Below are positions 1 to 64,000 of a DNA stretch of 64,000 bases, piece by piece (the stretch's first letter is position 1; every line of letters starts with the position of its first letter). This DNA comes from Tubiluchus corallicola. Taxonomy: Eukaryota; Priapulida; Priapulimorpha; Priapulimorphida; Tubiluchidae. The stretch covers positions 62,001 to 126,000 of the forward strand of contig JAQGDQ010000223.1 of the NCBI GenBank assembly GCA_030141605.1, read 5' to 3'. Both the position numbers and the translations under genes were made by a program. The notes beneath the pieces were generated by a model that was given only the letters and a program-made list of their open reading frames with translations, was not told the DNA's origin and did not search any database.

Positions 1-76
1 TGCAGTGTGGTGCGATGAGGTGGAGTGGTATGGTGTGGTGCAGTGTGGTGTGATGAGGTGGAGTGGTGTGGTGTGG
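1..76. repeat. 38-bp minisatellite, two copies, cut by window edge
   Basis: Two near-identical 38-bp units (1-38 and 39-76), each starting TGCAGTGTGGTG, differ at two positions. They are rich in GTGG/GATGAGG. The array probably continues to the left of the window. The apparent ORF across it is a by-product of the repeat. Confidence 0.85.
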
Positions 77-94
77 GTTGTGTGTTGATTTGTG

Positions 95-124
95 CACAGA
101 ATTCTTTTTGTGGGGTTTGGCTAG
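95..124 (+). mobile_element. Helitron-like 3' terminus (separate copy)
   Basis: An imperfect hairpin at 95-112 is followed by TGGGGTTTGG and a terminal CTAG (121-124), then T. This matches the better-preserved ends at 2238-2266 and 15501-15529. Helitrons are known to end in a short hairpin about 10 nt before CTRR and to insert before T. Only the 3' end is visible here. Confidence 0.5.
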
Positions 125-584
125 TCTCTTATATTAATATTCTTGGTATATATATATATAAGATTCTAGGCTACAGCCCGGACGAGGGCACCATTTGCGG
201 CGATCTGTATATCAAACGAAAGGTCTCGATCTAGTGTCTTCTCATTGATGGTTTATTTTTCGAATCGGGCCCACCGGGAGGAACGGGAGGCGAAAACCCC
301 CCAAAAAATGGCCCTTTTTCGGCCGTTTTTTGCAAAAAATTGCAAAAGTTATACGGCTGAGATGTAGAGAACGGGAACGGGCCGAGGGGGGTACTGGGTA
401 TGGATAGATAGCCCGTTCAGCGGTGGGTGTAGTAGGCATATTTAGAATTCCCGAGAGGGCCAGGGCGCCCCGCAACGGGCGTTTTCCCGGACCCAACTCG
501 CGATTTTTTCGAAATTTTGACCAAACAGCATGCGGGAAAAACGTTTTAGCGTCGCCCGGTGGGACTCTGGGAAGGAGATATGGG

Positions 585-1886
585 CAGGGCACTTTATTTA
601 TGACTTTTCTTGCAAAATAGTCATAAATAGTCATAAATAAGATTTCAAATTTGTCATAAATAACGAAAGAAAAAGAATTATTTCCCGATGAATGGAACAA
701 AAAATTCAGTACAGAAAACTGTTTCCACCGTCTCTCTCTCTCTCCCTCACACACAGGCAGTCCATAAGAAGCTTGCGCGTGACTGTTTGGTGGACTAACA
801 CAGTAACTGAGACTGTCTAACTGATCTGTCATTAACTCGTCTAGAAGCAACCTAAGTAATAAAAAGTAAATGAGCGCGTTACCGCGAAAAAATAAATAGG
901 CACCGACAGAATCGTTGTCGTTCCATCGAAAATTTGAATTAAAGACAGCTTACCTATTTTAATGTCCTAAAGTTCTGCCGCCTCAAACCTACGCTCTGCA
1001 CAATAACAGAAATCTACACTTCTAATTCTTTTCTTTGCACGTTCATTTCAGTGCCTTTCTCATCCTAACGGCGTTAGGGGTGAGCATTCTCTACCAGAAA
1101 GCGAATTCGAATCGAACCGAATTTGTGACTTTCGAATTCGAATCGAACCGAACTTCGATGCTTACCCCTAAGCGGCGTAAGTCAATGGCTTGGGTGTAGG
1201 TTTTAGCTCGAGTTTGCCGCAAGCGTTTCCCGTGCCTTACTGCCTCATCCTCAAGAAATAAGAATAATGCCGTCTGCTAGAATTTGAGCATATTTTATCT
1301 TTGGGAGAATTTGTTGCTTCATTGTCATTAAAATTTAACTGTTTTTCTTGTTTAGTTATTTTGCTTAATGTAATTTTAATTAGAAAACATACGTGACGGT
1401 TCCCTAGAAAGATGTAATAGCCAATAGTATTTTCCAACATTAAATTTAAAATCGATATTTAAAAAAATACATTATTTACTTGTACTAATTGTGGCTACGA
1501 ATTGTGACTGTACGAATTAATTAATAGATTGATTTTTATGAGCAGTAATTTTATAGGTCATCCTAAACAAATTAAAACCGATACTATAATTATTATAAAC
1601 ACGATCACGGATTTCAGTCTGGAGGGATGCCTGCATGCAAAACAATACGAGAAACTTCAGGCCTTGGAATGATGAAAGTAGACATTTTTATTACATTTTA
1701 ATGTAATGAAGAACGAAGAAAGGCAAAATACAAGATTCTGATTAAAAATATGTATTTCTTTTAGCTCAGGATGGCATTTTTGGTCAAAATTTGACACGTC
1801 ATAAATAGTCATAAATAAAATCTGAAATTAGTATTAAGCAAGCTATTTATGCAATTTATGACTAAAGTCATAAATAAAGTGCCCTG
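585..1886. mobile_element. Non-autonomous hAT element with perfect TIR and TSD
   Basis: The left end reads CAGGGCACTTTATTTATGAC and the right end is its exact reverse complement; identity continues for about 23 bp. The flanks carry a perfect 8-bp target duplication, GATATGGG, at 577-584 and 1887-1894. The CAGGG termini and 8-bp TSD are hAT hallmarks. Subterminal regions on both sides repeat the motif GTCATAAATA several times, which suggests transposase-binding sites. No transposase ORF is present. The perfect TSD and TIR suggest a young insertion. Confidence 0.9.
1075..1170. mobile_element. 96-bp MITE (TAGGGGTGAGCA family) nested in the hAT element
   Basis: It starts TAGGGGTGAGCAT and ends ATGCTTACCCCTA, an inverted repeat. 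Flanking 8-mers AACGGCGT (1067-1074) and AGCGGCGT (1171-1178) match at 7 of 8 positions, consistent with an hAT-type TSD. The interior is made of GAATTCGAATCGAACCGAA repeats and is a shortened version of the 382-bp copy at 13603-13984. Confidence 0.75.
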
Positions 1887-2266
1887 GATATGGGGCTCTT
1901 TACAAAGTGGAAGGACAGGGCTACACGATGATGTGGGCTATATTTTAGGGCAGGTCCACCGAGAGGAGTACTAGCGAGTTAATTAGATGTTCTATTTTCG
2001 GCGATTTTCGCTTAGAAAACTGTCCTAACGCATTCCATTGTGCTGACGTCATCCATTGTACTCTGCTGGCTTAATTCAGCAAAAAGCTGCTTTGCGTTAG
2101 TTAAGCATACAGTAGGCACGAGTAAACGCTGCTACAGCCTACTGCGTTAGGTAAGTAGGCAGGATGTTACGGGCTTTGTGTTATAAATGAGGACTTGGTA
2201 GGACGTTTGCGTATTATTGATTACACGTGTATTTATACGCAAAATCTTTTGCGGGGCCTTTGCTAG

Positions 2267-3615
2267 TTCATTTATTAATTTACGCCAACTTGACAATGAT
2301 TTGTCACAAATTAGTGATAGATATTTAGTGACAAAACATTGTCAAGTTTTGCCTTAATTTAGTCAAAAGTTGAACTAAACTTCTGTTAAAGCTAACACAT
2401 TAATTCTGCATGTAAATTATGTAAAATATACTCATTAAACAATAGTTCTGAAAATTTTTTGTGCCTGGAATTTCTTAATAATGCGACAAACAAGGTTAAT
2501 ATCTATAAGCAGGTATATAACGTAAGCAAACTTTGTCCCTTGGACAACTTACTTGCAAAAACTTGCAATTTTTCGCAATTTCTGATAAAGTCCCGTGTTC
2601 TTGCATGAGTAACATCAAACTTGCGAAAAAAACGCCGGACTTTTAACGTTAATTTTGAACTTTTTGCATACTGATTTAGTAAGGGTGGAAAAATAACAGA
2701 AAACAAAGTACAAGTAACGTTTTTTTATTAGCACACATTTTTGAATTTTAGCCGAAAGGGTGCTTTTTAAATGAAAAAGAAAACGGACAAGGAGGTTACT
2801 TACCCTAAGCCCTCCACTGTTTAAATTAATTGTTAAATGCTGATGTTATTTAGAGGGCACTCTTTGCAGGCCTGTACAGACAGTCAGACACCCCACGCTG
2901 CCAATTTTTTATTTAATGATTATGCTTATACATACGTTTGCGAATTAACACACGATGTTTGCACGATGAAAACCTTTCACCTTTTGCTAGTAACATAGGT
3001 AATCTTGAGAGTATCTTGATAGTAATAGGCAATAAAGGTAAGCCGTCCTTTTTCACTCATACCTGTTAATTCTGGTCAATTATATCTCCAATAACAGCTG
3101 ACAATAACAACAAAATAATCTAACACAAATTATATGTCATGACGTTTGGATGTACTTTCGTTATGATTATGGAAGAAGTAGCACTTCTGAAACGTCATGT
3201 TACCTAAAGTCATTGTCAGTAAAAAGATAACATAAAATACGCAAAACACTGTTATTATTTGAGGTTTGCAAAAACGCTTCTTCCAATGATAGGAACAAAT
3301 TGTAATGATCACAAATTGAATATTATATCTATATTTTTAGCACACTGACTGCCTTGCCAAAATAACATACGCATTGTGGTTGAAATTTCTCCGTAAATTG
3401 TAACTATCGCAATGTGGCTCTATCTAGTGCGTGAAATCAAAATAATACATTAGCGTGTTTTTTCTATTCGGGCTTGATTACACCGTGGTGCACGAGTCTG
3501 AGCTGGTCCCTGTGGATCAAATACTAAGTAAACCTGTGTAATCTGTTTTACAACAATCACTGAGTGTTTAACATGATTCGAACGGTGAGCACTAAGTACA
3601 TCACTTAGTCAAAGC
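2267..3615. other. Unassigned intergenic DNA
   Basis: AT-rich sequence with short unsupported ORFs only. An inverted motif around 2290-2345 (ACTTGACAATGATTTGTCAC and TTTAGTGACAAAACATTGTC) looks like a small foldback. No gene is recognised. Confidence 0.5.
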
Positions 3616-3973
3616 CAGATTATCCTATAGGCTAGTATAAGCTGCAGCCTAGGGCCCTCAAGCTTGGGGAAAAAACTTCAGAGGCCATGCTAAAAGATTT
3701 TCAAATATATACCTGCATAATATATATTTTGAAAAATGAGTGCAATATGTTAATATTTTGTGCTGCTAAATAATTCACTTAAATTAAAATAAAATTTCAA
3801 CTTTAAAAAAAGAAATTGGGAGTTTAAAAACCCATTTTTCAAAAAGTAGCCAATTGTGGCTACTTATTTGAGCTAAAGGGCCTCGTTTGATCCTTTTTAT
3901 TTGAGATAAAGGCACCCTTAGAAAAAGGTGCATATATGTTAGAGGGGCCTCAAAAGGTCATAATCGGGCTCTG
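3616..3973 (-). mobile_element. hAT-like MITE, third and inverted copy of the 49993 family
   Basis: Read on the minus strand, this matches 49993-50329. The end segment TTATCCTATAGGCTAGTATA with the following GCTGCAGCCTAG, and the other end AGGTCATAATCGGGCTCTG, correspond to the two ends of that element. The outermost CAGGGC terminus has decayed to CAGATTATCC and no clear TSD remains, so this is an older copy. Confidence 0.65.
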
Positions 3974-5974
3974 CTCATAGTCTTAGCTGCCTTATTACAT
4001 GTTTGTCGACTGCGTTCTTAAAAATTATTAGAGTAAAATTACAGTATTAAAATACAAAAAACCAAAAGTAAAGCAGCATTTTTATTCTTCACAATTTTTA
4101 TTGCAGGAAATAACAACATTTTGGAAAGACGGACACAGAACAGTTAATTGCTTACGTGAAGTTGTCAACTTTTAGTACCTACGAAAACCAGGGCCTCACA
4201 GTTACTGCACTACATTTGCACATCATATATACATAACATATAACCTTTATTCTAGCTTTTTTGACATTGATGTTTGCAGATTATAAAGTTACGTTATAGG
4301 AAAACTACGAGTCATACAGATAACTACACATGAGATAGCAACACCAATGGTAGAGTACATTCTTTTCAGTCAGACAATTATTATCATGGCTGCTTAAAAC
4401 AAAAATTCAAGTTATAATTTATAATAATCAAAGCACTACTGTAATGGTCTTTTGCATGTGGGCTATATAATATTATTACACATATTATATCAAGTCTAAA
4501 TTAGTCAACACATCTAGAATATGAATGTAAAGTGCATCATACTAATGTACCATTAGGATGTAGGTCAATTTGCAAGTTTTATTTCTTTAAAAAGTCAAAT
4601 TTATTAATAATTAGACATAAACTCCAAATGCGTCAAGTGTCACTATAGCCATCATCAGTGAAAAGCAGATGTTTTTGAAACAAAAGCTAACAGTTTACAG
4701 AGACTGAGGACAAACTCAGACATTGCACGAAGTAGAAGTATAGTAAAATAGCATAATGTCATGTAAAAAATCCACGAAAAGTACAATAAAACCATCGGAT
4801 GATGTTATTAGTTATTGCTGTTAGAGGAATAGAAACTGTTGCGTATTAAGAGAGGACTTTTTATTATAAACAAACAGGCCACATTAAAAGATCCCAACCA
4901 TTTTTGCTCTGACAATTCTGAAATGAGAAAAGTCAGCTACAAAGAGGCCAGAGATCTTAATTTTTTATAACTGTGCTGTGTTGAAAGAAATGTGATAAAC
5001 AGTAACCCTAGCCGATGCTGCCGCAACGCTGATGCCACATGCAGATTATGAATTCACACAATTTTTACTTCTTGTTAAATGATTTGACGAGTAAATGTTG
5101 CTTCATAATTTGTACTAAAAACTCTTAGGCCAACAAGCAGAACATTAGTTCCATGACACACAAAGTGACACCTTGCAAGAATGGCAGTAAAAACATCCAA
5201 GACCGATGCAAAAGGATAGTTTCATCACATACACAGGTCTTGGTGCTGCTAAATTGCTGCTCCCACCATGTACATTAAAGCATGGATGGTCATTATCACC
5301 GAAATTACAAATTGCATGCTAATAAACAATAAAACAAATAATTTCATACAACATTAACTAGTACACAAAATTTCATTACCCTATAAGTAATTTTCACCTC
5401 ACTAATCAAAAATTATTATCAAAATGGAAGGAATGCAAGTGCAAACAAACTGTCTGATCTTATGTATACATCACCAAACAGAAAACTGTCATTCACTTTG
5501 TAACTAAATTTTCAATAAATTGTACTTGCCCCACTGGGTGACAATAAAGGCCTATTTAGACCATTCTAGACATGCCTCTGTCACACAAAACAACTATTTT
5601 GTCACACAGAACGACTTGAGAGCTTTCTCGGCGGTATCAAATTGAGTTAATAGCACCCAACTGGTTTCCTTACATAATGTAACGTTACAACATTGCTTAA
5701 TAAAACATAACGTTGTATAACATAACTCAGTTAGGCTACCATATCCCTACAATTACTACAGTAGTCACGAAATTACTGGGATTAAACTCAAGAAAAGAAC
5801 ATATCTTTGTTCACAGACTGAACAGTTGCGAGGGGCTGCAACCATAAATATTATGGCATACAATGGGTAGTCGAAATTCACTTCCCTTGTTTCAAATTAT
5901 CGGTTTGGTTCAGGATGGCTAAAGAAAGTGTTCGAAAGCACAAGGTTTTTAAGACAAAACTGAAGAGATATACT
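3974..5974. other. Unassigned DNA downstream of NUS1
   Basis: AT-rich DNA without a recognisable coding region or large repeat. It may include distal 3'UTR of the minus-strand NUS1 gene if a later polyadenylation site than 5975-5980 is used. Confidence 0.4.
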
Positions 5975-5980
5975 TTTATT
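5975..5980 (-). promoter_or_regulatory. Candidate NUS1 polyadenylation signal
   Basis: TTTATT on the plus strand reads AATAAA on the minus strand, about 365 nt after the NUS1 stop codon. The following minus-strand sequence is T-rich with GT pairs. This is the nearest AATAAA noticed downstream; usage is untested. Confidence 0.35.
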
Positions 5981-6343
5981 AAGTATTTCTACCAAAATAT
6001 TTACAGTTGCAGTGACCACTGCAAAATATAATGTAAAAAAATATACGGATAACTGAATATACTACTATACAATGAGAGTTCTTCATTTCATCTACAAGTG
6101 CCATGTTATAAGGAAAAATCTATAACAATAACCAGATAGGTGTACTTTGAAATCGCAGTGGATGGTAACATTATTATTCTAGCAAAGCGAGAACAACAAC
6201 ACAAGAAGAACTCTTGAAATGTAATAACAGAGCACCTCGACAATAATTCTTGAATGTCAGTGCTAGATACTGGAGACGAAGAGAATGTGGTAGAGAAATA
6301 ATATCATCACAAAACATGTGATACAGTCACACTGCTTTTGTGG

Positions 6344-9300
6344 CTATTTCCCGAAGCGCTGTTCACATCTATTGTACCGATGTAACACATTGTAGAAGTC
6401 TGGGTAAGTCATATTGTGGTGAGTAAGCAGGTGCCTAGGGAAAATGAAAAATTATTGATAGCTTTTCCTAACACGGCACATATGTTTGAACGTTTCAGAT
6501 GGTACTGACTTGGTTTCATGTTACAAAGACCCAAGGTGATGTAAGAAAAAGCCATAATTATATAAAGTAAAATGCATCTCTAATGAGTTAACTTTTATAT
6601 GAGTTTAGTTTTCATGAGTATTAAATATATAGTTATGTTGATCATAAAATGATATTTACAGTATGCAACTGCCTGCAAACAGGAGAAAAGGTTGCTTGAA
6701 AGAGTGGTGAATGAGACAAAGAACAAAGGAAGAGAAAGAAACAAGGGGAAAGGAAGCGAAAGGTAGAATGTGTATGAGTCTTCCACCCAAAAAGGAGATA
6801 ATAACTTTTTCAACTGACGTGGAGTGAAATAACAAAAAGTAGTTTTCAGTTCGCTTTGGCCATCACACTCTCAATTTACAAGCGAGGCTCACTTGACAAA
6901 TAAGCCACCAGTGAGTTCTCGTAGAGCCGTCTCATTCCTGATCCCTTTATAACAAATGTTTTTCGTAACATGCATTAGAAACACAGAAATCTTAATAAGT
7001 ATGCACACAGCGATCAATATAATTAAATAACTGGTTAATATACACGAATGGGTTATCAAGTTACTAATTACATGATTACCATGAATCTTCAGAATCAGGC
7101 TGACAATAAAAATACTTCTGTTTCCGTCTAATCATCTGGATAATGGTTTTTTGTTGCACATCCAGCCAGAAATTTTATAATTTTTTGTACGTTCATATAC
7201 TTACCAAAGCAGTCATACTAGAAGCGTACTTTTTAATTTAAAATATAAAATGCAATAATTATTATAACATTGTTGTTTTGGCAGTATACAGCTATGATTT
7301 TCTACGGCTAGCTTTCTGCCAGGATTGCCATTTTATGTGATGCATTGAAGTCGTATTGGAGGCTAAAAGTATCATATTTTCTGGCACATCAGCAAATTTT
7401 TTATCTTAAAAGCTGGATAATGTCACCGCTTATACCAGAATTATCAGAACATATGTTCATACTGTACAAAAGAGACTATACAATAATCGACAATTATAAG
7501 ATAATTATTAATGCGAAACCAAAAAGTAAAAAACTAAGCGAGAAAAAATGTGTATTGAAAAAATTTAAAACATTATTGCTAACTAGTGGGAAATAAATAA
7601 ACTTTGATTTCAACTAAATTTAAATGTTGCACGATTCAGCTTTAAACTCTCAAAAACTTTGAATAAAAATAAACTTTGATTTCAACTAAACTTAAATGTT
7701 GCACGATTCAGCTTTAAACTCTCAAAAAACTTTAAAAAATTTAAAAATGTTTTTTCCTCCTTCCCTACTGAAATCTTTTGAATTCATGAGGTAAGACAGA
7801 AACACATTTTTTGTGGACAGTCTCAGTGTTTTCTCTAAGGCCTCTAGTTATAATTTAAAGCGATCAGGACAATTGTTATAAAGGTCCTTGGATTAGGGTT
7901 ACTCTCTAATGAGTTCAATGGTGGCTCATTTGGCTAGACTGCCACAGGTAAAAATCTTATATGAGAAATGACTTTTTCACTGTTTTCTTTCAATGTTGAT
8001 AATAGGACTTGTCATCCAGTTCTCATAGAGGGAGAATGATAAAAAACGTAAATTAATTAAATAAACAACTAATTATATTCATTAGTATAGTTACGGTAAT
8101 CTGTCCCTTTCCCACAATACATACACCAGACTTACATAATTTCTGTAAGACGTAGCTGCCAAGGCAGGTATCCTATAGTCGAAAGCGCTGGTCCAAAAAT
8201 TAACACAAGTTCTGGATCTGGCCAGTCATTGGAAGCTAGTAAAACAATCGCAATAATTAATGCAATAAATATTCAAATGCTACTGCAAATATCAGTCAGA
8301 CACCTTTATTTGCCTTGCAATTTTTAGCTGACAAATTTGTATACAGTACAATCTTTATTTGTATAAATTTGTATACAGTACAGGCCTTATTTGTATTGCA
8401 ATACCAAAAATGAGTTTTCTCTATCATTTAGCAGGAGTTTAAAATATGGACTAGCAAAATAAAAAAATACGAATAGGTCTACGAAATTCTTCAGAAATAC
8501 TCTTAGATTTTCTTAAATTAAAAGTGTACAGATTTGAAAAGGCAGGCAACAACTGACTATGTACATTGCACTGAAAGCTTTACATAAGAAAAATTGCACA
8601 CCAATCCTGCTCTGGAATTAAACACGAGCTATTAATCTGACAGCAATGTCTTAGTCACATCTCGGCGTACATGCATTCTCGTTTAAATATGGTAAACAAC
8701 CAGAGACAATATATTACGTGAATCCACCTGGGACCGTTTCATGCAGCCACCCATTCACCTACTGATCAGGCTCTGGCACTACCTAACTTCAGTCACTAAG
8801 AATACGCTGTGATCACTCAGTTGTTTTCTCAATTAGTAGATATACGACGCAAAATTGTTAGCAAATAGGCAAAATAAACCAACAAACTATAAATAACAAT
8901 CTTACCATGTAGATATCTACTAAACACAGAAGCATTTACATGCGAGCTCTGTTTGCCGTCTACAACATCTTGGCAGAGCTCTCTCGTTGCTGTTACAATA
9001 CTCTGTCTACCATTCTTGCCATCCAACAAAGTAATTCTAGTCCGAATTTTGCGGCCATTTTTACCTAATTACAACAAATACGTTACTCTTCCTAGTGTAC
9101 TTACAGTTCTGAAACAACAGCTCAAAATGTGAAAATTAAGAATAATTAGCAGTTATTATTTAAATTGCCTGCATCTCAAGAAAATTTAATAAAATTGGCA
9201 AAAAAATTGTTTAGACTATGCGGTATCAAAGTTACACCTAAAGTTTTCGAAATATATAATTCATATGCTGTATACTGCAAAACAAGTAAAAACTTTTATA

Positions 9301-10264
9301 AATTTACAATGAAAACTTGTTAAGAAACAATACTACAAATACTTTGATTGACAGAAAATTTTAAGCAAACTTAAATTAAAAAAAATAGCGAATTCAATTA
9401 ATTGGCTTATATTAGTCGACAAATTTGCTTAAAACATTCATGTTAGTAGAAGCAATGCAAAGAATGTTTCTAGAGAATATATAAATTATTGGTACATCAC
9501 GCACTTTATCATTTTACTATTTGTGCCCTTATTAATGCACAAATAATGTTTTAGGCTAAGATTGTGATTTCTGAGCTACTATTTTGTTTTCCCCAATGCA
9601 GACTTTTGCGTTCAAGCTATAAAACAACAAATATGGTTTGAAATCTTAATGAAAGTTTTTATGAAGAACACTACCATCAGTCGTTACAGAAAAAAATCAA
9701 CAAAATCTGTTATATTTGTATGCTCACAAGTTTCAAAGATATGTGAACGAAATACCATTAGAATAAGCATGGATTATGGTTCTGTAAATCATTTTATTGA
9801 CTGTCTAAAAACACCTAAAACTATTCTCTGATAAATGCAAAAGAAATTTACAAGTTACATAAATTTTTACCTGGATTTCCAAGATCATTCACAGCAAACT
9901 GCACTCCTAGATTACTCAAATTAGTATTAAACAACTGTTCACTCTTCTTCTGGAGTAATTTTTGTAGAGAAATTGAGCTTTTTACTAACCGGCCTGCAAA
10001 AAATATGAAATAACAGCACTATTATAATAATAAACCAATTAGTAACATAAAATAGTATTGACGACCAAAGTTCTGATTTTGATTTATATAATATTCTAAG
10101 TAATAAAAAAATAAAACAACAAGAATTGTATGTGTTGCAGTATCCTGGCCCATCTATAAGCTCACTCTAATTTAATGTCTACCACATGTTTCAGGGAATG
10201 TGCATATACAGATAACTGAATATTAAACTGTGTATAATGCTACTTTGATAAAATTGGAGAATTG

Positions 10265-10309
<45 letters not shown>

Positions 10310-11688
10310 CGTGCGTGCGTGTGTGTATGTGTGTGTACTGTGATAGGTTTGGTTAATTGTAATTATTCTCTATTTGTAACAGGACTGAAACTGTCAGAAA
10401 TGTTTTTATGATTGTCGTTAAGATAGGGTTATGTGATTATCCATTTTTAAAGTAAACCTCAATATGTATTTCTTTAATTGTTTGTGTCTCACTACTTTGA
10501 ACGTTTAATCATTTTTATTTAGTCATTCGTACTTCCTATTTCAAATGTTCACAAACCAATAAAAACAGGCAAAATTTGATTAAAATGTATTCAACAAAAC
10601 AAATAATTATTCATTCAATTCATTGATAGCGCATACTTCACAAGCTATAGTTTGATCCTCACGTTACAAATTTCACAAATATATCGTGCTAGTTGACTAT
10701 CATAAATGTTTACTTATATATATATCATGGTAGCCATATATATATCATACGTATATATACTGTCGGGAAATCGCATATATATTTCCCAAAGTTAAATTTA
10801 ATTTTGTGTGTCTATAAAATCGCTCCTAAATTCTCTAGCACTTTTTTCTAATTAATGAATTTTCCTTTCACTCACTATATATATATCACTAAGCTAGTAG
10901 GTTTCTACCTTTCTTTATAGCATAGTACAATAGAAACATGCTACGCAACTGGCTACCATGATGAATTAACTAAAGCTATAAGTATATGTCTGTTTGGAAA
11001 TGAGATTGATGAGGTGGATTTTTTGGAAATATGTTATGTGATGTGAACGTAACATCAGCATATGTAATCACGTAATATGCCCTTATATTAACAAAGAAAA
11101 AAATCCACCAGAATCATTAGGAAAGCTGTAGTGTGAATAACCAGTGTTTATATTACGTTTTTATGGCCCTATCCTTAGTAGTAGAAGTTCAAGAAATTAA
11201 CTTGTTAGGTCATGAAAACATAAGGCATAATGCTATAGACACAAATGAAGGCAATGGGACAGGGCACAAATGATGCGGGTTAAATATGAGCTAAAGTTTT
11301 CTTATTTTTTTGGAAAAAGGTAAATTGTTTTCGAAAAAATGAAGTGCCCACGATTTTGGCCAGACTTACCTTGTTGATCATATAAACTGACAAATGATAT
11401 ACCAAATCCGATACACCATATTAATATGGCGATTATGTGTTCAAAAGAAATATCTGATTCTGATACAATTACACCTAAATGAGATGGCAATTTAAGATTT
11501 CCATCATATTGCATCATCTGTCCGAATCCTCGATCGGAGTCGAACGTGCCGTTTATATGATTTTTATAAAATGTCCACAAACACGTAGTAGCGTGGTCAA
11601 TAGCTAACTTCAAAGCCAACACCCAATGGAGCATTTGCAGAAGTAAAGCATAGAAGGAAAAAATTGCCTCAGCATATATTAATTGCAT
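6344..11688 (-). CDS. NUS1: NUS1 / Nogo-B receptor, cis-prenyltransferase regulatory subunit (5 exons)
   Basis: Non-catalytic subunit that, with DHDDS, forms the ER cis-prenyltransferase making dehydrodolichyl diphosphate for N-glycosylation. Exons in transcript order: 11370-11688, 9871-9993, 8906-9064, 8136-8235, 6344-6434. All junctions are GT-AG with consistent phases (1,1,1,2), giving 263 aa (human NUS1 is 293). The start ATG at 11688 places a hydrophobic segment at residues 8-30, and a second hydrophobic stretch lies at about 84-102. Family signatures: [12 protein letters not shown] (67-78), [32 protein letters not shown], and C-terminal CEQRFGK, whose R-x-G (R260, G262) is the conserved motif that completes the active site of the partner subunit. 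All parts are present and no damage is seen. Introns contain a GT microsatellite and two short tandem duplications. It is divergent from arsS. Confidence 0.95.
7595..7738. repeat. 72-bp tandem duplication in NUS1 intron 4
   Basis: Two adjacent copies with a 72-bp period share TAAACTTTGATTTCAACTAA and TTGCACGATTCAGCTTTAAA and differ by a few bases. Confidence 0.8.
8334..8401. repeat. Short tandem duplication (about 34 bp, two copies) in NUS1 intron 4
   Basis: AAATTTGTATACAGTACA occurs twice, each followed by a TTTATTTGTAT segment. Confidence 0.75.
10271..10336. repeat. (GT)n/(GTGC)n microsatellite in NUS1 intron 1
   Basis: A continuous GT run grades into GTGC repeats and back to GT. Confidence 0.95.
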
Positions 11689-12382
11689 TTTCCATTAAAT
11701 TTACAGTTTTAATGAAACTGTTTGACGCATTAATTTAACACGTTTTAGTTATACCCACGTAAACAGCAATGCGGAATATCTTTCACCTGCCAAGTTCGGT
11801 CATTGCGCTATTTATGTCGCCTCGGTTGTTTATCCATCTGATCGATTTCTGCCTCAAAAAAATTTTAAAATCGAAATTTAACAATCATTTTTTCGTAATT
11901 TAACCACAATGCAACGAAAGCAATTACGAAGAATAAAATGAAACAGAAATGACACAAAAACAACAATAACACTTTCAAACTGAAGAAAACTACATCCATG
12001 TGTCTACTAAATTTTAAAAGTTTAGATAAATTAACTAATTGCAGCTTCTTTCTAAAAATGTGTCTATTGCGTGCATTGACCAATAGTTCATTGTTTACAC
12101 GAGAAGGTGAAGTGCATTCCATAATATTAACCACAAGTTTAGGTAAAATCTTTTTTTACATTTTTTACATCTCTGTAATGTAAAATTGATACAAATGTAA
12201 CAATTTTTTTTAAATATCTATTTCCATAAATCTTGCAAAAAATCGTCATTATCATTTCTGAAATCTATGTAAAAAATAGCACTAGTCAGATTTTTTTAAT
12301 CATGCATGCATTTAAAGGACTTGCATAGATTAATCTTACCTTTTGACCTTTCGATAATATTACCTTTAAAAGTCATAGGGAC
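11689..12382. other. Upstream flank of NUS1
   Basis: This should contain the NUS1 promoter and 5'UTR, but no TATA box or other element can be assigned. A minus-strand reading frame at 11865-12134 begins at GTG and is leucine/phenylalanine-rich; it has no family resemblance and is not called a gene. Confidence 0.4.
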
Positions 12383-12960
12383 TTAGAGTCGAACTCGGTT
12401 ATGGTGCCTTCTCAAACATGTTTTAAAATTATTGAAGATGGCACTTAAACGGCTGCCGTTGGTAATAATTTGTTTCCAGGGTCGATGACGCCGGAAGTCA
12501 GAAAAGTGCAATCGAATATTGGTTCGTGAAAAAGGAACACATAGCTTGGAGGGGTGTCCATGGAAGGGTCTAGGAGGGTGTGAAAAAATCATCTTTATGG
12601 AGGATGGATGCTCCATTGATTATTTTATAACAGTTGATGAGTTCAATGGTTTCTCTCCATTGTTCCAGAGTTGATAATGTAGAAAGATCAGCGTCCTCAG
12701 CTAGTACTAGTCTAACCCGTCGTTTTTGTGTTTTTTCCAAAGATGCTTTGAGAGTGGAGTATTGTGGTGAGCAGACTATACTGAAGAATAGGGTGTACAA
12801 CAGCTCTGTAAGGTGGGATGATTACCGAGGCTTTCCTGGACATAATACAACGTTTGATTATGCCAATGTGTTGATTAACTTGTATAATGATATTGCTAAG
12901 GTGATCGATCCATCTTTAAGATAATTTGGAGTTTGACTCTTAGGACGGATATGCAAAAGA
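12383..12960 (-). pseudogene. Non-LTR retrotransposon reverse transcriptase C-terminal remnant
   Basis: Two overlapping minus-strand frames join into the C-terminal end of a non-LTR reverse transcriptase ORF2. The first (12570-12800) includes LYTLFFSIVCSPQYSTLKAS and LEKTQKRRVRLVL, like the typical 'R/KILEYCSPVWSP...LEKVQRR' region. The second (12383-12616) reads RPFHGHPSKLCVPFSRTNIR and RPWKQI, the usual LINE tail 'PFSRTNxRLxFF...WNSLP'. They are separated by a frameshift near 12575-12600, and upstream stops up to about 12960 show further decay. No complete catalytic domain is present. Clade (CR1, Jockey or similar) cannot be decided. Confidence 0.75.
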
Positions 12961-13602
12961 TGGCTCTTGCTTTTTTAGGCTCCAATAATGATTCTTCCAA
13001 CCATTTTTCAATATTGCCGAGGACGAATTGTAGAATATATTATTACTGCCATCAAATATGTGAACGGTCTTTGTCTTGTTTATTTTTTAATTTAGAACTG
13101 CCTGAGAGGAATCACTGGCAAAGATCTTCAGACCTGGCATTTTTTGCCAGTTTTTATAAAACTTATTTTATTTTCATTAAACTGAGATAGGAAAAATGGG
13201 ATCGCAAGAAATGGGTTAGTACACATCATTGGAAGGAGCATTTAGAGTAAAGTGTAACAGTTTCCTGTGAGGTTCTTGGCCCATGCCACAGCAATAATGT
13301 TTTTCTCCACACACACATGCAACTTTTCGGGAAGAAACTCTATTGTGACATTGCAATATTAAAACTCGCTAAAAACTTATTACATGGAAGAGAAGGGGAA
13401 CATCATCGTGGCAAAATAGATGGCTTCACAGGGTTACTTCGGTAGCAGTAATCCAAAAATCATAAAAATGCATTTGTAAAAAGTTAGCTTGACACGATGA
13501 TTAAAAATAGCACAATATACCTCAGTTGACCAATTCGCAAAAATATTGTTGCTGCAGTTTTTTGTACAGCCATGACAACGGGCATAATTATGGTATCTTG
13601 AA

Positions 13603-13984
13603 TAGGGATGAGCAATCTCTACCAGAAAGCGAATTCAAATTGAATCGAATTTGTAACTTTTGAATTCGAATTGAACCGAACTTCAGTATTTCGAATTCGA
13701 ATTGAGATTAAAAGATTTTCGAACAAGTTTTCGAACTAGCAGTAAAAATTAGTCTTACAAAGATCATGCATATTACTCGATTTTGTTCATCAGAAAAGCC
13801 ACTAATAATTTGTTTAAAATTGTGCAGAGAAATCACAGCTAAATTATGATAATTGCATGATGTTTCAATCGTTTTAATGATAAAGGACGTATGTGATTAA
13901 AGTGTTGAATTATTTGAATCTATAGTTTAAGTTCGAATTGAATTCCAACTAAAAAAAAATTCGAACGTTCGATGCTCACTCCTA
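13603..13984. mobile_element. 382-bp MITE (TAGGGATGAGCA family), hAT-like
   Basis: It starts TAGGGATGAGCAATC and ends GATGCTCACTCCTA, an inverted repeat. Flanking 8-mers ATCTTGAA (13595-13602) and ATCTCGAG (13985-13992) match at 6 of 8 positions. Subterminal GAATTCGAATTGAA-type repeats occur at both ends. It is homologous to the 96-bp copy at 1075-1170, here with the interior retained. Confidence 0.75.
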
Positions 13985-14808
13985 ATCTCGAGTTTGTTAG
14001 TTGCTGCTAATAATTATTATTTTGCCTGAATAAGTGTCACCTTATCAGCAAGTTTTGCGACTCTTAACATTATATCTTTCAAAAGTTTTAATTTAGATAA
14101 TTATTGAATAAAATAAACCGTGTTATAATATTGAATAATTAACATCTATGCCTGTTACAACACTTTGGTTTGGTGTTCTTTTAGGCAGTGCACCTTAACT
14201 TGTAATTGGAATGGTGCTGCTTTTTAAATTCCAATAAAGCCATAATTCCAATCATTTACTCTTTTATTTATGGTTATTACAAACCGGTCCAAAGAAACAG
14301 CCTAATTAGCGAGAGAAAGATTTCTGCTCTTGTTTACACACAGCGCTTCAGACTGCGACACTAAAAATTCAGCTAAAAGCTAGACACTGTTATGCCAGTC
14401 TGCCAGTGGCTTGTCAGCACCACTTCCGAGTATATTAGCTTGCTTGCTGCTGTATTTGCTTGTTTTGAAGGCGAATTTCATTTAGTTCCGAATTCTGGTT
14501 GCCCAGTGTCTACAATACTATAGACGAATGCCTGTAATGGGATAATAGGATAAATGATGAAGCGCCTGACTCGCTTGAATAAATGAAGGAAATAAGTGAT
14601 ATCCGCGAAGGCCATAAAAAGTTTAGACATTGTTTTTTGTGAATTATGCCTATTTTGTAGAAAGTTAATAGGAATAGCTTCTACGTTTGAGAAATACTCA
14701 AGAATTGCGTAAAACTTGAGAAATATATGTCCAACAATTTCTAATCGAAAGTTAAGTGTTGCCATTATTGTGAGTGTAGTAATACTATGATAACATTTGT
14801 TTTTAAAT
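13985..14808. other. Upstream flank of arsS
   Basis: Presumed promoter/5'UTR region of arsS. No core promoter motif can be assigned with confidence. A minus-strand frame at 14478-14765 is unsupported. Confidence 0.4.
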
Positions 14809-17800
14809 ATGATTTCGTCGCCGCTATTTTACCGTAATTTTTTGGGAGCCAGGTTTCTTCCACTTAGCTTTGTATTTAATAACTTGGGCAGTGATGCAAA
14901 GCCTCACCTTCCTGATTACAACACGAGTGTAAATGTTCATGAACATAAATTAAAGAGGCCACAAAGAAAACCTAATCAACAACGACTATGGGATGGAATG
15001 ACAGGATTGGAAGAAAGAATAGTGGTAGGTTTACCTGTTATCATTACGTATGAATAACTTAGCAGTAAGCATTAAAAATTATTAATTTGGCTTACATTAA
15101 AGGGGGAATATCATGAAAATCAAGTTAAACTTATTTTATAATTGCCTTTTCCATGAACAACTTGGCGAAATTTTTTAGCAGTACGTTGTCTAATCAATGA
15201 GTAATTATGTCGTACACAACTAGGCTAAGAATGTATACATGTTTATATATATATATAATATTCGAGGCTACAGCTTCGATGGCGGCACCATTTGCGGCGA
15301 TCTATATATCAAATGAAAGGTCTCAATGTAGTGTGGTCTCATTGGGGGATTGGGGGTTTATTTTTCGAATCGGGCCCACCAGGACGAAGGGGGGGGGCAA
15401 AAAACCTCCCAAAATGGCCCTTTTTCGGCCGTTTTTTCAAAACTTATACCTCTTATTTCTGGAGGATGTTTGCATATTTTTGATTATAAGTGTATTTATA
15501 CGCAAAATTTTTTGCGAGGTCTGTGCTAGTTAACATATTATTATCCACTTTTACAAAATAAAAAAGTAACGATATAATGTGGTTCGATGACAAAATAATT
15601 ATTTATTGTGTTATTTCAAGCAAGGTTATTCTGACACTCATTCTATTACAAAGTTGAAAAAAGTATTTGTAGTACAATATAATCTAGTATAATGCTCGAA
15701 TGGCCCATCTAATTGCTGAATCATAGTGTAACACATTCCACGGCTGTTTTTCAATAAGAACAATCAGGATGACCAAAACCGAGCAAATCACGCATTCAAT
15801 CCACAATAGACTAATCTTTAGCGATACTGTGATACCGTCACAAGGTATAGGCGTAGGCATTCTCCCCTTGTGACTTATGCCACATTTTATCTATAATTTT
15901 CGCCACCAGAGGCGCAGGCGCAGGTCCTTGCTCAATGGTGGCCTAGTCAAATAATTATGATATCAAATTTCAATTCAAAACTAAAAGTGCTATAATAGCA
16001 AAATAATTTGACGTCACTGTTCAGTATGTGACGTTTTGTAAGGCACGTGTTTTCTTAATCAGCTGACCACAATGACCATGACTATATAGTCATAGGGGAG
16101 TTAAGTGACAGTTCCAAGGCTTGTTTTTGTGCTGATGGATTTGACTATCCAGCCCTGTGATATAAGTGAAATATAAAAAAAATTTTGATAACGCCAAATA
16201 AGGAGGGCAATTGAAAATCGTATCAATTTCCAGTACACTACATTCACAAGAGGCTGACTGAATTATACCAACATTTGCTTAATGGTTAGTTATTAATGTT
16301 TAGTTAAAATTAGTAACTTTAATGCTTTAACTTTAAACTGTTATTAATTTTAGCATTTTTTAAAAACTGCTAAATTATAGGACTAAATGATTTTATGCTA
16401 TGCTATTGTAATGTTTCTCATTTTAGGGTTCATTGATTCCTGACACATTAAAACAAATGAATGAAGATGAAGACTTTAAGATTACAACAAAGGCACTAGA
16501 AGAACTGGGTCAAAAGCAACTGACAAAAGAAGAAAGGAAGAAGCGTCAGCGAGCTTTAGACAAATTAGGAGTTCCTAACTTTCTTGCTTTTTGGCGAGCT
16601 GAAAAGGCTAAGCTTGGTTTGGCAGGTATGTGTAATCTGTATAGTGTGTTGCACTCTGATGTTTGCAACATCATTGGCCTTTTTGTGCAAAACTAAATGA
16701 AATAAGAAATTAAACGAGTCAGCCAGGTGTATCATGGAAACGTGTGTTGTATAGTAGCCATTCATATGTTATAAGATTTTCATGTGATTAGTAAGTATTC
16801 AGCAAAATCACAAACTTACACCTAGGCTTACACCGATCATAAGAATGTGTATTTTCTGAGCTTTTGAGGTCACTCCACACAATTTTTTTGGTTCTTGTGC
16901 AGACCAAGAAAACCGTCTAAGGAAGACAGAAGTAGGGATTCTGCAGTTAAACATCTCTTTGTACTGTAACCAGGCATGCAGTCATTGCCACGTGGAATCG
17001 TCACCTAAGAGGAAGGCGGAAATGATGGATAAGGAAACTGCTGATCGTTGCTTACACCTACTTGACAACAGCCCATCTATACACACTTTGGACCTCACAG
17101 GTTGGGCCATTTGCAAACTTTGTTTGAAATATATATAATATGTAGTTAAATGTTGTTGAAATTTAGTAGCGTGTAAGTAATTAGCTATTACGGGGGTTTT
17201 ACGTTCTGGCCCTGGATTCGTTTAGGGTTCCAGAACAAGTAGTGGATTAATATGTAAATTTCCAATCTACTTTAATATGCCATGGTTACCAGTTAGATTT
17301 TTGCATATTTTTGTTGACAGGTGGGGCTCCTGAACTCTGTTCCGAATTTCGATACTTGGTGAGGCAAGCACGAAAAATGAGAAGCGATTTGAAGATTATC
17401 GATAGATGCAACTTGACTGTACTTTTGGAGCCAGGCAAGTTGTTTTTGTTCACAAGCACAAGCAGTTCTGCATGATTAGTTTCTGTTATGTGCAGATACA
17501 GACACTTTAAAACGTTTAGTTTAGTTTATTTGTTTACTTGTTATTCCAAAAGCGACAACAGTATTTTATGCCAAGTGTACAATATAGAGATATCAGAAAT
17601 AATCTTAAATAAGATATAAATTAACGAATTATGATGAGCCAGACAAATAATTATATGCTCAAATCAAAAGGTAAACTTGAAAGATCTTAGCTGAACAGGC
17701 AATATGAAATAACGGGGTGCAGGACGTGCAAAATAAAGGAAGGAGTGAATGTGAAGATGTGGTGAGAAAGATGATAAAATAATGGGGAATGAAAAAATGT

Positions 17801-20800
17801 AAGGATAAGATTAAGTCTAAGCATTCGAATTTACATAAAAGAGCCATAGCAACCAACATCCCTTAATATGAATATGTACGGCTTTTCTTGACATTTATTA
17901 TTATTATTATTATTATTATTGTTATTATTATTATTATTACACAAACTTGTACCACATTGTTAACTTTTATTCTATAGCGAGTAACAACAAAATCAGAATT
18001 ACAGTTACACCTGTTAACAGATCACATTAAAAAAGCTTTGAATAATTCACTAGTATTAAATTTATTCGTAAATAAATGTATCATCCAATTCAAGAACATG
18101 GTGCAGCAAAAACACGTTGAGTAACTATTTGCTCAGTCTCTTCACTTTATTACTTAACTTGCCAATTATTTCCATTTCTGCACAGGAAGATCTCAGACAC
18201 TAATTACCGTAGCTCTTTTGTGTAGTGCTTAGAATGCTCACTGATTGGATCTCTGATGCAGTGAGGTGTAAGAAGACCTTATATAGATCTTGCAGAAACC
18301 TGATGTACAGTCTAGAATTCTCCATAACATTAGGTAGAAAACAAAGATCGAATTAATACTAGTTGCAATTTATTATATGAATTGTATCATGTGGTATCCT
18401 AGGAGCAGTAAATGCTAAATCTGCCAAATTTTTGCCAATTAGACATTGGCCCTCGATGCACAATAATTTAGTTACATTACTATTTCTTCATTTTGTCATT
18501 CAGCATCTCAAAAATGTCAACATTAAATAAACTACAATACAGTAGTTTATTATTAATAGCAACAAGTGTAAAGAAGTTACTTCTTTGATTTATTTGAAAT
18601 GTTCGTAACAGTATTTTCTTGTAAACTTAGAGTTAGAAGACATGGTGGAATTTTTAGTTGAAAACAAAGTTGATATCATCGCATCCTTGCCGTGCTATAC
18701 GACTAAGAATGTAAATCTGCAGCGAGGTAGTGGAGTTTTTGATAGAAGTATTCGTGCTTTGAACATGCTCAATGATGCTGGATATGGCAAAGAGGGAACT
18801 GGCTTAGAGCTCGACTTGGTTTATAATCCTCTAGGTAAAAAGAGAAAGTGTAAATAATCGTTAATAATTTTGTACTGTTTATTGATTTTCTTCTTGGTGC
18901 GATATAATTGGGTTATTCGTCACGTCAAACTAAAGCCTTGCTATAGTATAAGCTTTTACAACCTAAAATCCTGCTCTCGTTACGAATATTCAATTTATTT
19001 TATTATAAACTTACTGTAAAACTTGTTTCTTTTGGATTTTTATCACTTCGTCGTTAGCAGTATTAAAATTGAAGAATTGCCACTTTTTTGTTGCACGAGA
19101 CGAATGACGTAATGAGTGCAAGCACGACCACACCAAAGATTGGTAAACAAACGTCGGTAACCAAAGACATTTCTGCACTATGTAAGTCATTTTCGTTCAC
19201 TCGTGTCTTTGACGTGAAACATGCCAATCTTTACGGGAATGCACGTGTTCGAAGTTCACCAGAAAAAGGTAAGTTATTGAATTTGTAAGTTTCTTTTGTG
19301 CAAAAATAACTGTGAATTCTTTGTTTAATCATAATAGCACGTTAAAAAACTTCATTGTCTGTTGGGGTAATATCGGCCTTTCAGTAAGAGTATGCACATT
19401 GTAATACACACTTTTTTTACTAAATCACAATAATACATTGTTTGACCAAAGCTAGTTGGTAAATTCTTGTATAGAACTATGTTCTGAGTTGTTGCATATG
19501 GTTAATGGTGCAACTAAGTTAAGCAACATCTAGCATTACTGGCAAATGGATGGGCATCGAAACATGCCCTGAGCAATTTCATTTGCTATATTGCCACCTG
19601 CTATTAAAATAAGAACTTTCAGTAATCACTAGATAAATGAAAAAGTATAACGGACAGCTGCGAAAACCGCATGTTGACAATCCAACTTTTGCACCTTCTT
19701 TATCAGTGTCATAATAAATATTCACGACCAATAAGGGTAAAAAAACAATTTTCCTGAATTTCTTAGCCTGTCAGTTTCTTGTTAAATTTCTTTTATGTCT
19801 ATTTAGTCAGTGATGGCATGGCTGAGTTATTGCAACTGAAGGTAGGCCACACCTAGCCGTACTAGTAAATGGTTGGGAGATCACCTAGAAAATCTTTTCT
19901 GGGCAGTTTTGCCTGCCATACTGCCATCAGCTGTTTATCTCAAGGAGGGACAATTATGTAAATCTCCAATGTTTTGTCAGTTTATTTTCTCATCTGAGTG
20001 ATTTGTCATTGATGTTGATTAGGTTTCAGTCCTGCCAATAGCATCTAAATTAAGCAGGGCCTCCTGTTGAGTGCCAGGCCTTGACTTGGAAAATGATGAT
20101 GCATATAAGAAATAAATAATGAAGTTTGCATTATGTGGTAATATTTCATTTTATTTACCATTATTCATGTGTTTAGCCTAAATAATACAATCATGTTAGT
20201 GAATTAGTACAAAAAGTATGCAATATCAGCCTAATGATAACTTTGCACAACATTCAAAAGAAAAATTGGTACAACGGTTCTAAAGAAACAGACTTGCAAC
20301 TAATATATAGACAATTTTCAGATAAATTTATTTAATCTCTTGTAACACACGAAAAAATCAAAATAAGTTATTAGTATTAAGAGAAAAGGTGGCGAAAAGA
20401 CCCCAGAGGTTAGCAAATCAGCCACCCTTTTAGTTAAAATTATTAAAGAAAATCTAGCGACGATTTAATCTGGGATGAAACAAAAAAATGTAGCCAAAAT
20501 GAAAAAAATATAATACTGAAAAAATGATAGCAAAAAATGAATCAAACTAGTTTTAAGTGACAAAATAATATGCAAAAATAAAAAAAACAAAAAGCAACTA
20601 AGTTTAAGCCTTGGAAAGATTACATAAACTGCACAAGCAAAAATCAAGGGACTAACTTTGACCCTTGAAATTTCGATCTCTCCAATATCTACAAATGAAT
20701 AAAATTTGCTAGTACATAGAAATCAGATAGTAGTTAAAAACTGAAGTTGTTATTTTCATTAACATTATTCTATCCTAATTTATTTTTTACTAAAGAAATT

Positions 20801-23038
20801 ATTTATAGGAGGATACTTGCCTCCACCACAGGCAGAACTAGAATTAAAGTACAAAGAAGAGCTATGGGACAACTTTGGCATAGAATTTAACAAGCTCTTC
20901 TGTATTACTAATATGCCAATCAAGCGATTTGTGGACTTCCTGAGTAGAAGGTACGTTTTTTTTCACCTGGTCATCGTACAGTTGTCACAAATAATATTAG
21001 TGGAAAACATATTAGTATTTTTTCTTTGTATATTCTCCTACCTAATATTCTTTGTATATTATCATATGTAATACGTGCTGTTTGTGTGTTGTTGTTTTAT
21101 CAAAGTCACATTAGGCCTTGGCAAACATTGCAGGGGTGAACTGGAGGACTATATGCACCTGCTGATTAGGAACTACAATGTGTATACTATGGACAGCCTC
21201 ATGTGTCGTGATGTACTCAGTGTAAACTGGAAAGGGGAGCTATTTGACTGTGATTTTAACCAACAACTGGACATTACTGTCACAGGAGTAAAAAGTAAAC
21301 ATTTTTAGTATGCTTTTAAGTGACCAGTAAATTATACATTGATAGCTATGGTTTTGTGGTAAAATGAAATCATCTTATATAATGAGACATATTTGCCTGT
21401 GCCAAACAAATACAATTTTGGCTAAGTCTGGACTTCGTCTGGTTTAAAATGGCAGCAGACCATTTTTGTGATCTTGTGAAACATAAGTATCTTCTAAACT
21501 TATGGCCACATCTTTAGCCTTGGCCACATGACCCTTTTTTTAAAGGAAACACATAGCCTTCTATGAGGTTAGGCTTATTTCAGTGTTCGCAAAAAATGTT
21601 AGAATTATTTAGTAATGAAATTGCAATAAACGCCTTGTGTAACTAGTAAAATCACTTTAAAGTTGTGATCGCTTCATGCACTTCCATTTTCAATGCCCAT
21701 TCTTCCAATGATGTCATTCGTCTCGAAGAAAAGCAGCACACTGTCCATCTTCATTAAAAGTATAATAAGTTTTTACAAAAAAAATAGATAGCTAATTTTG
21801 TAATATTTTTGCATGAACATTTGCTAAGCTGCAGAAATTTGAATTAGTTTAAGCAGCGTGTGCTTCCGAAATGTCACGAAGTCTCACATTGAAGTCACGA
21901 TTTTTAAGTGAATGGTGGCTACCACCACACCCGAAAATTTCTATTCAGATGCAGTATATTTTAAATTTATGCTTTATAGGCAGTTCTTTGCAAGTTTCTT
22001 TGTTATGTTTTTGTAAGTTTAAGTGATAACAGTAAAATAAGCCCAACATACTGAGTGACTTGTTCTTTCCTTTAAAGAATTACTAGATGTGGGTGTATTC
22101 CTGTAGTGCGGGAAACTGATATTGACTAACTGCCTTGAGGCTGGAAAATCATCTGGAGATTAATACTTTATATCGTTTCATACGTATGTGCTACAATATT
22201 ACGAATTCATTATGTTGTCCATTCGTCTTCCAGTTGTCACGGATACAGCCTTTGCAAAGGCTAAGTCCTGTCACACTAATTGCCTGCATCTCGTGTAAAT
22301 AGTCATTGTAATGATATAGTTAGCAAAATAAGAAGTTTAAGCGTATATGAACCTTTTAAGTCATATAGTGTCCATCTATTTTCAGCATCTAAACAACAAA
22401 AATTAGCAACACCAATAAACTGGCTGACTTCATTAATGTATTTTATAATTTGCTGCTGCAAATTTGTTGAAGGCACTTGTTTGTTGGTTATTGTAACTTT
22501 TCACTTGGAGGATATGAATGAATTGAGTGTTCAAATTTTGCTCATTAATTCTAAAGTTAGGCTAAAGCAATTTAAACAAGGTTAAATATTGCTTAAGATT
22601 CCTAAAATCGAGCATTGTTGGGTGGAAAAACAAAGCAATTGAAGGCAAATTACAATGAAATTTATTTTACAAAGAAAGTCTATCATTTAAGACAAGAAGA
22701 CTTAAGGCACAAAACACATGTGAGGAATGAAAGGAGAAGAAAAAAGCATGTGTTTTTTCTTTTCCTTTCATTCACTACATGTGTTTTGTGCCTTGTTACA
22801 GATTTTACTCTGATGAGTAAATAAACAAAAGCACGGCATATTTTTACACGTTGCGGCATTATGTCTGACTTATAGTACACTGATTTTTTTAGGAAATTAT
22901 CCAGAAAAGGGAAAAGCGCCAACAATATGGGATATTGAATGTGTGGATGCTTTGAAGAGTAATATAATAGCTATTGACAATCACTGCTTTGGCTGCACAT
23001 CAGGTATGGGATCTAGCTGCCAAGGTGTCGTTGCTTAA
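14809..23038 (+). CDS. arsS: ArsS-type radical SAM protein, arsenosugar biosynthesis family (8 exons)
   Basis: Radical SAM enzyme of the ArsS family, which in bacteria uses SAM to attach a deoxyadenosyl group to dimethylarsenite on the arsenosugar route. Exons: 14809-15024, 16427-16625, 16903-17100, 17321-17434, 18631-18834, 20809-20950, 21134-21294, 22893-23038; 459 aa, phases 0,1,1,1,1,2,1. Intron 4 is GC-AG (AG|GCAAGT), the others GT-AG. The cluster motif is CNQACSHCH (C160, C164, C167). Family blocks follow: SLPCYTTKNV, LVYNPLGG then YLPPPQAELE, ITNMPIKRF, MCRD with CDFNQ, and C-terminal HCFGCTSGMGSSCQG (C443, C446, C454). Some bacterial members have selenocysteine in the last motif; here the codon is TGC, so Cys. 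The first ~150 residues extend beyond the bacterial form; residues 1-26 lack acidic residues and could be a mitochondrial presequence (inference). The ATG at 14809 follows an in-frame stop (14791). Confidence 0.93.
15261..15529 (+). mobile_element. Short Helitron-like element in arsS intron 1
   Basis: The 5' segment beginning TCGAGGCTACAGC matches the element at 165-2266. The 3' hairpin at 15501-15516 (CGCAAAA, TT, TTTTGCG) is perfect, followed by AGGTCTGTG and CTAG at 15526-15529, then T. It is an internally deleted copy of about 270 bp without coding capacity, preceded by a TA run. Confidence 0.7.
17895..17939. repeat. (TTA)n microsatellite in arsS intron 4
   Basis: Continuous TTA units with one G interruption. 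Confidence 0.95.
19481..19610 (+). mobile_element. Candidate 5S-rRNA-derived SINE fragment, copy 1
   Basis: In arsS intron 5. AAGTTAAGCAACATC followed by AAATGGATGGGCATC resembles the 5S rRNA internal promoter region (GAAGCTAAGC...TTGGATGGGAGAC). It shares its layout with the copy at 19815-19945. Heavily diverged; assigned from memory of 5S sequence. Confidence 0.35.
19815..19945 (+). mobile_element. Candidate 5S-rRNA-derived SINE fragment, copy 2
   Basis: TGGTTGGGAGATCACCTAG resembles the 5S rRNA stretch TTGGATGGGAGACCGCCTGG. Both copies are followed by a TGCCA...GCTG segment, so they belong to one family. Not a functional 5S gene. Confidence 0.4.
22704..22794. repeat. Near-perfect 91-bp hairpin in arsS intron 7
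   Basis: Left arm AAGGCACAAAACACATGTG continues into AATGAAAGGA and AAGAAAAAA. The right arm is the reverse complement, ending CACATGTGTTTTGTGCCTT mirrored around ATGTG near 22748. Stem is about 43 bp with few mismatches and a very short loop. It could be a tiny MITE remnant or a structured intronic RNA. Confidence 0.8.
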
Positions 23039-23051
23039 GCACAGCCACAAG

Positions 23052-24154
23052 GTAAGTTCCTTTCAGATTCAACAAAGGTATTGTCCTCTTGGAGCTATGC
23101 CATGTGCCAGCGATTTTTGAAAAACCTATTGATTAGTGCTGTAACAATACATCTAAGTCACGATGTGATACATATCATGATACATATGGAATTAAGTGTT
23201 GAAGAAATCAAAAGTGCTTGATTTTGGAGGAGGTGAATGAAATTATATATGTGTATAATGATTTTCTAAGTTGCTGGCCATAGGATTATAAGAAATTTTT
23301 TTATTTGTGTGTACTTTGTAATGCAATCACATTTTTTGGATTAGGCATTTTCAAAAATTGGCTTACAGACTTACATATTATAATATACAATTTTTATATT
23401 TGACTTTTGTTGCGCTATATCAACTGATGTTTGTTAGACATTTACAGCCATGGTTGCTATACAAATAATTGTTGCATTTTTATAAATAATGCGATCTATT
23501 TCATATTATAGTACGCAAATTTTCCAACTGCTTTTATTGTACATATCAACTGATATATTATGTTAATTCAACCATGATGACTTTTGGGCAAATGTTGATT
23601 AGATTAAAATGTGATCGATTTAACATATTATATATTAATATTATATTGAGCAAATTTTGGTACATGTCCGCTTATATTTATGATTATTATAACTATCTCT
23701 TCAGAAATAAACAAATATGTACAGTATGCATAGATCTGTAACTGTGTGCACAGTCTATAACTGTATTTCTATTTATTATTAATTTTATATGACTTTAAAA
23801 AGCAAATTCTTGCCAAAAATAGATGCTTTTAAAGCAAAGTGAGGAAAGAAAATTAAGAAATAAATGAAGGGTTAAATAGGGCTATTAAAAATGGAAAAAG
23901 ATTTTTCAGGACAACATTATAGACATCTAACTGTTAACTATAATGTGGTAATTTAGCTATTCAAACTAACAAATTACGTAATACATAATTAACTGTATAA
24001 CCATTGGGCTTATTTGTGAGCACCATTATATAATTTTATTTGAGAGTATTTAAAAGCGTGCAATGCAAGCTAGTTTTATATTTTTGAGTATTGCTATTTC
24101 CACAGTGTGGACACAGTGAATGTTATAAAATGTTTAACTGTGTTTGTGTTGCAG
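23052..24154 (+). other. Probable 3'UTR intron of arsS
   Basis: A strong donor (CACAAG|GTAAGT) lies 13 nt after the arsS stop. A strong acceptor (TGTTTGTGTTGCAG) ends at 24154. A junction this close to the stop would not be expected to trigger nonsense-mediated decay. Inferred from splice motifs only. Confidence 0.4.
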
Positions 24155-24738
24155 GCTTATGGTGTAAACTTTAAACCCTGAGACAGACAGATAACTAGGT
24201 TTTTATTGACTCAGGGTCAAAACATTGTATAATCAGTCTGACACTACAATGTTAGTTAATGCACATGATCTGCATATATATATTTTAAAATAGTAATAGG
24301 ACAAACTGTATATTTTTGTATTACAGCTTTTGGTATGTTCAGTTGCCATGTTTCATGAATTATATTAAATAATTTTGTCATACATATCCACTGACATTGG
24401 TGATTATATTTAATGGGAATGACTGCCATTAAATGGATTGTAAATGTATTTTGTGTATGTTTCTGCATAAACTACTATGTACTTTATCATCGTGAAATTG
24501 TAAATACAGAAGCCAATATATACAATGTTGTCATAATTCCAAGGTGTTGCATGTCACTGAATGTGTAAGTTTGTGTTGCATTTGAGGAACTGTACTGCAA
24601 AGACAAAGGCTTTAGTTTGTGGTATGGCTTTTGTAATTTTCACAGTTTTATTAGGATATTCTGCAGTGCTTATATAATTTGGGTAGGCTACAGTTTTGCT
24701 GTTGCACCAGTTTTAGTAATTAGTTTTCCGAGATTTAC

Positions 24739-24744
24739 AATAAA
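24739..24744 (+). promoter_or_regulatory. Candidate arsS polyadenylation signal
   Basis: AATAAA is followed within 10 nt by a GT/T-rich stretch (TATTGTGTTTTGTT), the usual poly(A)-site arrangement. It gives a spliced 3'UTR of about 0.6 kb if the 3'UTR intron is real. Confidence 0.4.
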
Positions 24745-27387
24745 TATTGTGTTTTGTTAAATTCTCTGATCGTATCAGATGTGCACATTATCAACTTTCA
24801 CAACCATAACTCCAGTAGCAAATACAAATAGTATAACTTTTTTTGACTAACCTAGTCAAGTGATGTGACTAAATTGGTTCTGAAAAGTTGTACTTTTATC
24901 TGCTAGTTATTTGCCTATTAGCATCTCTTGACTCTGTATGATTATGATGACTTTATTTGTTTAAATTATGTCTACAAATGATTTTTTTTGTGTTGATCAG
25001 TATCATGATTGTGCTTAATGGCAGTATACTCATAATTTTTTATAAATTTATAGTTACAGAATTTATTTAGGGTTTTTAGTTTAATCGTTAATATTGTAAA
25101 ATAATAAAATTAATGCTGATTACTTTTATAATGATTTATTTGTAGAAAAAAGTTGTGACTCATATATTTTATAATCTTAATTTCAAATTTTTTTAGTAAT
25201 AGGTAAATGAACCCACGATTGTTATATTTTGAAACCAAACCTGTCTGAAAGTCGAGATTTCCGGTTTCTATATCCTTCGAAATACTGAATTGACTGTGAG
25301 CTACAATGATTGAATTAGGTCCTGTTGTGATCATTGCGCAGAGTAATCTAGAGGTTATGGCATTGTATAAATTCTCTAGTTTAAATCCACGCTCTGTCTC
25401 AACGTTTTCACATTTTCCTTTTTTCAGAAACTATGTTTGGTTTGAAAATTTCAAAATGTTTTGTGCTGTATTAGTTTAGGTTTTCAGATATGTGAAACTA
25501 TTTGCTGGGTCTATATAATATTTAGGTTGAAAAATAAAAATTGAAATATGCAGATGTATGAGTTTGTTGTAGATTATGTTTCTGTTCCCTGGAATATGAT
25601 ACTGTGATTTGTAATCCTGTAATTATAGTGGTGCTTGTCATTTTTTTATTCTTTAGCTGCTCACACATAAGCAAACGACACTAATAAACTCTTTTTCTAC
25701 ATATTAATAACGATTATTATTATTCATTAAAATACATAAACTATAAAAACTTCATTGGGTAAAATTGATGCATAAGAATACAATATTATTGTCTTGTTTG
25801 CTTCCACATCTGAAATTCATTATTGTCAACTACAAGTTCATCAGTAATTTCAAATGATTTTGTGAAAAGGGTGAATCAGGAGTTAATGTTATATGTTGCA
25901 ATATTCGATACTGAGAGTATAAGATACTGCCAAAGTATATCACGAAGGCTGCCAACTATTACTCAAGTTAGCAAGTTAATTTTGACCTGGTTATAAATAA
26001 TTTCTATTATCAGTGACATACATCAGATAAAATTTGTTTGTTGTAACATATTAGATTCAATTTTCAGACAGCGAAAGCAAAAAAATATGAGTACAGCTTA
26101 CAAGCAGTATTATTCAATTATCTTTATGCTTTCAACCTTAGAAATTAGTTCCAGAAAAAATAAATTTGTTTATAGTCTTCCTGATCAGAATTGTTTTATA
26201 AATGAATTGTTTTATGGTTGTTAGCATAAGTAGACTAAAATGTACAATACTTTATTAATTTTAACATTATAAAGAAAATAAATACCTTATTTACGCTTAT
26301 AGCAACAACACTTAGTTTCTTTAAAAAAGCTCAATTTTATCAAGTTTTCCATCTAAAGACAAAAACGTCTAGAAAGTAGCAAGCTTACAAAATTATTCTA
26401 TAATACTTGTGCAAAAATGGGAAGTTACATAAAGTAGATTATTCTGTACAAATTGACAGCGTGCAATTTAATACTGTAGAGTCAGTTAATGTACTTGGCA
26501 CATTATATTTAAGCTAAAAGGCTTCTGAGGAAATAACAGTAACAACAGACAAAGTTATTTTATTACTTACAGTTATAGATAGACATCTGTATTAAGACTC
26601 TAATTTTTTACAAAGACTGACTTGATAATACATTTTCAAGCTTCCGCTACACTTTCTTTCAAATTAGTTATTTAATCTTCATTTTAAGTCTGCAAAGTGT
26701 ATAACTACACCTGATATTGACTTCTAATTGAAATCACATGTCATTTTCTGGAATGTTGGTGATTGCTATTTACATCTTACCTGTATCTATTACCTGCTGG
26801 TTCATCATTACACGCGACATAATTACAATTACCACCTGAAGAGCTACACTACATGACATACCATACCTTCGTAAATATTAACAGCATGGATGATGGCGTT
26901 TGCAGCTTCAATTCAAATTCATTATGTTAATAATATTGCCGACGAAGTATCTAAGCTAAAATGAGGATGGAGCCCCATCAGCACTATTTGGACCACAAGC
27001 AGCTGGCGGTGGATGGGCTGGTATTATTTTTGTGTGATGCAGATGATAAAGAACAGCCTGGTGTTCACAGTTTTGGTCATGCATCACACAAAGAAAAAGC
27101 TGAAGTGGTTACTATGAGTTAGATAACTTTGAATAAGAAATTACAGTGACATACGAAAAAGAAGCCACACCTTCAACATGATTATGCTGAATGATTACAC
27201 ATGGTGATGTCATTATGTTTTCTTGGCTAATATCACCTAGTTGGTGCACATACATTCGCTGAATATTTATGAGAAATCGATTATTTATAATCTTATTTTC
27301 GAGATTATCATTAATGATGGCACAAACCCACAATTAATTACACTTTGATGCCAAACTCAGAAGATAAGAAATGTAAAAAGTTGGAAT
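24745..27387. other. Unassigned convergent intergenic DNA
   Basis: AT-rich with no gene recognised. A degenerate tRNA-like stretch at about 25341-25391 (TAATCTAGAGGTTATGG then AGTTTAAATCC) may be an old SINE head. A 54-codon frame from ATG at 26961 has no recognisable family. Confidence 0.4.
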
Positions 27388-27450
27388 CTGAGTTTGAACC
27401 AAGCCCTTCAGCTTAAAAGACAAATCCCATAACCACTAGGCCACCTTGTT
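27388..27450 (-). mobile_element. tRNA-derived SINE head
   Basis: On the minus strand TGGCCTAGTGG (27433-27443) matches the Pol III A box and GGTTCAAACTC (27390-27400) the B box, with tRNA-like spacing. There is no paired acceptor stem, so this is a tRNA-derived SINE fragment rather than a tRNA gene. Confidence 0.5.
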
Positions 27451-28116
27451 CCTCGATGCTTATGGTATTCAAATTCATCCCTTATGGCTGGTCAACCTTT
27501 CAGCATTTCTAATGCTAGATCACTCACACTAGTGTGCTAATAACTAATTAGATAATTTTGTTTTGATTAATTTGGAGCTTGAAATTTCTGTGTGTAATGC
27601 ATGTTAGTTTTTTAAACAGGAACACATTTTTTCGTGAAGGATGCAAAAAGCTTCTTTAATAGGTTTACCTTCCTGGGACAATGCATGGTTCATATGGTAC
27701 ACCATATTTGAGGGTGTGCTAGCTGCAGCATGTGTGCGTGCATAAAGGACAAATAGACAGACAGATTTTTATCTTTAGATGCATAGGAAAGTAGATTTTA
27801 CTGTACTTCATAATGTGATGCACCATGATCTGCATCCATGAGCACCACCTGCATCTAGGGATAAATCGTATCCGGTTGCTTTAAATCCTATAATTTGTTG
27901 CAGGAGTGTTAGCGAAAGTTGCTAACAGGTGGCACTGCAATGAGCCTTCTTCACAATACTGTGTCTAGCACTGATAAACCTTTAAGAATCGTTTCGTCCT
28001 GAAAAAAAGAATGTCACGATAGTAACAATTAAAGCAATTTTCTCTTGCTCACCATAATGGCAATATTTCGTACGAAGGTGGGTGAAGATAGCTCCTAGTA
28101 AGGCCTGTAAGGGGGT
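27451..28116. other. Unassigned intergenic DNA left of the inverted-repeat arm
   Basis: No gene or repeat identity was recognised in this stretch. Confidence 0.4.
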
Positions 28117-28675
28117 ACCTAGAACAAATTGCAATAGGATTTTTCTTTTCATATTCTGTTAAAACATGATCCTGGGTACCCTCAACAAAATCGGTAAAAA
28201 ACGGCTTTGATATTTTTAAGATATATGCATAAATCCAAGATGGCGCCTGTTGGGGTCAAAAATCAGTTATATCTCCTAAACCATCAAGCCTAGATGAAAA
28301 ATAGTATTATCGACGGGGCAGCCGAGGATTCCAAAAAGGAGTAGTTTTTCATCTGAGGTCACGATAACGTTACAATACTATTATGACGTAATTAGGAACA
28401 GCACTGCTTCACTGTTGTTGAAAATGGGTTACTGGAATGATCTTCCAATATCAGTACTTTCAATAGCATTCAAAATCAGATACAGATTGACCTAGCATGT
28501 CAGCAGTGTGAATTTTCACATTACACTTCATTGGCATCTGGATGGTGCCTATGCGTGTCAAAAGTTGACTGCTGCTCCTAAACAATTGTTTCTTCTCGAA
28601 AGCGACGTGTTGGCGGCTGATCGGAAAATGCTGATCGGAATGTGAATACAAAAATGTTGCCATTTTACGACATTG
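28117..28675 (+). repeat. Left arm of a long inverted repeat
   Basis: About 560 bp whose reverse complement recurs at 29450-30016. Shared blocks include CTAGAACAAATTGCAAT, AATCAGTTATATCTCCTAAACC (TTC in the partner), CACTGCTTCACTGTTGTTGA and TTGACCTAGCATGTCA. By eye the arms are roughly three-quarters identical with small indels. Confidence 0.85.
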
Positions 28676-29101
28676 TCACGTCACTCAGAGCATTATTGCT
28701 TTTCATTTTATTTTTGAGTGCTTGGCAGTGGCAGTTAGCGCTTGGAAGGAATCGGCTCTACAGTCGGCTAGGTCCATCATTTTGACAATGTGATGCCGTT
28801 GTGACACAGTGTGGCATCTGTTTGCCGTTATCTTAAAGCTAGTTGTACAATTCAGTAAACAGATGACACTGGACGCTCTTTTATGGACCTTAAAGCGAGT
28901 CAGAAACAAAAAAACTAATCTAGGATAAAGGGCATTGCATGTAGTTTATCTTTACAGCAGAGGAAAGCAAGAGTTTAGCCATCTATAAATAGACAAACAT
29001 GTTTGAAAAGACATATGCTAGCTAAACTACTACTAGTAGCATCATTTCTGTACATGTTTCCATGCTAGCGGTCCTAGTGAAGGTTTGATCCATGTAACCC
29101 C

Positions 29102-29440
29102 TCGATGATCAAACTCCATCTACTGGACAGCTGTGTGATGTCGACTCTGTTGCATGGCAGCGAGACATGGACTATTTCCGCTGATGGCTCAGGTGCCTGG
29201 ACTCCTTCCACCGAAGTCACCTATGTGTCTTATTTTACATCCACTAGTTTCACTTTGACACCAATGAAGAATTATACTGGAGACCGAATAACCAATTCTT
29301 GTGACCACCACTATCGAGCAATGCCGTCTTTGTCTCCTCCGCCACATGTGGCATGCCTGGTTGAGTCTGTCTCAGCCAGACGTCTTTCATGCTGCCTTCT
29401 GTCCTCAGTCAATCAAATCGTCCCCTCCCCCCCCCACAAA
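29102..29440 (+). pseudogene. Non-LTR retrotransposon ORF2 C-terminal remnant
   Basis: KLHLLDSCVMSTLLHGSETW resembles the 'KxxLYxSCVxSTLLYGSExW' segment just after the reverse transcriptase core of many LINEs. The expected 'RLxSFHRRHLRxIL...' continuation appears out of frame, with frameshifts and stops. It lies in the spacer between the two inverted arms. Different from the remnant at 12383-12960. Confidence 0.7.
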
Positions 29441-29449
29441 GCACACCAA

Positions 29450-30016
29450 TTGGCATCGTTGAAAAATGGCAAGATTTTTGGCTTCATATAGTGCGTTTTC
29501 TGATCAGTCATTAACACATTACTTTCGGGGAGGATTAATTGTTTAGGAGAAGTAAACAACTTTTGACCCGCATAGGCACCATTCAGATTCCAATGAAATA
29601 ATGTGAATATTCACACTGATGACATGCTAGGTCAACCTGTAACTGATTTTGAATGCTATTGCAGGTACTGATATTGAAATTTCAGTGACCCATTTTCAAC
29701 AACAGTGAAGCAGTGATGTTAACAATTACGTTATAATGCTATTGAGACATCATCGTGACATGGCAGATGAAAAGCCGACCCCATTTTTGGAATTCTCGGG
29801 TGCACTTTCCTATCAGTCGATAATACATATTTTTTACCTAAATCCGACGGTTTAGAAGATATAACTGATTTTTGGCCCCAGTAGGCGCAATCTCGGATTT
29901 ATGCGTATATCTCAAAAGTATCAAAGCCGACTGTGGCCCATTTTTTTGCTGGGGGTACCTGAGATTACGTTCTAACAGAATCTGAAGAGAAGAATTCCAT
30001 TGCAATTTGTTCTAGG
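29450..30016 (-). repeat. Right arm of the long inverted repeat
   Basis: Reverse complement of 28117-28675, separated by about 775 bp that contain a LINE remnant. The outer ends are marked by GGGGGTACCT and TTGCAATTTGTTCTAGG. No terminal repeat or target duplication could be assigned, so these may be two opposed copies of one unidentified repeat. Confidence 0.85.
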
Positions 30017-30936
30017 TTATTTGTTATCTTTACACGCCTATTAAGGAATTTGAAATTTGAGACAGACTGGAATGGAATACTGTAAATCCTCATTATAACG
30101 GACCTTGTTACAGTGGTTTTCAAATCAACAGCCTGATTCTGCTGTCGGTTCTTTCTGATTAAAAGGGATAAATACGCTATGATCATGTTAGCCTGTGTCC
30201 AGACTACCTCCCGTCGGCGAATGATACAGTCAATATGCATGCATGCGATATTGTTCATCCACCAGGGCTTTGGTACATAATTACCGTTTATTGCAATACA
30301 TTCTGTGTATATTGCGTTTTTATGGGTTCGCTAGTTATTTCCATTATAAGATTTTCTACTTAACGTATCCAGTTATTGTACCGCCCTCTCGCGAGTTAGT
30401 TATAACGACGGTCATCACAAGTAATGTTTTTAATTCTAGTAAACACAGCAAATGGCAGCTTTTCGATTATCAGCTGAAGCTGAATATAGCTCAATGCACA
30501 ATTTTTATAAAAAAGCTTCATTTGCATTTGAATATTTCAAATAACTTCAATCAAATGAGTATACTGCCTACATTTAACCTACCTATATTTGACTAAAATC
30601 GCCTAGTTAGCAGTCTGTGCTATTTAAATTGCTCATATCTACAGTCTTGCAGGTTGGTCCAGAAATTGAATAATGCAGATTTGATGCTATTATGGTTATC
30701 AACCAGGAATTTTATCGGCTATATAACTGTCAGTTGTAATATTCAATATTCCATTAGATGAATATTTGGCATGTCTTTGACGCACATTTATACTTACAAG
30801 TTGGCTTAGCAATCCAAAAGAGTTAATTCAATTTCGAAATTTATGTCTCAGATTCCAGAAATTATCAAGAGAAAAAGGTTTGGCAAGCTTTATAAAACCA
30901 GACGTAGTGTTTGATTAGATTTAGTGTACATGTAAA
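30017..30936. other. Unassigned DNA downstream of KCNIP
   Basis: No gene or repeat recognised; a plus-strand frame at 30243-30596 has no family features. Confidence 0.4.
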
Positions 30937-30942
30937 TTTATT
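30937..30942 (-). promoter_or_regulatory. Candidate KCNIP polyadenylation signal
   Basis: TTTATT on the plus strand reads AATAAA on the minus strand, about 53 nt after the proposed stop codon. It supports the proposed last exon but only weakly, since the region is AT-rich. Confidence 0.35.
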
Positions 30943-30994
30943 TTACTTCTTCGTAAAAGACGTCCCAAGATAATTTGTTTACAAATTTACAATG

Positions 30995-33900
30995 TTAGTT
31001 CATATGACGACAGTTTCTTATTAGTTTCATTTTAATGGACTCACAGTTCTCTGTCCGCATCTGAAAGAAAACTCTTCTTGAAGTGTCGTCTGAATGCAAG
31101 GGCATAATACTCCTCAGCGTGTACAAAAGTAAAATTTAGTAGAGGCATAATACTCTACGGCATGTGCACCAGTATGTAAAATTAAACAAGAGCATAATAC
31201 TCTACAGCGTGTACAAAAATGAAATTCAGCAAAGGCATAATATTCTGTAGCGTGTGCAAAAGTATAATTTAGCGAGGACACAATGCTCTACAGTAAATCT
31301 ACAAGAAAAGTTTACTGACTATGTGAAATATGAACATTGTAAGTTTTTGGGGACTTAGATTTAGAAATTGTCATCTATCCCATAAGGAAGTTTGTGAATG
31401 CGATTTGGTCTGGACAAGTTTCCGCATGATTTAAAACGCATCATAGTGATTAGTGATTTTGTCAAAATTATGAACTGCCGGCAAATTTGCATGTGGAAGT
31501 TGGGTCGATTTTAGGCAAACGAAAAAGCACCAAATTGTTGTTTTCTTACAGATTCAACTTATATTTATATTTACATTTGTTCAATATTTTTTAAGGTACA
31601 ACGGCATCAAAAATGTTCTAAAATGGATCCGCATGGCCCGTACGTAGCCCAAATTTGAGAGAAGCATTCTAGCAGATTCTGTTATTTCAAAAGAATAGTA
31701 GTAATGTCGACGTGGCAGAACTTACCTTTAGACAGGTTTCCATAAATTCTTCTATTGTTATCACGCCGTCTTTATTTAAATCCATTTTCTGAAAGAATAA
31801 AATAAAATGAAAAATCACTCTATCCTGACTACGATGATAATAACGACGACCACGATGATGATGTTGATGAATGACGACAACGACGATATTGGCAAATTAT
31901 AAGGAAGCCAGGCCTATAGAGCTGCTGCCTCGTTTTGAAGACACAGATCACATTTTTGGACAGTTTGTCGCTTTTCATTACCAAAAACTTTTATTACCGA
32001 GTTTTGACAGTTATATAACAAAGCCGGTACATTAACTATTTGTGATTTCTGGCCATCCAAACGGTATATCCCAGGCGTCACACAATATTGTCACCAATTG
32101 GTCGCGACCTTGACAAAAAATATGTCCAGAAAATGTTGCCACCGTGTTGGTACAATATTGGATATTCTTGCCAATATTGGTACAACATTGGACCAATAAT
32201 GTCGTCCAATATTGGAAACACATGGTTTACACGTACTGCTAAAAGATAGGTAAATGTTGTGGCAAGTCCACATTTCCATATTGTCCAAATATTTGCAAAA
32301 GTATTGTCACAACACTGGTACAATATTGTTGTGCTGCATTATTATACTTTCGAAGCACAGGGTTTGTTGCCTGTTTGTTCACTCATTGAAGACCTTTTAG
32401 TGCCCTTTGCAAGTTTCATCATTAAACTTTTACCCACTTTATCGGTTATTGGTAAAGGATCAATACCTTTTCTTGCCTGACCAGCAACTGGGTTTAACCA
32501 TTAGTGCACTTTGTAGTATTTTTGATGGTTTTTGTTGTTTATCGATTACACATTAATTTGTTGTTTATTTCTTACTTCACAGTCGGTTTTGTAAAAATTT
32601 TGTCGAAAACCGATAAGTGATTGCAAAGTTACTCATAGAAAAAGTCCGAAAAACGACACTCAAAACGTTGGTCGGATACCTCGGACGTTTTCCTCGGTGG
32701 GTGGACCTCCCTGAGGCCCACCATGGGCTGATTAAGGGTTTCACGGTGGATAGCTATTAACAAAAAACGCGCATCTGCGTATGTGCGCAATTATAAATCC
32801 AATGTGTTCAACTGGTAATCCTGACATTTACCTAAATTTGTCTTTAGCACGTTCGGTTTTAATGATTTTGTTATCCTGTTAAAAATATCTCAAATAGGGC
32901 TGCCAGCTGTCCTTTGTTAGGACAATTCTACATTTCAATCATTGTCCTATATCCTATGTTTACTCCTAAATGATAACGTGTCTTAAATATGGATAAAAAC
33001 CCAAATTGATGAATTACTTTTATAAAGTTCAAATCTCAGTCAATTTTTTTTCAAAAATGGCATTTTTACAGATATGTTCACACTATTCTTAATTATTTAA
33101 ACTGGCTAAATTTTCCTTAACAATTCAAAAATATCGAAATTTAGGAAGGGTAAATTTTAAAGAGTTTTTATTAAAAATGTGTTTTTATATATATTTGAAT
33201 TTTCAAAAAGTGACCCTATTCTCTTAGATTCTCAGGACTCCGAGGGTCTATCAAAAGTTTAGGCTCTTGCCCAATTAGTTTAATTGTTAATCAACTCTTG
33301 CGGCCTGGAATGAATGACACGGCAAATAGAACTCCGTATTTACACCCCAAAGGACAGGAGAACAAGTAGGGCTGCTTTCATCCATTCCAGAAGCGCAATA
33401 TTTTTTTTTAACTAAAAATGAATCGGGCGTTTAGTTTCTTAGTCAATTATCTAGTTGAGATAAAACTGTGGACCGAGATACTGAAATCGGTACTTCTTTT
33501 TCTCTGACTGATACAGAGGATTGATAAAGCACCTATCTTGGTCCAGCGACGGGGCGAAATTTAGCTTTTTTACGGCAGAAGTGGTGCTAAAGAAATTTGT
33601 CCACTATAAATCCTCTGCATCGAGAATAATAAGCTTCTAGACATGAAGCAAAATCTGCAGTTTTTACTCAGCTAAAAAGTCTACATTTTTAGGTATATCA
33701 GTTAATACATTATTAATTTCCTTGCTGTACTGAATGTTGACGTAGTTGTTATTAGACCGCCTGCTTATTGATTAACGCATTTTGTTTATTTTTGTTTCAT
33801 AACTCTGCAAGCAACGGCATTCGAAAGTTGCAATTCATTAACCACGTGAAGTACTTCGCTCGCAGGCACACACTGTGTTTGCCCGAAATTGAAATTCAGT

Positions 33901-36900
33901 GTTTGATGGCGGTTGCGAAACTGCCTCCAAAAACTGAGGAGAGAAACAAACGAAAACCACGAAATGTGACAATATTGACAGACGGAATGAAGGGGTCTTT
34001 AAGTGACAGTGTACACATCAGTCTAGCTGCTGTCGTGCTAAAGTACTTCTTGAGGCGTTTTTATTTTGCGGTTTGTGCGTACGTGATATGTGAGTGCTAG
34101 TCGCAATTTTTGGATCTTGTTCGGTCAAATCGCAACTCATCTGGATGTTGTTGTTGTTCTTGTTGGAAGACCATTTTGAAACAAGCCTAACGCTCCGAGA
34201 ATTTGCAATAGTTCGTTATGACACGGCACGCGAGTTTACTAGAACGCAGGCACACACTGTGTTTGCCCGAAATTGAAATTCAGTGTTCGATGGCGGTTGC
34301 GAAACTGCCACCAAAAACTGAGCAGAGAAAGAAACGAAAACCACGAAATATGACAATAGTGACTGACGGAATGAAGGGAACGTTAAGTGAAAGTGTACAC
34401 ATATTGATTTGATGATTTTGAATGTAAATATTTGTTTTATATAAAAGTTTGTTTTTATTGTTTGCATATGATGTGAAATAAAAAAATAAAAAAAACGAAT
34501 TCCGCACCGACTTACGAATTTTCTACCCGCCATTTTTAATTCAAGATGGCGGCGGTAATATCATTTCGAAGAAAGCCTCGGGCTCTGCCAGTTCGCAAAG
34601 GATCGTCATAAAACTTAACAGGAATATACTAGAACGAATTCAGCATTGACTGATGGAATCGATTTTTGACCTGACATCTTAATTTCAGAATTGCGACAGT
34701 GACGTCATTTGCTAAAAAACCTAAAAGCCTGGCCTGCGAACAAATGCACTAGAACAAATGCTGGGCGAAAGTACAGGGGCATATGGAAAGGGGGCTTAGA
34801 TAGGAGTGAAAAATGGAGAAAGGAAATGGTGACATTTAATTCATTTATTATATAGACCAAAATCGAACTATAAAAATTTTGAGTTGATTTTGATTCTTAC
34901 TCACACTATATTTTAGAAAATCTTCAAAGGGAAGAGGTATGGTCTTACCCATATGCTTCGCATGAATGGTTTATGACAACCTATTGTATTCGAGACAAAG
35001 TCAAAGACAAAAATACTGTACAACATTTATTTAACGTTGTTTATTCTAACAGGTAACATTAGCACTGAGCGCTATTTAGCGACTTACAACAATACAGGCA
35101 AGGACGCAACACACACGACGAATAACATGTAGGCTGTATGTCCTGGCGTTTGCAGCCGCTAGACTCAAAATCTAGACTGCGTGGTTGCAGTCCAAAATCT
35201 AGACTACTCGGCCACACACCCCTTGACAAACTCGTACTGTTTGTGGCAGTTTGCTCACTGGAGGCTGTGTACGGTCATACGTGGCTAAAACAGCTCTGCT
35301 GGTTCAGTGGCTCATCTTTGAGGGTTATCAAAGATAATATCGAGTCAGGCTCTGGTCATACCAGAAAAATGATTCTGCCGTTGAAAGCCTGATTCAAGCT
35401 TGCAGTGTGTCGAAGCGTATATGAAAAAAGAAAAAAAATCACAACTAGCATAACTTACGTCAAAGACCATGTCTACATGATCTTGTGCTGTAGTTTCCTC
35501 AAGCATTGGTGATGTGTACCTTCCTAGCATGTCATATATACTGGACACAATGTCAAGCATTTCTTCTCTTGTCACGTATCCATCCTGGTTGATGTCGTAC
35601 AGGTTGAATGCCCACTGAAGCTTTTCTGTCGTTGTACCTCTGGCAAGAACTGATAGACCCATAACGAAGTCCTGAAAAAATGGTGACCGTTAACAGCATC
35701 AGTTCTGAAAAATGGGTTCATTATTGGTACGATGCTAGGTGAATAGCAACAACCAGAGCCATTCCATAAGATTAATTAATGGAGGCTTAGTCATTCAATG
35801 CAATTGTAGAGACATGTATTTCTTAGATGAAGCCAGGAAAGCAGATTTACTCATCAATTAACTAGTCTTCAATGATGATGTACAATGTAACGATTAATTG
35901 GCTAAGACGTTCAGCCAGCTAACTGACTGATGAACAAATTAATCATCTGCAGAAGCCTGTTAGTCGCCGATAGCTTAATAAGTGAGTTTGTCAGCATGTG
36001 GGTCACTAAGGGGTCGAATGTTCGAATAAGAGAGAGAGTATGAGAATATGCGGGGTAGATGCTTATACGTACATTTCGATGCGGTGGTTGTTGTGGGTTT
36101 ATGCGCAAATTTTTGTGGGGTTTGGCTAGTTTTATGCAAAGAAGTAAGACTTCAATGAAAATTAAAGGGAAAATTTTTAGAAATAATGAATCAATAACGA
36201 AACTAGTTAAGCGATCGCAATAAAATTCGCATGCGTAAAATTCTTTTGCGATCAGGCAGTATGGGCAAAATTTGATTGCGATTCTTGGCTAATATTACGT
36301 AGACAGTTAATAAAAAAGGGCAAATTAAAAGGAAAAAATATTAAGAAATAATGAATTTACAACGAAGTTATTTGAGCGGGTCAGGTAGTTAGTCAGTCAG
36401 TAAATTAGTCAGTGTAAGGCCACGTACATTTATTTGAGCTGGGTTTTTCTCCTCACGACTTATGCCTTATGGATTACGTCCAGCTCTGTGTGTCAGTGTC
36501 TGACACGAGCCTAAATGCCCTTCGGTAAGTCACCATTTTAGTATTCAGCAACTCAACACCGAAAACAATTCTGGATCTTACAAGAAAAATCGATAGTTAG
36601 CTAGAAAAAGGCATTCTGCACTGTCCGCGGCTTCCTGCAACTGAAAAGTTTCAGTAAAATGCAAACAGAAATAATTCAATGAATTGACATCAGAAGACAC
36701 CCGCGTCAATAATATCCTTTTAGTGACTTGTCCTTTATCAGCCATTACACCCACCATCAAGCAACGCTCAACGCCTTGACAGAATGTATTTCTGTCCAAT
36801 AAATGACTGCTGGCTTGTCTCCCAGAAGAAACAAGCACAAAATACGGATAAGACAGATTCTTATAACCGCTTTCGTCATTTACCAATAACTCGAAGTTAA

Positions 36901-37721
36901 CAACTTTTTCTCGTTTTTTCGTTTCTCTCGTCTTTTCAATTACAATTTTGGTTAATTGTTTCACTAGGCAGTTGTGGAACTACATTTTTGAACGCCTATA
37001 ACGTTAAAGGCGATACACAACTCTGACATGCGGTAAGGATTAATTATTTTTTTCAGTTACGATTCTGGGTAAAAAAATTTGCACTTACGGAGCTATATTT
37101 GTTAACGCTCATAATGTTAAAAGGCAATGCACAACTTTGATGTGCTGTATAGAATAATTAATTTTCACTAAAGAAAAGATCAGCAAAGTAGTATTGCTCT
37201 TGTAATTTTTTTTAGATCACATTACATTAACAAAGTAAATTATTACATTAACTATCACATTACGTTAATTATTTAAATTTAATGTCCATGCTTGTCCATT
37301 CTAGAAAAAGTTTAATTTTAGTTGGTTTAGGTTTGCCGAACTTCTTAACAAAAATTCTTTGTTGTCACGTGTGATACAGAAAATAAATTTGACAAGTGAA
37401 ATGTTTTTGAGCTGAGCACTCCCACTAGACAAATTTATTGCTCAAAATGTATGTATCCGCGGAAAAAATTAACGAGGAAGAAATTGTTATTTTAGCTTAT
37501 GGGCCTGTTTAACTTTGACAACGTCTAATAATTCACCGAAAGACAAATTTCTGATAGGAAACTGCAATGAAACGTAATCTTAAAACTGGCACGTCGAAGC
37601 TAATTAATTTTCAATTTCATTTCTAACAAAGTTACTAATTAATACGCAACTAACTAGGAGAAAATTGAAATCCAGCAAGATAGATGCATAATTTCACAAT
37701 TTTTTGCGTTGTTAAGGATTG

Positions 37722-37819
<98 letters not shown>

Positions 37820-40800
37820 CGCGAGAGAGCGAGAGAGAGAGAGAGAGAAGAGGGGGATTCACTCGGTATTCCTTAGTATAATTAACTTACCTCAAAAGTG
37901 ACATTGCCATTATTATCTTGGTCGAAAAGTTGGAAAACGTAATGAGCGTATTGGCTAGCATCTGCAAATACATGAAACTTAATTAATTCTATTAAACTGG
38001 TGAAAGGATAGAGGGCTGGAGGACAAAGCAAAAACATAGCGCTAACAGTGCATATAAACAATAGCGGAGCTTTGTTTAGCGAAGTTTGTTAATTGATGTG
38101 AACTATGAAATTTATTTCGCATATCAGGAAGTACGCTATCAGATACATCAACAAAGTTTGAAGTTAAACAATTTTAAGTAGTGTGTCTACCATCTGGTCA
38201 TTTTCACACTCACCTTGCTAATATAGGAAAAATAATTATAATATGAATACTTATATAGAAGTGTACATTTCACCTAACAATGTAACTGAGAGGGGTGTAA
38301 TAACAGCAATAGCATTTTCTAGTTGTTTATACAGAAGGGTTAAACATTTTCTAGATATCATCAGGTCTTTTCTCTCACTCATTTTTTCCTCCTCTGCGTT
38401 TATTATTGATTGACCTCTAAAGGTGATCTTGTAAAACAAGCGTGCGAGTTTCCCGGCGAAGTGAATACTGCAAGCACTTAGTCCATCATTCGGTTTGTCA
38501 GTTTTAGCAAGTGAATTTAGTGACGGAAGAAGAACCAATGACAGAACAAAGCGACCAGTTGCTGATGATGGTTGCGGTTGTAGATGGGCAGAGAGTCAAT
38601 TTGCTTTCTTTCCTTCCTTAAAATGCATCCAATCAATTTAAGTAAATTTATGCAGGAAAACATGTGTGTTTTAAAAGACTAATTTATTGTTAAAACACTT
38701 AAAAAATTTAAAATCGCTGTAGCATAGCCGATGTTCGACTGCAGTATTCAGCAAGTTTGCCAGTTTGCAAGAGTTTTTAAACAACAACTAGTTTATATGA
38801 ATGGATACTTACAGTCGAAACGTCTGTAATGCTACATTGATTTCAAAATTTTCGTGTGTTTTAACAATAAGTTTGTCTTTTATTTTAAAACCGGATTGTC
38901 TTTTGTAAAACTGTAATATTTACAGTTTTTAGTTTTTAAAGCTATTGATAACAAAATTGTGTTTTTTACATAGATAAATTTCGAGTTTCGACCAGAATTG
39001 TTAGATTATAGTTGGACTGTTGGAATTGTTCCATAAATAGTCAGAAGTTCAGAAGTTCAGTTTAATCCTGTAACGTTTAAATGCGATTATAATGCACCAC
39101 CTTTTTATTTTTAATACCAGCAGCCTGGGAAGGCAGTTAAAGTTTACCGAACAAATATTAAGGGGAAACGTAGACTTATATGCACTTACCTCCTTGTGGA
39201 AAAAACTGAGCGTAAATATCCTTAAAAGTCTCTTCATTTACCATACCCGTTGGACATTCCTATAAAGAAAGTGGTCATTTTCGAAACATGATTTACAAAC
39301 AGGGTGATTTGATATTTATAAGATTCTTGATGGCATTATAATATTACAGTCTGTGTTTGGGGAAGTCCAAAGACGCTAGTCTCAAATTGATGGGTTACTA
39401 ACCAACATTTGATATCAATAATACCAACCGATTTCCGCCTTGGGATGAAATTTCTTGCTTTTACGCCACTGACGCTTTATGCGTTTACATTAGTAGTATT
39501 TATCACATATACAGTTATATGGAAAAAGTTGCGGCAAGATATAAAAATCTTATTTTTAATTAACACCTTTGCTTTGTTTTAAAATATCAAATATACTTTG
39601 CACAAAATTGTTATCGATTCCATATAAGCAAACGCATTGTTATTTTTTCACAGGTTTATCCACATGTGAAAATTCTAACGCTGACCTTCTATAGATGGTG
39701 CGTGGATGATATTTATACATACATTTTACTGGTTTTCCACTATTATTGTTGCGGGCTGTGTTTTTCAATGAATGATCTTTCTACGTAGGGAAATTTTACA
39801 TTTTAAATCTACTTCGCTACATGACTGGCCGGTTGCCACTTTTGTTTACTAAAGTGGCGTTTAGGTAGCATCCGGAATGCGTTATGCGTTATTCACTTTC
39901 GGAATAGATGCGGAATAAAAATCAATAGGAAATGTTTGCAGAAAAAATAACGCATAACATAGGTCTGATAAACGGGTGCATTGAAAGCAGTATAAACCGA
40001 TTTTATCTACTGCGCACCCCCATAACGCATACGTATTCCGAATGTCAGGTAAACGCCACTTAACTCGTCAACCTTAATTTTTATAGTTTTTTTTGGAAGG
40101 GGAAGTTTCTTTAAGTTTGTGAACTCAAGAAAATGAATGACACATTCACTACAAAGATTACTGACAGACGTGCTAATAAAGTAGGCATAAACTAAACTTC
40201 ATGAGTTGTACCTGTTTGAATCCTCTGTACATCATTTGCAACTCTTTGCGACTGAACCTGGTCGTCTTGCAAAGTGAATCCAGCCCTTCTGGTTTATATC
40301 TAACCACTTGCATCTCCAGATCATCAATATCATGATCTGAAAGAACACAACAAATTTAATACCACAAAGTTTTACTTTAGTTTTAGTTTATTTTTCCGAA
40401 ATGTCATGACACTAAGTACATTGTTACATACATGCATTACTATACGCACAAATATTACAACAAACAAAACAAAATTCAAAATTTTACAGTATACGGATAT
40501 CGACTCAGACAAAAAAGATAAACTTGTAGTAAAAGCTAAGCAAAAAGCACATTGGAAAGAAAATATGTGGAATGTGTGAAATTGAATAATAACGGAGAAT
40601 GAAATACTAGGGTGATACTAAGAGTAAGGAAATGACAAAGAAAAGCGAATGTGATGATGAAAATGAAGATTAGATTCACATGAGAATGTAAACAAGAAAC
40701 AGCTTAATCAGCCGAGTTCCTGCAAAAGCGGAAAAAGTTACTAATGGACAAAAGTCAAGGGCATTTTGACAAGAGCAGAAAATTTTGTATTAGGAATGTC

Positions 40801-42440
40801 TGATAACGCTTTACATAACGGTCGCAGGTACAAAAAGATATTTTTGTTAATAGCATTCGGAAGTGGAAAATTGGCTAAAATGAAGCGATTCTCGGGTTTA
40901 TTTATTTATTTATCTATTTCAGTTATTGACATTTTATACATATCGAACTACCGGCGGTACGTCGATGACATATGATAAAACTGCCCAGGTTGGTTGGGTA
41001 CCAGCAGATGCGGAGGCCAAGCAGTCTATAATTCTTCTGAAATCCATCCACGAAACAACAGAATGATGTGTGAGAAAAACGATACCTTTATTGGCAAATT
41101 ACATGAATTAGATTCAAAAACAATGATGAAATACAGTTTACACTATCGTGGATTACACTAACTGGTCCAGTAAGAAAGCAGAGACGACCGTTTTTATACA
41201 GGCCAAATGCATAACTTGGCTTCAACAAAAACTTACATTTAGCGTGAAACGGGTATTCAGTGCAATATATTAAAATAGTATAAAAGACAAAAATCGGCAG
41301 GCGCAAGCGCATTTACGTTGATCCTATAAAACATAAAATGATGCACAAAATAAAATCTGTAAAAACAATACCCTAAAATTGAATACCTCTCATTAAAAGG
41401 TCATTACCATCAGACGTTTCAAAATATATGCGTTTTATCGGGAATATGAAAATGTCGTTAATAGCAGTTTAGCATATTAGAAAATCGCGGTATAAAGAGC
41501 AAATAGGTTGTTCCGCAAAATTTTAATAAAATACTTCGGAACATATGGAAGTGGGTGTTTTTTTTTGTCTTCAACAAACACGTCTAATTTAACAAAACAG
41601 CATTGATCAGTGAAAGAGTTTTTACACATTTGGTTCTCTGCAAAAGGAATTATGGCGGGATCGAAATCTATGCCATTAAGTAATTTCAGTGTGTATGTGT
41701 CCCCAGGCGGCAGCAAGCTGCTAAAACTAGTCAGATGCGTCGACCATCTTAGCTTTGTTCACTCAGCCATTCTTTTAACGTCTATACAGAGTGTTTTGAC
41801 ACCCTTGAATTGTTCTGGATGACGTTATAACCCACTCTAGTTTGTGACTCTTTTAGAGGAATTTCCAAATTGATCTTTTACTTTTTAGATGATTAAAAAT
41901 TCAATCTCGTTACATTTTTATAACGACAGCGTAGAGCTCTTCTTTGAAGCCGTGTAAATGATTTTAGGCATGTGGTCATTACTATAAGTTTTTCTTTTTC
42001 TGCTAGACTCCCTGTGGCTGTCTACATAGGCCTTGCTTAAAGAAGCCAAGTAGTTTGTACCAGTTTGTAAGATTAATGTTATTTAAACGCTCCTCATCAT
42101 TGAAAGTGGATTGACCTAGTTGCACATTAAATTGGTCACGGGACAAACTGGGTCTTGCGGATAATAGTCGTTGGCTTATATATAATTTGGTGTAAGTCGA
42201 GCCATATAATAAAAGTTAAAGTTTGATGTAACGTCTTTTGTGCATCTATAATAAACTTGTATTGCCTTGCTACCAGAGCTCGCTGTAAATTTGTGCATAA
42301 CTTTTGCAATTACAATGTGGCAGCCCATAATATTTAATTTTCAAACCTATAGACAAATTTAACAATACTGCGATAAATATAATATCTCTATGATAAATAT
42401 ACATGTATATGTACGAAGTCAAATTTAAAAATTGGCAGTA

Positions 42441-42487
<47 letters not shown>

Positions 42488-42506
42488 GCAACAACAACAG
42501 CAACAA

Positions 42507-42577
<71 letters not shown>

Positions 42578-42597
42578 ACAGCAATAATAATAATAAT

Positions 42598-42686
<89 letters not shown>

Positions 42687-45600
42687 TAATGATGATGATG
42701 ATGATGATGACGATGATGGCGTCGGTATTTTTATTACTATATCAATATTACTTGAAATTTATTTCAGTAGCGTTTATAATAAAGCAAATACATTGTAAAA
42801 TAGGCACGGACATAAAAGGTGATTTATATGTATAAGGTGCATATGAAAATTATTTATAGCAATAATAATAAGAAGAAGAAGAAGAGGAGGAGGAAAAGGA
42901 GGAAGAGGAAGATGAAATTAAATTAAAAATATAAATTCCGTAGGTATATGAATATTAATGCGCGCGTGCTTTTATTATATCTGTCCGTTTTGGTATAACA
43001 ATATAGCGTGACGTTACGTTAGATTAAGGCCCATGACTCGACGAACCTCATCAAAGCTTGATTCAGGCTACTTCATATTTCACAAAGTTTAGAGTTTTAT
43101 TTAGATTTAGGTTATTTACACATAAGCTGTAACCTAGCTGTAACCTATGTAGCAGTGCGTGTATGTATTCTGTCCTTGCAAAATTTTTCCTGCAAAAATT
43201 GACGCAGAGGGGTGTTAAATTCAACAACATTAGTCACAAGCTGATAATTATCAGGCTACGTTCAGCTACTCTATGTGATTTAACATTTCGATCAAGGAGA
43301 CTTTGTCGTTTCATTAAGTGCACGATTCGATAGCCTGACCAGCAAATTAGAAAGGGGCTTGTATCGGATTATAGCTGAATTGTGCAGCTTTTAAGCGCCT
43401 GTGCTGCGTGCTGTTAAAGCCAAATGACCATCAGATGATCAGAGCATCAATGTGAGTGACCTTAACAGCATCATTTACACAAGCGTGATAGTGAATGAGC
43501 AAGAGAGGGAGAGGATTAGGGAGAAAATGGATGAGTAAAGGAGATGAGTGCGATGCTGAACGAGTTCACGGCTGATTAATTTTTTTAATTGACTGGACTG
43601 ATCGGCTGACCGACTAACTCACTGGCAAAATGAAGAATGAACGAATAAACGGAAAAATAAGAACCAAATAAGTTAATGAATGAACATTTAAAATGGCCGA
43701 TTAACCGCTGAACTGATGAATTATTCCTTGACTCACTTGGTGGTTGAGTAATCGAAGAGTGTTTGATTTTAACGAACTGTTGACAGAAATGACATTTAAT
43801 TTTAACAGAAGCAGAATGAATAGAAGGAAAGGGAAGGGAATGGGAGGGAAGGGAAGGGAAGTTAGGGAAGACCACGAACGAGTTTGCTGCATAGCATCAG
43901 GAGGTGGAAAGACAAGAGTTACCGGAGAACGCACAATATCAAAGGAAGTGCAAAAAACTGCTGCTGGATGCTAAACTTCTGTACAAGAGATTTATGATCT
44001 GAATTGACTAACCAACTGCGTGACTGAACAACTCTAAGTCCAGCTCGATTCACCAAGACTGAAAAATTGACTTCTTGATTTATTTTTTATTCTAGACAAA
44101 GGATGAATGATCGTTGCAATGAATAAAGTAGCGAACTTGAAAATAAATGGATAAAAGAATGTGAGAACAAATGAATGAATAAATGACTGACTGACTGACT
44201 GACTGACTGACTGACTGACTGAATGAATGAATGAATGAATGAAATGAATGAATGAATGAAGGAAGGAAGGAAGGAAGGAAGGAAGGAAGGAAGGAAGGAA
44301 GGAAGGAAGGAAGAAATGAAGGAAAGAAAGGAGGAAGGAAGGAAGTGAATAAGTAAGTATTACCAATTTTTTCTTGTGCTTCGCTACGAATCATAATGTA
44401 ATTTTCGTTACAGAGCACAATTATTGCATTTCAACTTGGAACCAGAAAGTTCTGTCACAAAAATGACTGAGGTAAATAAGCTCTGAATAAACGCAAAATT
44501 ATTTATTTCGTCCAAAAGTTGGTCGTGCCCTTGGAGATGTCGACAAACAAGAGGTGATGCATCTAGTTTAACTCATGTTTGAAATCCGTCAGCCAATTTA
44601 ACACACGTGTTAGCAGCCGTGAAGCCAGAATGTTGATGAAAGACGGATTAACTACTGTGAAGAAAACGTTTATTTAGACTAGAATGATATATATTGTAAT
44701 TTAAAAAGATGTTAACGACGGCGATAACGGGTGAACAGGAAGTAAAAATTAGAGTTTAATTTGTTCAGCGCGCCCTAGTGGCAGTCTTATCATTATTAGT
44801 CCTGCTACTTAAAATTTCAAGCCCCAAGAAGGAATAGCGAGTGTCATATTTAATGTGAATGTGTGATCCGGCTGGAACAGGTGCATCATTAAACAACCCA
44901 TTATAAACATCGTTATACTTACCCATTCATGTAAGTAATGTTAAATTTTGCGTTATCGGCTTGACGATTACTACTTGCGTGGAAGTGTGCGTGTGCCTGT
45001 AGCTCTTTATTTAATAACAATGAGAGATAAATGTACATGTTTTCCCTTTAGTTTAGATAATATGTTGTTATTACACGAGTTAATTGCTTGTTGATATTGT
45101 GCATGATATGTGAGGACATGTGGGTATTTTTTCATGAGATAAGCATTAAAAAATGCATAAGTTGATAACGGGGCAATCTACAGTAGGTGTACTGAAATCT
45201 GGATCAGTCTTACGTTGCAACGAAAACCGAACGGTGTAATAAAAACTATATTCTATGTCCAGTTAAATCGTCAAAACTATTAATTGGTCGCCTCATAACA
45301 CATGTATTACCGCCTGTGCGCGATATTTATTATAACTGACGTATGGGTAATTAACAAGCTGTTGCACATACAGCACAAGCAATAATGTTCTACATCCATT
45401 AATGTCACTGCATATGTTCTATAATAAATTGTCACATAAGCTTTTGATGATGTCTATACTCTAGTCGTTAACAAAATGAAGCAAACCTACAATCACTAAA
45501 ATTTAACGTTGGCCTAAAACGTTACGTAAAATGAACTATAAGGAAAAAAATGTCCTGCTCCTGCTGTCACTTTCTGGTATCATTAGCACGTATTCTTCAC

Positions 45601-48600
45601 TGAAGTGACATGTAAAAGAACGATATTTTACGTACCTATCAGTCTATGTTATAATATATTTATTCATTAAATAGTCATCTATTTCTGCATAAAAACGAGA
45701 TATTACAGTAATAATTTAATAAAAAACGAATGCGTGCTATAACTATAATTCATGTTGGTCGAGAAAGGGTTACTAATTTAGAGATCATCAGGACAGGTCA
45801 AGATAGATTTCTTTTTATGTAAAAGCACAGTTAGACATACCACTTATTAATTATTATTATATCAAACAGCATACAACTGAATAACAACATTCAACCTTTG
45901 TCAAAACCGATTTATTAGAAACTGATCGAGTTGCAATATGAGACAGCTCTCTCAAAACTTGTCATCTTTAACATAAAAAACGTAATGCCTTTTATAGTCT
46001 CATGATTATATATTTTTACCTCATAAGCTTTCACCCTAGCGGGCTTCATCAGCTGAAAAAGTTACGGATAACATGTTAAAACAGTATGTAAATGTTATCT
46101 TATTTATTGCTTTTTCAACTGATGAAGCCCGCTAGGGTAAAAGTTTCTGAAATAAAAATATATAATCATTGAGACTAAAAAAAGCATTACATTATAATCG
46201 TGTTGCAGTTTCGACCAATTTTGTGTTGTTCTTTTAATTTTAAATATTCGTACACTTACGTTTTGTGGCTTTATCCATGAGAGAATGCAAATGCATACTA
46301 AACCGTCTACTCATTCTTCTCAGCGTAGAAGGCACCCCTATGTGCATGAAATCGCTAGAATAATGCATGATGATATCACTCTACCACCTGCTTTATAACA
46401 AAATTCTCTAAGGTAAAACTAATCTGATCTGAGTCGGGTTGGTTCTCTAAAGTGAACGCTGATCACGCGCGAGGTGGCTTCTCAGAATGAGAAGTGCATC
46501 ATGATGAGTGCATCAGTTCTTCATATCTGTGAAGAAAGTTATCGCGAATGACGAAACTAATCCGGCAAAAACATGTTTGAAAATTCGTCCTCGGTTGTAA
46601 ATAAAGATGAAAGACGTGCTATTTTACTGGTATATCGAATTGAATGATTGTTTCCGGCACTATTGAATTGCTTCCCGTCGGCTGGATCTGACGAAATCGA
46701 CGAAGTTTACAGTTCCTTCACGTCATGAGGATTTTCAATGATTATTATATCAGCCGCAGCGTCCGACATGCTAAAGCCCCATCAGGTTTACAAATCCACC
46801 TCAGCAGTCCTTAATCACGCATGCGCAGTATCACACTGCCTTGAAGGCCATGCCAAGTCTAATGGCATTCTACCGTGATAGATGCTTACTATTATTTCGA
46901 GGCACAGCTTACATGCCTTTATTAGCGACCTACTCATATTCATCAGTGAATTACATATTCTATGCAGAACACATCAGCACTGTATAAAGTGGGTAATAAG
47001 GTGCACTGAGAAGGTTTCCCTTGGCACAGGGAAAAAGGGAAAAAGCAATACCCCTCAACTGGTCGGCAGGAGAATATTTTTGTATTTTTATGCAACATTA
47101 ATGTTGTTTGGGGTGCATCACATCAGTAGTGCATTAAATGGGTAGTAATGTTCATTGAGAAGGCTTCCTTTGGAACTGGTGAAAAAGGCAAAAAGCAATA
47201 CCCCGCAATTTTCCCGCATGAGAATACGTCTCTATGTTTATGCAACATTAATATGGTTTGTGATGGCATGTGCCACAGAGGCCAAACCATAAAATTGCTC
47301 ATAGGATTTCAGAAATCGATTAGTAGATACAGATTAATTATATCTAATCTCGCAGAAATTAATTATTTTCCTTAAACGCGTAATTGGATCTCAATTCTTG
47401 CACATGAATGAACATGTGCAGACCGCTAATCGAAATTTCTCGCAGAACAAGAAAACGTCAACGAATTAGGTTAGCAAAATCGAATCACGTTAACACGTAA
47501 TGGTCAAACTTGTACTTTTCAAGCTGACGTCTTAGAGTTTACAATGCAACAACAAAAGAAAAATATGTCACCACTTAAGGCACCGCCACCGCCATTGTCA
47601 CCGTCTCATCGTCATCATCATCATCAACGACAACGACAACAGCAGCAACAACAACAACAAGAACAACAACAACAACAACAGCAACAACAGCAATAGCAGC
47701 GGCAGCAACAACAACAACAACAACCAACAGATTACACAAAAATACTAAAACAGTCCATAAAAAGAGTTAGAAGTGCTTTTACAAATTACACAATATTTGT
47801 GTAATCTGAGAAATCAGTTCTAGCTCTTTTTCGGGACTGTTTTTAGTATTTTTTGGGTAAACGTAAATTGGTTTTTACAGTGAGGTCACGAGTGCAGCGC
47901 CATAACTACACAATGTGTAGGCTGTAGCACCAATACTTAACCCGCACAAGCAGTTTAGCAAAATTTAATTCAACTCATTCTGGGACTTGATAGCTCGAAT
48001 ATGTGCCTTAATGCGGACGAGAGACAATGTACGTTTAAAGCAGCAAAAGTAATATATCACATTTTTAAAAGAATCCTTTCAACTAAGAAATGCCACCCTC
48101 ACAAATGCAATATTTAGCACAATGTTTATCTTACGACGCGGTGGTTCTCTGTAATCAAATTTACCTTGCTGATTACCTTACATTACCTTTATTAATTGAG
48201 AGGGTCAACACAACTGCGCTCATATCAAGTGATATATGCTACAACTGAGATTACTTGAGTAAACTCAGCCTCATGTAATCAACCAAGCTTATGTAAACTC
48301 GGTTTGATGTAATCAATTATTTAATGCTGACAATTTTATAAGCACAGATTAGGATATGGAGTGTTAGCTGAGGAAATGATACAAGGCAGCAGAAATCAAT
48401 TATTTTTATTTGGCGACGGCCAAACATGTCACATTTAGCAGAGTATACAACAGTCAAATTTTCAATTTTTAATTTTTCCCCATTACCTTAAAAATTTCAA
48501 ACATTGCCCATATTGTTTTTTACAAGTGTCATAGTACTATATTAATGCCTTTCATTTGGCTTTTTTCTTTTATGTCAAAAGTTTTTCACTTGAATTTCTT

Positions 48601-51600
48601 AAAGATGATCTAAGACAAGAAGGACTTTTATTCACACGCAAGTAAAACTAGTCTCAAAATATTATAAAAAAGAAATTATTAACATTATTTTATAGTTATT
48701 TTAACTTATGTTACTCTCGATAATCAATTTTGAGTAAACGTGTAAAGAATTTCGAAATACTACTACTATGTTTTCGAGCAAATTTGCATTTACAAAGAAA
48801 TTATTTTTAGTGTAGTACTTTGTATTGTATAGTTTTACAGACGGGCGAAGATGATCGGCAATATACGGCGAAATGTGCTGGGATGGATGCTTTGTGTGGA
48901 TGTTTTTAAATGAATTTGTTTATGTTTAAATGCCTGATCAATCATTTAGCATATTGACCTACAAAGATCAGCCCCAGCAGCAAGAGCAACAACAGAAACA
49001 AAAAAATAAGTGCATAGCACTTACCAACCAGCCCAGTTTGGCGATGGCAGCAATCCTGCTGGAATAATGACAAGAAAAACGACGGCATTTATTTTTCTGT
49101 CGCGTAAGCAGAAAGAATTTGAACGAAGTGGAAAACTATTATCGCCGTACAAAGAGTCCCCAAAGTCTGGCAATTTTTCGTAAGCGTGATCGAGACATAA
49201 ATTCAAGTACGTGACAACAGCACACAAAACATGTCATAAATGCTCCGTTGTGGAAAACAAATGCAGATGAAAATTTCATTGGAACCCCTTTAAAAGGTTT
49301 TGGTAAACTTTCTATAAATATTTTGATTCATACAATTCAGGGTAATTTAATCATAATTTATCATTTTGCAATAAACATTTATAGCTGAATTTAGAGCACA
49401 TTAGATTTTCGCCCGTGCGGCTAATATAGCAGCGGCTCTTTTCGTGAAGATAGGGAAAGAGAAAATAACATAAAGGAGAAAATGATTCACAAATTTTCCT
49501 TTGGCAAAAAAGCGTACTGTTACTGTTATTTCATATTACAGTTATTTATAAAATTTTTTTCGTTAATTTAATCAGAAACCAATTGTTTAGTTAGTCAGAC
49601 AGTCAGTGGATCAGGCAGTTCTGCTGCTGTCCGTCCGTTTATCTGTTCTTGTGCTTTCTGTCGATTGGTCGGTTGGCTTGTCGGTCAATCAGCCATTGAA
49701 CCGCCTGATTAATGATTCTATTGCAGAATTGATAACTCATAACCATTCAAACCTAAATAATTATGCTGAGACATAAACACAAAAAAGACCAATAAACTTT
49801 TATATGTTTAGTTTCGTCGCCATTGACGAGAGATTGCGATCAAGAATAAAACTGCTTAGCCTCAATTTTATTGTCGTTTATTTTAGAACGTTTGCAATAA
49901 TTGAAATAAGGTTACTAACAGCAAAAATTACATTGTTTTATTGAAAGCAGAAGCGTGTTTTAATTTGTCCAATGCTACTTTAAAATTATAAGCAGGGCCG
50001 CATTATAACCTTTTGGGTACCCAAGCTAATGAAATTAGGGGACCGTCTAACTCGCGTTGAATATTTTTTACTCGTGATATATTTTAGCGACATTTACATA
50101 CCTTGAACTAAACTTATTGCAAATTCTTTAAATAAACTAGAATGTCTATCTTTTGTTTGTCCATAAAAATACTCTTTAGGAAATGCCACTATTTTACTAT
50201 TCATTGCAAACCAGATTATCATTTCAACGCAACCGAAGTGAAAAAAAACAGATTTTTTTGCTAAAGATTATGAAAGCTTGAGGTCCCTAAGCTGCAGCCT
50301 ATACTAGCCTATAGGATAACGCAGCCCTGATGATAAGCAATAATACCTTCATATTTTTCGTAGTAATTAGTACACAACTTACGTTTGTTAGATTGAGGAA
50401 GTTTTCTCGCTTGGTAGATCATACGAATTTGAGCGTACATTTCCCACTTTTGAATGAAAACACTATACAGCCTTAAGAACAAAAGCCAGACGACGCTTAA
50501 AACAAAAGAATTTTTAAAGAACTTCGTCACAGCGAGTCATGTCATTCAAAGCCTAGACGCTGGAAAGGTCTTTTCTGCTTGTGTTCAAGAGTCTCAATGT
50601 CTTCTGCATCCACTTATGCTTAACACGTTGTGAACATTGGGCATACTGACGCTTTTAAGAACATGACACGTTTTAGGAGTAAACCTTTATATCCATAGAG
50701 CTTATGACACCTTGCGATCCATTAGGAATGTCCCTGAAGACCAGCAGTAAATTTCACACAAATAAAAGCAAAAATGAAAAGATGGTTGACAAAATGCGTT
50801 TTTCTATCAACTCATAGTATATAGGCTTGGTTGAAAGACACCTAAAAGGTGCAAGAATACCTTGAATGGCCTTTTATAAAGGCACGAACAGTTTTATTTG
50901 AATTTTCAACAGAATTTAACAGTTTTTTAATAATGCTAGAAAAGAAAAGAAACTTGCATACTTGTAAAAACCAAAGCAAAACTACTGTAGTCAGTTATCG
51001 TGTATTTGTTTTGCATTAAATAATTTACTTTCCGGCTATCAAATTATAACTGATAAGTGACCTGATAATTTGCAGGCATTTGGTTCGGGTGTAGCGACCC
51101 TGTTTATAAAGAAATATTGACCAGATTTGCAAAAAAAACCCGTAGTAGTCACTAACAGACCCATACAAAAAATCTTTCAGATGCTCGGATTCAGTAAATT
51201 TTAGTACTACATTTAATTATAGCCATACTGGTGTAGTTTCCTTCTGGCTCCTTCTAAAGTCACGTGACATAGGAGGCATGTTGACTTGAGCTGGCAATCT
51301 GACTGTGCAGGTTCAAATTCAAAACATGACGTCTCTTGATAAAACTCAATTCAGTAATAGGGTAATTAAGAAAGTTGATCAAATTTTCAATTATTTTGAT
51401 TTTAAAGTGCTTAAAAATTAACTAATTGTATGATTGATATTTAGTTAACTTTAAAAAACAGTTCATATGGTTGCGCTGAAGCTTTGCGCACTTCTTTTAT
51501 CATTATAACCTAAGCTAATGAAACTATGTCCCCCTTTCAGATTGAGCCACCCTCTAACTCCCCACACGTCTTGAATAGTTTTTACTCCTAATATATTTTA

Positions 51601-53061
51601 GCGACATTTACATACTTTGAACTAAACTTATTGCAAATTCTTTAAATAAACTATAATAACTATCTTTTGTTTATTAAAGAAGAAATGCCAATACTTTACT
51701 ATTTATTGCAAACAAAATCAGCACACATTTCAACACAACCATAGTGAAAAAAACAGATTTTTTACTAAATGTTACCAAAAGTCTGAGAGGCCATAGGCGG
51801 CAGCCCATATTACCCTATAAGATAATCCGACCCTGATTATAACAGTTCATGTTCATTTCATTCAAAATATGCTTTCCAGATAGCTCTGCACACTGCAAAC
51901 TAGAATACAGTATTCAACGTCTACTGACGTAATAGTTGTAACAGCTATAACAGTTATGATCATTATAAATTATATAAATTATAACACTTAGTCAAGAAAC
52001 TGAATCGGCTGAGGTGTTCTAGCTACGTAATGTACTTCCCATGAAAAGGGTATACCTAGCACGTAACTCAGCATGTCGTATATTAAGGACAGCAATTTCC
52101 ACTGATGCCTAATGTTAATCACTTTGCGACGTTTGCATTAATAACTATTCTCCAGTGGGTTGATCATTCATCACATCTGCTACTCATGCGGTTAGCTTAC
52201 CCATATCATACACATTAGAAGGCTCTGAACTGCTGAATAATTTGCTAAACTTCCATAAATTAAAACGCTCTTAAAAGACTGATTAATTTGGATTAAGTCG
52301 AATATACGCAATATGTACAAACTTAACATAATTTGTTTTGGAAAGAATTGCTATTTAAATGAAAGTTACAAAAAGAGAAGTTGGTCAGAATCTTAATCTC
52401 AAGATTTCTCAAGTTAATAGTGATACCCGTTATTCCTTGTATATATACATACATCCACGCATTTCCAGACTTGGCTTGCTAAGTTACTACCAAAGCTATT
52501 GGTGAACGGCATTATTAGCTATAAAGAAATCGACTTCACAATTTAGGCACTTAACAAGTTATATTATGCACAATGTGGTTATCTAAATAAGGATGATCAA
52601 AATCTGATAGTTCATATTCACACTTAATTACGTCTCTAACTCAGCTATTAGTAAGTGAGCCAAGCAATTCCTTCTTCTGTAAAACTTGATTTGGAACAAA
52701 GGTAAAACTATGTTAAACTAAGTTTTTGTAGATATTATCACAGCAGCGACAAAAACAGCTATTTTAATCCAGAATTTCTTCGAGACTTAGTCCTACGGAA
52801 CCACAAATAACTTAATGAAATATATTAGATAGTGTAATAATTATTATGCAATCATTTTTTTAATTTAGGAAATCAAGATTTGCAAGTGAGTTTAGAGTGA
52901 ACTTCATTGCAATGGCTACTGCCCAGACTAAAAATAAAAACTGCGAAGTTATTACCTTTCGGTGTATAAAACAGCATGTGCCTGAAGGCAGGTACAATGG
53001 ACTTGACTCTCTGCCGAAACATTGCGCCTCTCGCAGCGCTTGTGATGTTCTCAAAGTGCAT
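30995..53061 (-). CDS. KCNIP: Kv channel-interacting protein (KChIP), neuronal calcium sensor family (7 coding exons)
   Basis: EF-hand sensor that binds the Kv4 N-terminus and tunes trafficking and inactivation. Exons in transcript order: 52956-53061, 40212-40336, 39190-39259, 37891-37961, 35459-35671, 31726-31788, 30995-31060; phases 1,0,1,0,0,0; 237 aa. Domains: conserved core from [17 protein letters not shown]; degenerate first EF hand with CPTG (79-82); EF2 [12 protein letters not shown] (114-125); EF3 [12 protein letters not shown] (150-161); EF4 [12 protein letters not shown] (198-209). EF3 and EF4 keep canonical ligands. Exon boundaries fall at the same places as in vertebrate KCNIP genes. 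Exon 1 (RQRVKSIVP) recalls the basic KChIP2-type N-terminus. The last exon (TENCESIKM) fits the family tail only loosely and is the weakest part. Intron 1 spans 12.6 kb and holds further candidate first exons. Confidence 0.92.
31099..31294. repeat. Minisatellite, about 45-bp unit, four to five copies, in KCNIP last intron
   Basis: Repeated GGCATAATACTCTACAGCG followed by TGTACAAAA and an AAATTTAG segment. Unit length varies from about 43 to 48 bp and copies are diverged. Confidence 0.8.
32078..32338. mobile_element. CCAATATTGG-rich foldback element
   Basis: Ends are inverted (CACAATATTGTCACC on the left, GGTACAATATTGTTGTG on the right). The interior repeats CCAATATTGG and GGTACAACATTGG on both strands, so it can fold many ways. 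Frames open on the minus strand here are by-products of the repeat. In the intron between exons 5 and 6 of KCNIP. Confidence 0.6.
33859..34018 (+). repeat. About 160-bp duplicated segment, copy 1
   Basis: Direct repeat of 34241-34402 (offset about 382 bp). In both copies the same frame stays open, including [11 protein letters not shown] and DGMKG; differences are largely conservative (for example S/T, D/E, V/M). No known family is recognised. It lies in a KCNIP intron on the opposite strand. Confidence 0.75.
34241..34402 (+). repeat. About 160-bp duplicated segment, copy 2
   Basis: Second copy of 33859-34018. Both are preceded by CGCAGGCACACACTGTGTTT and end at GTGTACACAT. The frame in this copy stops shortly after the duplicated part. 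Confidence 0.75.
35135..35215 (+). mobile_element. tRNA-Leu-like SINE fragment (candidate)
   Basis: CTAGACTCAAAATCTAG forms an anticodon-arm-like stem with CAA in the loop, as in tRNA-Leu. It is followed by GTGGTTGCAGTCC, a degenerate B box. A second CAAAATCTAGACT follows directly. The stems are not those of an intact tRNA. Confidence 0.35.
36085..36129 (+). mobile_element. Helitron-like 3' terminus in KCNIP intron 4
   Basis: TTTATGCGCAAATTTTTGTG then GGGTTTGGCTAG followed by T matches the 3' ends at 124, 2266 and 15529, with a decayed hairpin. The 5' part was not found. Confidence 0.45.
37725..37851. repeat. (GA)n microsatellite in KCNIP intron 4
   Basis: About 125 bp of GA with a few GC interruptions near the right end, ending about 40 bp downstream (minus strand) of exon 4. 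Open frames of RE/LS repeats are by-products. Confidence 0.95.
39852..40061. mobile_element. 210-bp MITE with long terminal inverted repeats in KCNIP intron 2
   Basis: Left end AAGTGGCGTTTAGGTAGCAT with the following CGGAATGCG matches the reverse complement of the right end (AAGTGGCGTTTACCTGACAT). TIRs run for about 45 bp through GCGTTATG. A target duplication is unclear (TA or TTA-like). It lies about 150 bp from exon 2. Confidence 0.75.
42441..42719. repeat. Compound microsatellite (CAA/CAG)n-(TAA)n-(GAT)n
   Basis: CAA/CAG at 42441-42582, TAA to about 42690, then GAT units. Leucine-run frames on the minus strand are by-products. In KCNIP intron 1. Confidence 0.95.
42861..42912. repeat. (AAT)n-(AAG)n-(AGG)n purine-rich microsatellite
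   Basis: Short runs grade from AAT to AAG to AGG/GGA on the plus strand. Confidence 0.9.
43480..44170. repeat. Degenerate tetranucleotide-derived DNA
   Basis: Long stretch built from scattered GAAT, ACTG, GGGAA and AATGA words, for example the GGGAAGGGAA cluster near 43830-43860. It looks like decayed tetranucleotide arrays continuous with the intact array that follows. No gene is supported. Confidence 0.55.
44171..44346. repeat. Compound tetranucleotide microsatellite (ACTG)n-(AATG)n-(GGAA)n
   Basis: Three adjoining perfect or near-perfect tetranucleotide blocks. Confidence 0.95.
45982..46190. mobile_element. Foldback element with about 80-bp arms in KCNIP intron 1
   Basis: Left arm 45982-46061 and right arm 46110-46190 are reverse complements: GTAATGC.../...GCATTAC at the outside, and CACCCTAGCGGGCTTCATCAG against CTGATGAAGCCCGCTAGGGT inside. 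The loop is 48 bp. Weaker pairing may extend outward on both sides. It begins about 70 bp from the candidate first exon at 46260. Confidence 0.8.
46260..46347 (-). CDS. KCNIP: Candidate alternative first exon of KCNIP (1c)
   Basis: ATG at 46347 opens 29 codons ([20 protein letters not shown]...) ending at AAAC|GTAAGT, phase 1. Joined to exon 2 at 40336 the codon becomes CAT and the frame continues into HDIDDLEM. The peptide is basic, like several variable KChIP N-termini. No transcript evidence; the call rests on ATG, phase and donor strength. Confidence 0.4.
46971..47262. repeat. 149-bp tandem duplication, two copies
   Basis: Copy 1 from 46971 and copy 2 from 47120 share ACATCAG...GTG, CATTGAGAAGG/CACTGAGAAGG, AAAAAGCAATACCCC and TATGCAACATTAAT. 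Diverged but clearly related. Confidence 0.75.
47608..47722. repeat. (CAT)n-(CAACGA)n-(CAA/CAG)n microsatellite
   Basis: CAT units grade into CGACAA and then interrupted CAA/CAG repeats. Confidence 0.9.
47731..47860. repeat. Foldback sequence with nested palindrome
   Basis: Outer arms: ATACTAAAACAGTCC with AAAAAGAGTTAGAA against its complement in TTCTAGCTCTTTTTC with GGGACTGTTTTTAGTAT. The loop contains a second stem, ATTACACAATATTTGTGTAAT. It directly follows the CAA/CAG array. Confidence 0.7.
49025..49088 (-). CDS. KCNIP: Candidate alternative first exon of KCNIP (1d), Cys-rich
   Basis: ATG at 49088 opens 21 codons ([20 protein letters not shown]...) to donor GGTTG|GTAAGT, phase 1. Joining to exon 2 gives GAT (Asp), which is the residue usual at that junction in vertebrate KChIPs. 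The adjacent cysteines could be palmitoylated, as in some vertebrate KChIP2/3 N-termini (inference). The other open frame across this spot would give TGA at the junction. Confidence 0.45.
49993..50329 (+). mobile_element. 337-bp hAT-like MITE with 8-bp TSD
   Basis: It starts CAGGGCCGCATTATAACC and ends ATAACGCAGCCCTG, giving TIR CAGGGC(C/T)GC(A/G)TTAT. Flanks ATTATAAG (49985-49992) and ATGATAAG (50330-50337) match at 7 of 8 positions. Related copies lie at 3616-3973 (inverted) and 51501-51835. Confidence 0.85.
50383..50440 (-). CDS. KCNIP: Candidate alternative first exon of KCNIP (1b)
   Basis: ATG at 50440 opens 19 codons ([19 protein letters not shown]) to AAAC|GTAAGT, phase 1, joining exon 2 in frame as ...[11 protein letters not shown]. 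The open frame extends upstream through a hydrophobic stretch but has no earlier ATG. It starts 54 bp from the hAT MITE at 49993-50329. Motif-based call only. Confidence 0.4.
51501..51835 (+). mobile_element. hAT-like MITE, second direct copy
   Basis: Aligns along its length with 49993-50329: CATTATAACC...AAGCTAATGAAA, TTTTAGCGACATTTACATAC, and the end CTATAAGATAATCCGACCCTG. The left CAGGGC terminus is missing and no TSD is evident, so it is older than the 49993 copy. Confidence 0.75.
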
Positions 53062-54022
53062 TCGTCTCTGTGGTAAACTTGTAGTCTTTGAAAATTCCTG
53101 CTATTTTGCTGCTAGGAAAATGCGCCGATACGATGCACAACGATTTAAAACATTACTGTAACAAGATTTACTGCTTAATCAAACTGATGGCAGAATTATC
53201 AGTGGCTCGCAGCGGCATTTTAAAAGCGTCACGCCGAGCTGTCAAGTCTGTCAAGACTGAAGAAGCTTGGTTTTGGTTTTGACGCCTGCATGTTTTGACC
53301 AATCTAATGGGCGCCAGTGCGTTATTAATGTTCGAACGAAAGATACTCGAAATTCAATAATAAGATGGGAAAGATACGCATGCAAACATAACTGCGTTTA
53401 TTGGTTCGATCGACTGCAGAGGCGTTAAAAGTAAATAAATAAAAAATGAATTGAATCAGAATTGCCTGCAGCTAAAAGTCTGGCTTCGATATGATTCAAT
53501 TGGCATGAATGTGGAACGTTGACATCAGAAAATCTCCCTTGAGGAAGAGGGTTTATTTGACTTTCTTTACTAGTTCATGTCATGTTTGCCTAGATGTAGG
53601 CTGGGTGAAGGGAATACAGGCCAAAATGAATTAAAATTACTACCAATTGTAAGAAGAAGTAAAAAAATAGACAGCCGAGAGGTGGCACTTTTCTGACTGC
53701 AGCATCATTTTCTGAAGCGCAGAACTGTCTGTAAAAAGAGACAAAACAAGCCACTTGCACATACATTGAAACCTCACTGCCTCACTGCCATACGAAAATT
53801 TCAAAATACATTTAGGCAATTTGTAATGTAGTCGACAATATCCCAGTTAATTCCTTTTGTTAAAACCAGTAATGACCTATGAAAAGTAGTCCAAGATCAA
53901 ATAATCATAGCTAAAACACATTGGAATAAATGAGCCTGAGAATAAAATGATTAAAAAGATGCGTTTATAATGCTACCTTAAATTGGTCAGTAACTTTAAA
54001 ATCTTTGTTCTTAAAGAATGCG
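53062..54022. other. Upstream flank of KCNIP exon 1
   Basis: Probable promoter/5'UTR territory for the 53061 start. Nothing specific could be assigned; short frames here are unsupported. Confidence 0.4.
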
Positions 54023-54626
54023 CAGGCCTGGATTGGCCATTCACCTCCATGTGTCCAGGGAGGCACGAACAGTTTGAGATATGGGATCTCTTGATCGTTT
54101 TCACCTCCTTTTGCACAGGTTTTACAAACTTTCTAAACGTTTTACCATTTAATAGCATACTCCTGCTATATGACAGGAACTTAATGTGTTTGCTTCTTCG
54201 GCTAGAAATTCTAAAATGATTTATATCATCTTAAGCGTAAAAGTTCTATTCAAGTCTATGAATAACTGCAGACGGAGTGTAAAATAAGACAAGCTGCCGT
54301 TTTGTTTTTGTACATCTAAAACACGGTAGCATACGATTTTTATTCTGAAAAGGATTAAATCAGACAATAAACAGACGCTAGTTTCTTCGCTCCCGTGTTT
54401 TATTTTTGTGAAACAACTCGCGTCTATAAATCGTCTAATAATCCAATAATACGTAAATATAAAAAATATAATTATACTGTATCATATGAGGTAGTATATA
54501 GGGAGGAGAGTTGCTATACATATTTTGTAAATATCAGGTATCGGCGCGAAAGGTCTGACCCCCCGAAAGCCGAAAGTGTTGCACCTCAAGGGCTTTCTTC
54601 TCCCTCAGGGTTGTAGTCCGCCCCTG
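54023..54626. mobile_element. Candidate non-autonomous hAT element, 604 bp
   Basis: Left end CAGGCCTGGATTGG and right end TAGTCCGCCCCTG form a partial TIR (about 8 of 12). Flanks AGAATGCG (54015-54022) and AGAATACT (54627-54634) match at 6 of 8. The right terminus, CAGGGGCGGACTACAACCCT on the minus strand, is typical of hAT ends. The left boundary is less certain. Confidence 0.45.
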
Positions 54627-57111
54627 AGAATACTCAAGTGTTGTGACGTTGAAAACGCTTCACATTCTTGTTTTGTCATACCATTTTGACAAAGTCAATT
54701 TCCTACTATGAATCATTTTTCTACTTTGTCCATCATTTGTCTATCAGTCGTCCATTCGTTTGCCTGATTAACTAAAAAGCCAGTCGGTTAGTGCGGGGGT
54801 ATTTTCAAAAATCGCGAAAGCACCAGTAAGTTACATCAGCAGATATCGTATACCTTCCCCTTTGAAATGCAGGTTGCTGTGTTCCAGTTTTAGCGATTTT
54901 AGTGATAATGGTTCTCAGTTGAGAATTTCTTAAACTATCTTTGCACGACGAAGCTTTAATTTCAAAGACAGCGTGTTAAGTAACCTTGGCCTACATCAAT
55001 ACAAAACAATTTTCTCGTACTTTGTATTCAGCCACAATACTGCCAAAATAGAATTAGCAAAGAAATTTAAAATTGGGTATAACAGACAAAATGTTTGCAG
55101 AAAAACTGTCCTTCCGTAGTGTGGAAAGAATGGTACAGAAACAGAAATAAATGTAATTTGGTGTCTGGAATAATTTTTATTCAGTAAACAATAAATTATA
55201 AAAAACAGTGACGATGATATTGATATTAAGAAGTGCAGGCTTGTTGAAAATATTGAACTGCTGGAGGCTCCTCTCCACCCGGGGGTAGTTCGGGCCTGCA
55301 GGTACGGAGGCGAGCAGCTTAATAATGATTTTCACATAACCACAATTAAACAAGACTGAATTGGATAACGCCGAAGATTTAACTGGAAAGAGATTTAAAT
55401 ACTGCAAGGCCTAAACTAACTATGACAAGATTTTAAACAAATTAAGGAAAAACAGAATAAAGAAACAAAGTGGATAGACTGATACCTAACTTGCCATATA
55501 GCGAGTAGTAGGAGAGCTCTAAATCTGATAGAAGAAACACAAGCACAAGAACCACGAACTCTGCACAACCCAATTACCACTGTAGCTCCAAAGTACAGCA
55601 GGTTTCTACCCTCCTTTTATAACCTACCCTAAACTAGCGTAAATGTCAGAAATAGAGCCAAAATCAAACCTGATTGGTTGAAAGCAAGAAGGTGCGAAGA
55701 TTTAGCCAATGAGAACCGAAACATTTGTAAAAGAATAATTTAGAAGACTTAGGTATGAACTACTGGTACTTTTAGGGGTGACATGCAACACTAGTTTGGT
55801 AACCATTCTACACTTTGGAATAAAGATAGAGATTGCAAAGTGGGCCGCCCAGGCGCCTGCACTATAATACCATCTTCATTCTTTACTGGTTAGTTAAACG
55901 TCAGTGCAACCCTTTCGGGTTCCAAATCAACTCATCTTCAAACTATAAATGGTGGACGGTCTCATTTTCGTTCTGGTTACTATTGTTAGATTGTTTTTAA
56001 TATTTATTTATTTTTATCAATGAAAGATTCAATTTTATCAGCGTTTATGTTATTTATAAATTCAATTTGATTTGTAGTCTGAAGATTAATTGAGTTGTAA
56101 ATCCAAACGTCACAATGAAGTTTCGCGAGCTGTAGAAAAAAAAAACTATTTTCCTTCCATATAAAATTTCTATTATAGAGATGGCACTTCTATGCTTCTA
56201 AGTCAATTGCAAACCTTTTAGACAGTTGTCCGCAGTGTTGCCGTGGTAGTATGTTGTCATGCTATTTCAGTCATTCACGGAACTTATTTTGTTGCACGAA
56301 AAAATCAAAAGTTGTGCGGTGTTGAGTTCCGCATTTCAAAATGGAGTTTAAAGTTCCGAGGTGGATTTGTACTTTTAATAAATTATACGATTTCCACCAT
56401 ATAAAACGTACGAGAGTTTTACTTAATGTAAAATTTAGTTTTTCTCTAACAGGCCAAACTACTGATGTAATTTAAGATATTCCCAAAAGCACAAATAAAT
56501 AAAACGTAGAAGAAAATGAGATAATATCACAGTTTTCAGTGGATGACAAACAGTTTTAAAAATTTTGCCATGTTTTCAATGTTCAAATACCGAAGTGCTT
56601 TAATATCTTTTAGTGGCGTGGTGCCATCTGGTTTCAATCAAATACACTACACGTTCGCTGAAGCCATGTGGCCTGTGCTGCTGCTTGATGTCGTTTCACT
56701 GGTTGCATAACGAAGGTACATGGCAGTAGAAAGTGTGGGCGCAAAGTAGCGCCACCCAGTGAACAAAGCAGTAAACATGTTTCATGCAGCGAAGCAGCTG
56801 CTCAGTTTTACAGTCTTGCATATTTGCTACGGACAATGCTCTGAGGGTTTTACAACCATTTTCATTAAGCTGCAGTTTTTCTCGTTTCACTTTGTTGAAA
56901 TAGAAGTGTACTCAATAAGAACTACAAAAGGCGCAAACACAATTATTCGATTTCACGCTGGAGTTAAGGTTCCGGCTCAGGAACAGGTTCAGCAGAAAGC
57001 AGAAGGATAGAAGGAATTTTGATATGCATGAACAACAGGAGCAGGAGAGAGAAAAGGGGAGAGCGAGAGATAGATAGATAGGCAGGCGTTCAGACAGACA
57101 GACAGAAAAAC
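54627..57111. other. Unassigned intergenic DNA
   Basis: Contains decayed GTCC/GTCA tetranucleotide words (54720-54800). A minus-strand frame at 55177-55407 ends just before GAATAAAA and could be a last exon or repeat end, unidentified. A plus-strand frame at 56759-57010 has no known family. No gene is supported. Confidence 0.4.
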
Positions 57112-57130
57112 AGAGAGAGAGAGAGAGAGG

Positions 57131-57218
<88 letters not shown>
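57112..57218. repeat. (GA)n microsatellite
   Basis: Over 100 bp of GA with one AAAA interruption, preceded by GATA and CAGA units from about 57068. Confidence 0.95.
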
Positions 57219-57222
<4 letters not shown>

Positions 57223-58009
57223 GCTAACGCTGTTTATTTAAAAAAACTGAAGATGCCTTAATAGACCTGCAACGCACGTAGACCTAATACTGGCTTCAAG
57301 CAGTGCTGAAATCCAGGGTTAGTTGCTGATAAGCTGAAGCCATTTGCTACCTAAAGCGTTTATAGCCTATTATCGATTACCACGCGCAGGATTACGCAAT
57401 AACAACTTAACGCACTCTTATTACGATCAACGTCAATAATAGATGGAATATATGTTTCCCAGGCATAGAAATTGATGTTGTGCTTGCAAGTAGTATCAGC
57501 AAATTTTGCTATGAGTACTTCCTTTTATTTGCAACAAAGTATGTACGTATTGCTGCCATTTAAAACTGTTGGCAAAAATAAAAGAAAACAACTGACATCA
57601 AAAAGGGCCACAAAATAAGAATTAATGTAACAGGGTAGAGTGGAACATACGTCACAAGTATGCAATACAAATAAGTATGCAATACAAATTTACAGCGCAA
57701 TTACATTTCCTGTTTTCATTTTTAGCATTGCAGTTAATTATGGTTTTGTACCATCGTTAATAAATACCTTAGGATTAGTTATTTACAAAAATTTCAGGCT
57801 CAAAATTAACCTAAAGTAAAGGAAAATATTCTGTTTAGCTATACTCATTCGTGTATAAGTAATCTAACACAGGAAATGCTGAGAATGTGGATAATAACTT
57901 TAAACTACCTTTACCACCGTGGAGGTGACCTAGAGATCTGAAGCCCATTTCACAGTGAGGACGCAAGGAGAGTAACACACGGAACTGCTATGAGAAAGTT
58001 CTATTTTGT
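57219..58009. other. Unassigned intergenic DNA left of the Harbinger remnant
   Basis: No coding or repeat identity recognised. Confidence 0.4.
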
Positions 58010-58890
58010 ACGGCGTGCGCCGGCCGGCCAAAGCGTTTCATCCAATCAGAGATCAGTATTCTAGCATTGTTTTTTTACCTTTCCCGCTACTTGTATTGGG
58101 ACACGATATGCATAATTAAAAACGCTGTACTAGGCCACTAGAAGAACAATCAGTTTCAGAGCAGGGAGTGATGAATATGTCAGAGCAAGAGTTAACTTTC
58201 AAGTTCATAATATCAAATATCTGTCTTTCAAAATTGCAGTTACAGCTCGACACGTTACTGGAACTAACTGGCCAATAGTTGTTCTGTGAACGCGAAATAT
58301 GTACTGCACGTCAGAAAAACTAGGTCCTGTAGCTAAATAACGTAGAGTAACGCTAGGCGTTCTGCAGGCGATATGCAAGCTCTCATGTTTGTGTCCTGTT
58401 TTTTAATTTCCACACTGACCATATCCACTAATTCAGCAAATGTCTCATTATCCATTCTTAGAAAATTTCTATAAGACCAAGGATCCCTATCCCTGAGTTC
58501 ATTCAATAAATTTAAATATGCAACCTGAAAAACATGTTGCTGTAACCACTTTTTTGTCCAACAAGTACGATTTTTGCGTTGCCTTTTCCTTTTTAATCTA
58601 CGTAAAGCCAATATTGAAATGGCAACACTTGCCGGACGCAAATTTTCGATGTCCAATTCTTAATTAACTGCAATGTCTATATAGACCTTACTCCACGCTC
58701 CAGTGACACAAAAGCTTTAAAAAACAAGATAATCCACCAAATAATTGCTGATTATAGATCTAATTTTCAACATAAAACACTATCCAGAAGTACCAAAACT
58801 AAATGGCGACAAAATGTTTGCTTGTACGGCCGTCATTACTGCCGTGCTCTCTTCTACACAGTGTATCAGTCGCCGGCCGGCGTTTGCCGT
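58010..58890. mobile_element. PIF/Harbinger element remnant with GC-rich TIRs
   Basis: ACGGCGTGCGCCGGCCGG (58010-58027) pairs with the reverse complement of 58873-58890 (ACGGCAAACGCCGGCCGG), 15 of 18 identical. Between them lies a minus-strand Harbinger transposase fragment. At about 880 bp it is too short for an intact two-gene Harbinger element. A TWA-type TSD was not discerned. Confidence 0.65.
58206..58656 (-). pseudogene. Harbinger (HARBI1-like) transposase N-terminal fragment, frameshifted
   Basis: The minus-strand frame from 58656 contains DPWSYRNFLRMDNETFAELV and ISPAERLAL, the conserved region preceding the DDE nuclease domain of Harbinger/HARBI1 proteins. Near 58350 a frameshift moves the homology to another frame, where YLATGPSFSDVQYIFR and VPVTCRAVTAILKD continue the family pattern until a stop near 58206. 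The DDE catalytic residues are not included, so it is non-functional. Confidence 0.85.
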
Positions 58891-61800
58891 GCGGCCATGT
58901 ATAGGGCGGCCGTGTATCATTGGCTTTAGCTGCAGCTATTTTGCGAGTTACAGGCATGTACCTACATGTATTACTCGTCAACATGGACAATGAAGACGAG
59001 GACTTGTTTTTGTTGAGTGCTTACTACTACTGTATTACGGTAGTATTAATTGCTGTAGTTATCGGGTGCACCCAATTAACGAAACAAGCAGCACCGTGTT
59101 ATCATCAGTTACACTTTTCGACGAGTTGTTAGCTTTGCTACAGGATTCGATTATAAAAAAATGTAAATTTCAGAGACTACGTTGACCCTCTAACCTTGTA
59201 ATTTGATATTTCATACTGTTTCAAATATCTAAATGTCTAAAATTAAGTTATAGTTGTCGTATTTCTCATATACAAATCACAAAATAATGTTAGTCAATGT
59301 AATGTCAGACCTGTTTGTTTTTTAGTAAACTTCTACTAATCACTTCATCATTTGAGAATATACAGATAGAAAATAAATATATGGGAGCGTTATTTTTCTC
59401 TTTCACCAATATAGGTTCATTAATTAATAAAACACGAAATCGTTTGTTTGTTAAAAGAGAGATTATATTTTATAATCTCATACTGAAATAGGTTAATTGT
59501 TGTTCGTTAAACATGAGAGAAGTAATTGAGAAATAATAATAATGACAAATAATATTGAAAAAATAACAGAAAATGAGGGTTTTACGCAATTTAAAAGGAA
59601 AAAAAGTTGTGGAAAACAAGGATAGAAGTGACGGATAAAAGAATGTTCAAAAAGATAGGAAGAGTGGCTTGTGAAGATTCAACTCAATGAGATCACGGAG
59701 CACGCTGGGTTCTACTCAAAAAAGAAATAAGGTTATGACTGGTGTTCACACAGGAACAATAAGTAGTTATTGAAACTAATTATATAAGCAGCAAACGGAT
59801 GTCGTTTAACTGACGTTTATCGTTTATTTAATAGATAAATATAAACAAAAGTAAAAAGGTTAAAAAATAAACATAACAGATCATGACCACGGTTGTACGC
59901 AAACTGTCATGATTATGAAACTTAATATGAATATACCAGTGCAGAATAAAAAACAAAATATATTGTATTAATGCAAATAGTGATATGCTTATATGTAAGT
60001 CTATATACTTGTACCGAACTATATCCATAAACACACGGATACATACATATACATGCACGTATATATACATAGAAACACCTAATAATGTACATATGTGCAT
60101 TCACACAATTCACATGCACGCATATTGACACATACACTGCATTTATACACACATCTGCACATACATATTTCCATGCTCCGATGCATACATTCGTCCATTC
60201 ATTCAGCCACGCACACATGCATAAGCAAGCATGATTATCAGTTGGTTCAACATAGACATGGTATGTGAGTTATCGTAATAAAACAGCATAATAGGCCTAT
60301 GTACGCAGCGACACTTGTTGAACAAATGCAAAGCATCAATGGGAAAACAGCGATCACAGTAAACGTTCAAAATATTACATAACTAGATAATATGGTAAGT
60401 AAATCAAGTATGGGTATTAAGTGACTGGTATACGTAATACAAGTGTGATACACTCCTATCACAAACGGATGCATACATATGCGTCCACATCAACGCAATT
60501 CACGCACACATCAAAACATAAATAGACGTGTTTATCAGTTGGTTCAAACAAATAAACGCAATAATTCAAGCCATCTTTCAAAGAACCAGCAGAGTATATG
60601 CCTGTGAGAAAACAACATATATTGCAATTTAAAGAAAAGAACAAGGCACTAAGATAAAAATGAAAACACATTGCATTAGTGGAGAGAATAATCAGCATAC
60701 CAAACTATGCTTATTTGTAGATCTCTAATACAAGTACACGCGTATCACCCTCACCTTAACAAAAAACAACAAGTCGTCGTAATGAACAGCAAAATTTATC
60801 GATGCCTTAAATATAGTGACGCGATATGCAAGTTATAGTAACACATCATGCTAAGTATATATCTATAATAAGTTCACAGGTGGTAAAAAGTAGCAACACA
60901 GTTAACGTAAAACTCAAAAAAGTTAACAGAAAAAGTGGTGAATGTATCGCGTATACTAATTTTATACCGTACGTATGTATATCATAATTATTATGTGTAT
61001 ATATGCGTATCTAGGCTAAACATACTGTATACACACAAACATAGTTACACAGCACTCACACGCACAAATATACATCCACGCATACATAAATGCACATGCA
61101 AATGTCCAAAAGTTCAATCAAGTGCTGGTTATGCTGTGTTGTGGTAGAGAAAGAATCCAGTTATTAACAGAATAGGTAAGGCTATGATGGGCTTCTTAGC
61201 CGTTATAACATTCACAAGTAGTGTTATCTATGAGGAGTTGTTATAATAGGAGGGTATATTATGCTAGGGTGTCAGTCTAGCAGGAGCCAAGGTACATAAC
61301 TTGTCTGTAGCCTCTGTACGCATATGTTTAACCAAATGAATTTGATAGAGAACTTTTTTTGGGGGTTGTTTAGACTATGGGTATTAATTTGGAAAAGAAC
61401 AGACTGACTGAAGCTACACAGGTACACACGATGGATACAAACTGTACACTGAAGTTTAATCAATGTTAATGAACTTAAGCAATTGAAAATTAATGGTTGC
61501 TGCCTAGAGTCCGTCCGACAATAGGTATTAACCAATAAGTTATTACATTAAGCAGTTTTCTAAATTAAACAAGGCACATGATAAATACAATATAGATCTA
61601 ACTATACGGGGTGTGTTAAATAACATATAGTTTTTAACAGGTAAAAGTAATAGCTTACATTTACGTCGATTTTGAAGCTAGGCAGAGTTGGTCACAATCT
61701 TCGTCTCTAAATTGCGTTCATCGTTCATGGAAATCTGCACGAAACGTTGTAATTATACTGCTTTCTGAGTACAGAGTTTTATTTTACACCAGAGACAATA

Positions 61801-62115
61801 ATTATAAATTGCGTGTATAAGAGCGCAGTATTTAACTACATTCCGCTGAATTCCTGATTAAAATTTCATGCATCGTAAAGCTAATTAGAAAATTTCTGAA
61901 AGATGAAGATGCAATAAAGTTGAAAATCTTGTACTGCATGCCTGGTCCTGTGTAGTTGGTTTGAAGAATCTTTCAAGATCTGAAACCTAAAAACCGACTC
62001 TTCTATCCATGTATACTACGGTGAGCCTTGACGAACATGTCCGTGGTCAAACTGCCTAGGTAGTTTTTCGGCCTGGTATACGCTTCGCGTCGTTTACATT
62101 TGGTTGTTTTAATAA
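58891..62115. other. Intergenic DNA rich in degenerate ATAC/ACGC words
   Basis: 59.2-59.8 kb is plain AT-rich DNA. 59.98-61.1 kb is built of ACATACATATACATGCACG-like words. It includes a diverged internal duplication: 60170-60260 and 60465-60560 share GATGCATACAT, CGCACACAT and TTATCAGTTGGTTCAA. No gene is recognised. Confidence 0.5.
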
Positions 62116-62481
62116 TAACGTAACGTAACGTAACATAACATAACATGATACAATATAACATAATACAATGTAATACAATATAACACAATACAATACAGTG
62201 CAATGCAATGTGACACGACACGACACGACACGACACGACACGCTACGATACGATACGATACGATACGATACGATACGATACTATACGATACGATACGATA
62301 CGATACGATACGATACGATACGATACGATACGATACATACGATACATACAATACAATACAATACAATACAATACAATACAATACAATACAATACAATACA
62401 ATACAATACAATACAATACAATACAATACAATACAATGCAACACAATACAATACCATGCAACACAATACAACACAATGCAA
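62116..62481. repeat. Pentanucleotide arrays (TAACG)n-(ACACG)n-(ATACG)n-(ATACA)n
   Basis: Successive blocks change one base at a time: TAACG/TAACA, CGACA, CGATA, then CAATA. The many ORFs in all frames are by-products. Confidence 0.95.
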
Positions 62482-62768
62482 TCAATATAATATAAAATAA
62501 TATAATAAAATATAATAATAATCTTTATTTAAAGTCGGACTTTGAGATAAACAATTAACAACTAAAGAGCTTTCTGACGACTGTAAATATCAATTTACAA
62601 CTACGTAAATGAGACATAATTACCACACTTCTACACTAAATGCAACGCCGCAGGCAACCTAAGGAAGGGTAACAACAGGTGCTATTTTTAAAGTTTTTGG
62701 TATGACCCGGCCGCAGTATCAAACTCACGACCTCTCGACGGACGCGTTACCACTAGTCTATATCTCAT
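62482..62768 (-). mobile_element. tRNA-derived SINE (possible Meta-type central domain)
   Basis: On the minus strand CTAGTGGTAACGCGTCC (A-box region) and GAGTTTGATACTG (B-box region) form a tRNA-like head, followed by CGGCCGGGTCATACC. Then comes AAAAACTTTAAAAATAGCAC and CTGTTGTTACCC, which resembles from memory the conserved central domain of metazoan MetaSINEs. The 3' end is AAATAAAGATTATTATTATA, a simple-repeat tail running straight into the pentanucleotide array. Confidence 0.65.
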
Positions 62769-64000
62769 GTTCATCATAAGTAAGATAACCTCTTCGGTTC
62801 AAAAATTGGCCAACAATATTGTATATGATGCAGCAATTTGCTCAATTTGTCCAAGGACAATGCTAAATCAGAGGAAACAGACATCAGTGACCTTCACATT
62901 TCCCTACTTCAGGATAAACAATAGTAACTGAATTATTCAACGGTCACGATAAGTGTTTATAACAAGCAATTGCTCATGCTGTTTTTTAATTCTGTATATT
63001 TATCTATTATTTGAATATATTAAAAGCACCATTATGGTAAACAACAAAGCAGGCGAAAAATGTAATAGGCATAAAAATTATTTATAGACTACATGAACTT
63101 TCATAAAGATAGAACCCCGGAGGCGCTTTTTTTCTAGAAGTGGGCTATACAGGTAGTCCTATCAACTTGACTACACTGAACCGAAAAAACTGTTGCCAAA
63201 TAAAAAAGTCAAAACCGCAAAAATAAAAAAAATCGCCGCTAACGTTTTGAAGAACAATGTAGATTAAAAGTAATTCCCAGATAATTAACATTAAGACGCA
63301 ATTATGACATCTGTTCCAGGGCAGTTGAATCTGAGAAATCCATTTCTGTTTCTTTTATTTCGAAAATGGTCACCGTTTTCAAAATGGCCGTCACACATAA
63401 ACGTAATTATGTCATTCATGCAACAATATTAACTAATTCACTTAAAGATTTATTATAAGAAAAGAAAGCAAATTATTTTTATAAACTTGACCTTGCTGAA
63501 TCTAACAAGCTACTACAAGGACCAGAAAATGATGCAAAGCAATTTAAACAGTCTTGTAAGCAAAAAATAAAAATAATCACAGGGTTGCTGACGTATACTA
63601 TATCTACGAGATCGTTGAAAAACTCGCTAATTTCGTCTGAAAGTTATGAAATTTTGCATAATGCCAGAACCCATAATCAACCATAATGGGTGATTAATTT
63701 TGGATACGAGGCCTTTGGAATACCGCTCAATATGGCTGTCATTTCCAAAATAGTCTACAAGATGACTGTTGCTACTTTTTAAAAGCTTGTGGTGGCTAAA
63801 TTTAGGTTTTCAAGGTGCAGAGGTCCGAATCTGATGCTTAAAAACACCTGTGACATCAATTAGGATTTCAAGACGACTGCCAAGAATATTGTTGAGGAGA
63901 CGACCAAGAGGTCCAACGTTCAAATCTGGATCGTCAAATGTTGTAGATGAGAAAATAGACAAGAATTATTAAAATTTAAACAGAAAATTAAGGTGAAAAC
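62769..64000. other. Unassigned intergenic DNA to window end
   Basis: AT-rich. TTTCGAAAATGGTCACCG, TTCAAAATGGCCGTCAC (63360-63395) and ATATGGCTGTCATTTCCAAAA (63730-63750) suggest a diverged internal repeat. No gene is recognised. Confidence 0.4.

Follow-up and report, generated by a model that had tools for sequence, protein, structure and literature searches.

The priapulid Tubiluchus corallicola carries, in the 64,000-nucleotide stretch of contig JAQGDQ010000223.1 that we analysed (hereafter the window), a spliced and intact gene for a member of the ArsS family of radical SAM enzymes, which link arsenic to a sugar precursor in bacteria. Judging from the sequence, we favour, at a probability of about 0.65, the reading that this nuclear animal gene, whose ancestry is probably bacterial and whose stay in the host has probably been long, codes for a functional enzyme that would adenosylate AS3MT-derived dimethylarsenite.

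The gene spans positions 14809-23038 of the forward strand. The first-pass annotation had proposed eight phase-consistent exons and a complete 459-residue protein, and rebuilding the gene with exact splice sites gave the same result, with 1380 nt joined in phase and ending in a stop codon (Table 1). Six of the seven introns are of the GT-AG type, and intron 4 is GC-AG with the donor CAG/gcaagt. Their lengths range from 183 to 1974 bp, five of the seven not being multiples of 3, and retention of any one of the seven would introduce an in-frame stop. No frameshift or internal stop was found across the 1380 nt of coding sequence.

Table 1. Positions of the ArsS-family gene, its neighbour and other features in the window
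Feature	Position	Strand	Details
ArsS-family gene, exon 1	14809..15024	+	begins at the earliest ATG in the open stretch (start codon); N-terminal extension, residues 1-72; GT donor
Dispersed-repeat copies in intron 1	15244..15543		15244-15442 also at 147-337 (83%); 15460-15543 also at 2196-2277 (85%)
ArsS-family gene, exon 2	16427..16625	+	charged extension, residues 73-138
ArsS-family gene, exon 3	16903..17100	+	radical SAM CxxxCxxC: C160, C164, C167
ArsS-family gene, exon 4	17321..17434	+	radical SAM core with C234; followed by GC-AG intron 4
ArsS-family gene, exon 5	18631..18834	+	radical SAM core with C264
ArsS-family gene, exon 6	20809..20950	+	DUF3641 domain begins
ArsS-family gene, exon 7	21134..21294	+	DUF3641 domain; C382 and C397 DCDFNQ motif
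ArsS-family gene, exon 8	22893..23038	+	C-terminal motif C443, C446, C454; stop codon
Candidate polyadenylation signal AATAAA	23706..23711	+	matches the consensus only; within 1.6 kb there are six AATAAA/ATTAAA sites, this one included
KChIP-like (Kv-channel-interacting-protein-like) animal gene, downstream	31690..39259	-	exons within 39182-39259, 37885-38088, 35348-35689 and 31690-31896; host-genome marker

Residues 144-457 match the NCBIfam ArsS equivalog TIGR04167 over model positions 2-302 of 303, with 403.9 bits for a cut-off of 300. Pfam Radical_SAM and DUF3641 were both above cut-off as well (170.2 bits for the latter), so that the profile search for a radical SAM domain followed by a DUF3641-type C-terminal domain bore out the proposed ArsS-type assignment. 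Other radical SAM families were rejected, as the runner-up among the best 25 of 39 matches reached only 37.4 bits against its own cut-off of 625. A chance assembly of ORFs was likewise excluded by the TIGR04167 and DUF3641 scores, together with the in-phase joining of the eight exons. The two cysteine motifs reported earlier are both present in the 459-residue protein: CxxxCxxC at C160/C164/C167 and the ArsS C-terminal CxxC...GSSC at C443/C446/C454, each invariant in all 83 bacterial sequences compared.

Conserved columns were defined on these 83 bacterial relatives, a partial viral sequence (L084) having been dropped beforehand. The animal protein keeps 70 of the 71 columns conserved at >=97.5%, including nine cysteines, and 96 of the 99 conserved at >=90%, the bacterial sequences having been picked for their similarity to the animal protein, which favours a high retention count. 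At the 90% level, 28 of the 83 bacterial sequences depart as often as the animal protein or more. The sole loss among the >=97.5% columns is A448S, inside the C-terminal motif. The SS at positions 171-172 and Q455 are each shared with single bacterial sequences, and they pointed to no one group.

An N-terminal extension absent from the bacterial form had been described as ~150 residues long; the extension is real, but its length is nearer 120-130 residues. In the animal protein 159 residues precede CxxxCxxC, versus a median of 38 in the 83 bacterial sequences, whose alignment starts near residue 131 of the animal protein. The start of the extension had been called presequence-like. Residues 1-28 contain two Arg and no Asp or Glu, but the amphipathicity does not stand out: in 4353 of 5000 shuffles the hydrophobic moment peaked at least as high as it does in residues 1-30. 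A mitochondrial presequence, like any organelle location, is putative. A Pfam search of the extension at E values up to 10 returned only two matches, both below cut-off, and a PDB search a weak match to PTAC18 (E 0.11), all of which we treated as chance.

The sequence comparison and the tree comprised the animal protein and its bacterial relatives, L084 again being left out; the structure job used 54 of 80 genome-contig relatives, with L001-L003 dropped. In the careful tree, the animal sequence lies with 47 bacterial sequences on the same side of a branch supported at 100/99. It belongs to a six-sequence set supported at 67/71, and the support for its own sister branch is 16/0. A constraint placing it as sister to the three cyanobacterial sequences was 40.4 log units worse and was not rejected (p-AU 0.0747). 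Viral relatives accounted for 1 of 50 pattern stretches, as a partial match at 39%. The gene is probably of bacterial ancestry and has probably resided in its host for a long time. The animal branch, at 1.23, is the second longest of 84; together with A448S it counts against our preferred explanation.

The enzyme might be real and functional but repurposed: the substrate that it adenosylates or modifies in some other way could be a different metalloid, a small molecule or else a peptide, and the N-terminal extension could serve the new role. We regard this as unlikely, if deserving of consideration: the profile score is well over the equivalog cut-off, and the 70 of 71 family-conserved positions kept suggest unchanged chemistry. 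That a captured bacterial gene has become a young pseudogene, non-working or unexpressed, would agree with the long branch, but the uninterrupted coding sequence, the seven well-formed introns and the same retained positions make it very improbable.

The location of the gene in the animal host genome is well supported. The annotation had argued from the spliced copy against contamination, and the spliceosomal introns, the repeats common to intron 1 and the window and the animal KChIP-like neighbour uphold this view; that neighbour scores 216.8 bits for KChIP4 versus 147.3 bits for frequenin 2. A contaminant from a bacterium or alga, or a chimaeric assembly, could appeal to the frequency of the TIGR04167/ArsS family in bacteria, but it is scarcely credible and was rejected on the introns, whose GC content (0.31-0.35) resembles that of the window, their repeats common to the surrounding contig and the KChIP-like gene in the same window. 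The gene had also been placed between two animal genes, which is supported on the right side only; on the left, scanning six upstream ORFs gave no family match above cut-off. A Pfam scan of 19 other ORFs or ORF parts of the window found no arsenic gene.

If the protein is indeed an arsenic-adenosylating ArsS, C160, C164 and C167 would hold a [4Fe-4S] cluster that splits S-adenosylmethionine to yield a 5'-deoxyadenosyl radical, and the DUF3641 domain, with C382, C397 and C443/C446/C454, may bind the arsenical, an auxiliary Fe-S cluster or both. Dimethylarsenite (DMAs(III)) would be supplied by the animal's own putative AS3MT. Addition of the radical would give 5'-deoxy-5'-dimethylarsinoyl-adenosine, the committed arsenosugar precursor, and the later arsenosugar steps, adenine removal and then glyceride capping, would presumably follow. 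In support, published work describes a cyanobacterial ArsS that takes the first steps towards arsenosugars jointly with ArsM (PMC8552651), a radical SAM enzyme as the catalyst of arsenic adenosylation (PMC12159101) and AS3MT in animals that range from sponges up to primates (PMC5398495). Counting against our reading, a 2024 review considers the enzyme that attaches the ribose to be unidentified as yet (PMC11228943).

Near bacterial arsS genes, we scanned 20 of 40 listed ORFs, from ten loci. In favour of our reading, two of the 20 (L008 and L065) are ArsM-like, with best scores of 176.0 and 159.4 bits where the cut-off is 263. Another two resemble the 'arsenosugar' glycosyltransferase TIGR04282: L062 passes the cut-off and L019 falls just short of it. 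Against it, no arsenic-named family was among the matches listed for the other 16. The record of L002 annotates arsS along with TIGR04282 and TIGR04283.

Animal arsenosugars are usually ascribed to diet or uptake. The presence of a spliced, intact ArsS-family gene in an animal genome suggests that the animal may start arsenosugar synthesis itself, instead of relying on diet alone. We tentatively propose, at somewhat less than even odds, that certain animals have an ArsS gene of their own, whose product acts with AS3MT to make arsenosugar precursors de novo. Part of the arsenosugar load of invertebrates, and perhaps of their arsenobetaine or arsenolipid, would then be endogenous and would not come from diet or symbionts. 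Against this, earthworms on arsenic-spiked soil showed no arsenosugars, and the authors lean to soil uptake (PMC3838358), so the animal need not be the maker of the arsenosugars that it contains. The accessible parts of a small open-access sample of arsenosugar biosynthesis literature do not mention an animal ArsS, and other animal copies may already be in databases, unremarked. An intact animal ArsS is a gene to knock down or assay for the question of arsenosugar origin in animals.

Among known systems, the animal protein resembles TIGR04167 ArsS (arsenosugar biosynthesis radical SAM (seleno)protein; Radical_SAM plus DUF3641) in its full-length match and both Cys motifs, and the bacterial ArsS relatives listed are 45-56% identical to it. 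The differences are on the animal side: a nuclear gene, eight exons, the N-terminal extension, A448S and the long branch. SkfB (6efn), which we take to be a radical SAM maturase of the SPASM/twitch class, is 19% identical to the animal protein; SkfB-type substrates are peptides, and the common fold shows no function. ArsL, the arsinothricin radical SAM enzyme, is likened here by its published description (PMC8552651): it forms a C-As bond and adjoins an ArsM, but it transfers a 3-amino-3-carboxypropyl rather than an adenosyl group, and has 428 residues with CxxxCxxC at 194-201. Animal AS3MT, a methyltransferase whereas ArsS is a radical SAM enzyme, would supply the substrate and, as argued in PMC5398495, sets a precedent, as an arsenic enzyme that came from bacteria and became fixed in animals; animal ArsS would be the second of likely bacterial ancestry.

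The ArsS gene of the window is real. Rebuilding its splice joins bore out the eight phase-consistent exons and the complete 459-residue protein described by the first-pass annotation, with phase kept throughout the 1380 nt (459 residues plus stop). Six of the seven introns are of the GT-AG type; intron 4, whose donor is CAG|gcaagt, is GC-AG. The shortest intron measures 183 bp and the longest 1974 bp, five of the seven have lengths not divisible by three, and retention of any one of the seven would introduce an in-frame stop. Intron GC contents (0.31-0.35) lie inside the range of the window, compared with 0.41 for the coding part.

Coordinates of genes and long simple-repeat arrays in the window
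Feature	Position	Strand	Remark
ArsS exon 1	14809-15024	+	base-by-base reconstruction
ArsS exon 2	16427-16625	+	base-by-base reconstruction
ArsS exon 3	16903-17100	+	base-by-base reconstruction
ArsS exon 4	17321-17434	+	base-by-base reconstruction
ArsS exon 5	18631-18834	+	base-by-base reconstruction
ArsS exon 6	20809-20950	+	base-by-base reconstruction
ArsS exon 7	21134-21294	+	base-by-base reconstruction
ArsS exon 8	22893-23038	+	base-by-base reconstruction
KChIP-like calcium sensor gene	31690-39259	-	at least 4 exons; four exon-like stretches
Simple-repeat array	37725-37852		
Simple-repeat array	42442-42718		
Simple-repeat array	44170-44345		
Simple-repeat array	57112-57218		
Simple-repeat array	62148-62517		

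By profile, the protein is a member of the ArsS family, as had been proposed. An NCBIfam search gave 403.9 bits (curated cut-off 300) for TIGR04167, the equivalog model "arsenosugar biosynthesis radical SAM (seleno)protein ArsS", over residues 144-457 (model positions 2-302 of 303), and only 37.4 bits for the runner-up family. The Pfam domains DUF3641 (170.2 bits) and Radical_SAM (39.4 bits) both exceeded their cut-offs. No solved structure was close by sequence, the top match (E 0.00054) covering query residues 152-231.

Residue conservation was analysed over 83 bacterial sequences (80 from genome contigs and 3 from plasmids, excluding the viral-contig record L084). The window protein retains 70 of the 71 columns conserved at ≥97.5%, with A448S as the sole departure, and 96 of the 99 conserved at ≥90%, a level at which 28/83 bacterial sequences depart at least as often; these retentions are somewhat inflated, as the bacterial sequences were selected by likeness to it. 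The CxxxCxxC motif (C160, C164, C167) and the C-terminal Cys motif (C443, C446, C454) are present and invariant in all 83, as are C382 and C397, while C234 and C264 correspond to Cys in 82 and 79 of them, respectively. This conservation argues for a functional protein.

The CxxxCxxC motif is preceded by 159 residues, versus a median of 38 in the 83 bacterial sequences when the longest ATG frame is taken, and the bacterial alignment starts near residue 131; together, these values point to about 120-130 extra residues. The extension is thus absent from the bacterial form, as claimed, but shorter than the ~150 residues first put forward. Longer N-terminal frames occur in two of the 83 (L026 and L043), probably from over-called starts. 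The segment 29-138 carries more charge than the core, and no family matched it above cut-off. Residues 1-28 contain two Arg and no acidic residue, with an amphipathic signal no higher than in shuffled sequences.

The relatives found are bacterial, in plasmid, genome_contigs and viral_contigs collections that hold no eukaryotes. Plasmids yielded 52 records (45-48% identity among the 40 matches listed), and genome_contigs at least 588 relatives (588 of 593 pattern stretches listed), of which the best 80 were used (46-56% identity). One of 50 viral_contigs pattern stretches held a relative, which is partial (L084:58-276, 39% identity).

In a careful tree, a branch with 100/99 support groups the animal sequence with 47 bacterial sequences of mixed phyla, opposite 36 others, including 29 Pseudomonadota and 3 cyanobacteria. 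The sister branch of the animal sequence has a support of 16/0, and its own branch (1.23) is the second longest. Forcing it with cyanobacteria was 40.4 log units worse and not rejected (p-AU 0.0747). Because its partners are bacteria only, the tree alone cannot show whether animals acquired the gene by transfer or inherited it from earlier eukaryotes. The gene is likely of bacterial origin, and its seven introns suggest long residence in the host.

The host is an animal. EF-hand Pfam matches were found in three of four KChIP-like stretches, above cut-off in two, and the four, joined by hand, scored 216.8 bits with Kv channel-interacting protein 4 versus 147.3 with frequenin 2; the former family is not known outside animals. 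Given this neighbour and the recurrence of ArsS intron 1 repeats at 147-337 (83%) and 2196-2277 (85%), contamination is very unlikely. The placement of the gene between two animal genes holds on the right side and is only half supported, because no gene was found on the left, where six upstream ORFs were scanned without a match above cut-off.

Other ORFs of the window also lack Pfam matches, namely one at 58336-58659 (-), which looks like a HARBI1-type transposase, and two overlapping ones at 12573-12915 (-), which resemble non-LTR reverse transcriptase remnants. Coding-like near-duplicates at 33921-34043 and 34305-34397 (+), with starts 384 bases apart, share LPPKTE.R.KRKPRN.TI.TDGMKG.LS.SV.

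The animal gene, with its predicted ArsS function, is well supported and unexpected, and it offers a way to test where animal arsenosugars come from. Public protein databases are expected to contain some eukaryotic and animal ArsS entries, and there is a chance that animal homologues are already present there. Among bacteria, the Acinetobacter portensis plasmid pJNE5-X3_NDM-1 carries an annotated arsenosugar-type cluster (L002:3956-8909), comprising arsS and genes for TIGR04282 and TIGR04283 glycosyltransferases.
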